A DNA stretch of 64,000 nt from NCBI GenBank assembly GCA_006384855.1, contig VCJN01002241.1, forward strand, positions 42,198 through 106,197, given 5' to 3'. Within the stretch, counting starts at the first letter, position 1. Each line of letters starts with the position of its first letter. Source of the DNA: Tetraselmis striata. Its lineage: Eukaryota; Chlorophyta; Chlorodendrophyceae; Chlorodendrales; Chlorodendraceae. The position numbers were made by a program, and so were the translations under genes. Under the pieces are notes generated by a model, which saw only the letters and a program-made list of their open reading frames with translations, had not been told where the DNA came from and did no database searches. This document shows, piece after piece, positions 1 to 64,000 of the stretch.

Positions 1-418
1 CAGCAAGGAAGCGCCTTGGTCGACTCGCCCCTTATTGAGGGCGCCCTGTCTGACGCCCAGCCGCGGGCCACGCAGGGAGACACGAGGCGCGCCAAAATTG
101 AGGCCAATTGCCGCGCTTAGCTCCATGGCGGGCTCTGTGCGCGCGGCTCGGCCCCGAGACAGCTGGTCCTGCAACGAACGAGCGCGAGATAGGGGTGGCT
201 AGCAGTGCGTCGCTAGCATATGCTCACGTGCGTGCCAGTAAGGCGCTGCCTGCTGTGGACATCGGCCGTGCCAGCAGCATATGACGTTGGTGGTGCTGCA
301 GCAGCTTATGGCGCGCGTCGTTCAGGGCGAATGACGGAATAGTAAGGCCGCCGGTTGGTCCGGGTAGGTCTACGAGGTACGAGTAAGGATTATACGGTTG
401 TCGCTACGACAGGGTACA
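1..418. other. Flank left of the first retroelement, no gene seen
   Basis: No reading frame here shows a recognisable family. Nothing resembling a structural RNA was seen. It is probably part of an older repeat or plain intergenic DNA. Confidence 0.4.
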
Positions 419-420
419 GG

Positions 421-448
421 TGTGAAGTACAAAAAGGGCAGTTCCCCA
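421..448 (+). repeat. Left terminal inverted repeat of the RT element
   Basis: Begins TGTGAAGTACAAAAAGGG and ends in CCCCA. Its reverse complement is found at 4053-4080 with two mismatches, and the same-strand version recurs at 35,263-35,290. Confidence 0.7.
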
Positions 449-584
449 GAAGTTCCCTACAGGTACAGGTACGAGTACCAGTTGCATCATACGTTGGCCT
501 CACGGGCTCGGTATCCGGCCCCCCCCCCCCCCCCCCCCCCCCCTACTCGCCCATCTCCAGCCGGCGACGGGGTGGGGTGGGGTG

Positions 585-3500
585 CGGTGGACCACCTCTC
601 CGACGTGGACATGGTGCACATGCCGGCGGATGGAGATGTCCATGGAGACGGCGGTGCCTATTGACTGTCAAGAAGCGTGCGTGGGCGGAGGCACAACGCT
701 GCGTGAATGAGCGGGTGGTGGCGGCGGTGGAGTCCGATGACCCCGTGGTGTTGGATAGGGCGTTGAAGTGGAAGTACCTGCTGCCGCAATTGTTGCTTAG
801 GGCCCCGAGCCGAGGCGGGCGGCGGCGGCTACAAGCCTTGGCGTGGCGCTTCCGCGCTTTCGCGGAGAGGCGCACGACCGAACTCATGCGCTCATGGGAC
901 GACGCGCGCACTGAGACGTTCTACGCCGGACATGCCCGCCATCGTCGAACGGACGCCGATCTCTTTGCGGCGCTGCTCGTGGGCACCGCGGAAACTGTTG
1001 TGGCGTTGGTGGAGGACGGAAAGCTCTCCCGAGCGTCGGGCCGACTATCTTCTAAGGGTATGGGCGACTTGTCCGATCTTGCTATCCTCGCCCAGCTGCG
1101 CGACAAGCACCCGTCTCGTAGCCACCCGATCCCAGACGCCGCGTATGACATTCCGGTGGACGAGGACGCCCTGACGGTGGACATGCGCGTGCCGTACCAG
1201 CAACTCAAGCAGCACGTGGCGGCGGGGCCCTCAGGCATGCGCAATGAGTATCTCCGCTGCTTGGTGGGCGAATATGCCCCGGCGTCCGGGCCCGCGGCAG
1301 TCCGCGCCATGTCGGAGGTTGCCTCCATGTACCTCCAAGGTCGCCTGACCGGGTGGTTCAGCCGGCTCTTCGCCTCTGCTAGGCTCGTGGCGCCTGTCAA
1401 GAAGCTAGGCGAGGGGAGGGCGCCGGACGTGCGGCCTGTGGCAGTCGGGGAGGCGGAGCGGCGCGCAGCGGAGCGGGCAGTGGTGGACAACATGAAGGAG
1501 GCATACGTGTCGGTGCTCGCTCCATCTCAGCTCGGCGTTGGCATTTCCGCGGGCGACTCAGTGCTCATCCACCGCGTCCGGCTCATCGCCGAGAAGCTTG
1601 GCCCACGTGCCGTCATCGTCCACACAGACCTTCGCAACGCTTACAACGAGGCATGGCGCCGCACCATCATCCAACGCCACATCGATTGCTCTCCACTACA
1701 CTCTGTCATCCCTGCGCTCCTAGCCTCCCTCTCCACGGATTCGTATCTGGTCGTGGACGACCGGTCCGCCCCTCTGCGGTCGGAGGACGGCGTGCAACAG
1801 GGCCACCTTTGGCCACGACTTCCTTTTGCGTCGCGATTCACCCCGAGGTGCAGCAGTATGATACCACGTTGGAGGTTGGAGGTCAATGACGGGGCGGCGC
1901 GCTTCAACGCCGACGATGGATTTTTGGTGGGCCTTCCGGAGCACGTTTGGCCGGCTCTTCACGCCTTCCGCACGTCCATCAAGGCGTCCGTGGGGCTTGA
2001 GGTGCGCTTCGACAAGATGCATGCTACAACGCAGACATGCATGGAGGCCGCGCGGCGTGAGGCTTCGGCCGACATCGAGTGGTCCGAGCTAGATGGCCAT
2101 CACGGCATCGCGGTCCTCAACGTGCCGCTCGGATCGCCAGAGTATGTGCAGGCGTACATGCGCGGCAAGGCAGAGGAGCTACGAGAGGAGGTGGAAGCTA
2201 GCCTGAGCAAGCTTCTGTCCGCCAAGCCCAGCCGTCGGTACACCCACGCCTTGCATCACCACGCATGGGCCCTGCTCAAGCATTGCATGCAACACAAGGC
2301 GGGGTTTTGGCTCCGCAATTGTCTTCCGTCCGAGGTGGAGGCCTTTGCGGAGGCGGTGGATGCCACCATCCTCGCGGCGGTCGAACGGGTGCTAGGGGTC
2401 TCTTTTGATCCCTCCACGTACGGCACCGACACCAATCCGGTGGTCACCGATTTCTTGGCGGAGCTTTTGCACGACCCCGACCCCATGGCAGCGGAGGTGG
2501 CTACCTTGAGCGAGGATGCAGTAGCCAGGGCGCGCAGCAGGCTTCACCTCCCCACTCGGTTGAAGGGAGCTAGCATCCGCCGCATGGCTACCGTTCGTGA
2601 TGCCGCCTTCATCGGCTGCATGAATGCCATCCTCCCAAGGTTCCTCACTAGGAACTCCGGCACCAACACTCCCACCCCTGGTTTCTTCGACCCACAGCTC
2701 GTGTCCGTACTTGGCCGAGGCAGCTTCAACGCAATTCTTCCGCCCGCCAGTATGACCACTTCCTCAACGATACTCATGGGTCGGACAGCTACGCCGCGGA
2801 GATGCGCGAGGCGTGGGGCCGCCTCCAAGCGGCTACTGCTGGCCATCTCGGCGACGCAGATGCGCGCCAGATGGAGCGGGAAGTGGAGGCTTCGTCGGGC
2901 TCGCAAAAGGAGCTGACCGCATTTCTAGACCAGGCCAACAACTCTCGGCTTCGAAATGAGGTGTGCGCTCTCCCTGCCACATGTAGGGAACGGATCTTGT
3001 TCAACCAGCTCGACGCGGCGTCGGGCATGTGGACAGTGGCCATCCCCACCGCGCGGACAGCCATGACTCCGCATGAGCTGCGGGAGGTCGCTGCCGGGTA
3101 CTTCCTTCTGCCTAGCCCTTGCCTGGCCCCGGTGGTTGGGAGCCAGATCATTCTGCCCTCGACGGAGCACAACCCCGTCAATGTTGACCTATACGGCGAC
3201 GCGCTCATGAACCTCCCGGCGCCTGGAGACGCTCACTGGCGTGTACAACACGACGCTATCGCAGATTCATGCCTTCCGCGATCGCTGTGTTCACGACCTA
3301 GGTATCGCAGTACGGCGGGAGGTGGATGACTTGTTCCAGCAGGCAGTGCCTCGTCTCGGCAACACCGTACCCAGGGATGAACTCAAGGACCTAGTTCCGG
3401 ACGCAGAGCTCTCCCTTCCGGCGTCCAAAATCGTGACCGGGAGTTGTGGTCCCCGGAGCTTGAAGTTCACGCTGCTGGAGTTCAAGACTATGCGGTACAG

Positions 3501-4024
3501 GGTCAAGTACATTGCAGTGCCCCGGGCCACGGCTGTGGATCGGTTTGAGCGCTTCCTGTTGGGCGACATACAACGGGGGTTGGCTGCGCGGGATGCGGCG
3601 TGGCACAACACGGAGCCCAAGCAGAAGGGTCCTCTGAGACATCCTGGATATGTCAGAGTACACATGCGTGGTCTTCGGCACATTGGGTGAGGTGAGCAGG
3701 GGGGTGCACCGCACGGTGCGTGGTATCGCATGCTTGGCTGCGGATCGGGGTGCCCTCTCATCGCGGGGCACTCGGTGCATCACCCGGGCTCACCAGGAGG
3801 CCGTGCTCGCAAGAGATTTCCTCGGGGTCCTGAGCTTGGTGGCCGCTCGAGAGCGCGCTCGCTGCTTCATCAGACGGCGCATATTCGTCTGCCATCCCGT
3901 TGTTGAAGCTGCACAGCACGTCCGAGGATCACCCACACACACAGGTGCACGCGTGGCCCAGACTCTGAACCGTGTGCGCATCACTCATCCATCCCGCCTT
4001 ATGCGGGATGCGGGCCGCTTTTAG
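585..4024 (+). pseudogene. Non-LTR-type reverse transcriptase, frameshifted
   Basis: Counting residues from 355, the frame shows the RT blocks in order: GPSGMRNEYLR at about residue 291, DLRNAYNEA (catalytic Asp block A) at 425, GVQQG (block B) at 479 and NADDG (block C, catalytic Asp pair) at 518. Between about 1800 and 1890 the expected continuation lies in another frame. Two compensating indels therefore break block B. After about 2790 the product moves to the frame of 2802-3329. There a GDALMNLPAPGD segment followed by HDAI resembles the C-terminal region of algal and oomycete non-LTR elements. Further shifts follow near 3300 and 3650, before a TAG stop at 4022-4024. Reverse transcription is the family role. 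The copy is dead. Confidence 0.75.
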
Positions 4025-4116
4025 GCGGCTTGCTGTGTTGATTTTCTTATTATGGGGAACTGCCTTTTTTGTAATTCACACCAGTTACATCATGCGAGCC
4101 GCCTTTGGGCGGCCTG
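3990..4116 (+). other. Paired hairpins at the 3' end of the retroelement
   Basis: Two stem-loops follow one another: ATCCCGC/GCGGGAT with a 5-base loop, then GCCGC/GCGGC with a loop that contains the ORF stop codon. Both are kept in the copies near 35,310-35,350 and 36,778-36,820. In the last copy the first loop has changed while the stem holds. A related GCCGCC/GGCGGC hairpin recurs at about 4099-4113, beyond the right terminal repeat. Such structured tails are typical recognition sites for target-primed reverse transcription. That role is inferred. Confidence 0.5.
4053..4080 (-). repeat. Right terminal inverted repeat of the RT element
   Basis: Inverted copy of 421-448. A shortened version of the same end sits at 4721-4733 and another at 37,454-37,469. 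Confidence 0.7.
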
Positions 4117-4190
4117 CTGTGCTGATCTTTCAGTACTGCTTGTACGTACCCTGTAGCGGTGGATTTGTTACCGCTGGCATTTATTTTGTA

Positions 4191-4323
4191 TGTTGGGACA
4201 GTACCTCGTACAGTCGTGTGGTGTGGTCCTCGGCCCGGTTCAGACGGGTATTCAAGCTCTACAATATCGCATGATGACATCCAAGTCCGATCGGCACCCT
4301 TTTCGAGCTTGATATCTCAATAT
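4191..4323 (+). repeat. 133-bp direct repeat, copy 1
   Basis: Nearly identical to 4588-4720, with only a couple of substitutions. Both start TGTTGGGACAGTACCTCG and end in CTCAATAT. The 264 bp between the two copies hold a TTCGACTCCCGC box but no gene. They look like a local duplication or the ends of a small element. Confidence 0.75.
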
Positions 4324-4587
4324 GGTTTCGGAGCTTAGGTGGCGAGCCTGTATGACAACATACCCGGGTTCGACTCCCGCTTGAAGCATTTCAAGACTTC
4401 ATGGGTTCTCCTTCTTCCGCTATATCCGGTGTAAGACCGATTCGCATCTTCAGGTGACGCGATCATCAATTCCCAGAAATTCTCCTACATCAAGGCTCAA
4501 GCGCGGATGATTCCGGCTTCTACGGCTCAGGTCCTAGGATCTCTACCCAGACTTTCCTGTCCTCCCTCTCCTCGGAACCAGGAGGGG

Positions 4588-4720
4588 TGTTGGGACAGTA
4601 CCTCGTACAGTCCTGTGGTGTGGTCCTCGGCCCGGTTCAGACGGGTATTCAAGCTCTACAATATCGGATGATGACATCCAAGTCCGATCGGCACCCTTTT
4701 CGAGCTTGATATCTCAATAT
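4588..4720 (+). repeat. 133-bp direct repeat, copy 2
   Basis: Second copy of 4191-4323 in the same orientation. It abuts a retroelement terminus at 4721-4733. Confidence 0.75.
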
Positions 4721-4865
4721 TGTAATTCACACCAGTACACGAAATCGCGATATATTTACAGGTACAGGTACGGGTACGGGCGTACATCAAACAATGGTCG
4801 ATGGGTACGTATACCCCATATTCGTACCGGTACTCGTCGTGCGACCACACGTTATTGGTCACAAA

Positions 4866-5590
4866 CTGGTCGGCGCGCTGCAACGCCGACGATGGGTATT
4901 TGGTGGGCCTGCCGGAGCGCACGTATGGCCGGTTGTTCACGCCTTCCGCACGCCCATCAAGGCGTACGTGGGGCTTGAGGTGCGCTTCGACAAGATGCAT
5001 CCGTACATCGTGGACATGGAGGCAGCGAAGCGTGAGGCCCGGCCGACATCGAGTGGCCCGAGCGAGCTGGATGGCCGCCACGGCATCTCGGACCTCAACG
5101 TGCCGCTCGGATCGCCAGGGTACGTGCATGCCTACATGCGCGGCAAGGCGGAGGAGCTACAAGAGGAGGTGGACGCCAACTTGAGCAAGCTCCTATCTGC
5201 CAAGCCCAGCCGTCGGTACACCCACGCCATGCATCACCATGCATGGGCCTTGCTCAAGCATCGCGTGCATCACATGGCGAGGTATTGGCTCTGCAACTGC
5301 CTCCCGTCCGAGGTGGAGGCCTTCGCGGAGGCGGTAGATGCCACCGTCCTCATGGCGGTCGAGCGGGTGCCAGGGGTCGTCTCTTTTGATCCCTCCACGT
5401 ACGGCACCGACACCAATCTGGTGGTCACCGATTTCCTAGCGGAGCTTTTGCACGACCCTGACCCCACGGCAGCAGAGGCGGCTACTTTGAGCGAGGATGC
5501 TGTGGCCGGGGCGCGCAGCAAGCTTCACCTCCTCTGTCACTCGGTTGAAGGACGTTGGCATCCGCCGCATGGCTACCGTTCGTGATGCCG
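4866..5590 (+). pseudogene. Second RT fragment (3' half of the polymerase region)
   Basis: Parallels 1890-2610 closely. It starts at the NADDG catalytic block and runs through the thumb and connection region, mostly in one frame from 4794 to 5585. A 3-bp insertion and point changes separate it from the first copy, and a frame break comes near 5540. The upstream catalytic block is missing, so this is a 5'-truncated copy. It is preceded by a terminus-like sequence (4721-4733) and a GTAC-rich stretch (4753-4845). Confidence 0.7.
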
Positions 5591-6620
5591 CCTTCATCGG
5601 TTGTCATACAAATTTCCAAATATATCACCGCCGGTTGACACCTTTATGGCGGGGAGAGATGTGAGGATATCATGTTAGAGTTACAACCCTGGGTCTCGAC
5701 CTCACTACATGCCGCCCTCCTACGCAATCTCGTTTGCACTGCTGACAAGATCACCATACATGCTTGATAGCGCCGGCGTGGCATCCCGCCGAGTGATGAG
5801 CATATACCACAGCGCAGACCAACACCTTGTAAAAAATTTCCACTTTTCACAACCAACAACTCAGGAGCCGACCATCTCGCCAAATATATTACACGGTGCA
5901 CATCTTGTTACACGACAGCTCGTACACACATGTACGAGACTGCGTATCATCACTACCCGACATGCCGCGCATTTTCCCGGGGGCGATTAAAACCCGACAT
6001 GTCGCATAATAAGCAATACCTCACCAGCAATGCCACAATGCCGCTGTAATACCGGAATGCCGCAGCAATACCGTAGCAATGCCGCAGTGATGCATGATGC
6101 GATGACCCAAGACTAGACTGCATACCCGAATAAGTTTCGTGCCTACGCGCAACCGGTTGCCAATACGCCGCTAGCCAATCGGTATAAAGGTCGTGTACGC
6201 CCCGGTACACTGCATATAACATTTCCTTTCGTGCAAAACTTTCCCTTGCCTAAGCTAAAGCCTCTCGCCTAAAGCTTACATTGGTTTCGTTTGAGCTATG
6301 ATTATTTAAGATTATGGCCGCGCTTCCACCGCGTCTGATGACCAGTCACCCCCCCCCCCCCCCCCCCCGCGCGCGCTACTGCCATCGTGGACGACCAGCC
6401 TACCGTTGTCGCCGCCGCCGCCGCCGCTGTTAACCATCATATCGACACCGCCCAGCGGCTCGTGTAATCCGGGCCGAGCTGGCTAAACCCATGACCCGCG
6501 CCCTAATGACGGACAACATCCATGCATCGCCAACGGATGCCACTTCGCCCCCCTCCGCCCCCCGCCCCCGGGTGCGCCCCCCCCACGCCACCACGCATCC
6601 CAATACCACCAACCCTCGGT
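5591..6620. other. Intergenic/transposon debris, no gene seen
   Basis: AT-richer than its surroundings and with stops in every frame. The part at 6020-6095 has degenerate repeats built on AATGCCGC and AATACCG. A 20-base poly-C run lies at 6349-6368. No family was recognised. Confidence 0.4.
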
Positions 6621-6635
6621 AAATGACCAATATGA

Positions 6636-6830
6636 CGGCAAATTGAAATTGAAATTGCAATTGATTACAACATGCTACTCTGCTACTCTCGACCGTCCTG
6701 GCTGAGTTGTTCTTAGGGCTTGCCATCTCTAACCATAGTAGGGAGCACATATAAAGTAAGTATTGCTCAAGCTGTCGACCATCCTCTTTCGTTTCCAAAT
6801 AACCCCGCCTCCTTCCATCACGTGAATCAA
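6636..6830 (+). repeat. Dispersed repeat shared with 50,310-50,470
   Basis: Contains a run of AAATTG units followed by a segment with GCTTGCCATCTCTAACCA. A similar block follows the third Tudor-family copy at 50,310. Presumably this is the tail of a non-autonomous element. No coding capacity was seen. Confidence 0.45.
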
Positions 6831-7194
6831 TATATTTGTTATTTCTGGGTAACTCCGGGCGGTCGCCAGTACGAGTGACTACCATTAATCGGCAGTACGG
6901 GGATTGCGAATACAATTCTCGCCCAGTCCCCGAAATAATTATTTTTCGCGCATATCGGTGATGCACCGGCACTGCGTAATCTTCGGTCGTCGTGCTGCGT
7001 CTGGGCTCCACCTGCCGCCATTGCTGAAAATATCCCGCAGGTGGCGGCGCTGAACGCCATACCGCGCCGGCTGTGGCGGTTGTCCGCCGGCCTCGGCCGT
7101 GATCCGCCGATGCCGCCTCCATGCATCTCGCCCGCCCGAGCTCTTGCGGTAGGATCCCCAAGCAAGCAAGGGGGACGAGAGGGGGAAAGGCGCA

Positions 7195-8230
7195 CTAGCC
7201 TCCCAGACTTTGTCTCGCAATTACACCGTAATGGCCCGTAATCGCGATTTCTCCAAGGAATGAACCCGTAATTCCCGTATCTACCCTGTAATCGCCACTT
7301 TACAGCTAGGCTCAGTACGTAGTCGCAATGACGCGCCCGTCTCGCCCGCGTCCCGTATTGCTACCTCCTATCATGTTGTGCCATCCCCATAATACATTGG
7401 ACCCACATCGCGCCTCGCGCGTGTACCCGTAATCGCTCTGCCGGGTTTCACCACTACATTGTATTTAAACGCCTCACAAGCTCCGTGGCGACGCAACGGC
7501 CAACGGTACCGTAGGTCTCAAGCCCTGCTCACACGGCTAAGTTGCAGTCGCGCGGACACTTTACCATGCATCGCAGCAGCCGGAGCGCCAGTGACTAGCC
7601 CCTAACAACCCCCGTGGCTGCGAGCCGCCGGCGCCGAGTAGCGGTGTGCTATGGGGCGTAGCAACTCCAAGCGCCGTATTCCTCAGGGCAAAGACGAGGG
7701 CTAGTAGACCGCTGCCGAGAAGATTCCGGAACAGGTGACCAAGAAATCCGTTGCCGCGCGTGTGACGCTTGCTTCACAAGGACTCGGTTCTACGACACGC
7801 ACAGATGGGCGTGCGCCGAGACGCCTCCGCCCACTGCCGCGCTTGTTGCAACCGAGGGTGGTGACGGCGCTCATGCGGTAGCTGCTGCACTGCACGGCCG
7901 TCACGCCTCTTCTCCGTCCGGACCGGGTCAGACCGAAACGCACGCGGGGCGAGCCGGGTGCATCGATACCGTCGCCGCCGCCATCGCCCCAGCTGCCCTC
8001 TACGCCGCTCTCGTCTCCCCGAAACGAATCAAACAGGGAGCCCCACACCCAGCGGCGGGGAAGGGCGTTCGGTGTCGTCTCATGGTGGCATTGCAAGAAG
8101 CATGACAACGCATGAGATGAATGCCGAACTTCACGTGGGCGTTGTCATAACCAAGACGTTCAGGATGCGGGGGAGCTTTCTCGGCCAGGTCTCCCCCCAC
8201 GACCCCCCCCCCCTCCAACCCGTTGCCCTC
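7195..8230 (+). mobile_element. Tudor-family element, copy 1 (decayed)
   Basis: Long match to 9314-10,615 (inverted) and 49,565-50,310. All three open with CACTAGC(C/T)TCCC and a stretch rich in CCGTAATCGC motifs. The gene start at 7650 (MGRSNSKRRIPQGK) hits a TAG after 17 codons. Further on, about 8095-8190 encodes part of the Tudor-like motif (VVITKTF then SFLGQ). The second motif exon is missing, so the copy is truncated at its right end. Confidence 0.6.
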
Positions 8231-9313
8231 CCTGACATCCCGGTACTACACCTTCCATAAGCCCACGCCCCGGGAGTCTACCCCCCATTTAGTCAGAATC
8301 TTAACGCAAGTCTTGGGTCAGAATCTTAACGCAGCATGTTCCGGGCATGTACGCAACTTACTACTACCATGTGAACCGCCTACTGCGAGCTTGGCGGCGC
8401 GTTGCCGCCCCGCTGCCCCCGCCGCGCCAGCAAAGGACATGCGGTTTGTGAAATCGACGGACATGATACGATTCAACTCGTATCTTAGGTCGAAAATGAG
8501 TTGTTATGATCTTTGATTCTGATTAATGAGGTTGTTGCACTACTATGCAGGTACACCATGTATCACCAGTGCAAGATAGGGGAGGGGACATCATTCCTGG
8601 CCACCTATGTATCGTACACCGTGACACGAGGATGAAAACGCAATTTCTGGAGAAAGGCACCCCCCCCCCCCCCCACACACACACACACACATACACGCCC
8701 GACTCCAAAATACCTACATAGTGTTGCCATGCTGCTGAGTTTTGGTATACACACACATGCAGGTTGTGCATGAGGATTCCGAGACAGGGAGGCATGTGGT
8801 GCTCATGCACAATACATGGGACGAGTAGTGGGTTCCCACAGATATGACTACATACGGCAAGCATGCCATACTGCGAGACATGCGTGCCGAGGTGGAGCAG
8901 CATGACAACCACGTGTATGTTCGGGAAGTAGTGGATACTAGGCTCCCGGACCACCTCATTTTCAGCATGCAATACCATGTATTTACTCCGTAATCTTACC
9001 AGTATAATGACATTGGTATGTAGTCATTCCGTGACATACTCATAATAATAAACTCCATCAGGCGCGTATCACACGTCATCGCGACGCTATATCCGCGGTG
9101 GTCTATTTTTCCATCCGGCTCTAGAAGCACGACAATCTCACTGCTCTGGCCTAATCATCCGCGATAGCGCGCGCGCAGTTGCGCGCGCGGCAGTGCCAAT
9201 GAGCGGGCGGGCGGCAGTGGGCGGCGAGGCACGCGGCAATGGGCGGGCGGAATAAATCATTTACATCCGGTTTCGGCCGCCGGGACCGCCACGGCCGCGG
9301 GCCTGCTAACCAC
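8231..9313. other. Unassigned region with a possible orphan exon
   Basis: Holds a 25-bp tandem duplication at about 8293-8336 (GTCAGAATCTTAACGCA twice) and a poly-C run at about 8660 joined to an AC dinucleotide repeat. A plus-strand stretch at about 8845-8990 reads as a plausible protein piece (TTYGKHAILRDMRAEVEQ) but matches nothing I know. At 9160-9260 the sequence is a GC-rich repeat built on GGGCGG and GCGCGC. No complete gene was seen. Confidence 0.35.
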
Positions 9314-10157
9314 TTACAAGGGGCGCACCGCCGGTAGGTCGTCAATGGCGCCTACTTGAGGCAACCTGCGAGTGAAATCACTTAGGCTGCTCGTCAGGTA
9401 TAGCGGTTGTATCTCCGACTCAGTTTGCTCTTCCGAGTCGCCGTCGACGTAAATCGCCTTCATCAACAGCTCCCTATCCACCGGGTCTGCGTCCTCGTAA
9501 GCCCATCTCCAACTGATGACCTTGATGTTGGATGATACACACGGGTGGTTATCACAGGGCGGCGGTGGGCCTATGGGAGGTGTAACGGGAGGGGAGGGCA
9601 ACGGAAGGGGGGGGGGGGGGGGAAGGGGGGGGACCTGGCCGAGAAAGCTCCCCCGCGTCCCGAACGTCTTGGTTATGACAACGCCTACATGAAGATCGGC
9701 ATTCATCTCATGCGCTGCCATGCTCACTGCCAGGCCACAATCAGACGAAACCGAACACCCCTCCCCGCCGCTGGGTGCGGGGCTCGCTGATTGATTCGTT
9801 TCGGGGAGACGTACGAGAGCGGCGGAGAGGGCAGCGGGGGCGGTGGCGGCGGCGACGGTATCGATGCACCCGGCTCCCCCCGCGTTCCGGCTCTGACCCC
9901 CTCCGGACGGAGCAGAGGGGTGACGGCCGTACGGTGCAGCAACAACCGCGGAGACGCCATCACCACCGGCTGCGATAGGCGCGGCGGTGGCTTGGCGCAC
10001 GCCCATATTTGTGCTTGTCGTAGAACGTAGTCTTCGTGAAGAAGGCGTCACACGCGCATCACCTGATTCTCTTGGTCACCTATTCCCGAATCCCCTCGGC
10101 AGGCGTCCAACCCTTCTTGCCCTCAGGAATACGGCGCTTGGAGTTGCGACGCCCCAT
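9314..10157 (-). pseudogene. Transposon protein with Tudor/Agenet-like motif
   Basis: The ATG at 10,157 starts MGRRNSKRRIPEGKKGW and meets a TAG after 25 codons. The frame then shifts into an Ala/Pro-rich segment. The motif is split by an intron (9521-9634, which contains a poly-C stretch). The upstream exon ends VVITKTFGTRGSFLGQ, and the downstream exon starts VISWRWAYEDADP and continues to a stop at 9314. The pattern KxF-G-F-G-V...W-YED resembles the strand order of Tudor/Agenet-like chromatin readers. The same layout occurs in the unrelated gene at 20,632-22,601. The function in transposition is unknown. Confidence 0.5.
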
Positions 10158-10615
10158 GGCACACCATGACACCACTACTCGGCGTCGGCGGCTCGCAACG
10201 GCGGAGGTTGTTAGGGGCTAGTCACTGATGGCGCTCCGGCGCTGCTGTGATGCACGGTAAACTGTCCGTGCGACTTGGAACAACTTAGCCGGTTTGAGAC
10301 CTGCGGTACCGTTGGCCATTCCGTCGTCACCGAGCTTGTGAGGCGTTAAAGTACAGTGTGGCGAAACCCGGAGCGATTACGGGTAACCGCGCGAGGCGCG
10401 ATGTGGGTCCAATGTACTATAGGGATGGCACAACATGTTGCTGGTAGCATATCACGCAACGCGGGCGAGCCGGGCACGTCATTGCAACTACTGAGCCTGG
10501 CAGAAAAGTGGCGATTACACGGTAGATACGGGACTACACGCCCATTCCCAAGGAAAATCGCGATTATGTGCCATTACGGTATAATTACGATACAGTAGTC
10601 CGGGAAGCTAGTGGA
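9314..10615 (-). mobile_element. Tudor-family element, copy 2
   Basis: Inverted copy of the family seen at 7195 and 49,565. It is the most complete copy at its 3' end and includes both exons of the Tudor-like motif. The 5' border lies near 10,610, at the reverse complement of CACTAGCTTCCCGG. No terminal inverted repeat was found, so element class is uncertain. Confidence 0.6.
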
Positions 10616-11600
10616 GTACTTCCCGGAGTGACCTACACCAGCCCTTCGGTGCCGGGCCTCACCCTCGTTGCGTGCCGATTGCACGGAGCTGAGCGCATGG
10701 TGATAGGGTCCCCCTTCGGCACTGGTGTGTGGCAGAGCAAGGCGCCCCTTCGGCCAAACATTCGCAGGGGCGACCACGCCTAACTTGTCGCGCTGAAGCA
10801 CATCGGGGACGAGAACCTGTGTTGCTTCTATGCTGATCCGAATATAGTGACAGACCAACACTTTTCCCGATAGACACTTCGCACTTATATTTGGTATGTC
10901 CTCACATGATGTGGGGCAGTTTGTGTGGTACCCTAGATTTATATGTAGGTAAATCTTAGCCGCACATATAAGACTGACCCTACACTACTAGCTGAATTTC
11001 CGTATAGCTGGTAAATATAATCGATCAAAGTTATTATGCTGCCTAGCAATTCCGCCCAACGCCCCGGCGGCGCCGCTGCCCTGCTCACCCAAAGCAATGC
11101 CCAGCCACCACCCAAAACATGCACTCCTTGCGGTTTTGATCAGCGGCGCTTGTGATGAGGTCTCCACCACCTAAATCGTCGTGGCTTAAAAACGCCCCTG
11201 CTGGCAATCTGCCAAGTGGGACTGCCGCGGGAGGTGACACAATTGGGACCGTCCGTATGTAAGGCTTGTCAGACTGTTTCACCATGCTAAAACTCTAGCA
11301 CTTTTGCGTGATGCGACTCGCTACTTTACTGGCTATGGGCAACTATGCCTCATATGTACCTTTAAGAACTTTGGCTGGTGGCCCAACTATGCCTCATCTG
11401 TCCGCAGTATACTCTCCCCCGGGGGGGGGGGGGGGGGGGTGGAGCATCTCATCAACTAATCTTACTGCAAAATTTCGTGTCTTGATCAGCATAGAACAAG
11501 ATCCTGCCTGCCGGTATTTATCTGCCCATTGCCGGATGGGAGTCATACGGAGGCCGGTTGCCCGGTGGCCTCGTCCACGCCCCACGGCATGTTGGGGTAT
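10616..11600. other. No gene seen
   Basis: Short ORFs on both strands overlap without homology. A 19-base poly-G run sits at 11,421-11,439. A minus-strand ORF at about 10,640-10,860 could be a transposon remnant but has no recognisable motif. Confidence 0.35.
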
Positions 11601-11601
11601 G

Positions 11602-12364
11602 TCAGGAGTAAGGCTGCCCTAAGTGCTGGAGCTGCATCTGCTGGGTGCGGGTAATCGGGGACGATGCCATCCGCCAGGTCGGCTTCTCTAGTCTTGGCGC
11701 CTTTCTCAGTCTATGTACATTGGTCCCATGCATGTCACGGCTAGTGACCGCGTGGATATAGCGGGACAACATGCATGGCCGTGGCCGCCGCGCGAGCACC
11801 ACTGCCGTGAACAGCTTGAACCGGGCGACGAAGGCTTCCCGCACCTTTGGGTTCCGTAGTGGGTCCTTCGCGATGCACACTTCCGAGGCGTTGTGCAGCT
11901 GAGCCCGCGCCGCAGCGAGCCATGTCCCGTCGTCTTCGCTAATCATGGGTCCATAAGGAAACGGGGTATCGTCCGGCGCGTCTAAGAAGAAGAACTTCCA
12001 GCCCCGGAGAGCCTTTGCCCCAACGATGAGGATGCCCAACCATGTTTGTTCCGTGTCGAGAAAGATATACATGTTGTTGTCGCTCGTGTGGGTTGCAACT
12101 CACCTACCTCGGCTCGAGATGGATGCACCCCCTCTCGACCGATTTGTGGTCGATGAGGTAACCGCTGAACTTCGTAGGGGCGCGGTCGTACACAGCGGGC
12201 AACTGGTTGGGTCGTATTGGGCGAGGCGAGGAACCGTGGATGTTGGGTAACGCTGAATGCTGGCGGCGGGTGGGTGATGGTTGAGTCGTACTTGGGTTTG
12301 AATTCGGTATTTGGGAGTAGCCGACATTTTTGCTGCACCATGTCCCATCCGGCCCCTGCGGCAC
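11602..12364 (-). pseudogene. Unknown transposon-like protein, broken
   Basis: The frame ending at 11,602 encodes about 157 residues starting MYIFLDTEQTWLGILIVGAK, with a mix of hydrophobic and acidic residues that looks like real coding. An upstream piece in another frame (about 12,104-12,250) reads PTKFSGYLIDHKSVERG. A GTAGGTGAG donor-like site near 12,105 suggests an intron, but I found no clean acceptor. No family was recognised. Confidence 0.35.
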
Positions 12365-13148
12365 TACAAGCCATCGGCTGCCCCCCGACGTAAGTCGCTT
12401 GTCCGACTATTTGGGCTTTGTACACACGCGTACCGTCGAATCAAAAGCTCAGTACGGGACCCTTCCCCGTTAAAAAGTAGTTACGGGCTAATTACGACCC
12501 TAGAGCACGTTTGTGTCATCCGGCGACACTACATGTGTCCTCATTTACATGCGATCTACGAGCGCCATACGGAATAAGTCTCAATACTTAACACAATTAC
12601 GGGGCTATTACGGGATGGATACGCAGCAAGCCAGGTACTCGACCTGCTACGATATGCGCTACATAATAGCGGAGTGCGAGTCGTCGAGGCGCGGCGCCGG
12701 ACTAATTGTTTTTTGAAAGCAGCTGCGCCTACCTGACGCACACTCGCACACCCGCGACACACTACCGTAGCTGCTCGTCCCCCCACACCCTACCTCCATC
12801 ATGGCCAAGCACGCCAAGATACTTCCATGCACCTCCCATGGCAAAGCTGGGAGGCCTGAAGGCATGACCATATCACTTGGTGGTCCGTGCAGGAAGGACC
12901 GCATTCATGGGGACGTGTTGCATGCACTATTCCCTGGCCAAGCGACCAACTGCGATATCCGCGTTCACCCAGCGCAGCCCCAAGGCCGCCACGCTTTCGG
13001 CTATGATGTTGGGGACATACTGGGCAACTGCGTTGAGCGGAATCAGTAGGACGAAGCCGGGAAGGAGAACCTGCGTGCTGCAGGTTTTCAAGTGTCCGAT
13101 GATGATGTCGTCTCGCTGTATTTTGCGTCGTCCGTACCCGACGCGTTG
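12365..13148. other. No supported gene
   Basis: A plus-strand ORF at 12,801-13,049 (82 codons, starting MAKHAKILPCTSHGK) and overlapping minus-strand ORFs are present. None has a recognised motif or splice support. Confidence 0.35.
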
Positions 13149-13341
13149 CGTATTATACTTTTATCATACTTCTAATTATAGTGTCCACATCTTGAACCCA
13201 TCACCCGAGGCAGTCCCCCCCCCCTCCCCCCCCCCCCCCCCCCACCCCCGTATTATACTTTTATTGTACTTCTAATTATAGTGTCCAGATCTTGAACCCA
13301 ACACCCGAGGCAGTCCCCCCCCCCCCCCCCCCCCCCCCCCA
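13149..13341 (+). repeat. ~99-bp tandem duplication ending in poly-C
   Basis: The units start at about 13,149 and 13,248 (GTATTATACTTTTAT...), share a CTTGAACCCA segment, and each ends in CCGAGGCAGT plus a long C run. The C run may have promoted the duplication by slippage. Confidence 0.7.
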
Positions 13342-13578
13342 CCTCCCTCCTCCGCCCCCGCGCGGAATCTGGCATGGGCGTTAAGAAGGCTTCCGTCGAC
13401 AGTCCATGCCATATTCCCACGAGCCGGAAGCTGGTGTCCAACCTGAAAGGTACAGTGACTCGGCGGGTGGTTGACATGACTGCGTAGAGGAGTTGAATTT
13501 TAAAGTTGTTGACCGCCTCGTGCAGCGTTTTTGATGTTGCTCATGCAGCTAAGGACACGGCGATGATGTCGGCTGGCT

Positions 13579-14460
13579 TTGTCGAATGTTGGCCACACTC
13601 AAACGGGGATCCCTTACCCTATGAAGAAGACGCCGAGGTTTCCCATCGCCGCGCCTCCGTACACAGAGCAGATCTTCAACTTCCGTGCCGGCGCTACACA
13701 TCTGAAAACCATTACTACGCCAAGGAGACCGCGATTGCCGCGTTCCGAGAGTACACCCTCCTCCCCCTCCCTCCCAACCCCACTGCGACCATCCTTGTGA
13801 GTTGTGCTGACGGTGCACCTTGCGTTGTCAAGGAAGCAGGCGAACGTGAGGAACTACCTCGCTCCGGAGTACTCCTCAGATGTGGGCAAGGACGCCCAAG
13901 GTAGGAAGACGGGGCCTTTGCCAAGCGAGGGCCAACTCACATAGGCCCTCGACCTTGCAAAGGCATGGCAACATAGTGAGCTCGAAAGGTACTACCAACC
14001 CGGCAAGTGCCCCCCTTCTAACGTGGTGTTCTAGGGCGTGGAGGAGGTCTCGAGGTGACGCCGCAATCGGAATAAGCCGCAAGTGAGTCGCGTTTGTGTT
14101 CGAAATTGTTCGATTACACAGCCAGACCGCCGCGACAAGAAGTCAACACGCATACTGACTTTCGCAGTTGCTGTGTCAGACCCTCGCCCAATCCCAACGT
14201 TTGGCGGTAATTAAGTCGATCGTATCAAGTGTTCAACCCTCGTCGGCTACGCCATATCCGGCCAAATTGAAGCGGATCGTCGTGGCGCTGCCGCCAGGGG
14301 GCACCACGTTGCGTCGCCAATAAGCTCAACGCTACGATGGACAGGCTGAGGCAACATTCGAAGAAGGCGGGCGGCATCATCAAGCACAACACCGACGCGG
14401 TCAAGCACATGGCCGTCACGCAAGCCTTCCAAGCAGTAATATTGCAATCACGTTTAATTC
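13579..14460 (+). pseudogene. Exon fragments of an unknown transposon gene
   Basis: Several plus-strand pieces read like coding sequence: ALSRKQANVRNYLAPEYSSD at about 13,820-13,880, AKAWQHSELERYYQPGKCPP at 13,958-14,020, and MDRLRQHSKKAGGIIKHNTD from 14,337. Stops and frame changes lie between them, and GTGAGT near 13,796 could be a donor. I cannot assign the family. The arrangement ends at the hairpin at 14,460. Confidence 0.35.
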
Positions 14461-14578
14461 ATAACATTTCGGCGTTTTATCAGATTGGGCTGAAAATCAG
14501 TGCGTTGGAAAGCCCGCGACCTGCGCTTTCCAACGCACTAATTTTCAGCCCAATCTGATAAAACGTCGAAATGTTATG
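14460..14578. repeat. 119-bp near-perfect hairpin
   Basis: Arms 14,460-14,513 and 14,525-14,578 are 54 nt each with only two mismatches, around an 11-nt loop. No clear target-site duplication was seen on either side. It could be a foldback mini-transposon or a small-RNA precursor. Confidence 0.9.
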
Positions 14579-15262
14579 GCCTGTCAAAGTTACCCCCCTG
14601 TTCTGGTATCCCAGCCAGCCCTCTCACTGTGGGTGGGTGTGCATGATGGGGGCATGTGATGTGCCCTTCCACGCAAGCTCCCAGGCGCGAGGACCCCTTG
14701 CATAGGTCTACTCCACTTACGCGGACCCCGTCATCATTTTGGCTTTACCCTTTGGATGATGGGTGACATGTGTGACAACATGCGCGCAGACCTGTGCAAC
14801 AATGGCGACACTGTTGTCGAGGGGGCCAGCCCGCGCTTAGCCTACGGTAAGGGCGGTATACGCATGCACCTATGGAATCGAAGGCACTTCATGTGTGCTA
14901 CTTTCACTCAACGAGGCGCGGCCAACGGCGCTTATCTTGTAGCTTGGAAAATTGTGGGATGATTGGCCCCGTCACAACGACGGGATTACTGGCACACTCT
15001 CATGGAAATGCCATGCATTGCATCGGTAGCGTGCATGGATTGGGCTCAATCTCGGTCGTCTTTCAGCGCATGCATACGTCCACCCACCACCGGCAGCGCG
15101 CGGGCATATGCGAAGGATGTTAGCTACGCCGCCAACAAGTTGCCCCCTATTCATCGCCCGTTTTTTCTGTGGTTTTAGCCATGTGCCAAGCAATGCAATT
15201 GCCGAAGAACAATTCAAAAAGTGCGATAACCGGGAGAAACGGCTGCTTGGCGTAGGAGATTT
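14579..15262. other. No gene seen
   Basis: Short ORFs only, without motifs. It forms the left flank of the large CACTG element. The last three bases are TTT. Confidence 0.4.
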
Positions 15263-15284
15263 CACTGTGAGATTCAGATGTGAC
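15263..15284 (+). repeat. Left terminal inverted repeat (22 bp)
   Basis: Perfect inverted match to 25,771-25,792 and 23,189-23,210. Confidence 0.85.
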
Positions 15285-15522
15285 ATACGGGTGACGAAGC
15301 ACTACTACTAGCGACTATTATTTATCCGTGAAGGCTGCTGCTGGTGGCGGCACGTCCATCCAGTTACGTGCGAGTACATCCGGCGTTATTGCCGGCGGGC
15401 GATAAATCCTTTTTGTCATCATTCTGGTAGTCGTACGAGCCCGGTAAAATGTTACATGGCACTGACGTATAAGGTACAAGGTTGTCCGTGTAGTACCGGG
15501 TAGTACGCGATATATTTATTGA

Positions 15523-15563
15523 GCCGGTACCGGGTATCTAGTACCCGGTACCCGGTACCCGGG
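15523..15563. repeat. GTAC-rich palindromic run
   Basis: Built of overlapping CCGGTACCGGG and GTACCCG units, so it is self-complementary. Similar GTAC-rich tracts occur at 461-482, 4753-4845, 26,884-26,915, 31,737-31,755, 35,243-35,262 and 36,046-36,080. Confidence 0.6.
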
Positions 15564-15983
15564 CACGATGACGAGTGGTCCTGTGGATAACTACGCCTAT
15601 TAGTACATGGGAGCGCAAATCGCAGCCGTTGTATTTGGTAACAGTGGGGAATTTTGTGTACATTACAGCTAGTACTGCTGAACGGGCATGCCAGCCGTCC
15701 GATCAAAGGTCATCAGATGGGCGGTTTGGCTGCCATGTTTTGCCAAAGAGTGCTCACGTTACATAAATATTCGCGAGGGGGAGGGCGGGGGCAGGCAGCG
15801 GTTTGCCGAAGAATGATTGAATTACAATATTCGCGACAGCTGCCATCGGGAAATGTGGCCCGGGGGGGGGGGGGGGGGGGGGGGGGGAGGCGGGCGGGCG
15901 TGGTCCCCCCGCCGCCCCCTCCCCCCCCCCCCCCCCGCCGCTCCCGCCGGGGGAGTGAGGGGAGGGGGGTTAGGGGGCGGGGG

Positions 15984-16202
15984 CTACTGCTTGTTCTTGC
16001 GTGCCCGGGGGACCCTCCGCTTCGACGATCTCGCTGCCTCCGCCTCCGCCTCCGCCTCCGCCTCCGCCTCCGCCTCCGCCTCCGACTCCGCGACCGTCAG
16101 TTTCTTACCTCGGCGTTTCTTCACTGGCCTCTTCCGCTTCTTGTCATCCGTCAGTGTCTTCACCACCCCGCCGGGAGGCTGTGCCGTCGACGACGCCGCC
16201 AT
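15984..16202 (-). CDS. Small basic protein with Glu-Ala repeat
   Basis: The ATG at 16,202 gives 72 residues with a strongly basic core (KKRKRPVKKRRGKK), a likely nuclear signal. A run of about eight Glu-Ala pairs follows, encoded by a GGCGGA-type hexamer repeat, and the end is basic. Upstream on the same strand, 16,278-16,704 holds pieces that may belong to the same transposon gene (EEDEKDMRKRVTRWARN, then after an acceptor FVRERRKAHLNAKAST). No family was recognised. It could be the last exon of a larger element protein. Confidence 0.35.
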   Translation of the reverse strand: MAASSTAQPPGGVVKTLTDDKKRKRPVKKRRGKKLTVAESEAEAEAEAEAEAEAEAARSSKRRVPRARKNKQ

Positions 16203-16704
16203 GAGCTTCCTTACCTTTCGCGTCGGGACGCCCCCTTGTGCCCAGACACCCACAACAAGCCACAATCGTTTCGCCTTTAAGCGGCTGAGGATGCGGCCTC
16301 CTCGGCCACCACGAGTTGCGCCGCTGGCACTGTGGAAGCCTTGGCGTTGAGGTGGGCCTTACGGCGCTCCCGGACGAACCTGCGCGCGGCACAAGTTAGC
16401 CACGAGTGGGTGCGTGCTAATGTGGAGGATGGAGTGTTTTGTTGCGCGCCCACCTTGTCACGCGTTTCCTCATGTCTTTCTCGTCCTCCTCGATGCCGGC
16501 GGCGCGGACACGCGAGACAACAAGGCTCGCCGCCCACTTTTGCCCGGGGGGGCGAGGTCGGCCATGGCGCTGTGAGCGGTGAAGGGGGGGGGGGGGGGGG
16601 GGGGGCGAGGTGGAGAAACTAACACCCAGTCGACGACCGCCTTCCGCAGCAGTCAACGACACATCGGAGGCGAGGAGCAGCGCGCCACTACTATTTATAT
16701 GCAC
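16203..16704 (-). pseudogene. Upstream exon pieces of an element gene
   Basis: Two minus-strand fragments in different frames, joined by a plausible CGCGCGCAG acceptor, are rich in Arg, Lys and Ala. A poly-G run (poly-C on the coding strand) follows at about 16,587-16,605. The order suggests a nuclear DNA-binding protein. This is inference only. Confidence 0.3.
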
Positions 16705-16965
16705 GTATTGTCAAGAGCTAGTCGGCGCGGCATTGTGTCGGTGTAATTTCGCAATGTTTATTGTTGAAGTAGCACGGCGTAATGGATACGGCGAGTGAAT
16801 CCGGGATAATGTGTGCGACGAATGTGCGCGCGCAGCGTTGTGCGGCGGTGTGCGGCGGTGTGCACCGATGTTAATATAGTGTGAATATCATATCGGCCGT
16901 AGACGATCAAGTCTGGCAGCACCGCCCGTGCTTGTAAATAAGCGACAATGGATCTAGTCTCCCGC

Positions 16966-18130
16966 TAGTGTGTGCACCGCCAGTGCACTCCGCAAGCCTC
17001 GCCTCCATCCGCGTCGGAACCGGTAGTAAGTGTTGTTGTGTGCGCACATCGTGACAACATAACACGGTGGCAATTGCAATTATTAGCGGTGGATAATGTG
17101 AAGGCGTTTTCGAAATCGACAAAGAATGAGGCGGTGCTGGCGGAGTGCATTGGCGGTGCATAGAATAGCGTGTCCCTGGGGTTTTGGCTGCATCGGACGC
17201 CGTATTCCCACCCATCCGGCACGGAATGTCCGGTTTTCACACATTTGTGTGTTAATAAAGTGTGAATATTACGCGTCTTTTACGCCGGGTGGATGGGCAT
17301 CCGGCGTCCGATGCACCCCAATTATTTGCAGCACGCTACTCTACGCACCCCCAGTGCACTCCGCAAGCCTCGCCTCCATCCGCGTCGGAACCGGTAGTAA
17401 GTGTTGTTGTGTGCGCACATCGTGACAACATATAACACGGTGGCAATTGCAATTAGCGGTGGATAATGTGAAGGCGTTTTCGAAATCGACAGAGAATGAG
17501 GCGGTGCTGGCGGAGTGCATTGGCGGTGCATAGAATAGCGTGGTGCTGGGGTTTTGGCTGCATCGGACACCGTATTCCCACCCATCCGGCACGGAATGTC
17601 CGGTTTTCACACATTTGTGTGTTAATACAGTGTGAATATTACGCGTCTTTTACGCCGGGTGGATGGGCATCCGGCGTCCGATGCACCCCAATTATTTGCA
17701 GCACGCTACTCTACGCACCCCCAACGCACTCCGCAAGCCTCGCCTCCATCCGCGTCGGAACCGGTAGTAAGTGTTGTTGTGTGCGCACATCGTGACAACA
17801 TATTACACGGTGGCAATTGCAATTAGCGGTGGATAATATGAAGGCGTTTTCGAAATCGACAGAGAATGAGGCGGTGCTGGCGGAGTGCATTGGCGGTGCA
17901 TAGAATAGCGTGTCCCTGGGGTTTTGGCTGCATCGGACGCCGTATTCCCACCCATCCGGCACGGAATGTCCGGTTTTCACACATTTGCGTGTGAATATAT
18001 ATAGTGTGAATATTACGTACGCGTCTTTTACGCTGGGTGGATGGGCATCCGGCGTCCGATGCACCCCGAATCTCACCAACACGCTACTCTACGCACCCCC
18101 AACGCACTCCGCCAGCCCCGCCTCTTTCCG
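16966..18130. repeat. ~370-bp tandem array of foldback units
   Basis: Phase markers (TGTGAATATT) at 17,261, 17,631 and 18,005 give periods of 370 and 374 bp. A fourth unit is partial on the left. Inside one unit, 17,261-17,376 pairs imperfectly with 17,498-17,613 in inverted orientation around a ~120-bp spacer. As a result both strands encode nearly the same peptide (MHRQCTPQASPPS on plus, MHRQCTPPAPPHS on minus). The units are close in sequence, so amplification looks recent. Confidence 0.85.
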
Positions 18131-19112
18131 CGCAGGTCCTACGTTCCATTGTATGTATATACATACGTATATGTACTGCTCCGAAACCAGCCCAAACTTA
18201 ATGAGTGCACAAGTGTAAATGGGGGAGGGGGGGGGGTGTGTGGCGGCGGGGCATCCACTCACACATACCCCGGCGATGCATGACAGATATTACATGCCGT
18301 GGCGGGTCGGCGGGCCGACCCGGCGGGCCGACCCGGCGGGGGGGGGGGGGGGGGGGGGGGGGGCGTCTATTCAACTACACGTGCGACAGTGTCGTTTCGT
18401 GGAGCAGTATATGTGCCCGGCCTCATTTATACCGCCCCCTACCTGCGCTGCATGGTCCACCCCTACGAATTACTCAGCACAAACCGCCATTACTTAATAG
18501 GAACCTAGCACAGCCAGGCTTATATGCCCGCTTTGCCGATCAACTTCTACGCACTTTCCGTCCCTTAACCGCCGGACATGGGGTTAAGCCGCCAGCCTCG
18601 GCAGTTGCTTAGCCAGACTTGGCATCCCGTCCCGTGTCCATGGCTTCGCAGCTCTGCCGCCGGCACACGCCGAGTCCGGCGCTTGCTGCCGCGGGGTTGC
18701 GCACGCATGCACGCACGGTAATACGCCGCCGACGCCGCCACGCTTATTTCCACCACCTTCGCCAGCCGCAGCTTCGCACGCCGTTCCACCGACATACGAA
18801 ACGCACGAATCCCCCCCCCCCCCCCCCCCCCCCCCCCCCGTCCCCGCGTCATGTACATTATATTCGAGGCGACTATGCGGGGCGCAGCACACGCCGCGGC
18901 TTGGGTCGGCGGAGCGGCATGCGGCGGGAGCCCTAATGGCCGGGCAGTATCCACACCCACACAGGCACCGCCGCTCACCTCCGACGCGGATGAACCGCCT
19001 CCCAAAGGAAACATGCCGGTTGGTGGTAATCCCAGCAGGCGTGGGGTGCCGGCGCCGGTACTGGTGCGACGGAGCTGTCGCGTCAGGAACCGCACCGCAT
19101 GTGGAGCAACAC
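18131..19112. other. Spacer with long homopolymer runs
   Basis: Contains a 26-base poly-G run (18,338-18,363) and a 29-base poly-C run (18,811-18,839), opposite in sign and about 450 bp apart, so they could pair. A direct repeat of GGCGGGCCGACCC precedes the G run. No gene was recognised. Confidence 0.5.
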
Positions 19113-19742
19113 ATGGCGGTGCCGGCCCCACCTATGTCTAGGGCCACCTCCTCACAACACCCCGCCACGACGGCGTCGGCCACCGCCGACGGCGCCGTTG
19201 CGGGGGGGGACGCCCTGCCAGGCGACGATGATGCGCCTGGTGCGCCGCGTCAGGAGGCGGAGGAGGCCGTGGTCGAGGCGACTGATCGGGCTGAGGGGGT
19301 TGTCGAGGCGAGCGAGGCTGCGCTCGCGCCACCCGCCCCGCAGCCACCTGCGGGACATGCCGACTTGCTCGTCGCCATGTTGACCGGAGCACTACGAGCA
19401 GTGGCGGGAGGCGGCCACATGCACTATCATGTGCGTGTCCTGGCCGGACGCCCGTCATGCGTGGACTGCGGCCAACGGACGGAGTGGGAGTGTTGCTGCG
19501 ACGGCACCCCGGCTTTGTGCGGCCCCAAGTACCCATGCATGGCGACCCATCAGCGGGCAGTCCTCTGCCCGACCACGGCCACGGTGAGGGCGGAGTTCCG
19601 CCATGTCAGGGACGCGTTCCACGACGCGACTCGCGCCGCCGTGTGTGAGGCTTCCGAGAAGGCACGCGCGGCTGGTAGGGTGCGCAGGGTGAGGCGGCGG
19701 ACGGCCCAGGAGCTGAAGGAGAGCGAGACATGCCGTCAGTGA
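19113..19742 (+). CDS. Cys-rich zinc-ribbon-like element protein
   Basis: The open frame extends to 18,936, but the ATG at 19,113 is the more credible start, giving 209 residues. The first half is Ala/Glu/Pro-rich and acidic. From residue 116 it reads CVDCGQRTEW, then CCC, LC, C and H. This spacing (C-x2-C ... C-x-C ... LC ... C-x3-H) resembles the C-terminal cysteine domain of piggyBac-type transposases. A basic tail (RVRRVRRRTAQ) ends the protein. In a CACTG element such a domain would be unexpected, so the family is only suggested. It may be the last exon of a longer gene. Confidence 0.45.
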   Translation: MAVPAPPMSRATSSQHPATTASATADGAVAGGDALPGDDDAPGAPRQEAEEAVVEATDRAEGVVEASEAALAPPAPQPPAGHADLLVAMLTGALRAVAGGGHMHYHVRVLAGRPSCVDCGQRTEWECCCDGTPALCGPKYPCMATHQRAVLCPTTATVRAEFRHVRDAFHDATRAAVCEASEKARAAGRVRRVRRRTAQELKESETCRQ

Positions 19743-19777
19743 GGTCGGGCGCAATGTCATTGGGTGGGGCACACGGA

Positions 19778-20100
19778 CGTGTAACACTTGCACTTCGTGC
19801 GTACTGCTGGGTTACATCCAAGCGGTGTCACACTATGCAACCGGAAAGGCTGCGTTGCTACTGCAAACGATGCTACGCCTCACGCGGTAGCAACCGCTGC
19901 CCCGCCTATCCCACAGCCGCTGCCCCCCCCCCCCCCCCCCCCCCGCGCGGGATCCCCGCCACCAGCAGCTTGCACTTGCACTTTGCGCGTACTGCTGGGT
20001 TACATCCAGGCGGCGTCACACCGGAAAGGCTGCGTTGCTACTGCAAACGATGCTACGCCTCACTCGGTAGCAACCGCTGCCCCGCCCATCCCACTCGGGA
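19778..20100 (+). repeat. Two ~200-bp repeat units with poly-C cores
   Basis: Units start near 19,778 and 19,972 and contain TTGCACTT, CTGCTGGGTTACATCCA and a GCAACCGCTGCC segment. The first ends in a long C run. Three more units occur at 23,211-23,770. On the plus strand they encode a Cys-dense peptide (RCYCKRC), but the C runs make translation through the units doubtful. Confidence 0.7.
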
Positions 20101-20631
20101 TGCTGAGAGCAGCTAAAGGGCACCGGGGGCGGGGCAAGAGGGAGCAGGGCCAATGATTGTGGAAGAGCGGGGACCCGCTTGCATGCCATCGTATTATATC
20201 TTGCACAATATCTGTTGCTGCACTCATATCTCACATCACTAGCTTAGCTATAGTGATTCCCCCCCCCCCCCCCCCCCCCCCCCCGCACCGCGTACGCACA
20301 AGCCTGGGTATACGCATCAACTGCCCGCCGGGATGAGAAACTGGTATTGGTAGTGTGTCTGTGGGGTGGAGGGGGGGCAAAAGAGCTGCCAATTGCTGCC
20401 AAGCTGGTGCGTTACATTGGGGGAGGCGCTGGGCAGACAATTGGGGCTCGCTTCAGAGCATTGTCTAGTGCCTATGCGGCTGCGCCGCCTCCGCCGCATG
20501 CAGACTCTCCGGGCTCACCAGCACCGCCACCTCAGTCAAGCGGCCCTGCATCCCGCAGCCCGCCGCCGCCAGCCAGATCAGAGGTATCCAGAAGCCAGTG
20601 TTGGGGTTGTTGCGGCATGACCGCATAGTTT

Positions 20632-22601
20632 TCAGCGGCTGCCGTCCACAACTTGTAATGCATCCCTTTCCGCCGATTCCGCTGTATGCGCTGTCTTGGC
20701 GCCGCGCTGCCCCGGCCGCCGCGCCTTGGCGCCGCGCTGCCCCGGCCGCCGCGCCTTGGCGCCGCGCTGCCCCGGCCGCCGCGCCTTGGCGCCGCGCTGC
20801 CCGGCCGCCGCGCGTTGGCGCCGCGCTGCCCCGGCCGCCGCGCCTTGGCGCCGCGCTGCCCCGGCCGCCGCGCCTTGGCGCCGCGCTGCCCCGGCCGCCG
20901 CGCCTTGGCGCCGCGCTGCCCCGGCCGCCGCGCCTTGGCGCCGCGCTGCCCCGGCCGCCGCGCCTTGGCGCCGCGCTGCCCCGGCCGCCGCGCCTTGGCG
21001 CCGCGCTGCCCCGGCCGCCGCGCCTTGGCGCCGCGCTCCCCCGGCCGCCGCGCCTTGGCGCCGCGCTGCCCCGGCCGCCGCGCCTTGGCGCCGCGCTGCC
21101 CCGGTCGCCGCGCCTTGGCGCCGCGCTGGGTATCGAGTCCTCCCCTCCCTAGTGAGCGCGTCCACCTGCGCCTTGCGCTCGGGGCCGTCCTCCTCCGTCA
21201 CCACATTCTGCAACCCCCACCGCGTGACGAACCACGCAGCTCCTAGCAGGCGCTTGTACATGTGCCCAAGCACCGCCTGGGGACGCGAAGCTCCTTCTCG
21301 GTCATGATCGCCTTCACCCGGGCCTCCTCGAGCAGCGGACCGGCGTTAAGAATGGAAAACGTTTCCATGTGGTTCAAGCAGTCCTCCATGACCCAGCCGG
21401 GCTGCACCGTCACCTTGCCTGACCCTGCAGTCATGGAGGGGAATGCCGTCACGCCCACGCCCACGCACGCCCACGCCCGGGGGGGGGGGGGGGGGGGGGG
21501 TGTTTACAGATTCTTGGACACTGCAAACGAAGGGCGCAACCCGCGTTCAAAGTTGCTGGGTATCGGGACTAAAGCCTGGCGCCGGTCTTCCTGCTTCATA
21601 GCTCGGAATCCAATGTGGCCCTGCACGGTGACAAATTTCCTCCAGAAGTCCCTTCCCAAGCCAAAAAAAAACAGGTGGAACGACGCGAGGGGGAAGAGGT
21701 TGACCATGCTGACATAGCCCAGGACCACATGCACATGGCACACGCCATGGCAGCCAGTGTTCTGCTTGGCCTCCGCCAGCCGGGTTGTGTTGACCGCACG
21801 CCGGGCAAGGTGCGTGATTCACTGGACAAGTCATCGCCTTCATGGACGGTTACCAAGCGAGCCTCCCCGTCCGCATCCACAGGGGGGTGCTCCTGGGCAG
21901 CCGCCATATATAGCCTCCACAACCTGCCACGCCGACCGGGCGGGTGCGTGTGATTCCATACAACCGCAGTTGAGTGGTGCCACCAGCACGCAGGCCGGGC
22001 CCACTCACCTCTGAACGCAGAAGGCCCACAATGCCCCCGTCCTCGAAAACAGCGCGCCACTGGGTCGCCCCGCCGTAGTCCTCCAACACCCACTCGGTAA
22101 CGACGCCGGTTATCACGCCGTAGTGCCATACTCCCCGGAACTTCTTGGCGATGACCTTCATGTAGAAGTCGCCGGGATCGCCTTTCCATATCACGCCCTC
22201 ATCGCGGGTTCCACGCCCGCCGGCGGCCACGCAGGCGCGTCGATGTCCATACCGTCTTCGCCAACGGGGTCCTCCCCCACGCCCATCACATCGTCCACCT
22301 TCGAGCCGCCGTCGTCCGAGACCGGCGCCGGCGGGCCGTTTCCGACGGCTGCAGCTACTCCCGCTGCCGCCCCTGTTGTTGTTGCTGCTGCTGCTGCCGC
22401 CCCTGCTGCTGCTGCTTGTGATAAGGCGGCCTTGCGGCGCAACTTAGCCGCACGCTTCAACGAGTGGCTACAGTTCGGGAATTTTAGGAAGTGCCGCTCT
22501 CGCGCCATCTTATCACATGTGCACGTCACGTTGCCCCGGCAGTGCTTGCATGAGTACACGCCATCCTTCGACACACTCGCTATCCATTCCTTTGCCGGCA
22601 T
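20632..22601 (-). pseudogene. BED-finger plus Tudor-like element gene, copy A
   Basis: From 22,601 the product starts MPAKEWIASVSKDG and has a C-x2-C ... H-x5-C finger (CKHC to HFLKFPNC), like BED fingers of hAT-type transposases. An Ala-rich linker follows. A one-base indel near 22,205 shifts to the frame with VIAKKFRGVWHYGVIT and WRAVFEDGG, a Tudor/Agenet-like motif ending at a GTGAGT donor. Downstream pieces are FGLGRDFWRKFVTVQGHIGF (about 21,680), an intron with poly-C (21,479-21,500), GWVMEDCLNHMETF, then a frame shift near 21,280 into WFVTRWGLQNVVTEEDGPE and the 30-bp repeat tail. Not functional as it stands. Confidence 0.5.
20698..21128 (-). repeat. 30-bp GC minisatellite A, ~14 units
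   Basis: The unit is GGCGCCGCGCTGCCCCGGCC plus GCCGCGCCTT. On the minus strand 30 bp equals ten codons (RRQGAAAGAA), so the array extends the element gene in frame. One 29-bp unit at about 20,788 shifts the frame near the far end. Units differ by a few substitutions (TGCCCC/TCCCCC). Confidence 0.85.
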
Positions 22602-23188
22602 GCCTGCTGCCGCGCGCGGGGGGCGGGGGGGGGGGGGGGGGGGGTTGAGAGTTGGGGTGGATGTAACCCACCACCGGCAGGCAACACAGATGCGAGTGCG
22701 CGGCTGTCCGCGCTTGATTCAACGGTGAGCGGCGGTGACCGTGAGGCGACCCCGTACTTCATGCGCGTGCTGGGGCGTTACACAATCATCAGCAGTTAGG
22801 GCGGCTGCATTAAAACGCGCACCTACGAACACCACCTACCGCCTACCACCTACCGTACCACCTACATCCGCCCACACCTCCGCCCGTCGTGCCGCACATC
22901 GCCGCACACCGGGGGGTCAGCGGTCAGCGATGTGCGGTCAGCGATGTGCGGCGATGTGCAATGAGTGCGTACATCCGCCTGTACTTAGCCCGGGTGCTCC
23001 GCGTCGGCGGGCGACACGCGAGCCCGCGTGCGCATATCAATTTGATGAAATTATGGAAACGAGAAATTCATATAGTACTTTACAGGTCGCGCGCGATAGT
23101 CGTCGCTACTGGGTATGAAATCCACGTCCCTCGTCCGTCCCGTATCGTCCCCGTATGTCGTCGTTCGTCACCAGTAGGGCACATTTAC

Positions 23189-23210
23189 GTCACATCTGAA
23201 TCTCACAGTG
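23189..23210 (-). repeat. Internal copy of the right terminal repeat
   Basis: Same 22 bp as 25,771-25,792. It marks the join between the two duplicated right-end blocks. Confidence 0.85.
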
Positions 23211-23770
23211 CGTGTAACACTTGCACTTTGCGCGTACTGCTGGGTTACATCCAGGCGGTGTCACACTATGCAACCGGAAAGGCTGCGTTGCTACTGCAAA
23301 CGATGCTACGCCTCACTCGGTAGCAACCGCTGCCCCGCCCATCCCACAGCCGCTGCCCCCCCCCCCCCCCCCCCCCTCGCGCACCGTCCTGCGACCTCGC
23401 GTGGATCCCCGCCACCAGCAGCTTGCACTTGCACTTTGCGCGTACTGCTGGGTTACATCCAGGCAGCGTCACACTATGCAACCGGAAAGGCTGCGTTGCT
23501 ACTGCAAACGATGCGACGCCTCACTCTGTAGCAACCGCTGCCGCGCCTATCCCACAGCCGCTGCCCCCCCCCCCCCCCCCCCCCCTCGCGCACCGTCCTG
23601 CGACCTCGCGTGGATCCCCGCCACCAGCAGCTTGCACTTGCACTTTGCGCGTACTGCTGGGTTACATCCAGGCGGCGTCACACTATGCAACCGGAAAGGC
23701 TGCGTTGCTACTGCAAACGATGCCACGCCTCACTCGGTAGCAACCGCTGCCCCGCCCATCCCACTCGCCT
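23211..23770 (+). repeat. Three ~200-bp repeat units with poly-C cores
   Basis: Units start at about 23,211, 23,426 and 23,630. They are the same as the two units at 19,778-20,100. The last runs directly into minisatellite B after CATCCCACTCG, whereas in block A the same junction is followed by about 600 bp of other sequence. Confidence 0.75.
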
Positions 23771-25210
23771 TGGCGCCGCGCTGCCCCGGCCGCCGCGCCT
23801 TGGCGCCGCGCTGCCCCGGCCGCCGCGCCTTGGCGCCGCGCTGCCCCGGCCGCCGCGCCTTGGCGCCGCGCTCCCCCGGCCGCCGCGCGTTGGCGCCGCG
23901 CTGCCCCGGCCGCCGCGCCTTGGCGCCGCGCTGCCCCGGCCGCCGCGCCTTGGCGCCGCGCTCCCCCGGCCGCCGCGCCTTGGCGCCGCGCTGCCCCGGC
24001 CGCCGCGCCTTGGCGCCGCGCTCCCCCGGCCGCCGCGCCTTGGCGCCGCGCTCCCCCGGCCGCCGCGCCTTGGCGCCGCGCTGCCCCGGTCGCCGCGCCT
24101 TGGCGCCGCGCTGCCCCGGCCGCCGCGCCTTGGCGCCGCGCTGGGTATCGAGTCCTCCCCTCCCTGGTGAGCGCGTCCACCTGCGCCTTGCGCTCGGGGC
24201 CGTCCTCCTCCGTCACCACATTCTGCAACCCCCACCGCGTGACGAACCACGCAGCTCCTTGCATGCGCTTGTACATGTGCCCAAGCACCGCCTGGGGACG
24301 CGAAGCTCCTTCTCGGTCATGATCGCCTTCACCCGGGCCTCCTCGAGCAGCGGACCGGCGTTAAGAATGGAAAACGTTTCCATGTGGTTCAAGCAGTCCT
24401 CCATGACCCAGCCGGGCTGCACCGTCACCTTGCCTGACCCTGCAGTCATGGAGGGGAATGCCGTCACGCCCACGCCCACGCACGCCCACGCCCGGGGGGG
24501 GGGGGGGGTGTTTACAGATTCTTGGACACTGCAAACGAAGGGCGCAACCCGCGTTCAAAGTTGCTGGGTATCGGGACTAAAGCCTGGCGCCGGTCTTCCT
24601 GCTTCATAGCTCGGAATCCAATGTGGCCCTGCACGGTGACAAATTTCCTCCAGAAGTCCCTTCCCAAGCCAAAAAAAAACAGGTGGAACGGCGCGAGGGG
24701 GAAGGGCCTCCAACACCCACTCGGTAACGACGACGGTTATCACGCCGTAGTGCCATACTCCCCGGAACTTCTTGGCGATGACCTTCATGTAGAAGTCACC
24801 GGGATCGCCTTTCCGTATCACGCCCTCATCGGCAGCTTCCACGTCCGCCGGCGGCCACGCAGGCGCGTCGATGTCCACACCGTCTTCGCCAACGGGGTCC
24901 TCCCCCACACCCATCACATCGTCCTCCGAGACCGGCGCCGGCGGGCCGTTTCCGACGGCTGCAGCTACTCCTGCTGCCGCCCCTGCCGCTGTTGCTGCTA
25001 CTGCTGCCGCCCTGCTGCTGCTGCTTGTAATAAGGCGGCCTTGCGGTGCAACTTAGCCGCACGCTTCAACGAGTGGCTACAGTTCGGGTATTTCCGGAAG
25101 TGCCGCTCTCGCGCCGTCCTTTCACTACTGCCCGTCACGATGCCGTGGCAGTGCTTGCATGTGTACACGCCATTCTTCGACACACTCGACATCCATCCCT
25201 CTCCCGGCAT
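23683..25210 (-). pseudogene. BED-finger plus Tudor-like element gene, copy B
   Basis: Duplicate of copy A. The finger is at about 25,100-25,210 (CKHC, then a changed linker). Here the linker runs in frame into VIAKKFRGVWHYGVIT, so the indel of copy A is absent. About 375 bp corresponding to 21,700-22,080 are deleted, joining VTEWVLE to a later exon out of context. The intron with poly-C (about 24,495), the GWVMEDCLNHMETF exon and the repeat tail are present. The two copies carry different breaks, so each reports part of the ancestral gene. Confidence 0.5.
23772..24143 (-). repeat. 30-bp GC minisatellite B, ~12 units
   Basis: Same unit as minisatellite A but about two repeats shorter, with a different order of TGCCCC and TCCCCC variants. 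Array length has therefore changed since the duplication. Confidence 0.85.
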
Positions 25211-25770
25211 GCCTGCTGCCGCGCGCGCGCGGGGGGGGGGGGGGGGGGGGGGGTTGAGAGTTGGGGTGGATGTAGCCCACCACCGGCAGGCAACACAGAT
25301 GCGAGTGCGCGGCTGTCCGCGCTTGGTTCAGCGGTGAGCGGCGGTGACCGCCAGGCGACCCCGTACTTCATTCGCGTGCTGGGGCGTTACACAATCATCA
25401 GCAGTTAGGGCGGCTGCATTAAAACGCGCACCTACGAACATCACCTACCGCCTACCACCTACCGTACCACCTACATCCGCCCACACCTCCGCCCGCCGTG
25501 CCGCACACCGCCGCACACCGCGGCGATGTGCAGCGATGTGCAGCGAGTACTTGCAGCCGCCTGTACTTAGCCCGGGTACTCCGCGTCGGCGGGCGACACG
25601 CGAGCCCGCGTGCGCATATCAATTTGATGAAATTATGGAAACGAGAAATTCATATAGTACTTTACAGGTCGCGCGCGATAGTCGTCGCTACTGGGTATGA
25701 AATCCACGTCCCTCGTCCGTCCCGTATCGTCCCCGTATGTCGTCGTTCGTCACCAGTAGGGCACATTTAC

Positions 25771-25792
25771 GTCACATCTGAATCTCACAGTG
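25771..25792 (-). repeat. Right terminal inverted repeat (22 bp)
   Basis: Perfect reverse complement of 15,263-15,284, followed by TTT. Confidence 0.85.
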
Positions 25793-27217
25793 TTTGCATA
25801 CACTGGATTACAAGCAAAGGCTCCATGGCCCGTGGCCCCATGGCTTGGGCACCGAGGCGAGGATACGCGCGGATTTCTATGTGCAAAGACTTATGTGGAC
25901 TGGTGTAGGTAAGTGGACCTGCTGTAGTCATCAGCAGGTAAGCGCGACGGTTATTATTACGCGGAATTATTACGGAATCTAAAACGAATACATTGTCGAT
26001 CTATATTATAATCTATGCGAAACCGTTCCGAAAGTCGGCGACAGACTCGCGCACAGACTCACCTCGTAATTTTTGGATTACCCGGGCTAGTTGAAAAAAT
26101 TCACGGAACTCACCTCGTAATTTTAAATATGGTAGGATGCTGATCCGGGGCGAACTTTTCTGTACTTTAACACCTGTCTGCTGACCAGGTGCTGACCATC
26201 AAAAAAATTAAGGATTAGGCGGCGCGGGCGCAGTCGTGCTGGTGCTGACGTCATCTTGACCAGCCTCATCAATCAGTCATCATCATACCACGTGATGGCA
26301 TGTCGGGAACTATCGAAGTAGCCCATCTGTCCATCTGCGCATCACCCGCCACCCGCGGCTTATTCATGTAGCGACTATATATTTCGCCACTTCGCCAGCT
26401 GCGCTCTGGATTCTCGGTCATATTCTTCTGCGTTGTGTTTTCACAGTTCAAATATGGCGCGACCTGCGTCCCAAGTCACGGATGGATGGTGGTAGTGGTG
26501 TCAGCACACCATCACCTGCTTATCCTTACCAGGTACAGACAGGTACCGCAGGGTTCCCGCCAAATAGTCGCTATATCCAGCTCCGCGTGCGTGCTGACAC
26601 CGCGTCCGCGTGATGATGCTGCCCGGCCGCTACTAAAGTACTGTATGCTCATTTGAAGTTATCTTCCATCGCGGCAGCAGAACCAACGCGCGATGGTATC
26701 GTCGTAACTTAAAACGGATAAATTCAGAATACCATGTGTCATAGCAAACGGGCCCAACTACATGCTGGATGATGACATGAAATTTGCCGCAGGCGGACTA
26801 CGGGTACAGGCCGATAATATTTCGGCGGTGGCTATCAACAGACCTCCAGGAGCAGTGTACTCCTGGGGCTACTGCCCTACGATATTCCGGTACGGTACCT
26901 GTACGTACTCGTACTTTCGTACAACGGCGCGGTGTATTATATACCTGTAATAAAGAGCGCATTATACAGTAGCTAGCACCGTAATGCTGGACTGCTGGTA
27001 CCCGTTCCTGCATAGTCATACTTGCTGCTGCTGGCGCTTATTGCCTGCTGCATAATATTCGGCCCTGCTGTGCCGGCGACTCTCTGCTCCCCTCCCCTCG
27101 CTGCAGTTCTACGCACGGCTCTCTCCGGCCCGTCAAAGCTCACTGCCGCACCAGACCACACCACGACTTATCGCAACAGACAGTTGGGATCATCACCAAC
27201 TCCACTGCATATTCGAT
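25793..27217. other. Intergenic region before the DnaJ gene
   Basis: No gene was seen. A CACCTCGTAATTTT motif is repeated at about 26,061 and 26,110. A SINE-like tail (CCGGGGCGAACTTTT) lies at about 26,144 and a GTAC-rich tract at 26,884-26,915. The promoter of the DnaJ gene must lie near the right end, but no TATA box was evident. Confidence 0.4.
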
Positions 27218-28839
27218 ATGCACACCGCGATATCTGTTCGTGGACGCCCCGGCCTGCAGGCGCACGTGGTCCTCACGCTCCCGGCGGCGGTTCGCGCGAG
27301 TCGTCCGACAGCGGCCGTAGCGTCTTTGTCGCGCCTGCCGCCGAACCTGCCCTACCGCCTCGCCAGCGCGCCGATGGTGGTTGCGGAGACGACGGCGACT
27401 CCAAGCAGCTCACGCCACGGGGCGACCCTGCAGAATAAGGCCTTCCCCGGACGGCGCTCCAGCGGTGGCGAGCGAACTAGAGCGACAACCCGCACCCAGG
27501 TAAGCTTTTGGCCGCGCGTGCTATGTTCCCTGGCGTACGTCGTACGGTACGACCTATGTACGGCCTTCAAAGATAGCCGCCAGGTAGGTGTACTGGCTAT
27601 GCCAGACCTACGGCTGCAGTTGGCGCAAGAGGTCAAGTGCTGGGCGGCTTCGGCCGATGACCCGGGGCGAACTTTATATGCACCGAGTAAGGGGTTGTAG
27701 TTTTCGGCGGGGCTGCCCTTGACTTTTGCTCGGTAGGTTTGGAGACAACTCTTGCGGCCTTGTCTAGGACGCGCGAGAGAAGTTGTTTGCGAAGTGACCC
27801 GGCCAGAGCGACGTCGACATCGTGAACGCAGTCCGCAAGCCGTGCTCTGAACATCCACCAAGCAAGCGCTGCCCGTTGTCCTGCGGCGTTATCTGACGGT
27901 TCGCTGTCACGCTTGACAGGCTAGCAACGGCAGCGCGTGGGAGACCCTCGGGTTGAAGGCAAACGCCAACACGGCACAGATAAAGAAGGCTTACCGCAAA
28001 CTTGTCATGCTGTGAGTACACCTCTGCCGTTCGTGCCGATCGATTTCCGAGGCTAATTATTACTCTTTTATTTGTCGATTCTGCAGAGTGCCTGTTTGAA
28101 ATCGAATTATGCAGCGACTGCCTGCTCTGCCATAAGTAATGCCAGCTCATCTATATTCGATTATATCTATGCATGACCTATGCGCTCTTATCACGCCTTG
28201 CTTGCCGCTTGTTTACAGATAAGCACCTGCCCCACCACTGGCTGACACATTTTGTGACTGTTTGGGCCACGCAGCTACCACCCCGATGTCGCAGAGGAAG
28301 GCAACACAGAGGAAAAGTTCCAGCAGATTCACGAGGCATACCTCATCCTGCAGGGCAAGCTGGACGGGCAAACCGCCTCAAGTGGCGACAAGGCGTGGGA
28401 CTTTCATGACTGGTACTGGAATTTTGCTGCAAAGCACCGCAAACGCGGAGCTGGCGGGCATGTGGATGGCGGCTTTGCGCAGCGCTCGGAAGGGCAGCAG
28501 GCGGTGACGCGTGCCAAAGTGTCGCAGCAGCTGCAGCACCTCAAGGCACGCGCCAGGTGCCGCTCCAGCAATGGTTCTTCCCAGCCCGAGGCTGTCGCGC
28601 CACCGGAGGTGCATCCTGCGTGGGTTGCCGTCTCAGCCTCCCACGACATTCCTACAGCGGGGCGTTCCAGGGGCACCCAGGAGCCCTGCCAGGAAAAATC
28701 AGGCCAGGAGTCAGCGCCAGAGCCTCAGCCGCGCCCCCACTCTCATCATCGCCCTGCTGGCATCGGCAGGGGTCACCTCGCGGCCCAGCTGTCTGGCCTA
28801 CGGCGCAAGTCACAGATGCGGGACAGGGTGGCGGCTTGA
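27218..28839 (+). CDS. J-domain (DnaJ-like) protein, probably organelle-targeted
   Basis: Exons 27,218-27,499, 27,920-28,011 and 28,275-28,839 join in phase through GTAAGC/ACAG and GTGAGT/GCAG introns and give 312 residues. The first ~94 residues are Arg/Ala/Ser-rich with few acidic residues, like a plastid or mitochondrial transit peptide. The J domain follows: WETLGLKANANTAQIKKAYR, then HPD at 127-129, split by intron 2. J proteins stimulate Hsp70 ATPase through HPD. After the J domain comes an aromatic patch (WDFHDWYWNF) seen in some plant and algal DnaJ-like proteins, then a polar tail. No Cys-rich zinc domain is present. Intron 1 carries a repeat at 27,595-27,682. The start ATG is the first in the exon and is not otherwise proven. 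Confidence 0.8.
27595..27682 (+). repeat. SINE-body fragment inside intron 1 of the DnaJ gene
   Basis: About 88 bp starting GGCTATGCCAGACCTACG match the minus strand of 53,372-53,462 with a handful of differences. The tRNA-like head found there is missing here. Confidence 0.7.
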
Positions 28840-30136
28840 GCGACAGGGCTAGCTCCCCGCGCAGTGTACAATAGTTAGTCACCGTATATGCAAATCAGCA
28901 TGTGCCATGGGTAGGTGTACAAACATGAGTGTCATTTTGCGCATCATGTACATGTAGACAAACAGCGCCCTCTGTAGCCATACAATAAGATCCAAATAGC
29001 TAGTACGATGAATGTCCTTTGCGTGGATCACAGCAAACTATTTTGTAAGGATTCTCAGTATTTTTGATTCTCTACATACTGCTCTGCGTAGCAACATTTC
29101 TGCAGGCTGGGAAGAGCCCTGTTACCAGCATGCTGCCCTCGCTGTCAAACATTTATCTGCATATCCTCTTTAGCACCAGACAGCACTGTCATTTTGGGCT
29201 GTGCAGCTAGCGGGTATAGCCGTGGAATTCCTATTTGACAAAATACTGCGTACGTACCTGTTCTCCTCTATTGGTCTGCCCTTGGTGCCCCGCAGCAAAA
29301 AAATCTAAGTATGCATGGAGACCTCCCAAAATTTGCTCAGCATTCATGACACGATCATTTTGAAAGGTGCGGTATCAGCTTGATGAGCACTGGTATCAAC
29401 GCACCCATATGGACCTTTATTATTTGCCTCAAATTGGGCTTTCTAGTATATACCTAATATTCGCCAGTTCCGCGATGGTAGATTTGATCTCTTGCAGGCA
29501 AGGCAGGTGGTTAATTTCAGTGTAATTATAACCACGTCGATGAATAGGCGGGAGATGTAAAGCAATTCCCTGTTAGTTTGAGTACTGTGGCTTTTCGCCT
29601 GGTACGGCGCAGCCAGGTGAGCCAAGGAACCACCCTTATCCACTCCTGGTGATACTGTACGCAAGTCACAGAAGATGTCGGTGCCTACCTCATTGGTGCA
29701 CAGTCCTTAGGCTTGCCTCGCTCCATGCAGTCTCAGAAATTTTCAAGCACTGCTGCTGCTCGGCGCAATGACTGTGAAGAATGAGCAACAGCGCTTGCCG
29801 CTCAGACTCACTATGTGGGCTGTCTGCAGGTTTCTCTCCAAAAGAGTGCCACTGATACTCAATAAATATGTCTAGAAAGCCCCCCCCCCCCCCCCCCCCC
29901 AACGACCCCCTCCTTTTTGCGTCCTTCTTGACTCCCCCCAGGGTGGATGTTGAGGGGGTGACTCAAAGAGAACTACCCGGTCATTACATCTGGCCACATC
30001 CATGCAGATAACTCACTGAATGAGAGCTTTTCTGTCTTCACGCAGCAAACTAGGGGGGTGTTGTTGCAGGCCACCTGGTATAAGGCTGCCGGGCCAATAT
30101 TGTGTTAAAAAATGCTGGCATGTGCCGATAGCTGCC
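28840..30136. other. Intergenic, no gene seen
   Basis: About 1.3 kb between the DnaJ stop and the DUF493 stop, the more AT-rich part of the island. A poly-C run lies at about 29,880-29,900. It must hold the 3' UTRs of both convergent genes. The green-algal TGTAA signal was not found close to either stop. Confidence 0.45.
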
Positions 30137-31358
30137 TTACATCACCCACTTGAGGCGCGAGTCCTGCTTCATGCTTGTGAAAATGGACAGGACCTGGGCC
30201 ATGCGAGCGACGTGCTCAGCGGCGCGTAGATGAGGCTGGAAGCATGCATCAGACATAAAACCTTTGGGGCTGAGCTGGAACGAGGTGGAAGTACATGCAT
30301 GAAACGGGGGAATGGGCACGAGCACGCACCTGCTCGGGTGTCTTGATGATGACCGGGCCAATCTGCACAGAGATGTACTTGCCCTTGCTGGACGGGCGGA
30401 TGTTCACACTCTCAGGGTGAATCTTCGTGCCGATGACCTCCTCCACGCTCTGCACCATTGCTTCCCGGAAGCTGTCATCGGCTAGGCCAACGCACTTAAA
30501 GCTCCGCTGGCAGGGGTACTCATTCACCTGTGCGCATGGGCACAAATGCATGTCACACATTACAGAGGGGTTGCATGCACCCCTGCAGGTTAGCCAATCA
30601 CGCCCTGCTAACGCACGGCACGCCTACCTTCCCGTCAAGCTCCAGCCATTTCTCGACAGTGTCGTCGCCGCCAAGCACAACATTGTTAGTCGCAGGCGTC
30701 CGCCCTGCAGCCTTTGATATCTCTGCAAGGGAGCATCAGAGGAAAGGCGCGTCAGTACACAGTGTGTTGTCTTCCTGAATCTGCTCAACACTCTTACAGA
30801 CAGTGAGCTGCAAGGTGAATTCCAGGATGAGACCCCTGCAGGGGGACCAACATGGGCAGTCACTTACGGCCAAGCGACTGCAAAAGTGCGTCCTTGTCAC
30901 TGGGCTCTTCCCCAGGTTTTCCGCTGGCGGCACAACGCACCAGCGGGCGCGCCCGCACATGACTGCGTGCGGCCCCACACCGAGAAGCTGCCATTGGCCT
31001 TGCCAGACCTGTGCATTGGCAGAATGCAAGGGATGGGGTCGGGCTGAGGACTCATGTACTCCATGTGCTGCTGACTGTGCCACCCATGTTATGCTGGCGC
31101 TGTCACACTGCAAAGCTTTTAACAATCTACCCCCCCCCCCCCCCCCCCCCCCCCCTTGCCCCCATGCAGCCCTGTAGTAGTCCTGCAAGCTGACAGCACA
31201 GAGACCCGCAAAGCCACGCGTTTCACTCAGTACGGCACAGTGGCCACTCACCTCCGCAGACTGAAGCAATCATCATGGGCGTTCGTCTTGTCTGGGCCAG
31301 TTGGCACAGGCGCCGTTTGGTTATATCTGCAGTAGGTAGAGCATCCAAGCCGGGTCAT
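30137..31358 (-). CDS. DUF493 (YbeD-like) family protein
   Basis: Exons on the minus strand are 31,358-31,252, 30,923-30,868, 30,722-30,628, 30,527-30,330 and 30,193-30,137, all GT-AG and in phase, giving 170 residues. The C-terminal ~85 residues match the DUF493/UPF0250 fold: CVGLADDSFREAMVQ, RPSSKGKYISVQI, then TPEQVLSIF and RLKWVM at the very end. This is a small ferredoxin-like regulatory domain, found in bacteria and as plastid proteins in plants. The biochemical role is unsettled. The N-terminal part is Pro/Glu-rich. The first exon may start further upstream at 31,463 in the same frame, and an alternative acceptor near 30,971 would add 16 residues. A TATA box and a 5'-UTR donor lie upstream. 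Confidence 0.8.
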
Positions 31359-31506
31359 CAGGATAGGAAAAGAAGCACAGGGAAACAGCTGAAAAAAAAC
31401 GTCAAGAGCCTCCCACGCGGAACGCGAGTGGGTTAAAGGGCGCCTGCGTCTGCCTGGAGACATGCGGCGAGGGCAGCAGCACCCCGCTATATCAGGTGCA
31501 GACTGA

Positions 31507-31512
31507 ACTTAC
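31507..31512 (-). promoter_or_regulatory. Probable 5'-UTR splice donor of the DUF493 gene
   Basis: GTAAGT on the minus strand between the TATA box and the first coding exon. A TTTTTTTTCAG acceptor lies close to 31,385, which would place the start ATG at 31,358. Confidence 0.4.
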
Positions 31513-31706
31513 CCCTGCGAACACTGTAAAAAATCCCTGCTCAACTTCAGACCGCAGGCACAGGGCAAGCACAACTACTCCTTACGCGCCGGCGAGCTAG
31601 ACGAAGCGACACAGCGCACAGCAGCAGCCCATCGCACCGCCGCGGCAGCCGGCGCCGCCGCGGCGCTCTGTGCCGCTGCTGCTGCTGCTGATGGCGGGCG
31701 CGAGAT

Positions 31707-31714
31707 ATTTTATA
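31707..31714 (-). promoter_or_regulatory. TATA box for the DUF493 gene
   Basis: TATAAAAT on the minus strand, about 350 bp upstream of the coding start. The divergent phosphatase-inhibitor gene starts at 32,051, so the stretch between serves both promoters. Confidence 0.5.
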
Positions 31715-32050
31715 TCGGCGGCTGCCGGAACCGAGTGCAGTACCAGTACCTGGGTGCCGCAAACATTAATACGATGAGTACCCAGGTAGCGCAGTATTTT
31801 GTACCAAGTTAATAGGGTTTCACAATTTTAGGGTCGGGCCCGCCAGATTTCCGCCCGCTAGCGCTACAAGAACGGTATACGCCCGCCGGGCATTCAGCAG
31901 GTTCCAGGCGGCCGGCGTTGCTACCGGCAAGTGACCCTGCCTCCCCTTCCTACCACACAGCGTGCGCCGACCTCTTCCCACTGTGCTATCTAGGGGCTCC
32001 CGGCCGGCTGGCGCTTGGAAATTGGACGCTGCCTGTGCCCACTGGGCCCT

Positions 32051-33767
32051 ATGTCCAGCACTCCTCGCAGCAAGTCAGCCGGGCGAATGCGCGTCAGCAC
32101 CCTCCGGGAGGAAGAAATGGGGGACGACGACCTAGGCTCGCCAAAGAAGAAAGTCTGTGTGGTGTGGGACGAGGACAATCTCATCACGAATGAGGGCATC
32201 AAGGCGGACCTAAACTGCCAAAAAATAGACGAGCCAGACACCCCCTTCGTGCGCTCCCCCTTGCGTGAGACGGACAGCAGCGACGATGAGCAAGGTGAGG
32301 GGCTTCGCCAACCTCGCCCCCTCCTGCTTTACAACCTCGGCCGCGGGGGATACGGGGAAGGGTAGAGGGAAGGGGGATTGCAGGAAACGGAAAGAGCTAG
32401 CTGGGCGAGGCTGGGCAAGCATAGTGGGCAAAAGTCCCTGCGCTGCGGCACCCTCACCCACAACTACTCCCGCACTGCTACAGCCACAGCCCCAGCCACA
32501 GCCACAGCCCCAGCCACAGTCGCTATGAGAGTACGACTCGCTACTCCACCCACCAGGCATGATTAGCTATACGGCTGTATGCAGCCTGTTGCTTCGTCCC
32601 CCTGGCGTAAGCAAGCATCCGGGGTTTGGCTACAAGTCACCTTGACCCCCCCCCCCCCCTCCCTTTCCTGCGCGCTTTGCTGCCACTTCCCCCAACAGAT
32701 CCGCCAGCTGCTCTCCTGATTGAAGACCCAAATGCGAAGGAGAAGGTGTGCTGCCATTATTCTGTAAGGGACTTGGTTGCCTGGTTGACCCTGGATCATG
32801 TGAGCACCGGGCACTGTGTTTGTGGAGTAAATGGCGGTGATGGTGCAGCATGGATGTAGTGAAAAGCAGCGCCACTGCAGGTTGAAATCATCCTCCCCCC
32901 CCCCCCCCCCCCCCCCCCCCCCCTTCTCCCCTATTGTCCCCCCTCTCCTTTACTTGTATCCCCTCCCTTTGGCAGCTGATTCAGTCACAGAACGGGACAG
33001 GAGCCAGGTTTGCGGAGGATGCCTCCACGTCCGGCTCGCCCGCGGCGGCGAAGCCAAAATCAGCAATGCGTGCCGATGCTAAGTTTGCTGGGACTGCCGG
33101 GGACGGCACTGGGAGCAGGTGGGCGCATCCTGCGTCTACGTAGTTGCTGTGATGAGTCTGAACAAAGCGGCAGGGTCGAGTTGCCCGCTTCCCACCATGC
33201 CCGCTGTGGTGCGAACAGCGGCAAACACACAGATGCATTGTTGGACATGGGGGCGGGCGTGCTCTTGGACGACGAGGCTGTGGATCTGGAGGCAGCAAGA
33301 CAGAAGATACTGCGCGATCGGCGTATGTCCAATGGCGAGCCGTGCGACCTGCCGCAGGAAATTATGACCAGCGACCTCCCGAAGATGATGGTGCGACTCC
33401 AACATCATCGCCTCCCTCCCCACCAGCTGCGGCACTGCCTGGGCAGGAAGGTTGGGAGAGCAGCCGTTGCTGACGCCGCCGGCGTTGTCTCCCATGTAGA
33501 GCCATGCAATGATGGATGCCAAGCGAAAGCAGCACTACAACATGAGGGACGCACTCCGTAGGTGAGACAAAGCGCTGTTTGCGCAATTTCCCGAGTTTCT
33601 GCCGGCAGGATTCTTGGGCACAAGTCGTCAGCAGCGGGATACTGCCAGGAAACAAGGGTTTCTACCCTGAGTCGTGCATGTGCCCCTTAATTGCGCCGGT
33701 GTTGCACAGGGGGCGCGAGCTGATCGAGGAGGAGGATGAAGAGGATAACGAGGGCGGCGCCATGTGA
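32051..33767 (+). CDS. Protein phosphatase inhibitor 2 (PP1 regulator)
   Basis: Six exons (32,051-32,294; 32,699-32,745; 32,976-33,118; 33,219-33,390; 33,500-33,561; 33,710-33,767) join in phase to 241 residues. Family marks are all present: KKKVCVVWDEDNL at 32-44 (the RVxF-like PP1 contact), KIDEPDTPF at 58-66 (its Thr64 matches the GSK3-phosphorylated Thr of animal inhibitor 2) and QHYNM at 213-217, the helix that covers the PP1 active site. The C-terminus is acidic. Inhibitor 2 binds and restrains PP1 in cytosol and nucleus. HYNM replaces the usual HYNE. Intron 2 contains a 29-base poly-C run. The start is the first ATG followed by family-like sequence. Confidence 0.88.
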
Positions 33768-34218
33768 GGCCATTCAATGGAGACGACCTCCTGGAGCTTG
33801 CTGGCGCCAAGGCGCACGCCGCACCTTACAGGGCAGCTTTTGCATCGTGTATCATACGCTCATATTTGTTTGCATGCTAGATAGCATGGTGGTGTGAGCG
33901 GCGGCAGATAGATGTTCTCTTCGGACAGTAAAGCAAGTGGTTACATTTTCCACTGTTTTTAATGCGAAAGAGTCAGAGTTCTGGTGCCAACATTTTCCAT
34001 ATTGAAGACCACACACACGATTGCTCTGGGGAATGCTAGTCTGATTTCTGGGCGCGGTGACCGCTTGCGCTTTTGCATCAAGGCAGGGCATGCGCACACA
34101 CTGCTAACGCAATGCCCAGCGAGGGATTCCGCACAAGTTTTCTAGGGATTCTGCCCGTGATGGGTGGAAAGTGCTTCTCTGTGTAGAGCCGTTGCAGGGA
34201 GGATTCTATAATTATTGC
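33768..34218. other. Convergent 3' intergenic region
   Basis: Separates the stop of inhibitor 2 from the stop of the minus-strand gene at 34,219. No additional gene was seen. Confidence 0.5.
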
Positions 34219-34886
34219 TCAGTATAGCGCCTTGAGTACTGTCTTCTTCTGGTTCTTCTTTGTCAGCTTGGCAACTCGCGACTCCGTCCGCTCTGTGAAT
34301 GACAGCGCCTTGGAGAGCTTTGCTTTCTGTGCGAAGCCAGCAGGGATGATAGCACTCAGATACGACATCAGAGCGTCAAAAGATGGTGATACGGTGGAAA
34401 ACATGCCAGACTCAGCAGCCGTGTAGCATGATCTGCTACCACCCACCTTGCGCTTCTGCTGGTTCTTGAGCTTCTGCCCGCGCTTATAAAGAGGCACCTC
34501 TACTCCGCCACTGCATGCCAACACAGGCAGGCATGAATCAGAGGGTGCAGGTATGCATCCCTGAGAAGCAACGACCCTGTGACCGCAAGCAGGGTACAGG
34601 GAAAGCAGTTGCAGGGCCCACGTGTTCTTTGGCGCGGTCTTAGCCGCTGCTAGAGGCGCGTCCCCGGTGTCCATTGCCGCTACATGGTTGCGGCGGACGG
34701 CGCAACAGTCAGCCAGCGCATGCACACCCACGAGGTCCGTCTAGATAGACGCTACTCATGCGAGGTGTACTTGGACGATCGAGCTCCGGCCGCACCTGGC
34801 GCAGCAGCCGGTGCCGCTGCCTTACCGCCCTCGACTTCCATGCCCGCCGCCCGCCGCCGCGCCTTCTTCATCGCGCCTTTCGCCAT
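34219..34886 (-). CDS. Small basic protein, probably nucleolar-type
   Basis: Exons 34,886-34,826, 34,679-34,622, 34,510-34,447 and 34,326-34,219 join in phase to 96 residues. The N-terminus is basic (MAKGAMKKARRR), the middle is Ala-rich, and the C-terminal half is highly charged: VPLYKRGQKLKNQQKRKK and RVAKLTKKNQKKTVLKALY. The length and Lys/Arg-rich helices resemble small ribosome-biogenesis or RNA-associated proteins, but I cannot name a family. It is conserved-looking because all four junctions keep phase and no stop occurs. Intron 3 starts GTGGGC rather than GTAAGT. It lies between a phosphatase inhibitor gene and a transposon. Confidence 0.65.
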
Positions 34887-35242
34887 GGCAGGCCGACGCG
34901 TGGACCGAAATTTGGCTGAGACCACTGTAGCTCTCTGTGTTTAATATTAAAGAGGTTAAGACCCTCGAAAAGCTTGAGGTAGAAGCGGTCACGGCGGAAA
35001 GGGCAGACTCCGAGCGTGCTTAGAAAGTCGGCGACGGCGCATGCTGCCCTCCGCCCGCAAGGAAATACCCACCAAGACCGCTCGATGTCCCCGCCGCCCG
35101 CCCGCCGACGAACAACGACGGCGCCGATATTTGGTAATCCTTATGCAGCCGCGCGCGCCACGCCCGTGTTTCTCACGTCGGTGTCGTGAAATCCTAACCT
35201 TTCAACCCTAACTACCGTACCCTTGATACACGGGCGGTCGCA
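34887..35242. other. Upstream region of the small basic protein gene
   Basis: Contains an AT-rich TTTAATATTAAAG near 34,942 that could serve as its core promoter on the minus strand. No gene was seen. Confidence 0.4.
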
Positions 35243-35318
35243 CGGTACCAGTACTGTACTGGTGTGAATTACAAAAAGGGCAGTTCCCCAGAATTAGAAA
35301 ATCAACACAGCAAGCCGC

Positions 35319-36041
35319 CTAAAAGCGGCCCGCATCCCGCATAAGGCGGGATGGATGAGTGATGCGCACACGGTTCAGAGTCCGGGCCACGCGAGCACGT
35401 GTGTGTGTAGGTGATCCTCGGACGTGCTGTGCAGCTTCAGCAACGGGATGGGAGACGAATCTGCGCCGTCTGATGAGGCAGCGAGCACGCTCTCGAGCGG
35501 CCACCAAGCTCAGGACCCCAAGGAAATCTCTTGCGAGCAAGGCCTCCTGGTGAGCCCGGGTGATGCACCGAGTGCCCCGCGATGAGAGGGCACCCTGGTC
35601 CGCAGCCAAGCATGCGATACTACGCACTGTGCGGTGCACCCCCTTGCTCACCTCACCCACTGTGCCGAAGACCATGCCCGTGTACTCCGACATATCCAGG
35701 ATGTCTCGAAGAGGACCCTTCTGTCCGGGCTCTGTGTTGTGCCACGCCGCGTCCCGCGCAGCCAACCCCCGTTGTATGTCGCCCAACAGGGAGCGCTCAA
35801 ACCGATCCACAGCTGTGGCCCGGGGCACTGAAGTGTACTTGACCCCGTACCGCATAGTCTTGAACTCTAGCAGCGTGGACTTCAAGCTCCGGGGATCATA
35901 GCTCCCGGTCACGACGTTGAACGCCGGAAGGGAGAGCTCTGCGTCCGGCACTAGGTCCTTGAGTTCATCCCGGGGTACGGTGTTGCCGAGAGGCACTGCC
36001 TGCTGGAACAAGTCATCCACCTCCCGCCGTACCGCGATACC
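35319..36041 (-). pseudogene. RT element C-terminal region, open copy
   Basis: An uninterrupted frame of 233 residues, from DDLFQQAVPLGN to RLMRDAGRF at the stop. It is homologous to 3320-4024 and free of that copy's frameshifts, although a few bases are missing near the start. The polymerase part is absent. The conserved 3' hairpins lie just after the stop, at about 35,310-35,350. Confidence 0.7.
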
Positions 36042-36217
36042 TATATTACTGTACTGGTACCTGTACCTGTATTTATGGCCTTTTGTTAGAACATGAGCTA
36101 GCTTTAAAAAAAAGGCGATACCAGAAAATCACCAGAAAAGGACAGTCGGAAAGGTCCTCTGCAGCAAGGTCCTCTACTGCGAGGTGGAAGCAACGCAGTA
36201 GCAGGAGAAGATGCTTG

Positions 36218-36835
36218 AACCGGGAGCCATGATCCCCGAAGCTTGAAGTCCACGTTGCTGGAGTTCAAGACTATGTAGTGCGGGGTCAAGTACACGGCAG
36301 TGCCCCGGGCCACGGCTTTGGATCGGTTTGAGCGCTCCCTATTGGGCGACATACAACGGGGGCTGTCAGCGCGGGATGCGGCATGGCACAACACGTAGCC
36401 CGGACAGAAGGGTCCTCTTCGAGACATCCTGGATATGTTGGAGTACACGGGCATGGTCTTCGGCACAGTGGGTGAGGCGAGCAAGGGGGTGCGCCGCACA
36501 GTGCGCGGTATCGCATGCTTGGCTGCGGATCGGGGTGCCCTCTCATCGCGGGGCACTCGGTGCACCACCCGGGCTCACCAGGAGGCCTTGCTTGGAAGAG
36601 GTTTCCTCGGGGTCCTGAGCTTGGTGGCCGCTCGAGAGCGCGCTCGCTGCCTCATTAGACGGCGCAGATTCGTCTGCCATCCCGTTGCTAAAGCTGCACA
36701 GCAAGTCCGAGGATCACCCACACACACACATGCACGCGTGGCCCGGACTCTGAACCGTGTGCGCATCACTCATCCATCCCGCTTCATGCGGGATGCGGGC
36801 CGCTTTTAGGCGGCTTGCTGTGTTGATTTTTAATA
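36218..36835 (+). pseudogene. RT element C-terminal region, copy with stops
   Basis: Homologous to 3439-4050. Two in-frame TAG codons (36,276-36,278 and 36,396-36,398) interrupt it. After the second the frame is open to 36,809. The 3' hairpins and the GGCTTGCTGTGTTGATTTT tail are kept. Confidence 0.75.
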
Positions 36836-36841
36836 CTACTT

Positions 36842-37207
36842 TTAGTAGCAGGCGGAGAAGATGCAGCATGGGCAGCCACGAGCCGACGCATCGGACTTGG
36901 CCATCTGCACACCGGCAGAGGGAATTCCGCCCAGGGTACCATGCACGCAAGCAAAGACCCGCTGCAACAGCCCCCGCCGTGTGCGCGACGGGTGACGGCG
37001 GAACTCAGTTGGTTGGCTAGCGACAAAGTTCCGAAGTGCATGAACGGACCGACCACGAAGGAAGCATGAGGTCGGGGCGGAAGGACCGCCAGGGAAGTTG
37101 CGCACATCCAACAACACCGCGAAGATGTAGACCACCGTCAAAACGGACTTCCCGAGACAGCCGCGGTCCTCAACCACAAAAGGGTAGTACCGGTGAACAC
37201 CAATCAT
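36842..37207 (-). CDS. Hypothetical 121-residue ORF in the element
   Basis: Starts at ATG 37,207 (MIGVHRYYPFVVEDRG) and stays open for 121 codons. The first half is hydrophobic and the rest Arg/Ser-rich. No family was recognised. It could be an exon of a transposon gene that continues upstream across the poly-C run. Confidence 0.3.
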   Translation of the reverse strand: MIGVHRYYPFVVEDRGCLGKSVLTVVYIFAVLLDVRNFPGGPSAPTSCFLRGRSVHALRNFVASQPTEFRRHPSRTRRGLLQRVFACVHGTLGGIPSAGVQMAKSDASARGCPCCIFSACY

Positions 37208-37470
37208 GCACTAGGGCGGAAGACGCCCGGTCCGTTGCCAACTTACTACCCTGCTCTGCCTCGGTCGCCGCGATCCCCGGGGTGCACCAGCGGGGGTCGT
37301 TGCTCCAAGTGGGGGTCGTGGAGGACACACACGCACGCGAAGTCGATCATGTAATCGCACCCCCCCCCCCCCCCCCCCCCCCCCCCCACCCCGCCAGCGA
37401 CTAGTCCGACGGCCGCGAGCGGTCCGCTGGGCGCAGCCCACTCGTCTCAATGACCTTTTTGTAATTCACT

Positions 37471-38251
37471 CCAGCAGTACCTTAAGTGGGTATCTGTAGC
37501 AGCGCTCGACGAGGCCAAACGGGCAGGCGGCGGCGTTGTACGCAGTCGTGCTCAGGCGGCATCATCACGTTTTAAAATTCAAATATGGGCGGCGGAGCAT
37601 TATCCTCGTATTGGATGGTCTTATGAGCGCTGATGTAACCGTCGATCCGAAATTTGCCACTGTAGTTCAGGTTCGATTGTGACCATGCGATTAGTCATTC
37701 GGTCATATTCATTCGACATGTGGCCAATAATGGCGCGCGCGATGAAATGCAGCGCGCGCAATACCGTACTCGAACGGGAGCAGATTTATGCTGATCCTCG
37801 TATCGCGGCTATTATGTCCTATAGGTTGCTCCGATATGTCTCGGCATGACCCGTACTTATTTTAAATATTAACCGCACCGCCGCTTGATGGCTGCCAGCC
37901 CTGCATGGGCCGGCCGGCGTAGTGGACGGGGGAGGCACCAGGAGGTGGGAAGGCTTGAAGAAAATGGCTGCCGGCCAGCCGACTAGAAATTAGTGTGGCA
38001 AAGTTACCCCCTCATATTGACCTTATTCTTCGGGTCGCTACGAGTACTCACCTGCAGCTGCCGGTGCACTGCCCCACCGGGTGACGAAGTGGCCGCACCA
38101 GCGCGAGTATCTCCCGCTGTGAAGTCCATTTCTGGGCAGCGACGCGCTGGGTCCGCTGGGTCCGCTGGACGAGGTCCTGCTGAGCGCCTAGTGTGCGCGC
38201 GCGCTTCGCGCCCGGCGATGGCCTCCGCGACCGCCGCTGTGAGATGACTAG
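37471..38251. other. Upstream region of the membrane J-protein gene
   Basis: No gene was seen. A short upstream ORF (ATG ACT AGA TGA) at 38,244-38,255 overlaps the main start codon and could lower translation. Confidence 0.45.
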
Positions 38252-39659
38252 ATGAGCGGTCGGGAGCAGCACTACGCCGCCCTGGGCCTGCATAGCAACG
38301 CCACGCGCGAAGAGGTGGGCTTCCTGCCCCCTTGCTTGGTGCTCTGCCCGCGGGAAGGGGGGCCGTCACGTGCGAGCCGCGAGGAGGTAGCGGCATGTGG
38401 GCCCCGCTCGCGGGCTGTGCTATACCCCAGCTTCCCCACATACAAGCCCGCTAGCGCGCCCCTTGCACAGCTGCCTCCGCAGCCCCATGTGCCTACTTTG
38501 TCCCAGATTGGCTTGCATATGGGCCTATCTTGTTCTTTATTTGCTGCCTCTATTCCCCACAGTAGCTGGAGCCAGATTTCCTTGTGTAAAGCAGAATTAC
38601 ACATGTCGTGGGGATGGGAGAAGGGGGGGGGGGGGGGGGGGGGGGGGGGCAGCCGTGCCGCCCACATGACAGGCAGCAGCATGCGGTATCAGCTGGCCAA
38701 GCCAGGAGTTGGTAGCATCTGATGGGAGGCTGGCCGCTGTGGCTCTCTCTCTTTCTCCCCATGTCTCCCTCTCTCCCTTCCTGTTGCGTGCGTCCCTCTG
38801 GACGGAGCTGACGCGGGTGCCCCCATCGTACGCAGGTGAAGCTGGCGTACCGCAAGCTGTGCGTACAGTTCCACCCTGACCTGGCCCCAGGGCTCGGCCG
38901 CGAAGCGTGCGACGCAAAAATCAAAGAGATCAACGCTGCGTACACTGCGATCCTAAAAGGTACACCAGCCTGCAACGCCGCCTGCAATCCTCAAATCCTT
39001 GGTTCGATCCCGCTAAGCAGCTCTAACCGGGCTGCTGCCGCAGGTCCGGTCGCGCACCCCCACGCTAATCGTACATATTCTGCCGCAGGTGAGCCCCGCC
39101 CCCCCCCCCCCCCCCCTCTAGAAGTCTATCGCGTTTCACCACCCTGCGCTCTCTGGGCTCTTAAGCTGGTCTTCTGCGGGCTCCAGCATGCACGCTCTGA
39201 CACTACACGCTGCATGCACAGGCGGCACCACCTGGGCAAAGAAACCGCGCGGCTTCTCCCCGGGCATTCTTGCAGTCATCCTGGGCTTTCCCATCCTTGC
39301 AGGCGGCATTCGCTTCGCGCTGTGAGTTATCCCCCCCCCCCCCCCCCCCCCCCCCCTGCGCCTCCCCTGTCCAATCGACATGCATACACGCACATGTCTC
39401 TTGCACTCAGGCCTAGCTTACCTGCCCTAAGCAGGGACAAGTGGCTAGATATAGCCTAGTGCCCTCCCAAACCGTTTTGCTCATCGGGGTGAAATGGGGA
39501 AGGGGGAAGGGGGGAGTTCACAACTTAACCACCCAACCACGTGGCAGGTTCTATAATAACCTGGAGCGCGACACTGGGCGGCGCTACGGGTTGATGAACC
39601 CGCCAGTCAACGAGTTCCTGAAAGAGGACGCGCCGGAGTCGTCGACGGGGCACAAGTGA
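38252..39659 (+). CDS. Short J-domain protein with one membrane segment
   Basis: Exons 38,252-38,314, 38,836-38,959, 39,044-39,088, 39,222-39,321 and 39,548-39,659 keep phase and give 147 residues. The J domain opens the protein (HYAALGLHSNATREE), with HPD at 34-36 after VKLAYRKLCVQF and helix IV-like INAAYTAILK. A hydrophobic stretch at about 92-107 (GILAVILGFPILAGG) predicts one transmembrane helix. The tail is polar, with YNNLERDTGRRYGLMNPP. Such proteins recruit Hsp70 to a membrane (ER, mitochondrion or plastid). Which one is not visible. Intron 1 has a 27-base poly-G run, and introns 3 and 4 have poly-C runs. The next gene begins only 68 bp after the stop. Confidence 0.8.
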
Positions 39660-39726
39660 GCTGTGCAGAAACGGAAAGGCCGCGCAGAACAGGGTGTCTC
39701 GGTTTGGCTGTGGCGGCGATTGGCGC

Positions 39727-42700
39727 ATGGCCTGGCAGGTGGCGGACGTTGTCATGGAGGAGCGGAGCAGGCTGGGTAGGGGAGGGAATGGGAGCCTCCC
39801 GCCGAGCCAGGTGCGAGGGGAAGACGGCGGCGCCAAGCCAGCAGCCGAGGGCGGCGCGCGGGCCCAGCCGCCGCCGCCGGGGCGCACCGACCTGCTGCTA
39901 CGTTTCTTCGACAGCGAGTTCTTTGATGAGTGGATCGCGCTGACGTATCTGCACCGCAGCAGCAGCGCCGGTGTGCATGACTACATCTGCAACCGCATGT
40001 ACAGCATGCCGGAGGTCGGTGTGGAGCGCTACCTGCTGCAGCTGGCGGCGCTGGCGTGCGGCCGCCCGGACAGCGCGCTGGAGCGCCTGCTGTTGGACCT
40101 ATGCGCACGCAGCCTGCGCATCGCGGTGAAGACGTACTGGCTGCTGCTCGCAGCGTCGCAGGACGCGCCGGACAGCGTTCGGCTCGCCAGCCTGCGCGAC
40201 CGCGCCGAGCGTGCTGCACTGGAGGGCACCTGGCAGCCGCCATTCAGCGACCCACGCGCCTGCATGAGCCCACCGCGCGCCCGCTGCCCCGGCGGCCTGC
40301 TAAGCCCACCATGGGGGCCGGCTGCCGCTGCTGCAGCTGCGGCTGCTGCTGCTGCGGCCGCCAGCAGGCCGTCAGGGATGCGTCAGCGCAGGACCAATGA
40401 GGGCAGGGAGGAGCTGGGGGCAGGCACGCCGCTGCCGGTGGAATTGCTGGTGGGTTTCCTGCCCCCCTGTCCCAGCTCCTCCTTTGCCCGCTGCAGAACC
40501 TAGTGCCCAATTGCAGATCAAGTGTTTGTGGCAATCGTCAACAGAGTCCTGGGCCCATATAGGCAGGAGGGGCAGACCGGGCATCTATCTGCGTGTGCTT
40601 GGGAGAGTGACAGAGGCATTCGCCCAACATTGGCATTTCTTAAAGGCAATAGCACTGGTGCGTAAGTCGGGTGGAAAGGATGATTGTTGTGAGTGTGCCT
40701 GGTGGGGGGAGGGGCATTCTGACAGGGAGACATATCTTGGGAGATATCACTGAGAATCGCTTACCCATCCCCCCCGGTGCCTTGGTTGCCTGGCTGCCCG
40801 CTGCGCCCTGTAGTCGGACTCAGGCTCCAACTCCCCCACACGCAAGCCAGTCTACTCCTCCAGCGGCGCGCTGATTGGCACCGTACTGGACGAGGTAGCC
40901 GGCCCGCCGAGGAGCCTTCCAAGCGGCAGCAGCGCCGGGTACAGCAGCAGTGGCAGCGGCTCCGTGGGTCCCGCCACCGAGGCACTGCCCGGTGGCATGG
41001 AGCGGCCGGGGACGCTGCGCCGCTTCAGCGGGGAGATCAAGTCACGGGTGGCCAGCCGGCTGTGGGGCGGTGGCGGACCGCCTGCCGGCTCCGGCGAGCC
41101 CCCCTGCCCTGCGTCCACCGCCAACCTCGCGCACTACCGCAAACTGCGGCGAGAGCTAGGTGCGGACGCGCGCGAGCCGGTGGCAGGCCTGCCGCGGCTG
41201 AACGTTGTGCAGGGGCTGGGTGACGAGCTGCCCGATATGGCCGAGGAGGGGGTTGCCGATAGTGCCAGCTCCCCGCTGGCCTCGCCGCGCACCAAGCTGC
41301 GGCAGACCACATTTGGCGCGACGCTCGACTTTGTGGATGCACTGTGTGAGGCGGGCGCAGCGCTCAACGCGGTCCCCGAGGACGGTCGCGCCGCAACGCT
41401 CGCCGGCGGCCTGGAGCAGCTCAACGCGGACATCCAGTCTGCGGGGGCCGCGGGCGTCAACGTCTGCTTCCCGCTCAGCTGCGAGAACGAGCGTGTGGTG
41501 CGTGTGCCCGCGGCCGAGGCGCGGCTGCTCAACTCGCGTGAAAAGGCGCCCTTCATGCTCTGCATTGAAGTGCTCTCCAACGCGCCGCCGTCGCCACCGC
41601 TGCCGGGGCCTGCTGCTGCACGGGGCGCCGGCATCCCGCGCAGTAGCCTGCCAGGACCGCGCGGAGGCTCTCAGCCAGTTCTGGGCGCGGTGGGCGCCGG
41701 GTATTTGCCGGGAGGTGCGAACTTCCCCTCCCCTCCCCCCCCGCCCCCCCCCCCATCTTCCATGTCTGCTAAGTGTGGCGGCTTTCTCCTATCCTGCCTA
41801 CCGATGTTGGCATTCATTGATGTGATCTTCCGAGCGAAGGTTTATACACGACTGCGGTTTCTTAAGATTGCCAGTGCATGTACAGTTTGAATCCCTCTCC
41901 CTCTCCCCCTGCCTCCTTCGTCCCCTCTCCCCCTCCCTCTCTCTCTCTCCCTTTCCCTCCCTCTCTGTTTCTCCCCCTCCCTCTCTCTATATCCTCTTCT
42001 TTAAGACCTTTCATGCTGCAGTCTCTGACATACACGCAATCAGAAGCACAGATGCTTCTGCGGATGGGCGACGGAAATGGGCCGGATCTAAGGTCGTGAT
42101 GCCCCTCCTTCTTTCCCTCCTCCCTCATTCCCCCCCCCCCCCCCCCCCCCTCCCCAGGCCGGCCAGCAGAGCTGCACTCTCCCACAGCCGGAAACACGCG
42201 CCATGGGCTGCTGGAGTCCCAGCGGCACGTTGCCAAGCCGCTAGATGTGGCAATGGCGGGCCTGCGCGGGCAGACGCCGCTGGTGAAGCTCACTCTGCGC
42301 GTCATCGGCGGCGGATGTGGCCCATCAGGGGGGCGCCCGCTGACCATCGACCTAGCCACCGCGAGCAGCAGCGTGCCGCCGAGGGAGCGGGCGGCGGGCG
42401 AACAGGATGCCGCGGGCTCGGGGTGCCTCTTCCGTGGCCACTGGTTCTGCGCGCGCGACCCGCAGGTAGGCCGCCACCCACCTGCTCGTGTGCCGCGAGG
42501 CTCAAAGAAGCTGTACCCACGCAACATTAGACGTAAGCCGATCTTCATGCCAGCGTGCGATACCGAAAGAATAGAATTCGGGTGCGTGAAATTCAAACCG
42601 TGGCAGAACGATTCCGTACCTCAGGATTCAGATGGACAACACTGTCAGGGAGAAGAACGTGGCCGCGCTATGCAATCAGGTTTACGGGTTGTGAAAGTAA

Positions 42701-44392
42701 CGGATTGTTTTGCACATCCAGCCGGAAATTCTGTGCTATGTTTGCGGTGTATACTGATACGTTTCCAGGTAAATGTAGTTTTGCCGTCTTCGCGGTGGAA
42801 AAAAAACGAACCAAAAACGTAGTAAGAGGACGCGCACTAACTTTGCGGTGGGCACAGGACGTGGGGGCGTCCGCTGCGCTGCAAGGCGACCCCTACGTGG
42901 CCGTCAGCCTGGAGATCTGCGGCGGCGTGGACCTCGCCATCAGCACGCCACGGCGCCAGCGCGCCCGCCACCAGCGCGTGCCGTCCAGTGAGGCGCTTTG
43001 CCGCATGGCGGCCACGCAGCACGCGCCCAACCCGCTGACCACCTTCCCCTTCACCGGCGACAACCCAGAGAACGCGATGGTCGCGCACCTGGCGCGGCAG
43101 CCCCCCTGCCCGGGGCAGGCGCACGCGGACCGCCTGAGGGAGGCCGCCAATGCAGTCTACGGCGAGCGTTGGCATGAGAAACAGGTTATCGCCCCCCCCC
43201 CCCCCCCCCCCCCACCCCAACCTCCCTTTTTTGCCACCTTAAGGAGTTAGCCTTGCCCCCTTGACCATATGCCGTTATTTTATACATTCGGCACCTCCAT
43301 ACATGTACTGACCCCCCCCCCCCCCCCCCCCCCCCCCATCCCCCTCCTTTTGCCTTCCCCGACATTGCTGATAGGCGCGCATCGCGGCGGAGAGCCCCTA
43401 CAGCTGTAAGCCCGGCTGGGCGGTGCGTCACGTGATTGTGAAGAGTGGGGACGACTGCCGGCAGGAGCTGCTGGCGGTGGAGCTCATCCGCCAGTTCCAC
43501 GACATCTTCACCGCGAGCGGGCTGCCGCTGCGGCTGCGCCCCTACGAGGTGCTCGTCACCAGCAGCCACACCGCCTTCATCGAGGTCATCCCAGACGCGC
43601 TGTCGCTGCACGTGCTCAAGAGCCGCTGCCCGCCCAACACCTCTCTGCGGGACTACTTTTTCGCCAAGTATGTCAAGGGCAGCCCCGAGTGCGTCGCGGC
43701 GCAGCACCGCTTTGTGGAGAGCATGGCCGCGTACAGCATCGTGTGCTACCTGCTGCAGATCAAGGTGCGGACAGGACGTGTATTTGCATTTCCATTCCCA
43801 TTCCCACTCCCATGTAGATGTGATTTTTCAACTTCACAACGCGGCGGCTTATTCCAAGCAGGGGCCCTTCCTCTTGATGTTACTGATACCGCAGTCAACC
43901 CCCCCCCCCCCCCCCCCCTCCCCAACTCACCCCCAGGACCGGCACAATGGCAACATCATGCTCGATGACGCGGGCCACATCATCCACATCGACTTTGGCT
44001 TCATGCTGTCCAACTCGCCCGGCGGCGTCAACTTTGAGAGCGCGCCCTTCAAGCTGACGCGCGAGCTGCTGGAGGTGATGGACTCAAACAGCGAAGGCGC
44101 GCCCAGCGAGCTGTTTGACTACTTCAAAGTGCTCTGCATCCAGGGCTTTCTCGCATGCCGCAAGCACAGCGACCACGTGCTGCTGCTGGTGGAGATCATG
44201 CAGGGCTCGGGCTTCCCCGCCTTCAAGGCCGGCCCCGCGCGCGTGCTCAGCCAGCTGCGCAAGCGCTTCCACCCGTCGCTCACGGAGGAGCAGTGCGTGG
44301 AGGTGGTGCTTGGCCTCATCAGCGACAGCCTCGACGCCTGGCGCACGCGGCAGTATGACTTCTACCAACGCGTGCTCAACAACATCCTGTAG
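39727..44392 (+). CDS. PI4KB: Phosphatidylinositol 4-kinase beta, plant type
   Basis: Six exons (39,727-40,449; 40,814-41,714; 42,158-42,465; 42,858-43,184; 43,375-43,764; 43,937-44,392) keep phase and give 1034 residues. The N-terminal helical (LKU) domain is clear: LLLRFFDSEFFDEWIALTYL, CNRMYSMPEVGVERYLLQL. The middle is Ser/Gly/Pro-rich. The lipid-kinase domain fills the last ~270 residues: VKSGDDCRQE (ATP loop and Lys), the catalytic DRHNGN at 884-889, DFG at 902-904, then GGVNFESAPFKLTRELLEVM and the RTQYDFYQRVLNNIL end typical of plant PI4K-beta. It makes PI4P at Golgi/TGN membranes. The start is the first ATG, and 39,754 is an alternative. The intron 4 donor is the unusual GTTATC. Confidence 0.93.
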
Positions 44393-44813
44393 CCAGCCAG
44401 ACACCTAGCCGGCAGTGGAGGGTCTTGCCTCAGCACAACGAAGGGCGAGCGCCCTGGAAGAGTGCTGCAGGCGTCCCCGCTCCAAGCGGGGGGGGGGGGG
44501 GGGGGGGGGGGCTTCTGGAGAAAGGGACTCACTGCAAACCGCCTCAATTGCTTTAGCCAGCAGCATTGCAACCCGGCAGCACTGCCGATAAAATTGCCAA
44601 TGCACGGTCTCCCCATGCCCCTGCTTGGTGCGGCTGTCTCTTACTTCTATGTTTTTTGCCTTACACTGTCTGCTCCCCCCCCCCCCCCCCCCCCATTGAG
44701 CTTGTTGATCAGCAACTGCCTGATGGCCACAGCTGCCTCAATCAGTGTGCGGGGGGGGGGGGGGGGAGGGGTTGCGTGGAGACATGCATCTGTCTGTGGC
44801 TCCTTCCGTGCCA

Positions 44814-45813
44814 TCACACCTCGCCCACTATGTACCCCAGGCACGCGCGCATGTGCTCCAGGCTCCGAGGCGCAGTGGTCTTGCACAGCGCGGAGCCGTC
44901 GGGCGCCAGCAGCACGAAGCAGGGGACGGCCTGCACCTGCGCGGCCAACCCAGGGTCGCGGGGGGGGGGGGGGGGGGGGGGGTTTACATCCTGATTTCAG
45001 GTTCTGCTGCCCTGTGGGGCATTGCAAACCACGCCCTAGCGCACGTGCACACCTCGTAGTGGATCATCTCCGGCGCCCACTGAGCCTCGTGGTCCGTGTT
45101 GAGTCGCGCCACGCCCAGCCGCCCTGCATGCTCAGCCTGCATGCCGGCGCGCATTCTCAGCTCCCTCAGCACCCTCCCTTACACTATCTCTCACGCTGGG
45201 CAGCATACGGGTATCAGCCACCGGCGCAGGGCGCGAACCTCCAGCTCCGCCACGACAGGCTGCAGCGCCGCGCACAGCCGGCATTGCGCCGAGTAAAACA
45301 GGAGCAGGCTGTGGCGCTGGCGATCCGCGAGCACACTCGCCAGCTGCGCCTCCTCCTGCGCCGGCGACCCTCCGTAGCTGCTCGCCACGCACGCGCGCTG
45401 TCAGGAGCGCCGGTATGCGTGCGAGCGTGTGTGATGTTGTGGGTATGTCGATTTGTGGGTGGAAGCGGTGTCGACGACATGGCATGCTACTGCACCGAAC
45501 TTGTGATACCCGTCAGCCAGGTGCGCCCCGGGCAACTTGATCTCTCCCTCTCTCCCTCTCTCACTCTCCCTCCCTCCCTCCTCTCTCTTTGGTATTCAAG
45601 ATGGTACGCGAGAGTGAGCTGCGTCCTGACAATGACGCGTTGATGGGGGGAGGGAGGGGAAGGGGGGGGTTACCTGCGGCTTCCTGGCGAGCCGGCCGAT
45701 CGGTGCGCCTCGAGGATGAACGACATAGTAGCCAGTCGGCGCGCGGTCCTCCCGCCAGGCTGCTGCATCTGGAGGGCGCCCACGGCGGGAAGCAGATGCG
45801 GCCAGGGCGACAT
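44814..45813 (-). CDS. Thioredoxin-like protein with CRLC active site
   Basis: Minus-strand exons 45,813-45,674, 45,377-45,239, 45,136-45,053 and 44,936-44,814 join in phase to 161 residues. The first ~45 residues are Arg-rich and acid-poor, like a mitochondrial or plastid presequence. The thioredoxin fold follows: SLLLFYSAQCRLCAALQPVV with CRLC at 79-82, an HYEVQAVPCF segment holding the cis-Pro (126), then FVLLAPDGSALC and a C-terminal helix. CRLC is not the classical CGPC, so redox potential and partners may differ. It is convergent with PI4K-beta, 420 bp apart. The coding-strand poly-C run of intron 3 is at 44,961-44,982. The TATA box upstream supports the chosen first exon. Confidence 0.78.
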
Positions 45814-45924
45814 CTCCCCCTGCCCCCCCCCCCCCCCCCCCCCCGCCACTCCTCCGGCTCCTCGCGCCCGCCTGCCCTTCGCCGCCCCCGACAGCTGACT
45901 GGGTTTCTGTCGAGATTAAACCCG

Positions 45925-45931
45925 CTTTATA
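45925..45931 (-). promoter_or_regulatory. TATA box of the thioredoxin-like gene
   Basis: GGCTATAAAGCGG on the minus strand, about 110 bp upstream of the coding ATG. Confidence 0.55.
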
Positions 45932-46006
45932 GCCGGCCAGAGGGTTGTCTCCGGGCGCAGCGGCCCCCACGATAGAAGCAGCAGCGGGGCAGCGCGGTGC
46001 CAACAA

Positions 46007-48398
46007 GGCACGCCGTCACGCAGCTGTGTGCTACTGCGATGGGCACAGTTCTCTGGTTGCTTGCTGGCATCTACGGAGAGGAGTACGCTCACTGGTGCCA
46101 GCCAGCAGTTTGGCGGGCGGATTAGGGATGTCCCGAATGCGATGATACTCTGTCCTGCGCGACAGACGGCAACCACCGCTGAGGCGACGGCTGGATGAAA
46201 CATTTTATGGAAAAGTATATGTCGCCGATAGTTATGCTGATTATTGTGTACGTAGCGTACGGGTATGTATCTTATTTTAACAACACCTTTCAACATAAGT
46301 ATGGGGTTTGCGAATTTGATCCACATGCCCAGGCGCGGCTGCACTGAGGCCGTGCGCGCGTCCATGCGGGTTACTCAGGGTCATACGGCTGGGGGGAAAT
46401 ACCGCGATGGCGCGATACAGCCCATATTGCCACGCGGGGGCCGTTGCCGTCAACGCTTTCATTCATGCAGGGCTTCAGGCGCTGGCGCTTCAAAACCACA
46501 AATTGCGCCACTCGTGTGCACAAATAGGCATGGGGCACCACAGCCCCCGTACTCATACCACATCACCCTTGGTATGATCACTATCCACCATACACGTAGG
46601 GCATTGAAATTAGGTCTTTCACGACCTGGCCCAAGCCCTACGTGTCGATGACGATGGTTCATGGCCAAAATCATGGAAAAAATGCGGCTATGATTGTTGC
46701 ACGCGCAGGCGGGAGAAGGTTCTTGCGGCCTCCTTGCCATAGGCCAAAGCTTGTCTATAGCAATGCATGACCGCATGCTCATAGCGCGCCATGGTGAGCC
46801 CAGTGGGGCGGCAATGGCGTGCGCCTTACTGCGTCGATGCTGGCGGAAATAATGTTGTGAAAGGGGGGATACGGCATGGCGGCCGTGGGCATCGCTCAAG
46901 GGGGGTATGTGCCAAGTATGAGTACTCCGTGCACAAGTACATACAACACGCTGTCCCGCCACCGTGTATCGGGTCCCCATGGCGTTGATTGAGATCCCCT
47001 TGGCGTAAAGTTTCACGCTAACATGTTGATCACACGTTGAGAGGGACGTCAGATTTCGACACATTATTTCAAAAAATCGAAAAGTGCCTAAATGGCCTCG
47101 GATGACCGTGCTGCAGGTGTAGAATTTGTAGCCTTGCTCGCGTAGTTTTATTGGTATTTATATGAAAATTTTCTGACGTTTTCTCGCAACGCACGCAGCG
47201 ATACCGCGAGTTTGAGAGCTGCACCACAAGGCGGCACTGAAGTGGCGATGGTATCACGCCGCATCGAGCACGGGCGCACGCCAGTATGGCCCCACCCCAA
47301 GCAAAAACACCCTAGCCTCTTTGCGAACATGTTTCCTCGCCCACCCATGGCCATCCCACCATGCAATGGTCTATGCATGCGCGGCGGGACGTGCGGGGCA
47401 CCAACCCCCGTTGTTGTGTGGGTACTGGAAACGCTCTGTGTGGCGCAAGTGCCACTCATGTAGGGCACTTGTTAGGGCCAAAGGGGTTGCTTACACCCTA
47501 TGGTGATAAAGGCTGAGCATAAATGTGCAATATTCCAGGATACCAGGTCATAAAACATAGATTCAGCTGCCCTTTACTATTTGTACGCTCGGATTCGGCG
47601 AGAAAGGGGCCTGGAACTTATGTGGAGAGGTGTACATACAGGCCTCCGTAAATTAAATACGGAAATTCGCGGGGCCAAAATCCAATGAATTGTTTTGCAT
47701 CTTCGCGTCGGAATTTTTGTTATTCATTCGTGATTTATGCTGAACTAATTCTCAGTTTTAAAATTTTCCCCTCTTCGTTGGCCAAGGGGGGGGGGGGGGG
47801 GGGGGGGTCGAAAACGTCTTTTGTCCGCAGACCGTTTGTGTTTGCATGGTATGCTTCTTATGGTGTTGAAAATATCGGGGTCTGGCAACCGTAGTATTGT
47901 TGAGGCCGCGGGCGTATTATTGATGCCGTTATTATAGACGACGCACGACGTGCCGCACCGACTGCCATATACCAGTAGCTCCCCTCTGGCTAGACAATAA
48001 CCGCCACCTGCTACTGCCTTTGATGCGCTCGCTTTATGAGGCGCATCGACTACCGTAGCTCCAGTAATTGCGAAAGGTGACAGCTTACGAAGGCCTCCAC
48101 GCGACTGCGAGCGATAAAGAGCTTACCCCTCTCGTTTCGAGCGGCGACGTCGACCGAACTATATATAATGGCGAGGCTTCCGCAGTGCGTCAGCCAAATT
48201 ATACCGACTAGCGGTGCAACCCCGACGGATCTAATCGAACAGGACAAACGCCTATCGGGCGGTTGAGCAGTGGAGCTGGCGGATGAGCGACTTTCGAAGC
48301 GCATGGACTCGGCCTTCGCCGAGCTCGCGACCCTCCAGCCGCCCGGCTGGCCGTAGCTCTTCCCGCACATGGCACCCATCTTGTCATTCCCGTCGGTA
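46007..48398. other. Unassigned region between genes and repeats
   Basis: Open frames on both strands at about 46,460-46,750 and 47,150-47,480 overlap each other and show no motif. A 21-base poly-G run lies at about 47,787-47,807. Likely transposon debris. Confidence 0.35.
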
Positions 48399-49138
48399 CT
48401 ACCGAGTTGCCGAAGCATGGCCGTTTTCCGAAAGTGGGCACGTGTTGCCGTCGGTGATGCATGCTACAACTAGTAGCCGGCGCAACTCGATGGCTATGCC
48501 GGCAATGAAGGCCATGTAGCACGCGGCGTGGTAGTATTTGTCAGTTGCGGGCTGAGGACGAGGGCTACCAAGCATGTACTCGAGCACATGGTCGAGGGCG
48601 ATGGGGAAAAGCCCCGGGCGTCGCAGACTGTCGGGGGTAAGCCGTTCTTGAAACCGGGTGGAGCAGCGGTTTTCCAATAAAGGTAGTGGGGCTCGCTCGA
48701 GGGAGCGAAGGTCGCACGTACGGACGTCTTGGTCCTTACCACCCGGCGCTTTACTCGTTCCCGCTCGGAATGGCGACCTCTTCGCCGGCGGCAGCCGGCA
48801 GCATAGGAGTCTCTTGAGTAGCGAAGAACTTGGAGAGCTGTTCGTGCCTCGATGATGAGCTGCGTCATCCTCGCGTTGTCCGCCGAACGACGCCTTACCT
48901 CGATGCGTTGTTTAGCAGTGGCCGATGTCGCCTGGAGGCCCTCGACAGCCACCGCCCCGCCGGGGACGGCCATCTTAGCGTCGGTGATTGAATCGGTGCC
49001 AAACATATCGAAGGGGTCGTCGTCTTGGAGGGAGCAGCGAGGAGAAGAGATGGAAGAACCTCGGCTCGAGTTTATCATGAAGTAGCAATGAGAGCGGAGG
49101 GGCGGAAGATGTCGTACCGTTTCCGAGGGCATGAGCAC
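48399..49138 (-). pseudogene. Unknown protein, two adjoining frames
   Basis: The frame from 49,138 has a convincing stretch (DDDPFDMFGTDSITDAKMA, then MTQLIIEARTALQVLRY). Near 48,680 the likely continuation moves to another frame with RLTPDSLRRPGLFPIALDHV and YYHAACYMAFIAGIAIELRR. The switch could be an intron or a frameshift. It looks like part of a transposon-encoded protein. No family was recognised. Confidence 0.4.
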
Positions 49139-49564
49139 TAGTGGCCATGAGCACTAAAGCTTTGCACGGTCCGAAACCGCGAGTTAGTGTTGTGGTGTCC
49201 GCGCCACAAAACTAAGAGTCAGAGTGGTCCCCTATATAGCGGGCGGTGATGATTTCATAGGACTCGGCACATACGGAGGTAACCGATGGACATGTCTAGT
49301 GCGGCACGCAAAGTGCCGTATTACGGCATGAATCAAAGCCCCCGTGGCTGCCCGTACATGACTACTACAAGTGTGCGATTGCTGTGTGGCCGCCAGCAAC
49401 CACGTCAATTTTTCTTGGCACATAGGCCGGGGTAGGGGTGTCGACACCCGCATACCCAAGGGTTGGAGGAGGGAGAGAAGAAACCCCAAGGAAACATCTC
49501 TAAAATACATATTTTAATATTTTACATATTTTGCAATCGAGTCTGGTTTTACCAAAAATGTCAC

Positions 49565-50310
49565 TAGCCTCCCGGACTGTATCGTAATTATACTGTAATG
49601 GCCCGTAATCACAATTTTCCTACTGATTGGGCGTGTAATCGCCGTATATACCGTGCAATCGCCACTTTTGTGTTAGGCTCGGTAGTCGCAATGACGTGCC
49701 CCGCTCGCCCGCGTTCCGTAATATGCTACAACTAGCATGTTGTGCCATCCCCATAGTACATTGGACCAACATCGCGGCTCGCGCGGCTAACCGTAATCGT
49801 TGGGACTTTCGCCACATTGTACCCAAACGCCTCACAAGCTCCGTGACGACGCCACGGCCAACGGTACCGTAGGTCTCAAACCGGCTGAATTGTTGCAAGT
49901 CCCGCCCCATTTTACCATGCATCGCGGCAGCGCCAGAGCGCCAGCGACTAGCCCCTACCAACCCCCGCCGCTGCGAGCCGCCGGCGCCGAATAGTGGTGT
50001 GCCATGGGGCGTCGCAACTCCAAGCGCTGTATTCCTCAGGACAAGGAGGGTTGGACGCTTGCCGAGGGAATTCAAGGAAGAGGTGACCAAGAGAATGTGC
50101 TGCCGCGTGTTTGGCGCCTCTGTCTCAAGGACTCAGTTCTACGCCACGCACATATGGACGGGGGCGTGCGCCAAGCCGCCTTCGGACTCCGCCGCGCCTG
50201 CCGCAGCCGGTGGGGACGGCGCCCCTGCGGTAGCTGCCGCACCGTACGTCCGTCACGCCTCTGCTCCGTCCGGAACCAGTCAGACCGAAACGAATCAGCG
50301 AGCCCCGCAA
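49565..50310 (+). mobile_element. Tudor-family element, copy 3
   Basis: Same family as 7195 and 9314, opening with CACTAGCCTCCCGGAC. The ATG at 50,004 starts MGRRNSKRCIPQDKEGWTLAE. A frameshift near 50,070 moves the natural continuation to the frame with EFKEEVTKRMCCRVFGASVS and an Ala/Pro-rich linker. The copy stops before the Tudor-like exons, at a run of AAATTG units. Confidence 0.6.
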
Positions 50311-50470
50311 ATTGAAATTGAAATTGATTATACAACTGCTAGTCCGTTGCATCCAATAGCCCAGACTGATTTTGTTCTAAGGACTTGCTAACTCTGACCA
50401 TGGTAGGGAACACTAGGTGTAATTACAGCTCAAGCTAACGGCCTTCCTCCAGTGTGTCCAAGCCCCTCCT
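50311..50470 (+). repeat. AAATTG-headed dispersed repeat
   Basis: Similar to 6636-6830, including the block around TTGCTAACTCTGACCATGG. It replaces the 3' part of the Tudor-family copy, so it inserted there or marks its truncation. Confidence 0.5.
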
Positions 50471-51034
50471 CCTTCCAGCGGGCTGAAGCTAGGACAGCAG
50501 CGCCCCCTGCTGTCCCTACCTAAGTCCGGCCTATCCCGTTCATCAGAGCTCAGCAGGCAAGCTTAGGCAGCCGAAGCGTCCCGCCTGCAGCTACCAAGGT
50601 GAGATGGGGGAAGGGGGTTGACCGGAATAGCTATGTGGTACTAAGTATTTATCCACCGCCGAGCCAGCTAGTATGATTGGTGGGGGCTGCGATGCCCTCC
50701 GACATGTAATTGGGTAGGTGTTGCCTGTTGTGGTTGTGGGAATCAGCGGTGTGTGTTCTGTGTGTGTGGTGAGTTTCCGGGTGTGTGCTGGTGTATGAGC
50801 TGCACTGGGCACATGGTTAGTGGTGGGCGGTAGTCTTCAGTCAGCTGGTTTGGTTGTTGCTGCAATGGCTCGCTCAGCAACTTACTAGTGCGAGCTGGTA
50901 GACGGGTGGGCTGCATCGTCGTGCGTTTCCCACTCGCTGTCTGAGCCGCGGGTGCCAGAGAGGCGTGGCTTGCTCCTGCTGCGGTTGCGGGTGGCGCCGT
51001 CCGAGCGGCTACGGTCCCTGGGCTGCTTCTTATG
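50471..51034. other. No gene seen
   Basis: GT-rich stretch (50,700-50,820) followed by mixed sequence. It is probably the 3' region of the broken gene that ends at 51,035. Confidence 0.35.
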
Positions 51035-52890
51035 TTAAGCGGTTGTGGCCGCCTTGCCCTTGCCTGATGGGGTGGGCTGGCTGGGGTGACGTTCCAGCTG
51101 GACGGAGAGGCGTTGTGGGTTGCGCAACTGGTGTGACTCCGATGTGAGGCTTGCTCGTTCGGCGGCTATTGCGGGTTGGCTGGCAGGAGAGTACTGTGCA
51201 AGCAGCTCTGTGGTTGCGGTGGTGAGGTGGTAAAGTTCTGCCAGTCGTTCTGTGGTGCCATCGGGTGTGCCCTCCCGGAATGTGCGGTGCACTGTTGAGC
51301 GGTGGGGGGGAATCAAGGGATATGCAAGCCAGACCTGGTGTCTCTGTTGCCGCGCGCTGGGCGGTGTCCACCTCCATGGCGTTGTCGTTCTCCTCGTAGT
51401 TGAGTTCGAGTTCTTCCTCGTCGTCCGCATGCGCTCCAGGCATGGCAGTTGCCGCTGAGGCTGTGGCTGTAGGCGCAGGCAGGGGCTGGGTGGGCTGCTC
51501 CGGGGTCGCGCTCCGTTGCTGCGCCGCGGTGGTCGATGCATGCCACTGCATTTGCAACCGCTCCTCGCCTCGGTGTTATGTGCTCGAACCCAGGGGGGGA
51601 GCGTCGCGGACTTGGGGTGTGGTATGGGCTGTTGGGGTCGCTGGCGGTGGCAATTGGTTCGGGCCAACTGATGGGTGGGCTGGCGATGTGTCGGCAGGGC
51701 GCCTCTCGGTTGGTGCCGGAGTTGGCTCGGCCTTGATCTTCCCGCACGCGCTGTTGTCACTGTCTTGCGCCACTGTTCTGTTCTGTCGGTGCCGCGGGTG
51801 CCACCGATGATGCTGTGGTGGTGGGCGGTCAGGTGCAGGGTGAGGGTGTAGACTGCGCGTCCGGCGGCTCGCAGGGCGAGGGACGTTGGAGCGGTCTTCC
51901 GGGCCTTCTTATGCATGCATATCGCTGCGCGTCGGATATGGTTGTGGCCAGTGTTGCCTCCCAGTTCTCCCGCCTCCCGGATCGTTTGGCTGAAGGGGTG
52001 GATGAGCAGCTCCGAGGGGTCGAACTCGGACTCCGTGAGGCAGATGACAATGGTACGGAGGCGTATCGCCCGCAGTAGTGCGACATGGGAAGTGAGGGCC
52101 ACTGCCAGGCGCAGGGTGTCCGCGAACTCCCCGTCTTCTTTTGCCGAGGGAGATGGCGCAGAGGTTGTCGTCTCCGGCGTGCATCAGTATCGGCTCGGTG
52201 TGGTGGTGGCTGGTGCATCTCGACGCCAACCATTGTTATGGTGTCCTTCAGCCACTGCGCGTGGTGCAGCTCTGGAGGTGTGTTAATGCGTTGGCTGATG
52301 GTAGCTGCGATGGCCTCCCCCAGCTGCTCCACCATCGGCAGCTCCTGGTTGGCCAAGGGGCCGGATCGCTTTGGCCGTCGGTGCGTATCGGAAGAACTGT
52401 TTGGATAGCGCCGGGGGCAGTACTCCAGGGAGCGAGGTGATTAACTTGTCCTCGCGGTCCTCGTTGTGTTCTACTGTGACCTGGATCACTGCTCGGCCCT
52501 GCGACTGGTCGCCAAACGGCAGCGCGAGCACTGCGTCGCGGTATACATCATGTAGTAGGCGCGCCGCATCAGGATCGAGGAGTTCGAGGTGCACCGAGTC
52601 GGCTGAGCGGCGGGCTTTCCATACCTCGCGGACCTCCAAGAGGGCCAGCAGTGTGCGGGTCGGGGGGCAGATGACGGCGTCGTATGCGTCTGTGTGGGCC
52701 TCGTACTCGGCCCATGCTCTCACTCCGGCGAGTGCCAGGACGTCTGCTGGTGTCGCCGCCGGTTGGTCTGTCGCCGCTTTGCTTGGCTGAGGTTGGTCGT
52801 ACGCTGGGTTTTACTGAAAACGACGTTGAGCGCACTAGTCGGGAAAACCGCACTACCGAGGGGCTCTCTATCGCTACCAATGATGTAACG
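51035..52890 (-). pseudogene. ORF1-like transposon protein, frameshifted
   Basis: On the minus strand the product begins upstream of 52,723 (ADVLALAGVRAWAEYEAHTD), continues with RAVIQVTVEHNEDREDK, then near 52,290 shifts to a frame with QELPMVEQLGEAIAATISQR and LKDTITMVGVEMHQ. It shifts again near 52,090 to SEFDPSELLIHPFSQTIREA and a long Pro/Thr/Arg/His-rich tail to 51,035. A helical N-part followed by a basic, disordered tail suits a nucleic-acid-binding ORF1 or gag-like protein. No polymerase was seen nearby. Confidence 0.4.
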
Positions 52891-53371
52891 CATGTGCGTG
52901 GCACGAAAACTGCCTACCGGGAAAAGGAACTTCGTCGCATAATTGACCAGCCTCTGCGACCCTCGCGCGCACGAGTACGCGAAGCCGCCGCCGAACGCAA
53001 CGAGCTAGAAGATGGCACGCGAGCTGCTGGTGGCTGTCCTAAGTAGCTCCCCGGCCGGGAGCGCAGTAGCTCCGGGCTCTTCGCGGGAGATGGGGCCACG
53101 GTGCACCCGCACGGCGTTTAAAATCGGCGATATAGCGCACGTACGAGGTCTCTTGTACCCGTACAAGGACCGTCGCCAGATCACCCCCGAATCGGCCACT
53201 CGCAGTTCACACGACATGAACGAGAACCTCTTGACCACTACCCATGGTCCCTTAGGGGCTAGGGGTGGGATATGGGCCGAGTCGTGTGGGAGTTGGTGAG
53301 GCACTCGTGAAGAATCGTGCGATTCAGCTTGTGTCTCACCTCCGCCCATTAACCGTATTTCGCTGTTAAAA

Positions 53372-53620
53372 GTAAAAGCAAAGTTTGCCCCGGGACATCG
53401 GCCGAAGCCGCCCCAGCACTTGACCTCGTGCGCCAACTGCAGTCGTAGGTCTGGCATAGCCCATAGACCATTGCCTCATTCGAACCCCGAAGGGCTAATG
53501 CATCAACCGGGTCAACCCGGGACACGTCGGGCCGATATTGCCGAAATGCATCGGCCAGGAATCGAACCCGGGTCTCTCGCATACGAGACGACCGCTCTAC
53601 CGAGCGGACAAGGGATGTAC
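53372..53620 (-). repeat. tRNA-derived SINE
   Basis: The minus strand carries a tRNA-like head (about 53,610-53,541). It has an anticodon arm with loop CTCGTAT (anticodon CGT, threonine-like), a T arm with GGTTCGATTCC as a perfect B box, and a 3' acceptor half CCGATGC plus A. The 5' acceptor half does not pair with it and the D loop is too short, so it is not a working tRNA. The body downstream (53,462-53,372) matches the repeat in the DnaJ intron. RNA polymerase III would read such elements. Confidence 0.65.
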
Positions 53621-53639
53621 CTCGCTATTATTAAAGATT

Positions 53640-54770
53640 ATCACAGGTACCCGTCACTCCATCGGCTCCCGGTGTACATACAGGCAGGCAGGCGAATCGA
53701 CCCATATTGGTCTACTCTATCGCTAGCATAATTATGGATATAGTGGCCTTTGGTAGGTGTAGGTGGATGGGTGGCGCGTCGACCACTCATCTACGTACGG
53801 GTGGTGGTTGACCGGCCCCCCATTCAGCACGTTTATCTTACCTCGGCTCAAAAATACGGGTGGAGACGGGGCACCGCGCACCGACCACCCCATGGGCCAC
53901 TCATGAGCCCTAACGCACCCCTAGGACCTAGGACATGGGAAGGTACGTGTGCGGCGGGCTAAATAGAAAGCTGCGGGTGGCAGGGGATGCCTATGCGGGA
54001 ACGAGGGGGTCGAGAGCGCGGAAAATCGGGGTCGGTCGGCCCCACCGGGCCGGCATCGACCGAGATTGACCGCAAACTTACCGCCATCGTAAGCCTTGCG
54101 TATGGGCCCCTACGTAGCGCTCACACGATCGATAAGTAGAGAGCTACCTCAGCCGCACCCGCGGGACGGGTTGAGGCCGGGGGTGTATTTCCGAAAACGC
54201 GAGTTCCAAGATCGGACGGTTTCTTGAATCGGGGGCACATGGGGCGCAGTCCCTGGAGCCCCCGACTAGCTCAATGTTTGTATAACATCCCTATGAGATA
54301 GGCTATTGACCTATCCTATTTTCAGGGCAGGTGGTTCCCGTTCGGCTCAAGCATGAGGCCGTGAGTATGGCCCCCCTCCGTGAGCCAAACGGGCACTACC
54401 CGACCGCAGTTGCGGCCGGCAAGAGGCCGTTTCCGCGCACAGCTACTCAGCACAGCACGAGCAGAATATACCGCGAAATAATAGATAAACACGATACACT
54501 ATTCTAGAGTACTAAATAACATTCCGCAAAATTCATATTTCGCTACGTCTCCGATTAGGCACCCAACGGGTGCAACGTGGCAGCCCAACTTGAAACATGA
54601 TGGTACCAGGAACTTCACCGGTTGAAACCACCAACAGACCGTACGGGTCGCACTAGAACAGCTCAATTGCTATGATTGGGATTTCAAAGTTGAGCCTGGT
54701 TTTGCCAAAATAACTCGCGCAGGCTGTTTTACACGGTCAAGAGCCGGAATTGGCAAGAAGATGAAGTGAA
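53640..54770. other. No gene seen
   Basis: Short ORFs only. AT-rich at 54,450-54,560. A GTTTTGCC-containing motif near 54,700 recurs at 55,005 and resembles one at 49,540. Confidence 0.35.
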
Positions 54771-54802
54771 AACGTGGAGGATAAACGGAGTCAAGGGTGC
54801 GC

Positions 54803-54994
54803 TGCGTGTAACGCATCGAAACTGAAAGATGGCATGCTCAGCTGTTACGGCTGCTTTTACGTCTACTCGTGCTGCACCCAAAAAGCGCGAAACGACAGGG
54901 AAACCAATAACCCGTACCACTTAGCCGCAAATGTAGCCGGAAAAGCGGCTAGGAAGGGAGGAAACCCCATTAACAAGTTTAGATCATTTCTAAG
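54803..54994 (+). repeat. Direct repeat left of the recombinase
   Basis: Shares AACGCATCGAAA, TGCTGCACCCAAAAAG, AACCCGTACCACTTAG and GTTTAGATCATTTCTAAG with 57,561-57,778. Confidence 0.75.
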
Positions 54995-55065
54995 TTGAGT
55001 ATGGTTTTGCCAGTGATGAGCGAACAGAAAGAGCGGTAAATTGACAAAGAAGGGGTAGCGCCAAG

Positions 55066-56240
55066 TCACGAAGGGGGCGCCGGGAAGGCCACCGCTGCGG
55101 AATCCTGTTGGACTCGGAAGTGGCGGAGGGGCGCGATGTGACCGAAGAAGAACCACGCGCCAAGCGAAGGAAGGACGTTGGGGTCGATGTAGTCCACAAT
55201 GACGGAGCTGGTGGCCCACCCGCCTTGGTAGCGGATGTGCGACAGCGGGGCGCCGATGGCGTTAGCGGCAGATGCTGCACCTTTGCAAAGGATGTGCGAG
55301 CTCCACGAAGTGCCGGCGGGGGGGGGAGGGGGGGCGGCAGACCGGCAGCACCGACAAGTTAAACGACCGTAGAGAGCGAATCCGAAATTGTAGCGGCAGC
55401 CCAAGGCTTAGACTGCTCGCTCGGGGTGACCGCCCCGAAGTTTGTCTCGGCCAAGGCAACATGGGCCGGGGGGGAAGACTGTACGTGGTCGATGAAATGG
55501 TGCAGAATACGCCCAACGCGGGGGTGCTCCGACACTGGAAGCAACAGTACGTAGGTCGTCGGGGCCGCGCCGACCGGCGAGCCCCGCCTTCTCGCGGTGC
55601 ACCTGCATGGTGATGTTGCAGGCGTCGACATGCACGTCCCGCACTCGGCATGACACGCTAGTAAGTCCCATGGCAAAGAACGCGGAGTTGACAACCGAGG
55701 CCATGAGGGCTGGGAAGTCGTACTGGTACTCCGGGGGGAGAGCAGACACAATCAACTCTGCCCGCTCAACGAAGTTGTAAGCGACATCAGCATGCAAAGG
55801 GAATTAGGGACTCTCAAAGGGGCAGCCTCCATGCGACGTTGCCTTAGCAACATGCCACGAGGAGCGGCGGTAAGGTGCATGCTGTCCTTGGCGATCGGGT
55901 CAATGTTTTGTAGTTCAAATAACGTGTTGATTGCGGACATGTAGGGTTGTGACGACTTAGCCCCGATGTGACCTCGCTCACCAATCCAAGCGACGTACCG
56001 GTCGACAGTAGCAGTGGTCACCTCGAGCGGGCTGATGTTCTTGGAGTCGTGGCGGAACTCCGCGAATTGAGATAGCCTGCCGGCGTAGCAGGCCTTAAGC
56101 GTCTGAGCGGTGAGGGAGCTGGAGAGTAGGTCGAGGGCCCGCTGTCCCGCCAACTCATCCGAGCCGAACGCCTCATGCTGACGAGACCGGAGTGAGGCCG
56201 CAAAAGGGGCGACAACTTCGGGCTCGTCAATTACGTAAGT
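55066..56240 (-). pseudogene. Tyrosine recombinase, frameshifted
   Basis: The N-terminal core-binding domain is clear at about 56,215-55,850: LTAQTLKACYAGRLSQFAEF, VDRYVAWIGERGHIGAKSSQ, YMSAINTLFELQNIDP. After frame changes near 55,790 and 55,500 the C-terminal catalytic part appears in the frame ending at 55,066: SHILCKGAASAANAIG, GGWATSSVIVDYIDP. The second catalytic Arg (HxLR) reads Cys here (TGC at 55,287-55,285), one transition away from CGC. The nucleophilic Tyr (55,191-55,189) is kept. The enzyme class cuts and rejoins DNA through that Tyr. This copy is inactive. Confidence 0.65.
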
Positions 56241-57560
56241 ACGGCACTTGGCCGACGGCGTAACAAGGGGCCGGTTTATTTTAGCAAAGTACTCGGCCGC
56301 AGTGGTTAGGTTGCCGGCGGCTGGCCAGTACTTGCTGGACGGGCTAATGAGGCATCATTCCGGGTTTGCGGGGCAAGGTTCAGGTAGGAGGGCCGCCCCG
56401 CGCGCCTGTCGCGCTCGTAGCGCATGTCACGCACGTAACGTACACGCGGGTAGGTTTGTCGTTGCGAACTATTTGTATATCTAACACGCAGTGTAACAAC
56501 CGACGGACGCAGTGTGAAGATGGTACAGGAGGCGGATGGTTGAGCCGCCATGTGCATGTGTGCGGATGCTCGAGCCGCACTCGGCTGTGGTTGTAAGGAG
56601 CGCCGCACCGAGGAAGGTCTAAATGAAGTATGTAAAGTGGGAGGGTCCGGTCCGGACACAAGGCGGTCACCGCCGAAAGATGACCTCGCAAGGCGCCAAC
56701 AGCTCCGACGAAAGGCGCCCCACACCGTTACTTGTGCTCACCTTCGCGGCCACGCCCGCGACCGCCGCCACGTCCACGTCCACGCCCGCGTCCCGCGAAC
56801 GCCGCGGCTGCCCGAGTAGTAGCGGTAGCTTTCGCGCTTCTGGCAACCGTCGCCTCGAAGACGCGACGTTCGCAGTCCTTCATCAGCTCCCCGAAAATCG
56901 CAGAGCCTTGATGGCCAACGGCGGGCTTAAAATGCTAGGCCTGCATTACGTCCAGAACACCATGATTGGTCACCGTGTACACGCTTGATCCTCGTTAAGC
57001 CTCCGCCGGAAGGCTATACGAATGCGAAACGCCTTGTCGATGGCCTCGGCGTGATTTCGAGCGAGCGCGGGGTAGGGGATGAAGTCTTGATTAGCAGTAG
57101 TAGCTAGGGACGTAAGGTAGCAACTCGTCGAGAGCCACGAAAAGAGCAGCCATGTGGGCTCCAAAGCACGACATCCAAAGATACTCCTCTTGGGCAGGCA
57201 GACGCCGGTCATTCTGCTTGATGTAGGCGTTCGTCATGTCGGTGCTCAAGGGGAAGAGCCCATGCACTCGGCTGACCGGTCGAACCGCCTCGTAACCGCC
57301 TCTGTCTTCATCAACAACACGATCACGAGCCGTCAATTGGGCTAACGCTGTTGCAAGCTCGCGCAGCTATGAAGACATGGCCTTCACGTATGCATGTAGC
57401 AATACGGGTGTCGGCTCAACGACAGGTTCTCCATCTATCATGGTGACGCACGGACGTACGAATGAGAATTTCACACACGGATGGTGAGCCTGGTGTGGTC
57501 TTGAAACAACTTGTGACCTTGCTCGCAACAGCAGGGTACGAGACATTTAATCGCTGTGTG

Positions 57561-57778
57561 CAACGCATCGAAACAAGAAGATGGCAGGCTCCGCTGTTAC
57601 GGCCGCTTTTATGTTTACTCGCGTGCTGCACCCAAAAAGGGCGGCGCAACGACAGGGGAACCAGTAACCCGTACCACTTAGCAGCGACGGTAGCCGGAAA
57701 AGCAGTTAGGAAGGGAGGAAACCGCATAAAGGAGTCACGATGAAATAACCCCATAAACAGGTTTAGATCATTTCTAAG
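57561..57778 (+). repeat. Direct repeat right of the recombinase
   Basis: Second copy of 54,803-54,994, same orientation, with a ~20-bp insertion near its right end. Confidence 0.75.
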
Positions 57779-58853
57779 CGCTCGAGCGCGCCCGACTTCG
57801 TCAAGCACCAGCGCGGCAGCGCAGCTTGGCGCGCGACGCGCGTCTCATCACCTGCCGTTATCTAAACGTCCTCGCGCGCGGCCGCGCCCCGTTGGAAACG
57901 CGGCGGTAGTAGCGGCAGCGCAACGACGCGGCAGGATGAGTGAGAGGCACCAGCCAGCAACGGGTCTCGCCGCGTGAGGCTACCCTGGCCAGACACTGCG
58001 ACGCGCGCGTCTGGAGCCCCAGGACCGGACCCTGCGCGGGATCGCGGCGGACTGAGCGACTTATCGGGCCGCGCAGCCGTGCTCGACGTGGCGCGGACCA
58101 GGCGGCGGCGAGTAGCGGTGCAAATAGGTGCGCCCACCAGCCAAGGTGGGGCGGTGCTCGTGCGCGCTACCCCCCGTCCACCCTCACCCAGACGGCACGC
58201 GTGGGGGGCACTTCCGGACGCTCTGGACTCGTGGCAGCGCAGCCATGAGCCTCCAGCGTTGCTCCCCTCGTTAGCGTCGGGCGATCCTGGTGCATTTGTC
58301 CGCATGGCCTGCCCCTGTGGCCATTTCCAGCCACCCTGAAGGCCCAGCCAATTGCCTCCACGGCAAATCGCACACCTTCAACATTCACCTACCTCTTGCA
58401 TCTCGCACGCTAATGCGCGCACAGCTGCAATACTATGAGCAGTAGGGAAGGGCATGCACACCGGGAGAGGGGGGGGTTCAGCCCAGCGAAGGGCTGCCGC
58501 CCCCCCTCGATTGCCAGACATCCCTGGCGCATTTCCTGCTCTGGCCTGCTCTACTGGCCATACCTCCTCCTCCTCTACCTCCTCTCCCAGCGCCCTGAAG
58601 TCGTTCAGGCCCAGTCAACCACCGCTACGGCGCATTGCACACCGCCCCCATTTTCTCTCTGCCACCCGTATGGCGCGCAACAAGGTCCACGCAGCCACAT
58701 TCCTTAGATCCTGCATTCAATGGGATTTGGGAATGCTCCCGGCTGAGGGGCTGGCTTGGCTGCTCGTGCCTCCCAGTTTCAGCGGGGTATCCTGCCCTCA
58801 GCACCTGTTCCGCCCTTTTGGATGCACGTCTGACCTCCGCGGGCGACAGAGAC
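57779..58853. other. Upstream region of the large repeat protein gene
   Basis: GC-rich with overlapping ORFs that show no motif. It should contain the promoter and 5' UTR of the gene at 58,854. Several GT-AG pairs are possible, so an additional 5' exon cannot be excluded. Confidence 0.4.
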
Positions 58854-61800
58854 ATGGCGGAGCTGCAGTCACAGGCGTCGGGTTCCGATTCGGGCTGGGC
58901 GGCGTCCTACAAGTCCGAGGTAGGCCCCCTGTCCTCCGTCTTCTCTCTTGATCCTCTGCTTCTCCATCTCCTTCTCCCCACCAGCCCCCCAATGGAAGGG
59001 GTCCGCCGGGCTGATGCATGGACGCGCTGGGCTCACAGGGCTCTGCGGCAAGCGATGTCGACCTAAACGGCTTCCTGGAGGGCGAGGAGGTGCAGTCCGC
59101 GCTGCGCGTGGGTGGCGGCGATGAGGATGGCTGGGGCAGCATGGAGCTGGAGGTGGACCTGCCCGGCGCTGGCTGCGGGGAGGCAGATGAGGACGAGTGG
59201 GGCCTGGGCAAGGCCGATGTGGCGACGCCGCCGGCCCCGCCGCAGGAGCCGGTCGCCGCGATGGCGGGCAAGAAGAAGAAGGTGGTAAAGAAGGTGGTGG
59301 TGGTGAAGAAGAAGACGAAGGGGTTGGCGGCGTCCGGGCTCCAGCAGGCCGGCGCCCCCGGTGATCCGCTGCCCGGCGATGGCAGCAGCTCCGCCACAGC
59401 GATGTCCCCCAGCGCGGGCGTGACCTACCCGCCTGTCGAAGCTCCGCCCCCAGGGGTGAGCGCCCCGAAAGGGGGGAATGCCAAGGCGTGGCAGGCCGAG
59501 GTGGTGGCGGATTCGGAGGGCTGGGCGGATGGATCACTAGACATGGCGGAGCAGCCACCGGTGGGGGCTGAATGGGACGCTCAGCCAGAGGTGGCGGGCA
59601 CCGTCTCACCCCCGCAGCCAACTGCCAAAGAGGCGGATGGTGAAGGCTGGGCGGATGAGTCACTGGACATGGCAGAGCAGACGCCGCCAGGGGCCGAGTT
59701 GGGCGTCCAGCCGCAGGTGGCGAAGGCGTTGCCAGCCACTCAGCTGCCAGCAGAGGCGGCCAATGCTGAGGGCTCGATTGAAGAGGCGCTGGAGGTGACG
59801 GAGCAGCCGGCTGTGGGAGCTTCTTTGAGCGCTCAGCCAGAGGGTGTGCAGAAGATGCAGCCCAGGCAACAGCCTACCGACACGACTGATGCTGAGGGCT
59901 GGATGGACGAGACGATGGAGGTGATGGAGCAGCCACCTGTGGGAGCTATTCTGGGCGCTCAGCCGCAGGTGGCGGAGGGGTTGCAACCCACTCAGCCGAC
60001 TGATGCTGCGGAGGGCCGGATGGTCGAGGTGCTGGACATGGCGGAGCAGATGCCGCCAGGGGCCGAGTTGGGCGTCGAGCCGCAGGTTATGGAGGCGTTG
60101 CCGGCCGCACAGCCGTCAACAGAGGTGGCCGATGCTGAGGGCTGGATGGATGAGACGCTGGAGGCGATGGAGCAGCCACCTGTGGGAGCTTCTTTGAGCG
60201 CTCAGCCGCAGGTGGCGGAGGAGTTGCAACTCACTCAGGTGCCTGAGGCTGCGGAGGGCCGGATGTGCGAGTCGCTGGAAGTCGCGGAGGAGCCGCCTGT
60301 GGGAGCTACGCTGAGCGCTCAGCCGCAGGTGGCGGAGGCATTGCAACCAACTCGGCTACCTATTGAGGCAGCTGGTGCTGAGGGCTGGATGGACGAGGCG
60401 CTAGAGGTCGCAGAGCAGCTACCGGCGGGGGCTGAATGGAGTGCCCAACCACAGGTGGCGGAGGGGTTGCAATCCACTCAGCCGCCTGATGCTGCGGAGG
60501 GCCGGATGACCGAGGCGCTGGACATGGCGGTGCAGACGCCGCCAGGGGCCGAGTTGGGCGTCCAGCCGCAGGTTATGGAGGCATTGCCGGCCGCACAGCC
60601 GCCAGCAGAGGCGGCCGATGCTGAGGGCTGGATGGATGAGGCCCTGGAAGTGATGGAGCAGCCACCTGTGGGAGCTTCTTTGAGCGCTCAGCCGCAGGTG
60701 GCGGAGGGGTTGCAACCTAGGCAGCAGCCTACCGACACGACTGATGCTGAGGGCTGGATGGACGAGGCGCTGGAGGTGATGGAGCAGCCTCCGGCGGGGG
60801 CTAAATGGGGCGCCCAACCGCAGGTGGCGGAGGCATTGCAGACCGCACAGCCCCCAGCAGAGGTGGCCGATGCTGAGGGCTTGGTGGATGAGGCCCTGGA
60901 AGTGATGGAGCAGCCACCTGTGGGAGCTATTCTGGGCGCTCAGCCAGAGGTGGCGGAGGAATTGCCGCAGGCTTCTGATGAAACGGCTGAAGTCAGTGAT
61001 GTTGCGGCAACAGCGGACACAACGACTGCTGCTGATCTACAGCCCCCTGATGACGCCGCTGGCGGCAGGCGGACAGGCACGGTGCCGGCAGCAGGGGCAG
61101 AGGACTCCTCACCGCTAGCAGCGCCGGCTCCTGCGCCTCCGCCTCCTGCTGCCGTGCCAGCCGCGGGCCCCAAGTCCGCCGGCGGCTACCGCATCGTCAA
61201 GAAGAATCCCTTTGGCGGTCCGGATATCAGCGACGGCGGCATGGATGCGATGCTGAGCCCCTTCGAGACGGCACAGCCAAGCGGGACAGCCGCGGCAGGG
61301 CCGCCGCCGCCGCCGCGTGTCTCTGCAGCTCCTCCCCCAGCCGCGCCGCCCTCCGTGGGCGGATTCCGCATTGCCAAGAAGAATCCTTTTGCTGACGCGG
61401 CCGCGGACGATGACTTTTTTGGCGGCTTGGACGGCCCGCCCCCGCCGCCTGCCAGACCCGCGCCCGCGGTTGCGCCCTCCAGCTGGCGCCCGGCAGCTGT
61501 GGCCACGCCCTTTGGCAACACCCCCCTGTCGCACGCGGCAGCAGGGGACGGCAGCGAGTTTTTTGACGACGCACCGCCGCCGCCGCCGCCCCCGGCAGCG
61601 GTGCCAGCGGACGCCGGGCCGCCGCCCCCAGCGGCTGCCTGGCCGACCCAGCCGCAGCCGCACTCCCAGGCGGGGTGGCAGCAGCAGCAGCAGGACCTGG
61701 TTGGCTTCCAGCAGCTTGGGCAATCAGCCGAATCGCAGCAGCAGGGTTACGGATATCCGCAGACGCCCTCGGCCGGCGAGCAGGCGAGCTACCAGGCGTA

Positions 61801-64000
61801 CGGAAGCTACGGTGAGAAGGAAACATACGCGTACCCGGGGCAGGAGGCGCAGGGCCAGCAGTACAGCTGCGAGTACGGCGGACAGGATGCCTATGGCGCC
61901 GGCGGGACACAGCAGGCGCAGTCACAGGAGCAGGCATATCAGCACCAGAATGGGTATGGAGCCGCCAGCACGGAGGCGGCAGAGGGGCAGAATCAGCACT
62001 CTTACCAGTATGAGTATGGCGCCCCAGGGGCTGAGGCGACTGGCCAGCAGCAACAGGCCTACCAGCATCAGTACGCATATGGCGCCGCCGGCAGTGAGGC
62101 AGCGGCCAATCCGGGTCAGCAGGGTTATCAGTATGCGAACGGTGCCGCCGGTGCAGCGGCGGCGAGCCAAGGCTACCAGTACGACTATCAGTATGGACAC
62201 CATGCCGGCCAGCAGCAGCAGCAGCAGCAGCAGGACTGGCAAGCGCAGCAGGCGCCACCCAGCGGCGGCCCCACTTCTCACCCGGGCAGCCATGCGCAGC
62301 CACATATGTATGTGCCCGGGGCCGCAGCACCCTCCAATGGCCCTACCAGCCAGGAGAACGGCTACCCGGCAGCCGCTGCGCAGCACGCCAGCCACGGGTA
62401 CCAGCAGCAGCAGCAGCAGCAGCAGCAGGCCTCTCCGGCATGGGGGCACTTCCACGCAGCGGCGCAGGACGACGGCACCAGTTTCTTCGATGACAGCTTT
62501 GGCGGAGCAGAGCCCACCGCCACCGAGGACCCCCCGCCGCCTGTCCTGCCAGTGCCTGTGCCTGCTGGCGGCGGGGACGACAGCTTCTTCGACAATCTCG
62601 GCGGGGATGACGACGGCGGCGGAGTTGCGGCCGGGAGCCAGATGGGGGCCCCACTGCCGCTCAGCTCTGCCGGCCGGCCCGACCCCAAAGGCTTTCCTCC
62701 GCCTGCCCCGACAGCGCCAATGCCAGCAAGCGGAGGAGATGACAGCTTCTTCGACAATATTGGCGAGGACGGAGCTGAAAGCGGGGCCCACGTCGGCGCC
62801 CCGCCCTCGCAGAGCTCTGCTGGCCACCCCTCCACCAACAGCACCGGGTGGCAGCACTTCGGCGCGCCTGAGGCGCAGCCACCGGCCGGTGCAGGCCCGC
62901 CAAGCGCTGGCAGCACCGGCTGGCAGCAGGTTGACGCTCCTGAGACGCAGTCACCTTCCGCATCAGCTCCACCTCCCACCGACAGCGCCGGCTTCCAGCA
63001 GTTTGGTGCTCCGGAGGTTCAGGCGCTTGCCGCGGACAGCACTGGCTTTCAGCAATTCGCAGCCAAGGCGCAGCCACCAGCCTCTGCGCCACTGCCCACC
63101 ACAGATAGCGCCCGTTTCCAGCAGTTTGGCGCCGCAGACCCGCACACGCCTGACAGCACCGGCTGGCAGCAGTATGGCGCTCCTGAGACGCAGCCCCCTT
63201 CCACATCAGCTGCTCCTAGCACCAACAGCGCCGGCTTCCAGCACTTTGGTGCTCCAGAGGTTCAGGCGTCCGCCGCACACAGGACCGGCTTTCAGCAATT
63301 TGGGGCCGAGGCACAGCCAACGGCCGGTGCAGCTGCACCTCCCACCAACAGCGCCGGCTTCCAGCACTTTGGCGCTCCAGAGGCTCACGCGCCCGCCACG
63401 GATAGCGCGGGCTTCCAGCAGTTCGGAGCCGCGCAGGAGCAGCCGAGCGGTAGCTCTGATTACTCGCAGCCGCCTGCCCCCGCCGGGCAGTTTCAGTCCT
63501 TCGGCTCGGATCAGTTCCAGAACTACCAGGCCGACGCCCAGCAGTACCATCATGGCTACCAGTACAGCGACCAGGGCGGCGGCGCACAAGCCTCAGCCGA
63601 GGGGTATGACTACGGCGTGCGCAACAACCCCGCGTACGGGGAGTGGGGCTCGCCTGCGAAGGCGCAGCCGCACGGCGGTTACGCCGCCACGGCCGGCGGC
63701 TACGCCTATGGCTGGGGGGACCAGGTGCGCCCCTCCTGCCGCCCCTGCCCCTGCCGTCCCTGCGGGCACGTCATCAGATATGCATGACATCCTTGCAGAA
63801 TTGCCACAATTGCTCGGAGGCGGGTGGGGGATCTTGCTGACGCTGCGATAACTTTCGCTCCGGCAGGCATCATCAGGCCACCCCGCCCAACAGATGATGG
63901 TCCCGCGCGTGCCGTCTCTGGCTCAGGCATGAGTCCCCCCCCCCCCCCCCCCCCTCTACCACCAAGCAGCTGCGTCTGCCCGGACTCATCCTGTCCGGCT
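58854..64000 (+). CDS. Large repeat-rich scaffold-like protein, 3' end outside window
   Basis: Exon 1 58,854-58,919 (MAELQSQASGSDSGWAASYK) joins exon 2 59,039-63,724 in phase, giving 1584 residues so far. More exons follow past a GTGCGC donor. Order: acidic N-part, a Lys/Val block from residue 100 (KKKKVVKKVVVV), twelve ~40-residue repeats (180-668), two GG(Y/F)RI(V/A)KKNPF motifs at about 740 and 800, Pro-rich stretches, a Gln/Tyr/Gly-rich domain (about 925-1090), DDSFFDN motifs, and FQxFGAPE repeats (about 1290-1490). NPF is the ligand of EH domains in endocytic proteins. The rest resembles low-complexity scaffolds of vesicle coats or RNA granules. I cannot name the family. Confidence 0.7.
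59510..60985 (+). repeat. Twelve coding repeats of about 117-126 bp
   Basis: Each encodes (D/A)AEGWMDEALEVMEQPPVG followed by A-x-L/W-x-AQPQVAE and a Pro-rich joint, 39-42 residues. Alternation of GWMDE and GRMxE units suggests duplication of pairs. Confidence 0.85.
63935..63954 (+). repeat. Intronic poly-C run at the window end
   Basis: About 20 C residues, shortly before a CCAAGCAG acceptor-like site at about 63,962-63,969. This fits the intron style of the other host genes. Confidence 0.5.

Follow-up and report, generated by a model that had tools for sequence, protein, structure and literature searches.

A CACTG-ended transposon family in the green alga Tetraselmis striata and a composite copy with two right ends

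Related transposon systems

Inverted CAC..GTG ends together with 3-bp target duplications are considered consistent with EnSpm transposons in an excerpt of PMC12730594. A stricter definition, given in part of PMC4158355, requires CACTA and TAGTG as the first and last 5 bp of a CACTA element. An excerpt of PMC2528002 describes Ulp1-like domains for five CACTA families of grapevine and for rice proteins that also contain Tnp2. In this study, we analyzed a 64,000-nucleotide stretch of T. striata DNA (the window) that contains a 10.5-kb element with CACTG..CAGTG ends.

The element resembles EnSpm/CACTA transposons in its CAC..GTG inverted ends (here a perfect 22-bp repeat), in 3-bp target duplications of variable sequence and, as in the CMC group, in the occurrence of deleted copies beside full ones. 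A Ulp1-like gene in its longer relatives recalls the grapevine and rice cases, as far as the excerpt of PMC2528002 describes them. Its CACTG/CAGTG termini are unlike those of the strict definition in the cited part of PMC4158355. The candidate transposase of the longer relatives gave no Pfam match (the EnSpm/CACTA enzyme being recognised as tnp2/Transposase_21), no H(3-4)H motif was seen in it, and its N-terminus is BED- and Tudor-like. The family is CACTA/EnSpm-like in its ends and target duplication; membership in EnSpm/CACTA is not established, given that no Pfam family was matched by the candidate transposase. A six-frame genome search with Transposase_21 gave no matches, and its search controls were silent too.

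The Plavaka and other fungal CMCT lineages, as presented in the excerpt of PMC12730594, share 2-3-bp target duplications and accessory genes beside the transposase, but Plavaka termini are given there as TGT..ACA or CATCA..TGATG. KDZ elements (Zisupton, Dileera and Kyakuja) differ by target duplications of 7-8 bp against 3 bp here, and a genome search for KDZ (PF18758) returned nothing, as did its controls. The target of piggyBac is TTAA, and this superfamily was rejected because the targets here are varied 3-mers. There were 113 genomic matches to DDE_Tnp_1_7, the piggyBac transposase domain; none of the five compared by eye with the 100 listed termini (contigs up to C155) lay between paired ends. 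DUF7869, examined as a transposase lead by way of gene model P0027, was discarded, since it is part of another repeat, 4.4 kb long, whose ends are different.

For the arrangement of the ends, a comparable case is maize Ds, which belongs to a different superfamily. An excerpt of PMC3260210 describes a Ds element nested in another, giving extra ends per unit, and mentions a macrotransposon that uses the ends of two elements. Insertion of one member into another is the likeness to our locus; unlike the Ds units in that excerpt, the copies here are in direct orientation and one half is missing. Among the literature matches listed, we found no description of a CACTG-ended Tetraselmis family.

Termini, copy number and the standard element

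The initial annotation described a mobile element with perfect 22-bp inverted termini, TTT on both flanks and an extra right terminus, and all of these features were recovered (Table 1). The terminus occurs exactly at three sites in the window and in none of 100 shuffles. With up to three mismatches, the genome contains 2,393 termini (1250 + 1143 matches), far above chance, as the same pattern read backwards has no genomic match.

Table 1. Features of the composite element (window coordinates)
Feature	Position	Strand	Remarks
Outer target-site duplication, left TTT	15260-15262		gapless paralogous empty sites
Left terminal inverted repeat, CACTGTGAGATTCAGATGTGAC	15263-15284	+
Standard 7.95-kb element, copy A	15263-23210	+
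Three ~370-bp tandem units with ~97-nt inverted segments	16963-18128		repeat families D2, D11; inverted repeats I1-I3
Cys-ribbon ORF, 268 aa	18936-19742	+
Two ~209-bp subterminal repeat units, copy A	19785-20097		families D3, D6, D9
GC-rich 30-bp minisatellite	20690-21128		length differs among elements
~1.1-kaa gene remnant	21124-21818	-	P0039 residues 537-690, 701-750
~1.1-kaa gene remnant, N-terminal BED-like and Tudor-like part	21982-22508	-	P0039 residues 1-175
Inner right terminal inverted repeat, copy A	23189-23210	-
Putative right part of sister copy B	23211-25792	+	junction unique in genome
CGT, putative 3-bp target of nested insertion	23211-23213		other copies: GGA-CGT-GTAACACTTGC
Three ~209-bp subterminal repeat units, copy B	23211-23767		families D3, D6, D9
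30-bp minisatellite, copy B	23769-24143
~1.1-kaa gene remnants, copy B	24145-25114	-
Outer right terminal inverted repeat, copy B	25771-25792	-
Outer target-site duplication, right TTT	25793-25795		paralogous empty sites

Target duplications of 3 bp, variable in sequence, were exact in 20 of 31 end pairs and inexact in 11. These comprise 10 of 20 pairs in a first sample, 8 of 9 in a second, and single pairs with CCG (C142) and GCG (C925); for the two samples together (18/29), the binomial probability at a 1-in-64 chance is 9e-26. The absence of a matching duplication in half of the first sample is unexplained. For the window insertion, two paralogous empty sites could be aligned. After one of the two 3-bp copies is taken out, both align across the junction without a gap; the flanking repeat is continuous, and both sites read CTT in place of TTT. 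With many further termini in the genome and these gapless sites, neither of the two conditions named against the transposon in the initial annotation was borne out. A paralogous empty site was also found for the L009/L012 insertion.

We sampled 20 copies whose facing ends are spaced 6-9 kb apart. All align along copy A and end within 3 bases of the base equivalent to 23210; their lengths are 6.1-8.6 kb, with a mean pairwise identity of 97.7%. Because the usual family member stops at this point, the terminus at 23210 is the normal right end of the family, and the outer 2.58 kb are an addition. The window element belongs to a cut-and-paste family with many near-identical copies from which genes have been deleted.

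Origin of the second right end

The initial annotation had proposed that the block at 19778-23210 was duplicated. A counterpart does exist at 23211-25792, with an identity to the first block of 97.2% at 23745-24704, 88.7% at 23211-23555 and 90.9% at 24707-25792; simple duplication fared less well, for reasons given below. Copy B is a mosaic of copy types, and the junction at 23210/23211 occurs once in the genome.

We consider it probable that one copy of the family inserted into another. An element of ~15 kb, with a ~1.1-kaa gene, a Ulp1-like gene and the Cys-ribbon ORF, would have given rise by internal deletion to the 8-kb copy A, which would then have been mobilised in trans by the likely transposase encoded by the ~1.1-kaa gene (with its BED-/Tudor-like N-terminus). 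Sister copy B would have inserted first, generating the TTT duplication, and copy A would subsequently have entered B at CGT. The left part of B may then have been lost through recombination between the left halves of both copies, which lay in direct orientation, so that TTT-[A]-CGT...[right part of B]-TTT remained. In the left half of the window copy, we could not place a crossover point. Nesting also occurs elsewhere: the copy on C126 lies within a fragment of a sister copy, with TAG at both sides. Additional copies have a duplicated right end (C70, outer flanks AAG/CGG) or probably a duplicated left end (C35, GGG/TCG); as these outer flanks are unmatched, the recombination step is not cleanly seen elsewhere.

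Three other origins are consistent with part of these data. The 10.5-kb composite might have been built elsewhere and have arrived by its outer ends as a macrotransposon, producing TTT in one step. The matching outer flanks and gapless empty sites agree with such a history, but no donor or second copy of the unique junction was seen (cut-and-paste movement need not leave one), and we regard it as unlikely. Somewhat less likely still is an assembly artefact, in which a genuine nested direct pair collapsed across near-identical left halves of ~4.5 kb. Copies that average 97.7% identity over 8 kb, half of them in the 20-copy sample without matching duplications, would favor such a collapse; it fits poorly with a base-exact inner-end junction, matching TTT flanks and a continuous flanking repeat.

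A tandem duplication of the right-end block in place, within a single element, is improbable. The two blocks are collinear, and besides the 97.2% segment the final 270 bp of copy B are 97% identical to copy A. Nevertheless, the second block begins at the exact terminal base of copy A, the ~209-bp units number two in A against three in B, and positions 24707-25792 resemble copy L018 (97.3%) more than they resemble the first block. The starting point and the similarity to L018 suggest, on the basis of sequence comparison, that the extra right end is probably not an in-place duplication. Competition between two right ends within the composite, as first proposed, would be a possibility at most, since the junction occurs only once in the genome.

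Genes of the family

The gene content had been judged non-standard for EnSpm/CACTA, which holds; the Cys-ribbon, BED and Tudor pieces are part of a more extensive set of family genes. One relative of 14.9 kb (C925:25273-40193) shares the same ends (0 mismatches), is flanked by GCG duplications and contains in addition a Ulp1-like gene and the greater part of a minus-strand gene of ~1.1 kaa. It matches all three family genes, its Cys ORF being split across two frames. Sequence matches to the ~1.1-kaa gene indicate that the "BED" and "Tudor" ORFs of the window are its remnants. In the window copy there was no match to P0039 residues 176-536 and 751-1125 or to the Ulp1-like protein, and Rfam and tRNA searches of the window found nothing. 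The 8-kb element looks non-autonomous.

That the 8-kb element is autonomous, with the Cys-ribbon product as its transposase, is scarcely credible: this product is 99.6% identical to P0001 of a transcript collection (mmetsp) and 17 of 21 copies are free of in-frame stops, but four contain stops, 15 of 21, compared with the window copy, have an indel whose length is not divisible by three, and longer versions of the family with larger genes exist. The ORF has no sign of constraint (pN/pS 1.22; 1.30 in the C-terminal part, where shifted frames gave 1.09 and 1.27). The ratio for the BED ORF (0.91) does not differ from that of shifted-frame controls (0.91, 1.01).

The product of the ~1.1-kaa gene is the likely transposase. 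Its N-terminal part has a weak Tudor match; none of 28 members matches any Pfam family at E 0.1, and three pieces gave no Pfam match at E 10. EnSpm/CACTA enzymes carry C(2)C and H(3-4)H motifs between the second D and the last E; in P0068 a single C(2)C (264-267) was seen but no H(3-4)H, and its catalytic residues were not located. Structure predictions of both large proteins gave unusable models (mean pLDDT 30.6 and 32.0). Searches of PDB sequences returned no match for two profiles or for P0011 and P0025, and a single chance-level match (E 0.89) for P0053, a protein that may resemble plant TnpD. Among viral contigs, 91 pattern matches included no relatives of the large protein.

For the Ulp1-like gene of the longer relatives, nine of 15 models had C48 matches at E<0.1, the best of them at 1.7e-4, and 2 of 15 match C57; a P0025 piece scores 19.4 bits, under the Pfam cut-off of 20.7. 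WTCG is invariant in these proteins, the preceding Gln is nearly so, and an upstream His is seen in P0025, a His/Gln/WTCG arrangement that may correspond to the C48 catalytic pattern.

The unusual aspect of the family is the poorly recognised gene set of its 15-kb copies. We tentatively suggest, as a possibility, that the ~1.1-kaa protein represents a transposase lineage absent from current libraries. Its N-terminus would combine a BED part with a Tudor-like part that reads chromatin, and it would act on CACTG ends and travel with a Ulp1-like deSUMOylase. It might have raised the number of 8-kb passengers above a thousand; the insertion of these copies into each other would keep producing units with surplus ends, able to mobilise longer composites.

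Overall, these data connect an abundant repeat family of a marine green alga with its probable autonomous source, which encodes a transposase candidate missed by Pfam. The perfect, defined ends of the family could serve in a two-component mobilisation assay. In a family so dense that its members hit each other, the composite is a plausible by-product, and the Ulp1-like gene would extend the association of CACTA elements with Ulp1 from flowering plants to an alga.

Termini, copy number and target duplication

The features from which the initial annotation had deduced a transposon, i.e., identical 22-bp inverted ends, TTT at both the left and the right outer flank of the composite, and an extra right terminus, were all present: the window contains three exact copies of the terminus, against none in 100 shuffles. 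The terminus also recurs throughout the genome (224 Mb, 2,903 contigs), with 1250 plus-strand and 1143 minus-strand matches at up to 3 mismatches and 0 for the backwards control pattern. We infer about 1,200 two-ended elements, which would make up some 4% of the genomic sequence, assuming a length of 8 kb for most of them.

Among the first 100 listed terminus places, 20 pairs with facing ends spaced 6-9 kb apart were chosen by eye; they were 6,081-8,618 bp long and 92.2-98.5% identical to copy A, with a mean pairwise identity of 97.7%. Because 28 of 30 pairs among the listed places spanned 6.1-8.9 kb (the other two, both on C142, were about 13-14 kb), the standard element ends at the inner right terminus, with the outer 2.58 kb as an addition. 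Numerous poly-G/poly-C runs of about 20-30 bases occur within the element.

Coordinates of the element, its parts and other sequences discussed (window positions unless a contig is named)
Feature	Position	Strand	Observation
Left terminus	15263	+	
Inner right terminus	23189	-	last base 23210
Outer right terminus	25771	-	
Standard element (copy A)	15263-23210		
Cys-ribbon ORF	18936..19742		268 aa
Second block (copy B)	23211-25792		
Second block, inner segment	23745-24704		97.2% to first block
Second block, outer segment	24707-25792		90.9% to first block; 97.3% to L018
Outer segment, first piece	24707-25200		99% to L018
Outer segment, second piece	25250-25792		98% to L015
Embedding repeat	15063-15262, 25796-25907		at least 40 paralogs, 92-94% identity
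Poly-G/poly-C runs	about 15862-15887, 16585-16606, 18811-18839		others present
Long relative	C925:25273-40193		14,921 bp; 0 mismatches in either end
Possible long family member	C142:88885-101914		facing ends 13 kb apart; ATA both sides
piggyBac-type array	G000:C1755:140865-147203		four tandem DDE_Tnp_1_7 matches, spacing exactly 2,024 bp

Identical flanking 3-mers were found in 10 of the 20 sampled pairs and in 8 of 9 further pairs (binomial tail 9e-26 for 18/29, given a random-match probability of 1/64). With a 13.9-kb C142 copy (CCG on both sides) and the C925 long relative (GCG), the count is 20 of 31, and the duplicated 3-mers vary from site to site; the 11 mismatched flanks could reflect ectopic recombination or misassembly. 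For one copy, L009, an uninterrupted paralog of its insertion site, with a single GGA, is provided by the left flank of L012. The composite itself is embedded in another dispersed repeat, and its joined flanks match through the join at 40 scored places (of 719 candidates) with 92-94% identity. Two of these 40 were aligned as paralogous empty sites; they are consistent with the proposed insertion, with no gap at the junction and CTT in place of the window's TTT.

The extra right end

The second block adjoins the inner terminus without any intervening base and opens with CGTGTAACAC; the same spot in all 20 sampled copies reads GGA-CGT-GTAACAC or a near variant. The junction at 23210/23211 occurs once in the genome. 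The right-end duplication proposed initially is in keeping with the collinearity of the two blocks and with their close resemblance over the inner segment and the last 270 bp (97%), but simple copying of the first block would not readily account for the outer segment. Since this segment matches the individual copies L018 and L015 better, the second block probably came from another copy.

Insertion into sister copies was directly seen on C126, where a copy flanked by TAG on both sides lies within a sister-element fragment, 46 bp of which is left on its left side. C70 has an arrangement like that of the window, copy A plus a right part, and C35 looks like the reverse case, with 160 bp of element sequence to the left of A and a further left end 7.7 kb upstream. 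A clean outer duplication is confined to the window case, because the outer 3-mers of C70 and C35 differ between sides.

Long relatives and coding capacity

Among 21 copies of the 8-kb form, the window copy's ORFs are without sign of constraint. pN/pS was 1.22 for the Cys-ribbon ORF (1.30 in its C-terminal part; 1.09 and 1.27 in shifted frames) and 0.91 for the BED ORF (0.91 and 1.01 in shifted frames). In-frame stops occurred in 4 and 0 copies, respectively, and indels relative to the window copy that are not multiples of three in 15 and 3.

The long C925 relative matches all of the Ulp1-like protein P0025 (875 aa) and, on the opposite strand, residues 1-1110 of the large protein P0039 (1,125 aa); its Cys-ribbon match is split over two frames. 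In the window copy, P0039 is represented by residues 1-175, 537-690 and 701-750, and P0025 has no match. With only these pieces of P0039 and nothing of P0025 remaining, this copy appears to have arisen by internal deletion. The 8-kb copy lacks the central part of the large gene, for which the genome has at least 194 matches (150 of 255 candidates scored); among the matches listed, at least 67 places cover 145 or more of the 246 residues in this part, and 61 of these places are stop-free within the match. The large-protein models P0053 and P0068 represent 10 and 12 member sequences, and several models of these types have locus numbers adjoining Cys-ribbon or P0025-type models. Proteins matching the element are labelled Tetstr1, which we take to denote Tetraselmis striata, and one has the listed source mmetsp.

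The gene models P0013 (including PF07727), P0043 (including PF04565) and P0050 contain element pieces fused to other sequence and are probably insertions or model errors. A separate 4.4-kb repeat (L043 on C58, L044 on C63) encodes DUF7869 (PF25273) and has at least 150 matches (150 scored of 548 candidates). An open frame of 376 aa is present in many of them, and the two copies examined carry a 24-bp tandem array and ends unlike those of the CACTG family.

Protein identities and classification

Of 15 P0025-type models, nine gave weak matches to Ulp1/C48 at E<0.1 (best 1.7e-4) and two matched C57; a P0025 piece scored 19.4 bits, under the cut-off of 20.7. A WTCG motif is invariant in these proteins, and P0025 has an upstream His. 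None of 28 members of the ~1.1-kaa protein type matched Pfam; an N-terminal piece gave a weak Tudor match below cut-off (E 0.024), and the BED-like piece had no Pfam match, leaving the initially annotated BED finger as a description of a Cys/His pattern only. The ~1.1-kaa protein is a candidate transposase because the complete element carries its gene, whereas the multiplied derivative has lost part of it.

The family resembles EnSpm/CACTA in its CAC..GTG-type ends and 3-bp target duplication; however, its terminal pentamer is not the CACTA of the strict definition, and the protein tests likewise do not fit, so we label it CACTA-like and a possible member. An Ulp1-CACTA association features in a report on grapevine (PMC2528002). 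Overall, the window element is likely to be a deleted CACTA-like DNA transposon bearing a probable nested-insertion scar, from a family with a candidate transposase, unrecognised by Pfam, in its longer copies.
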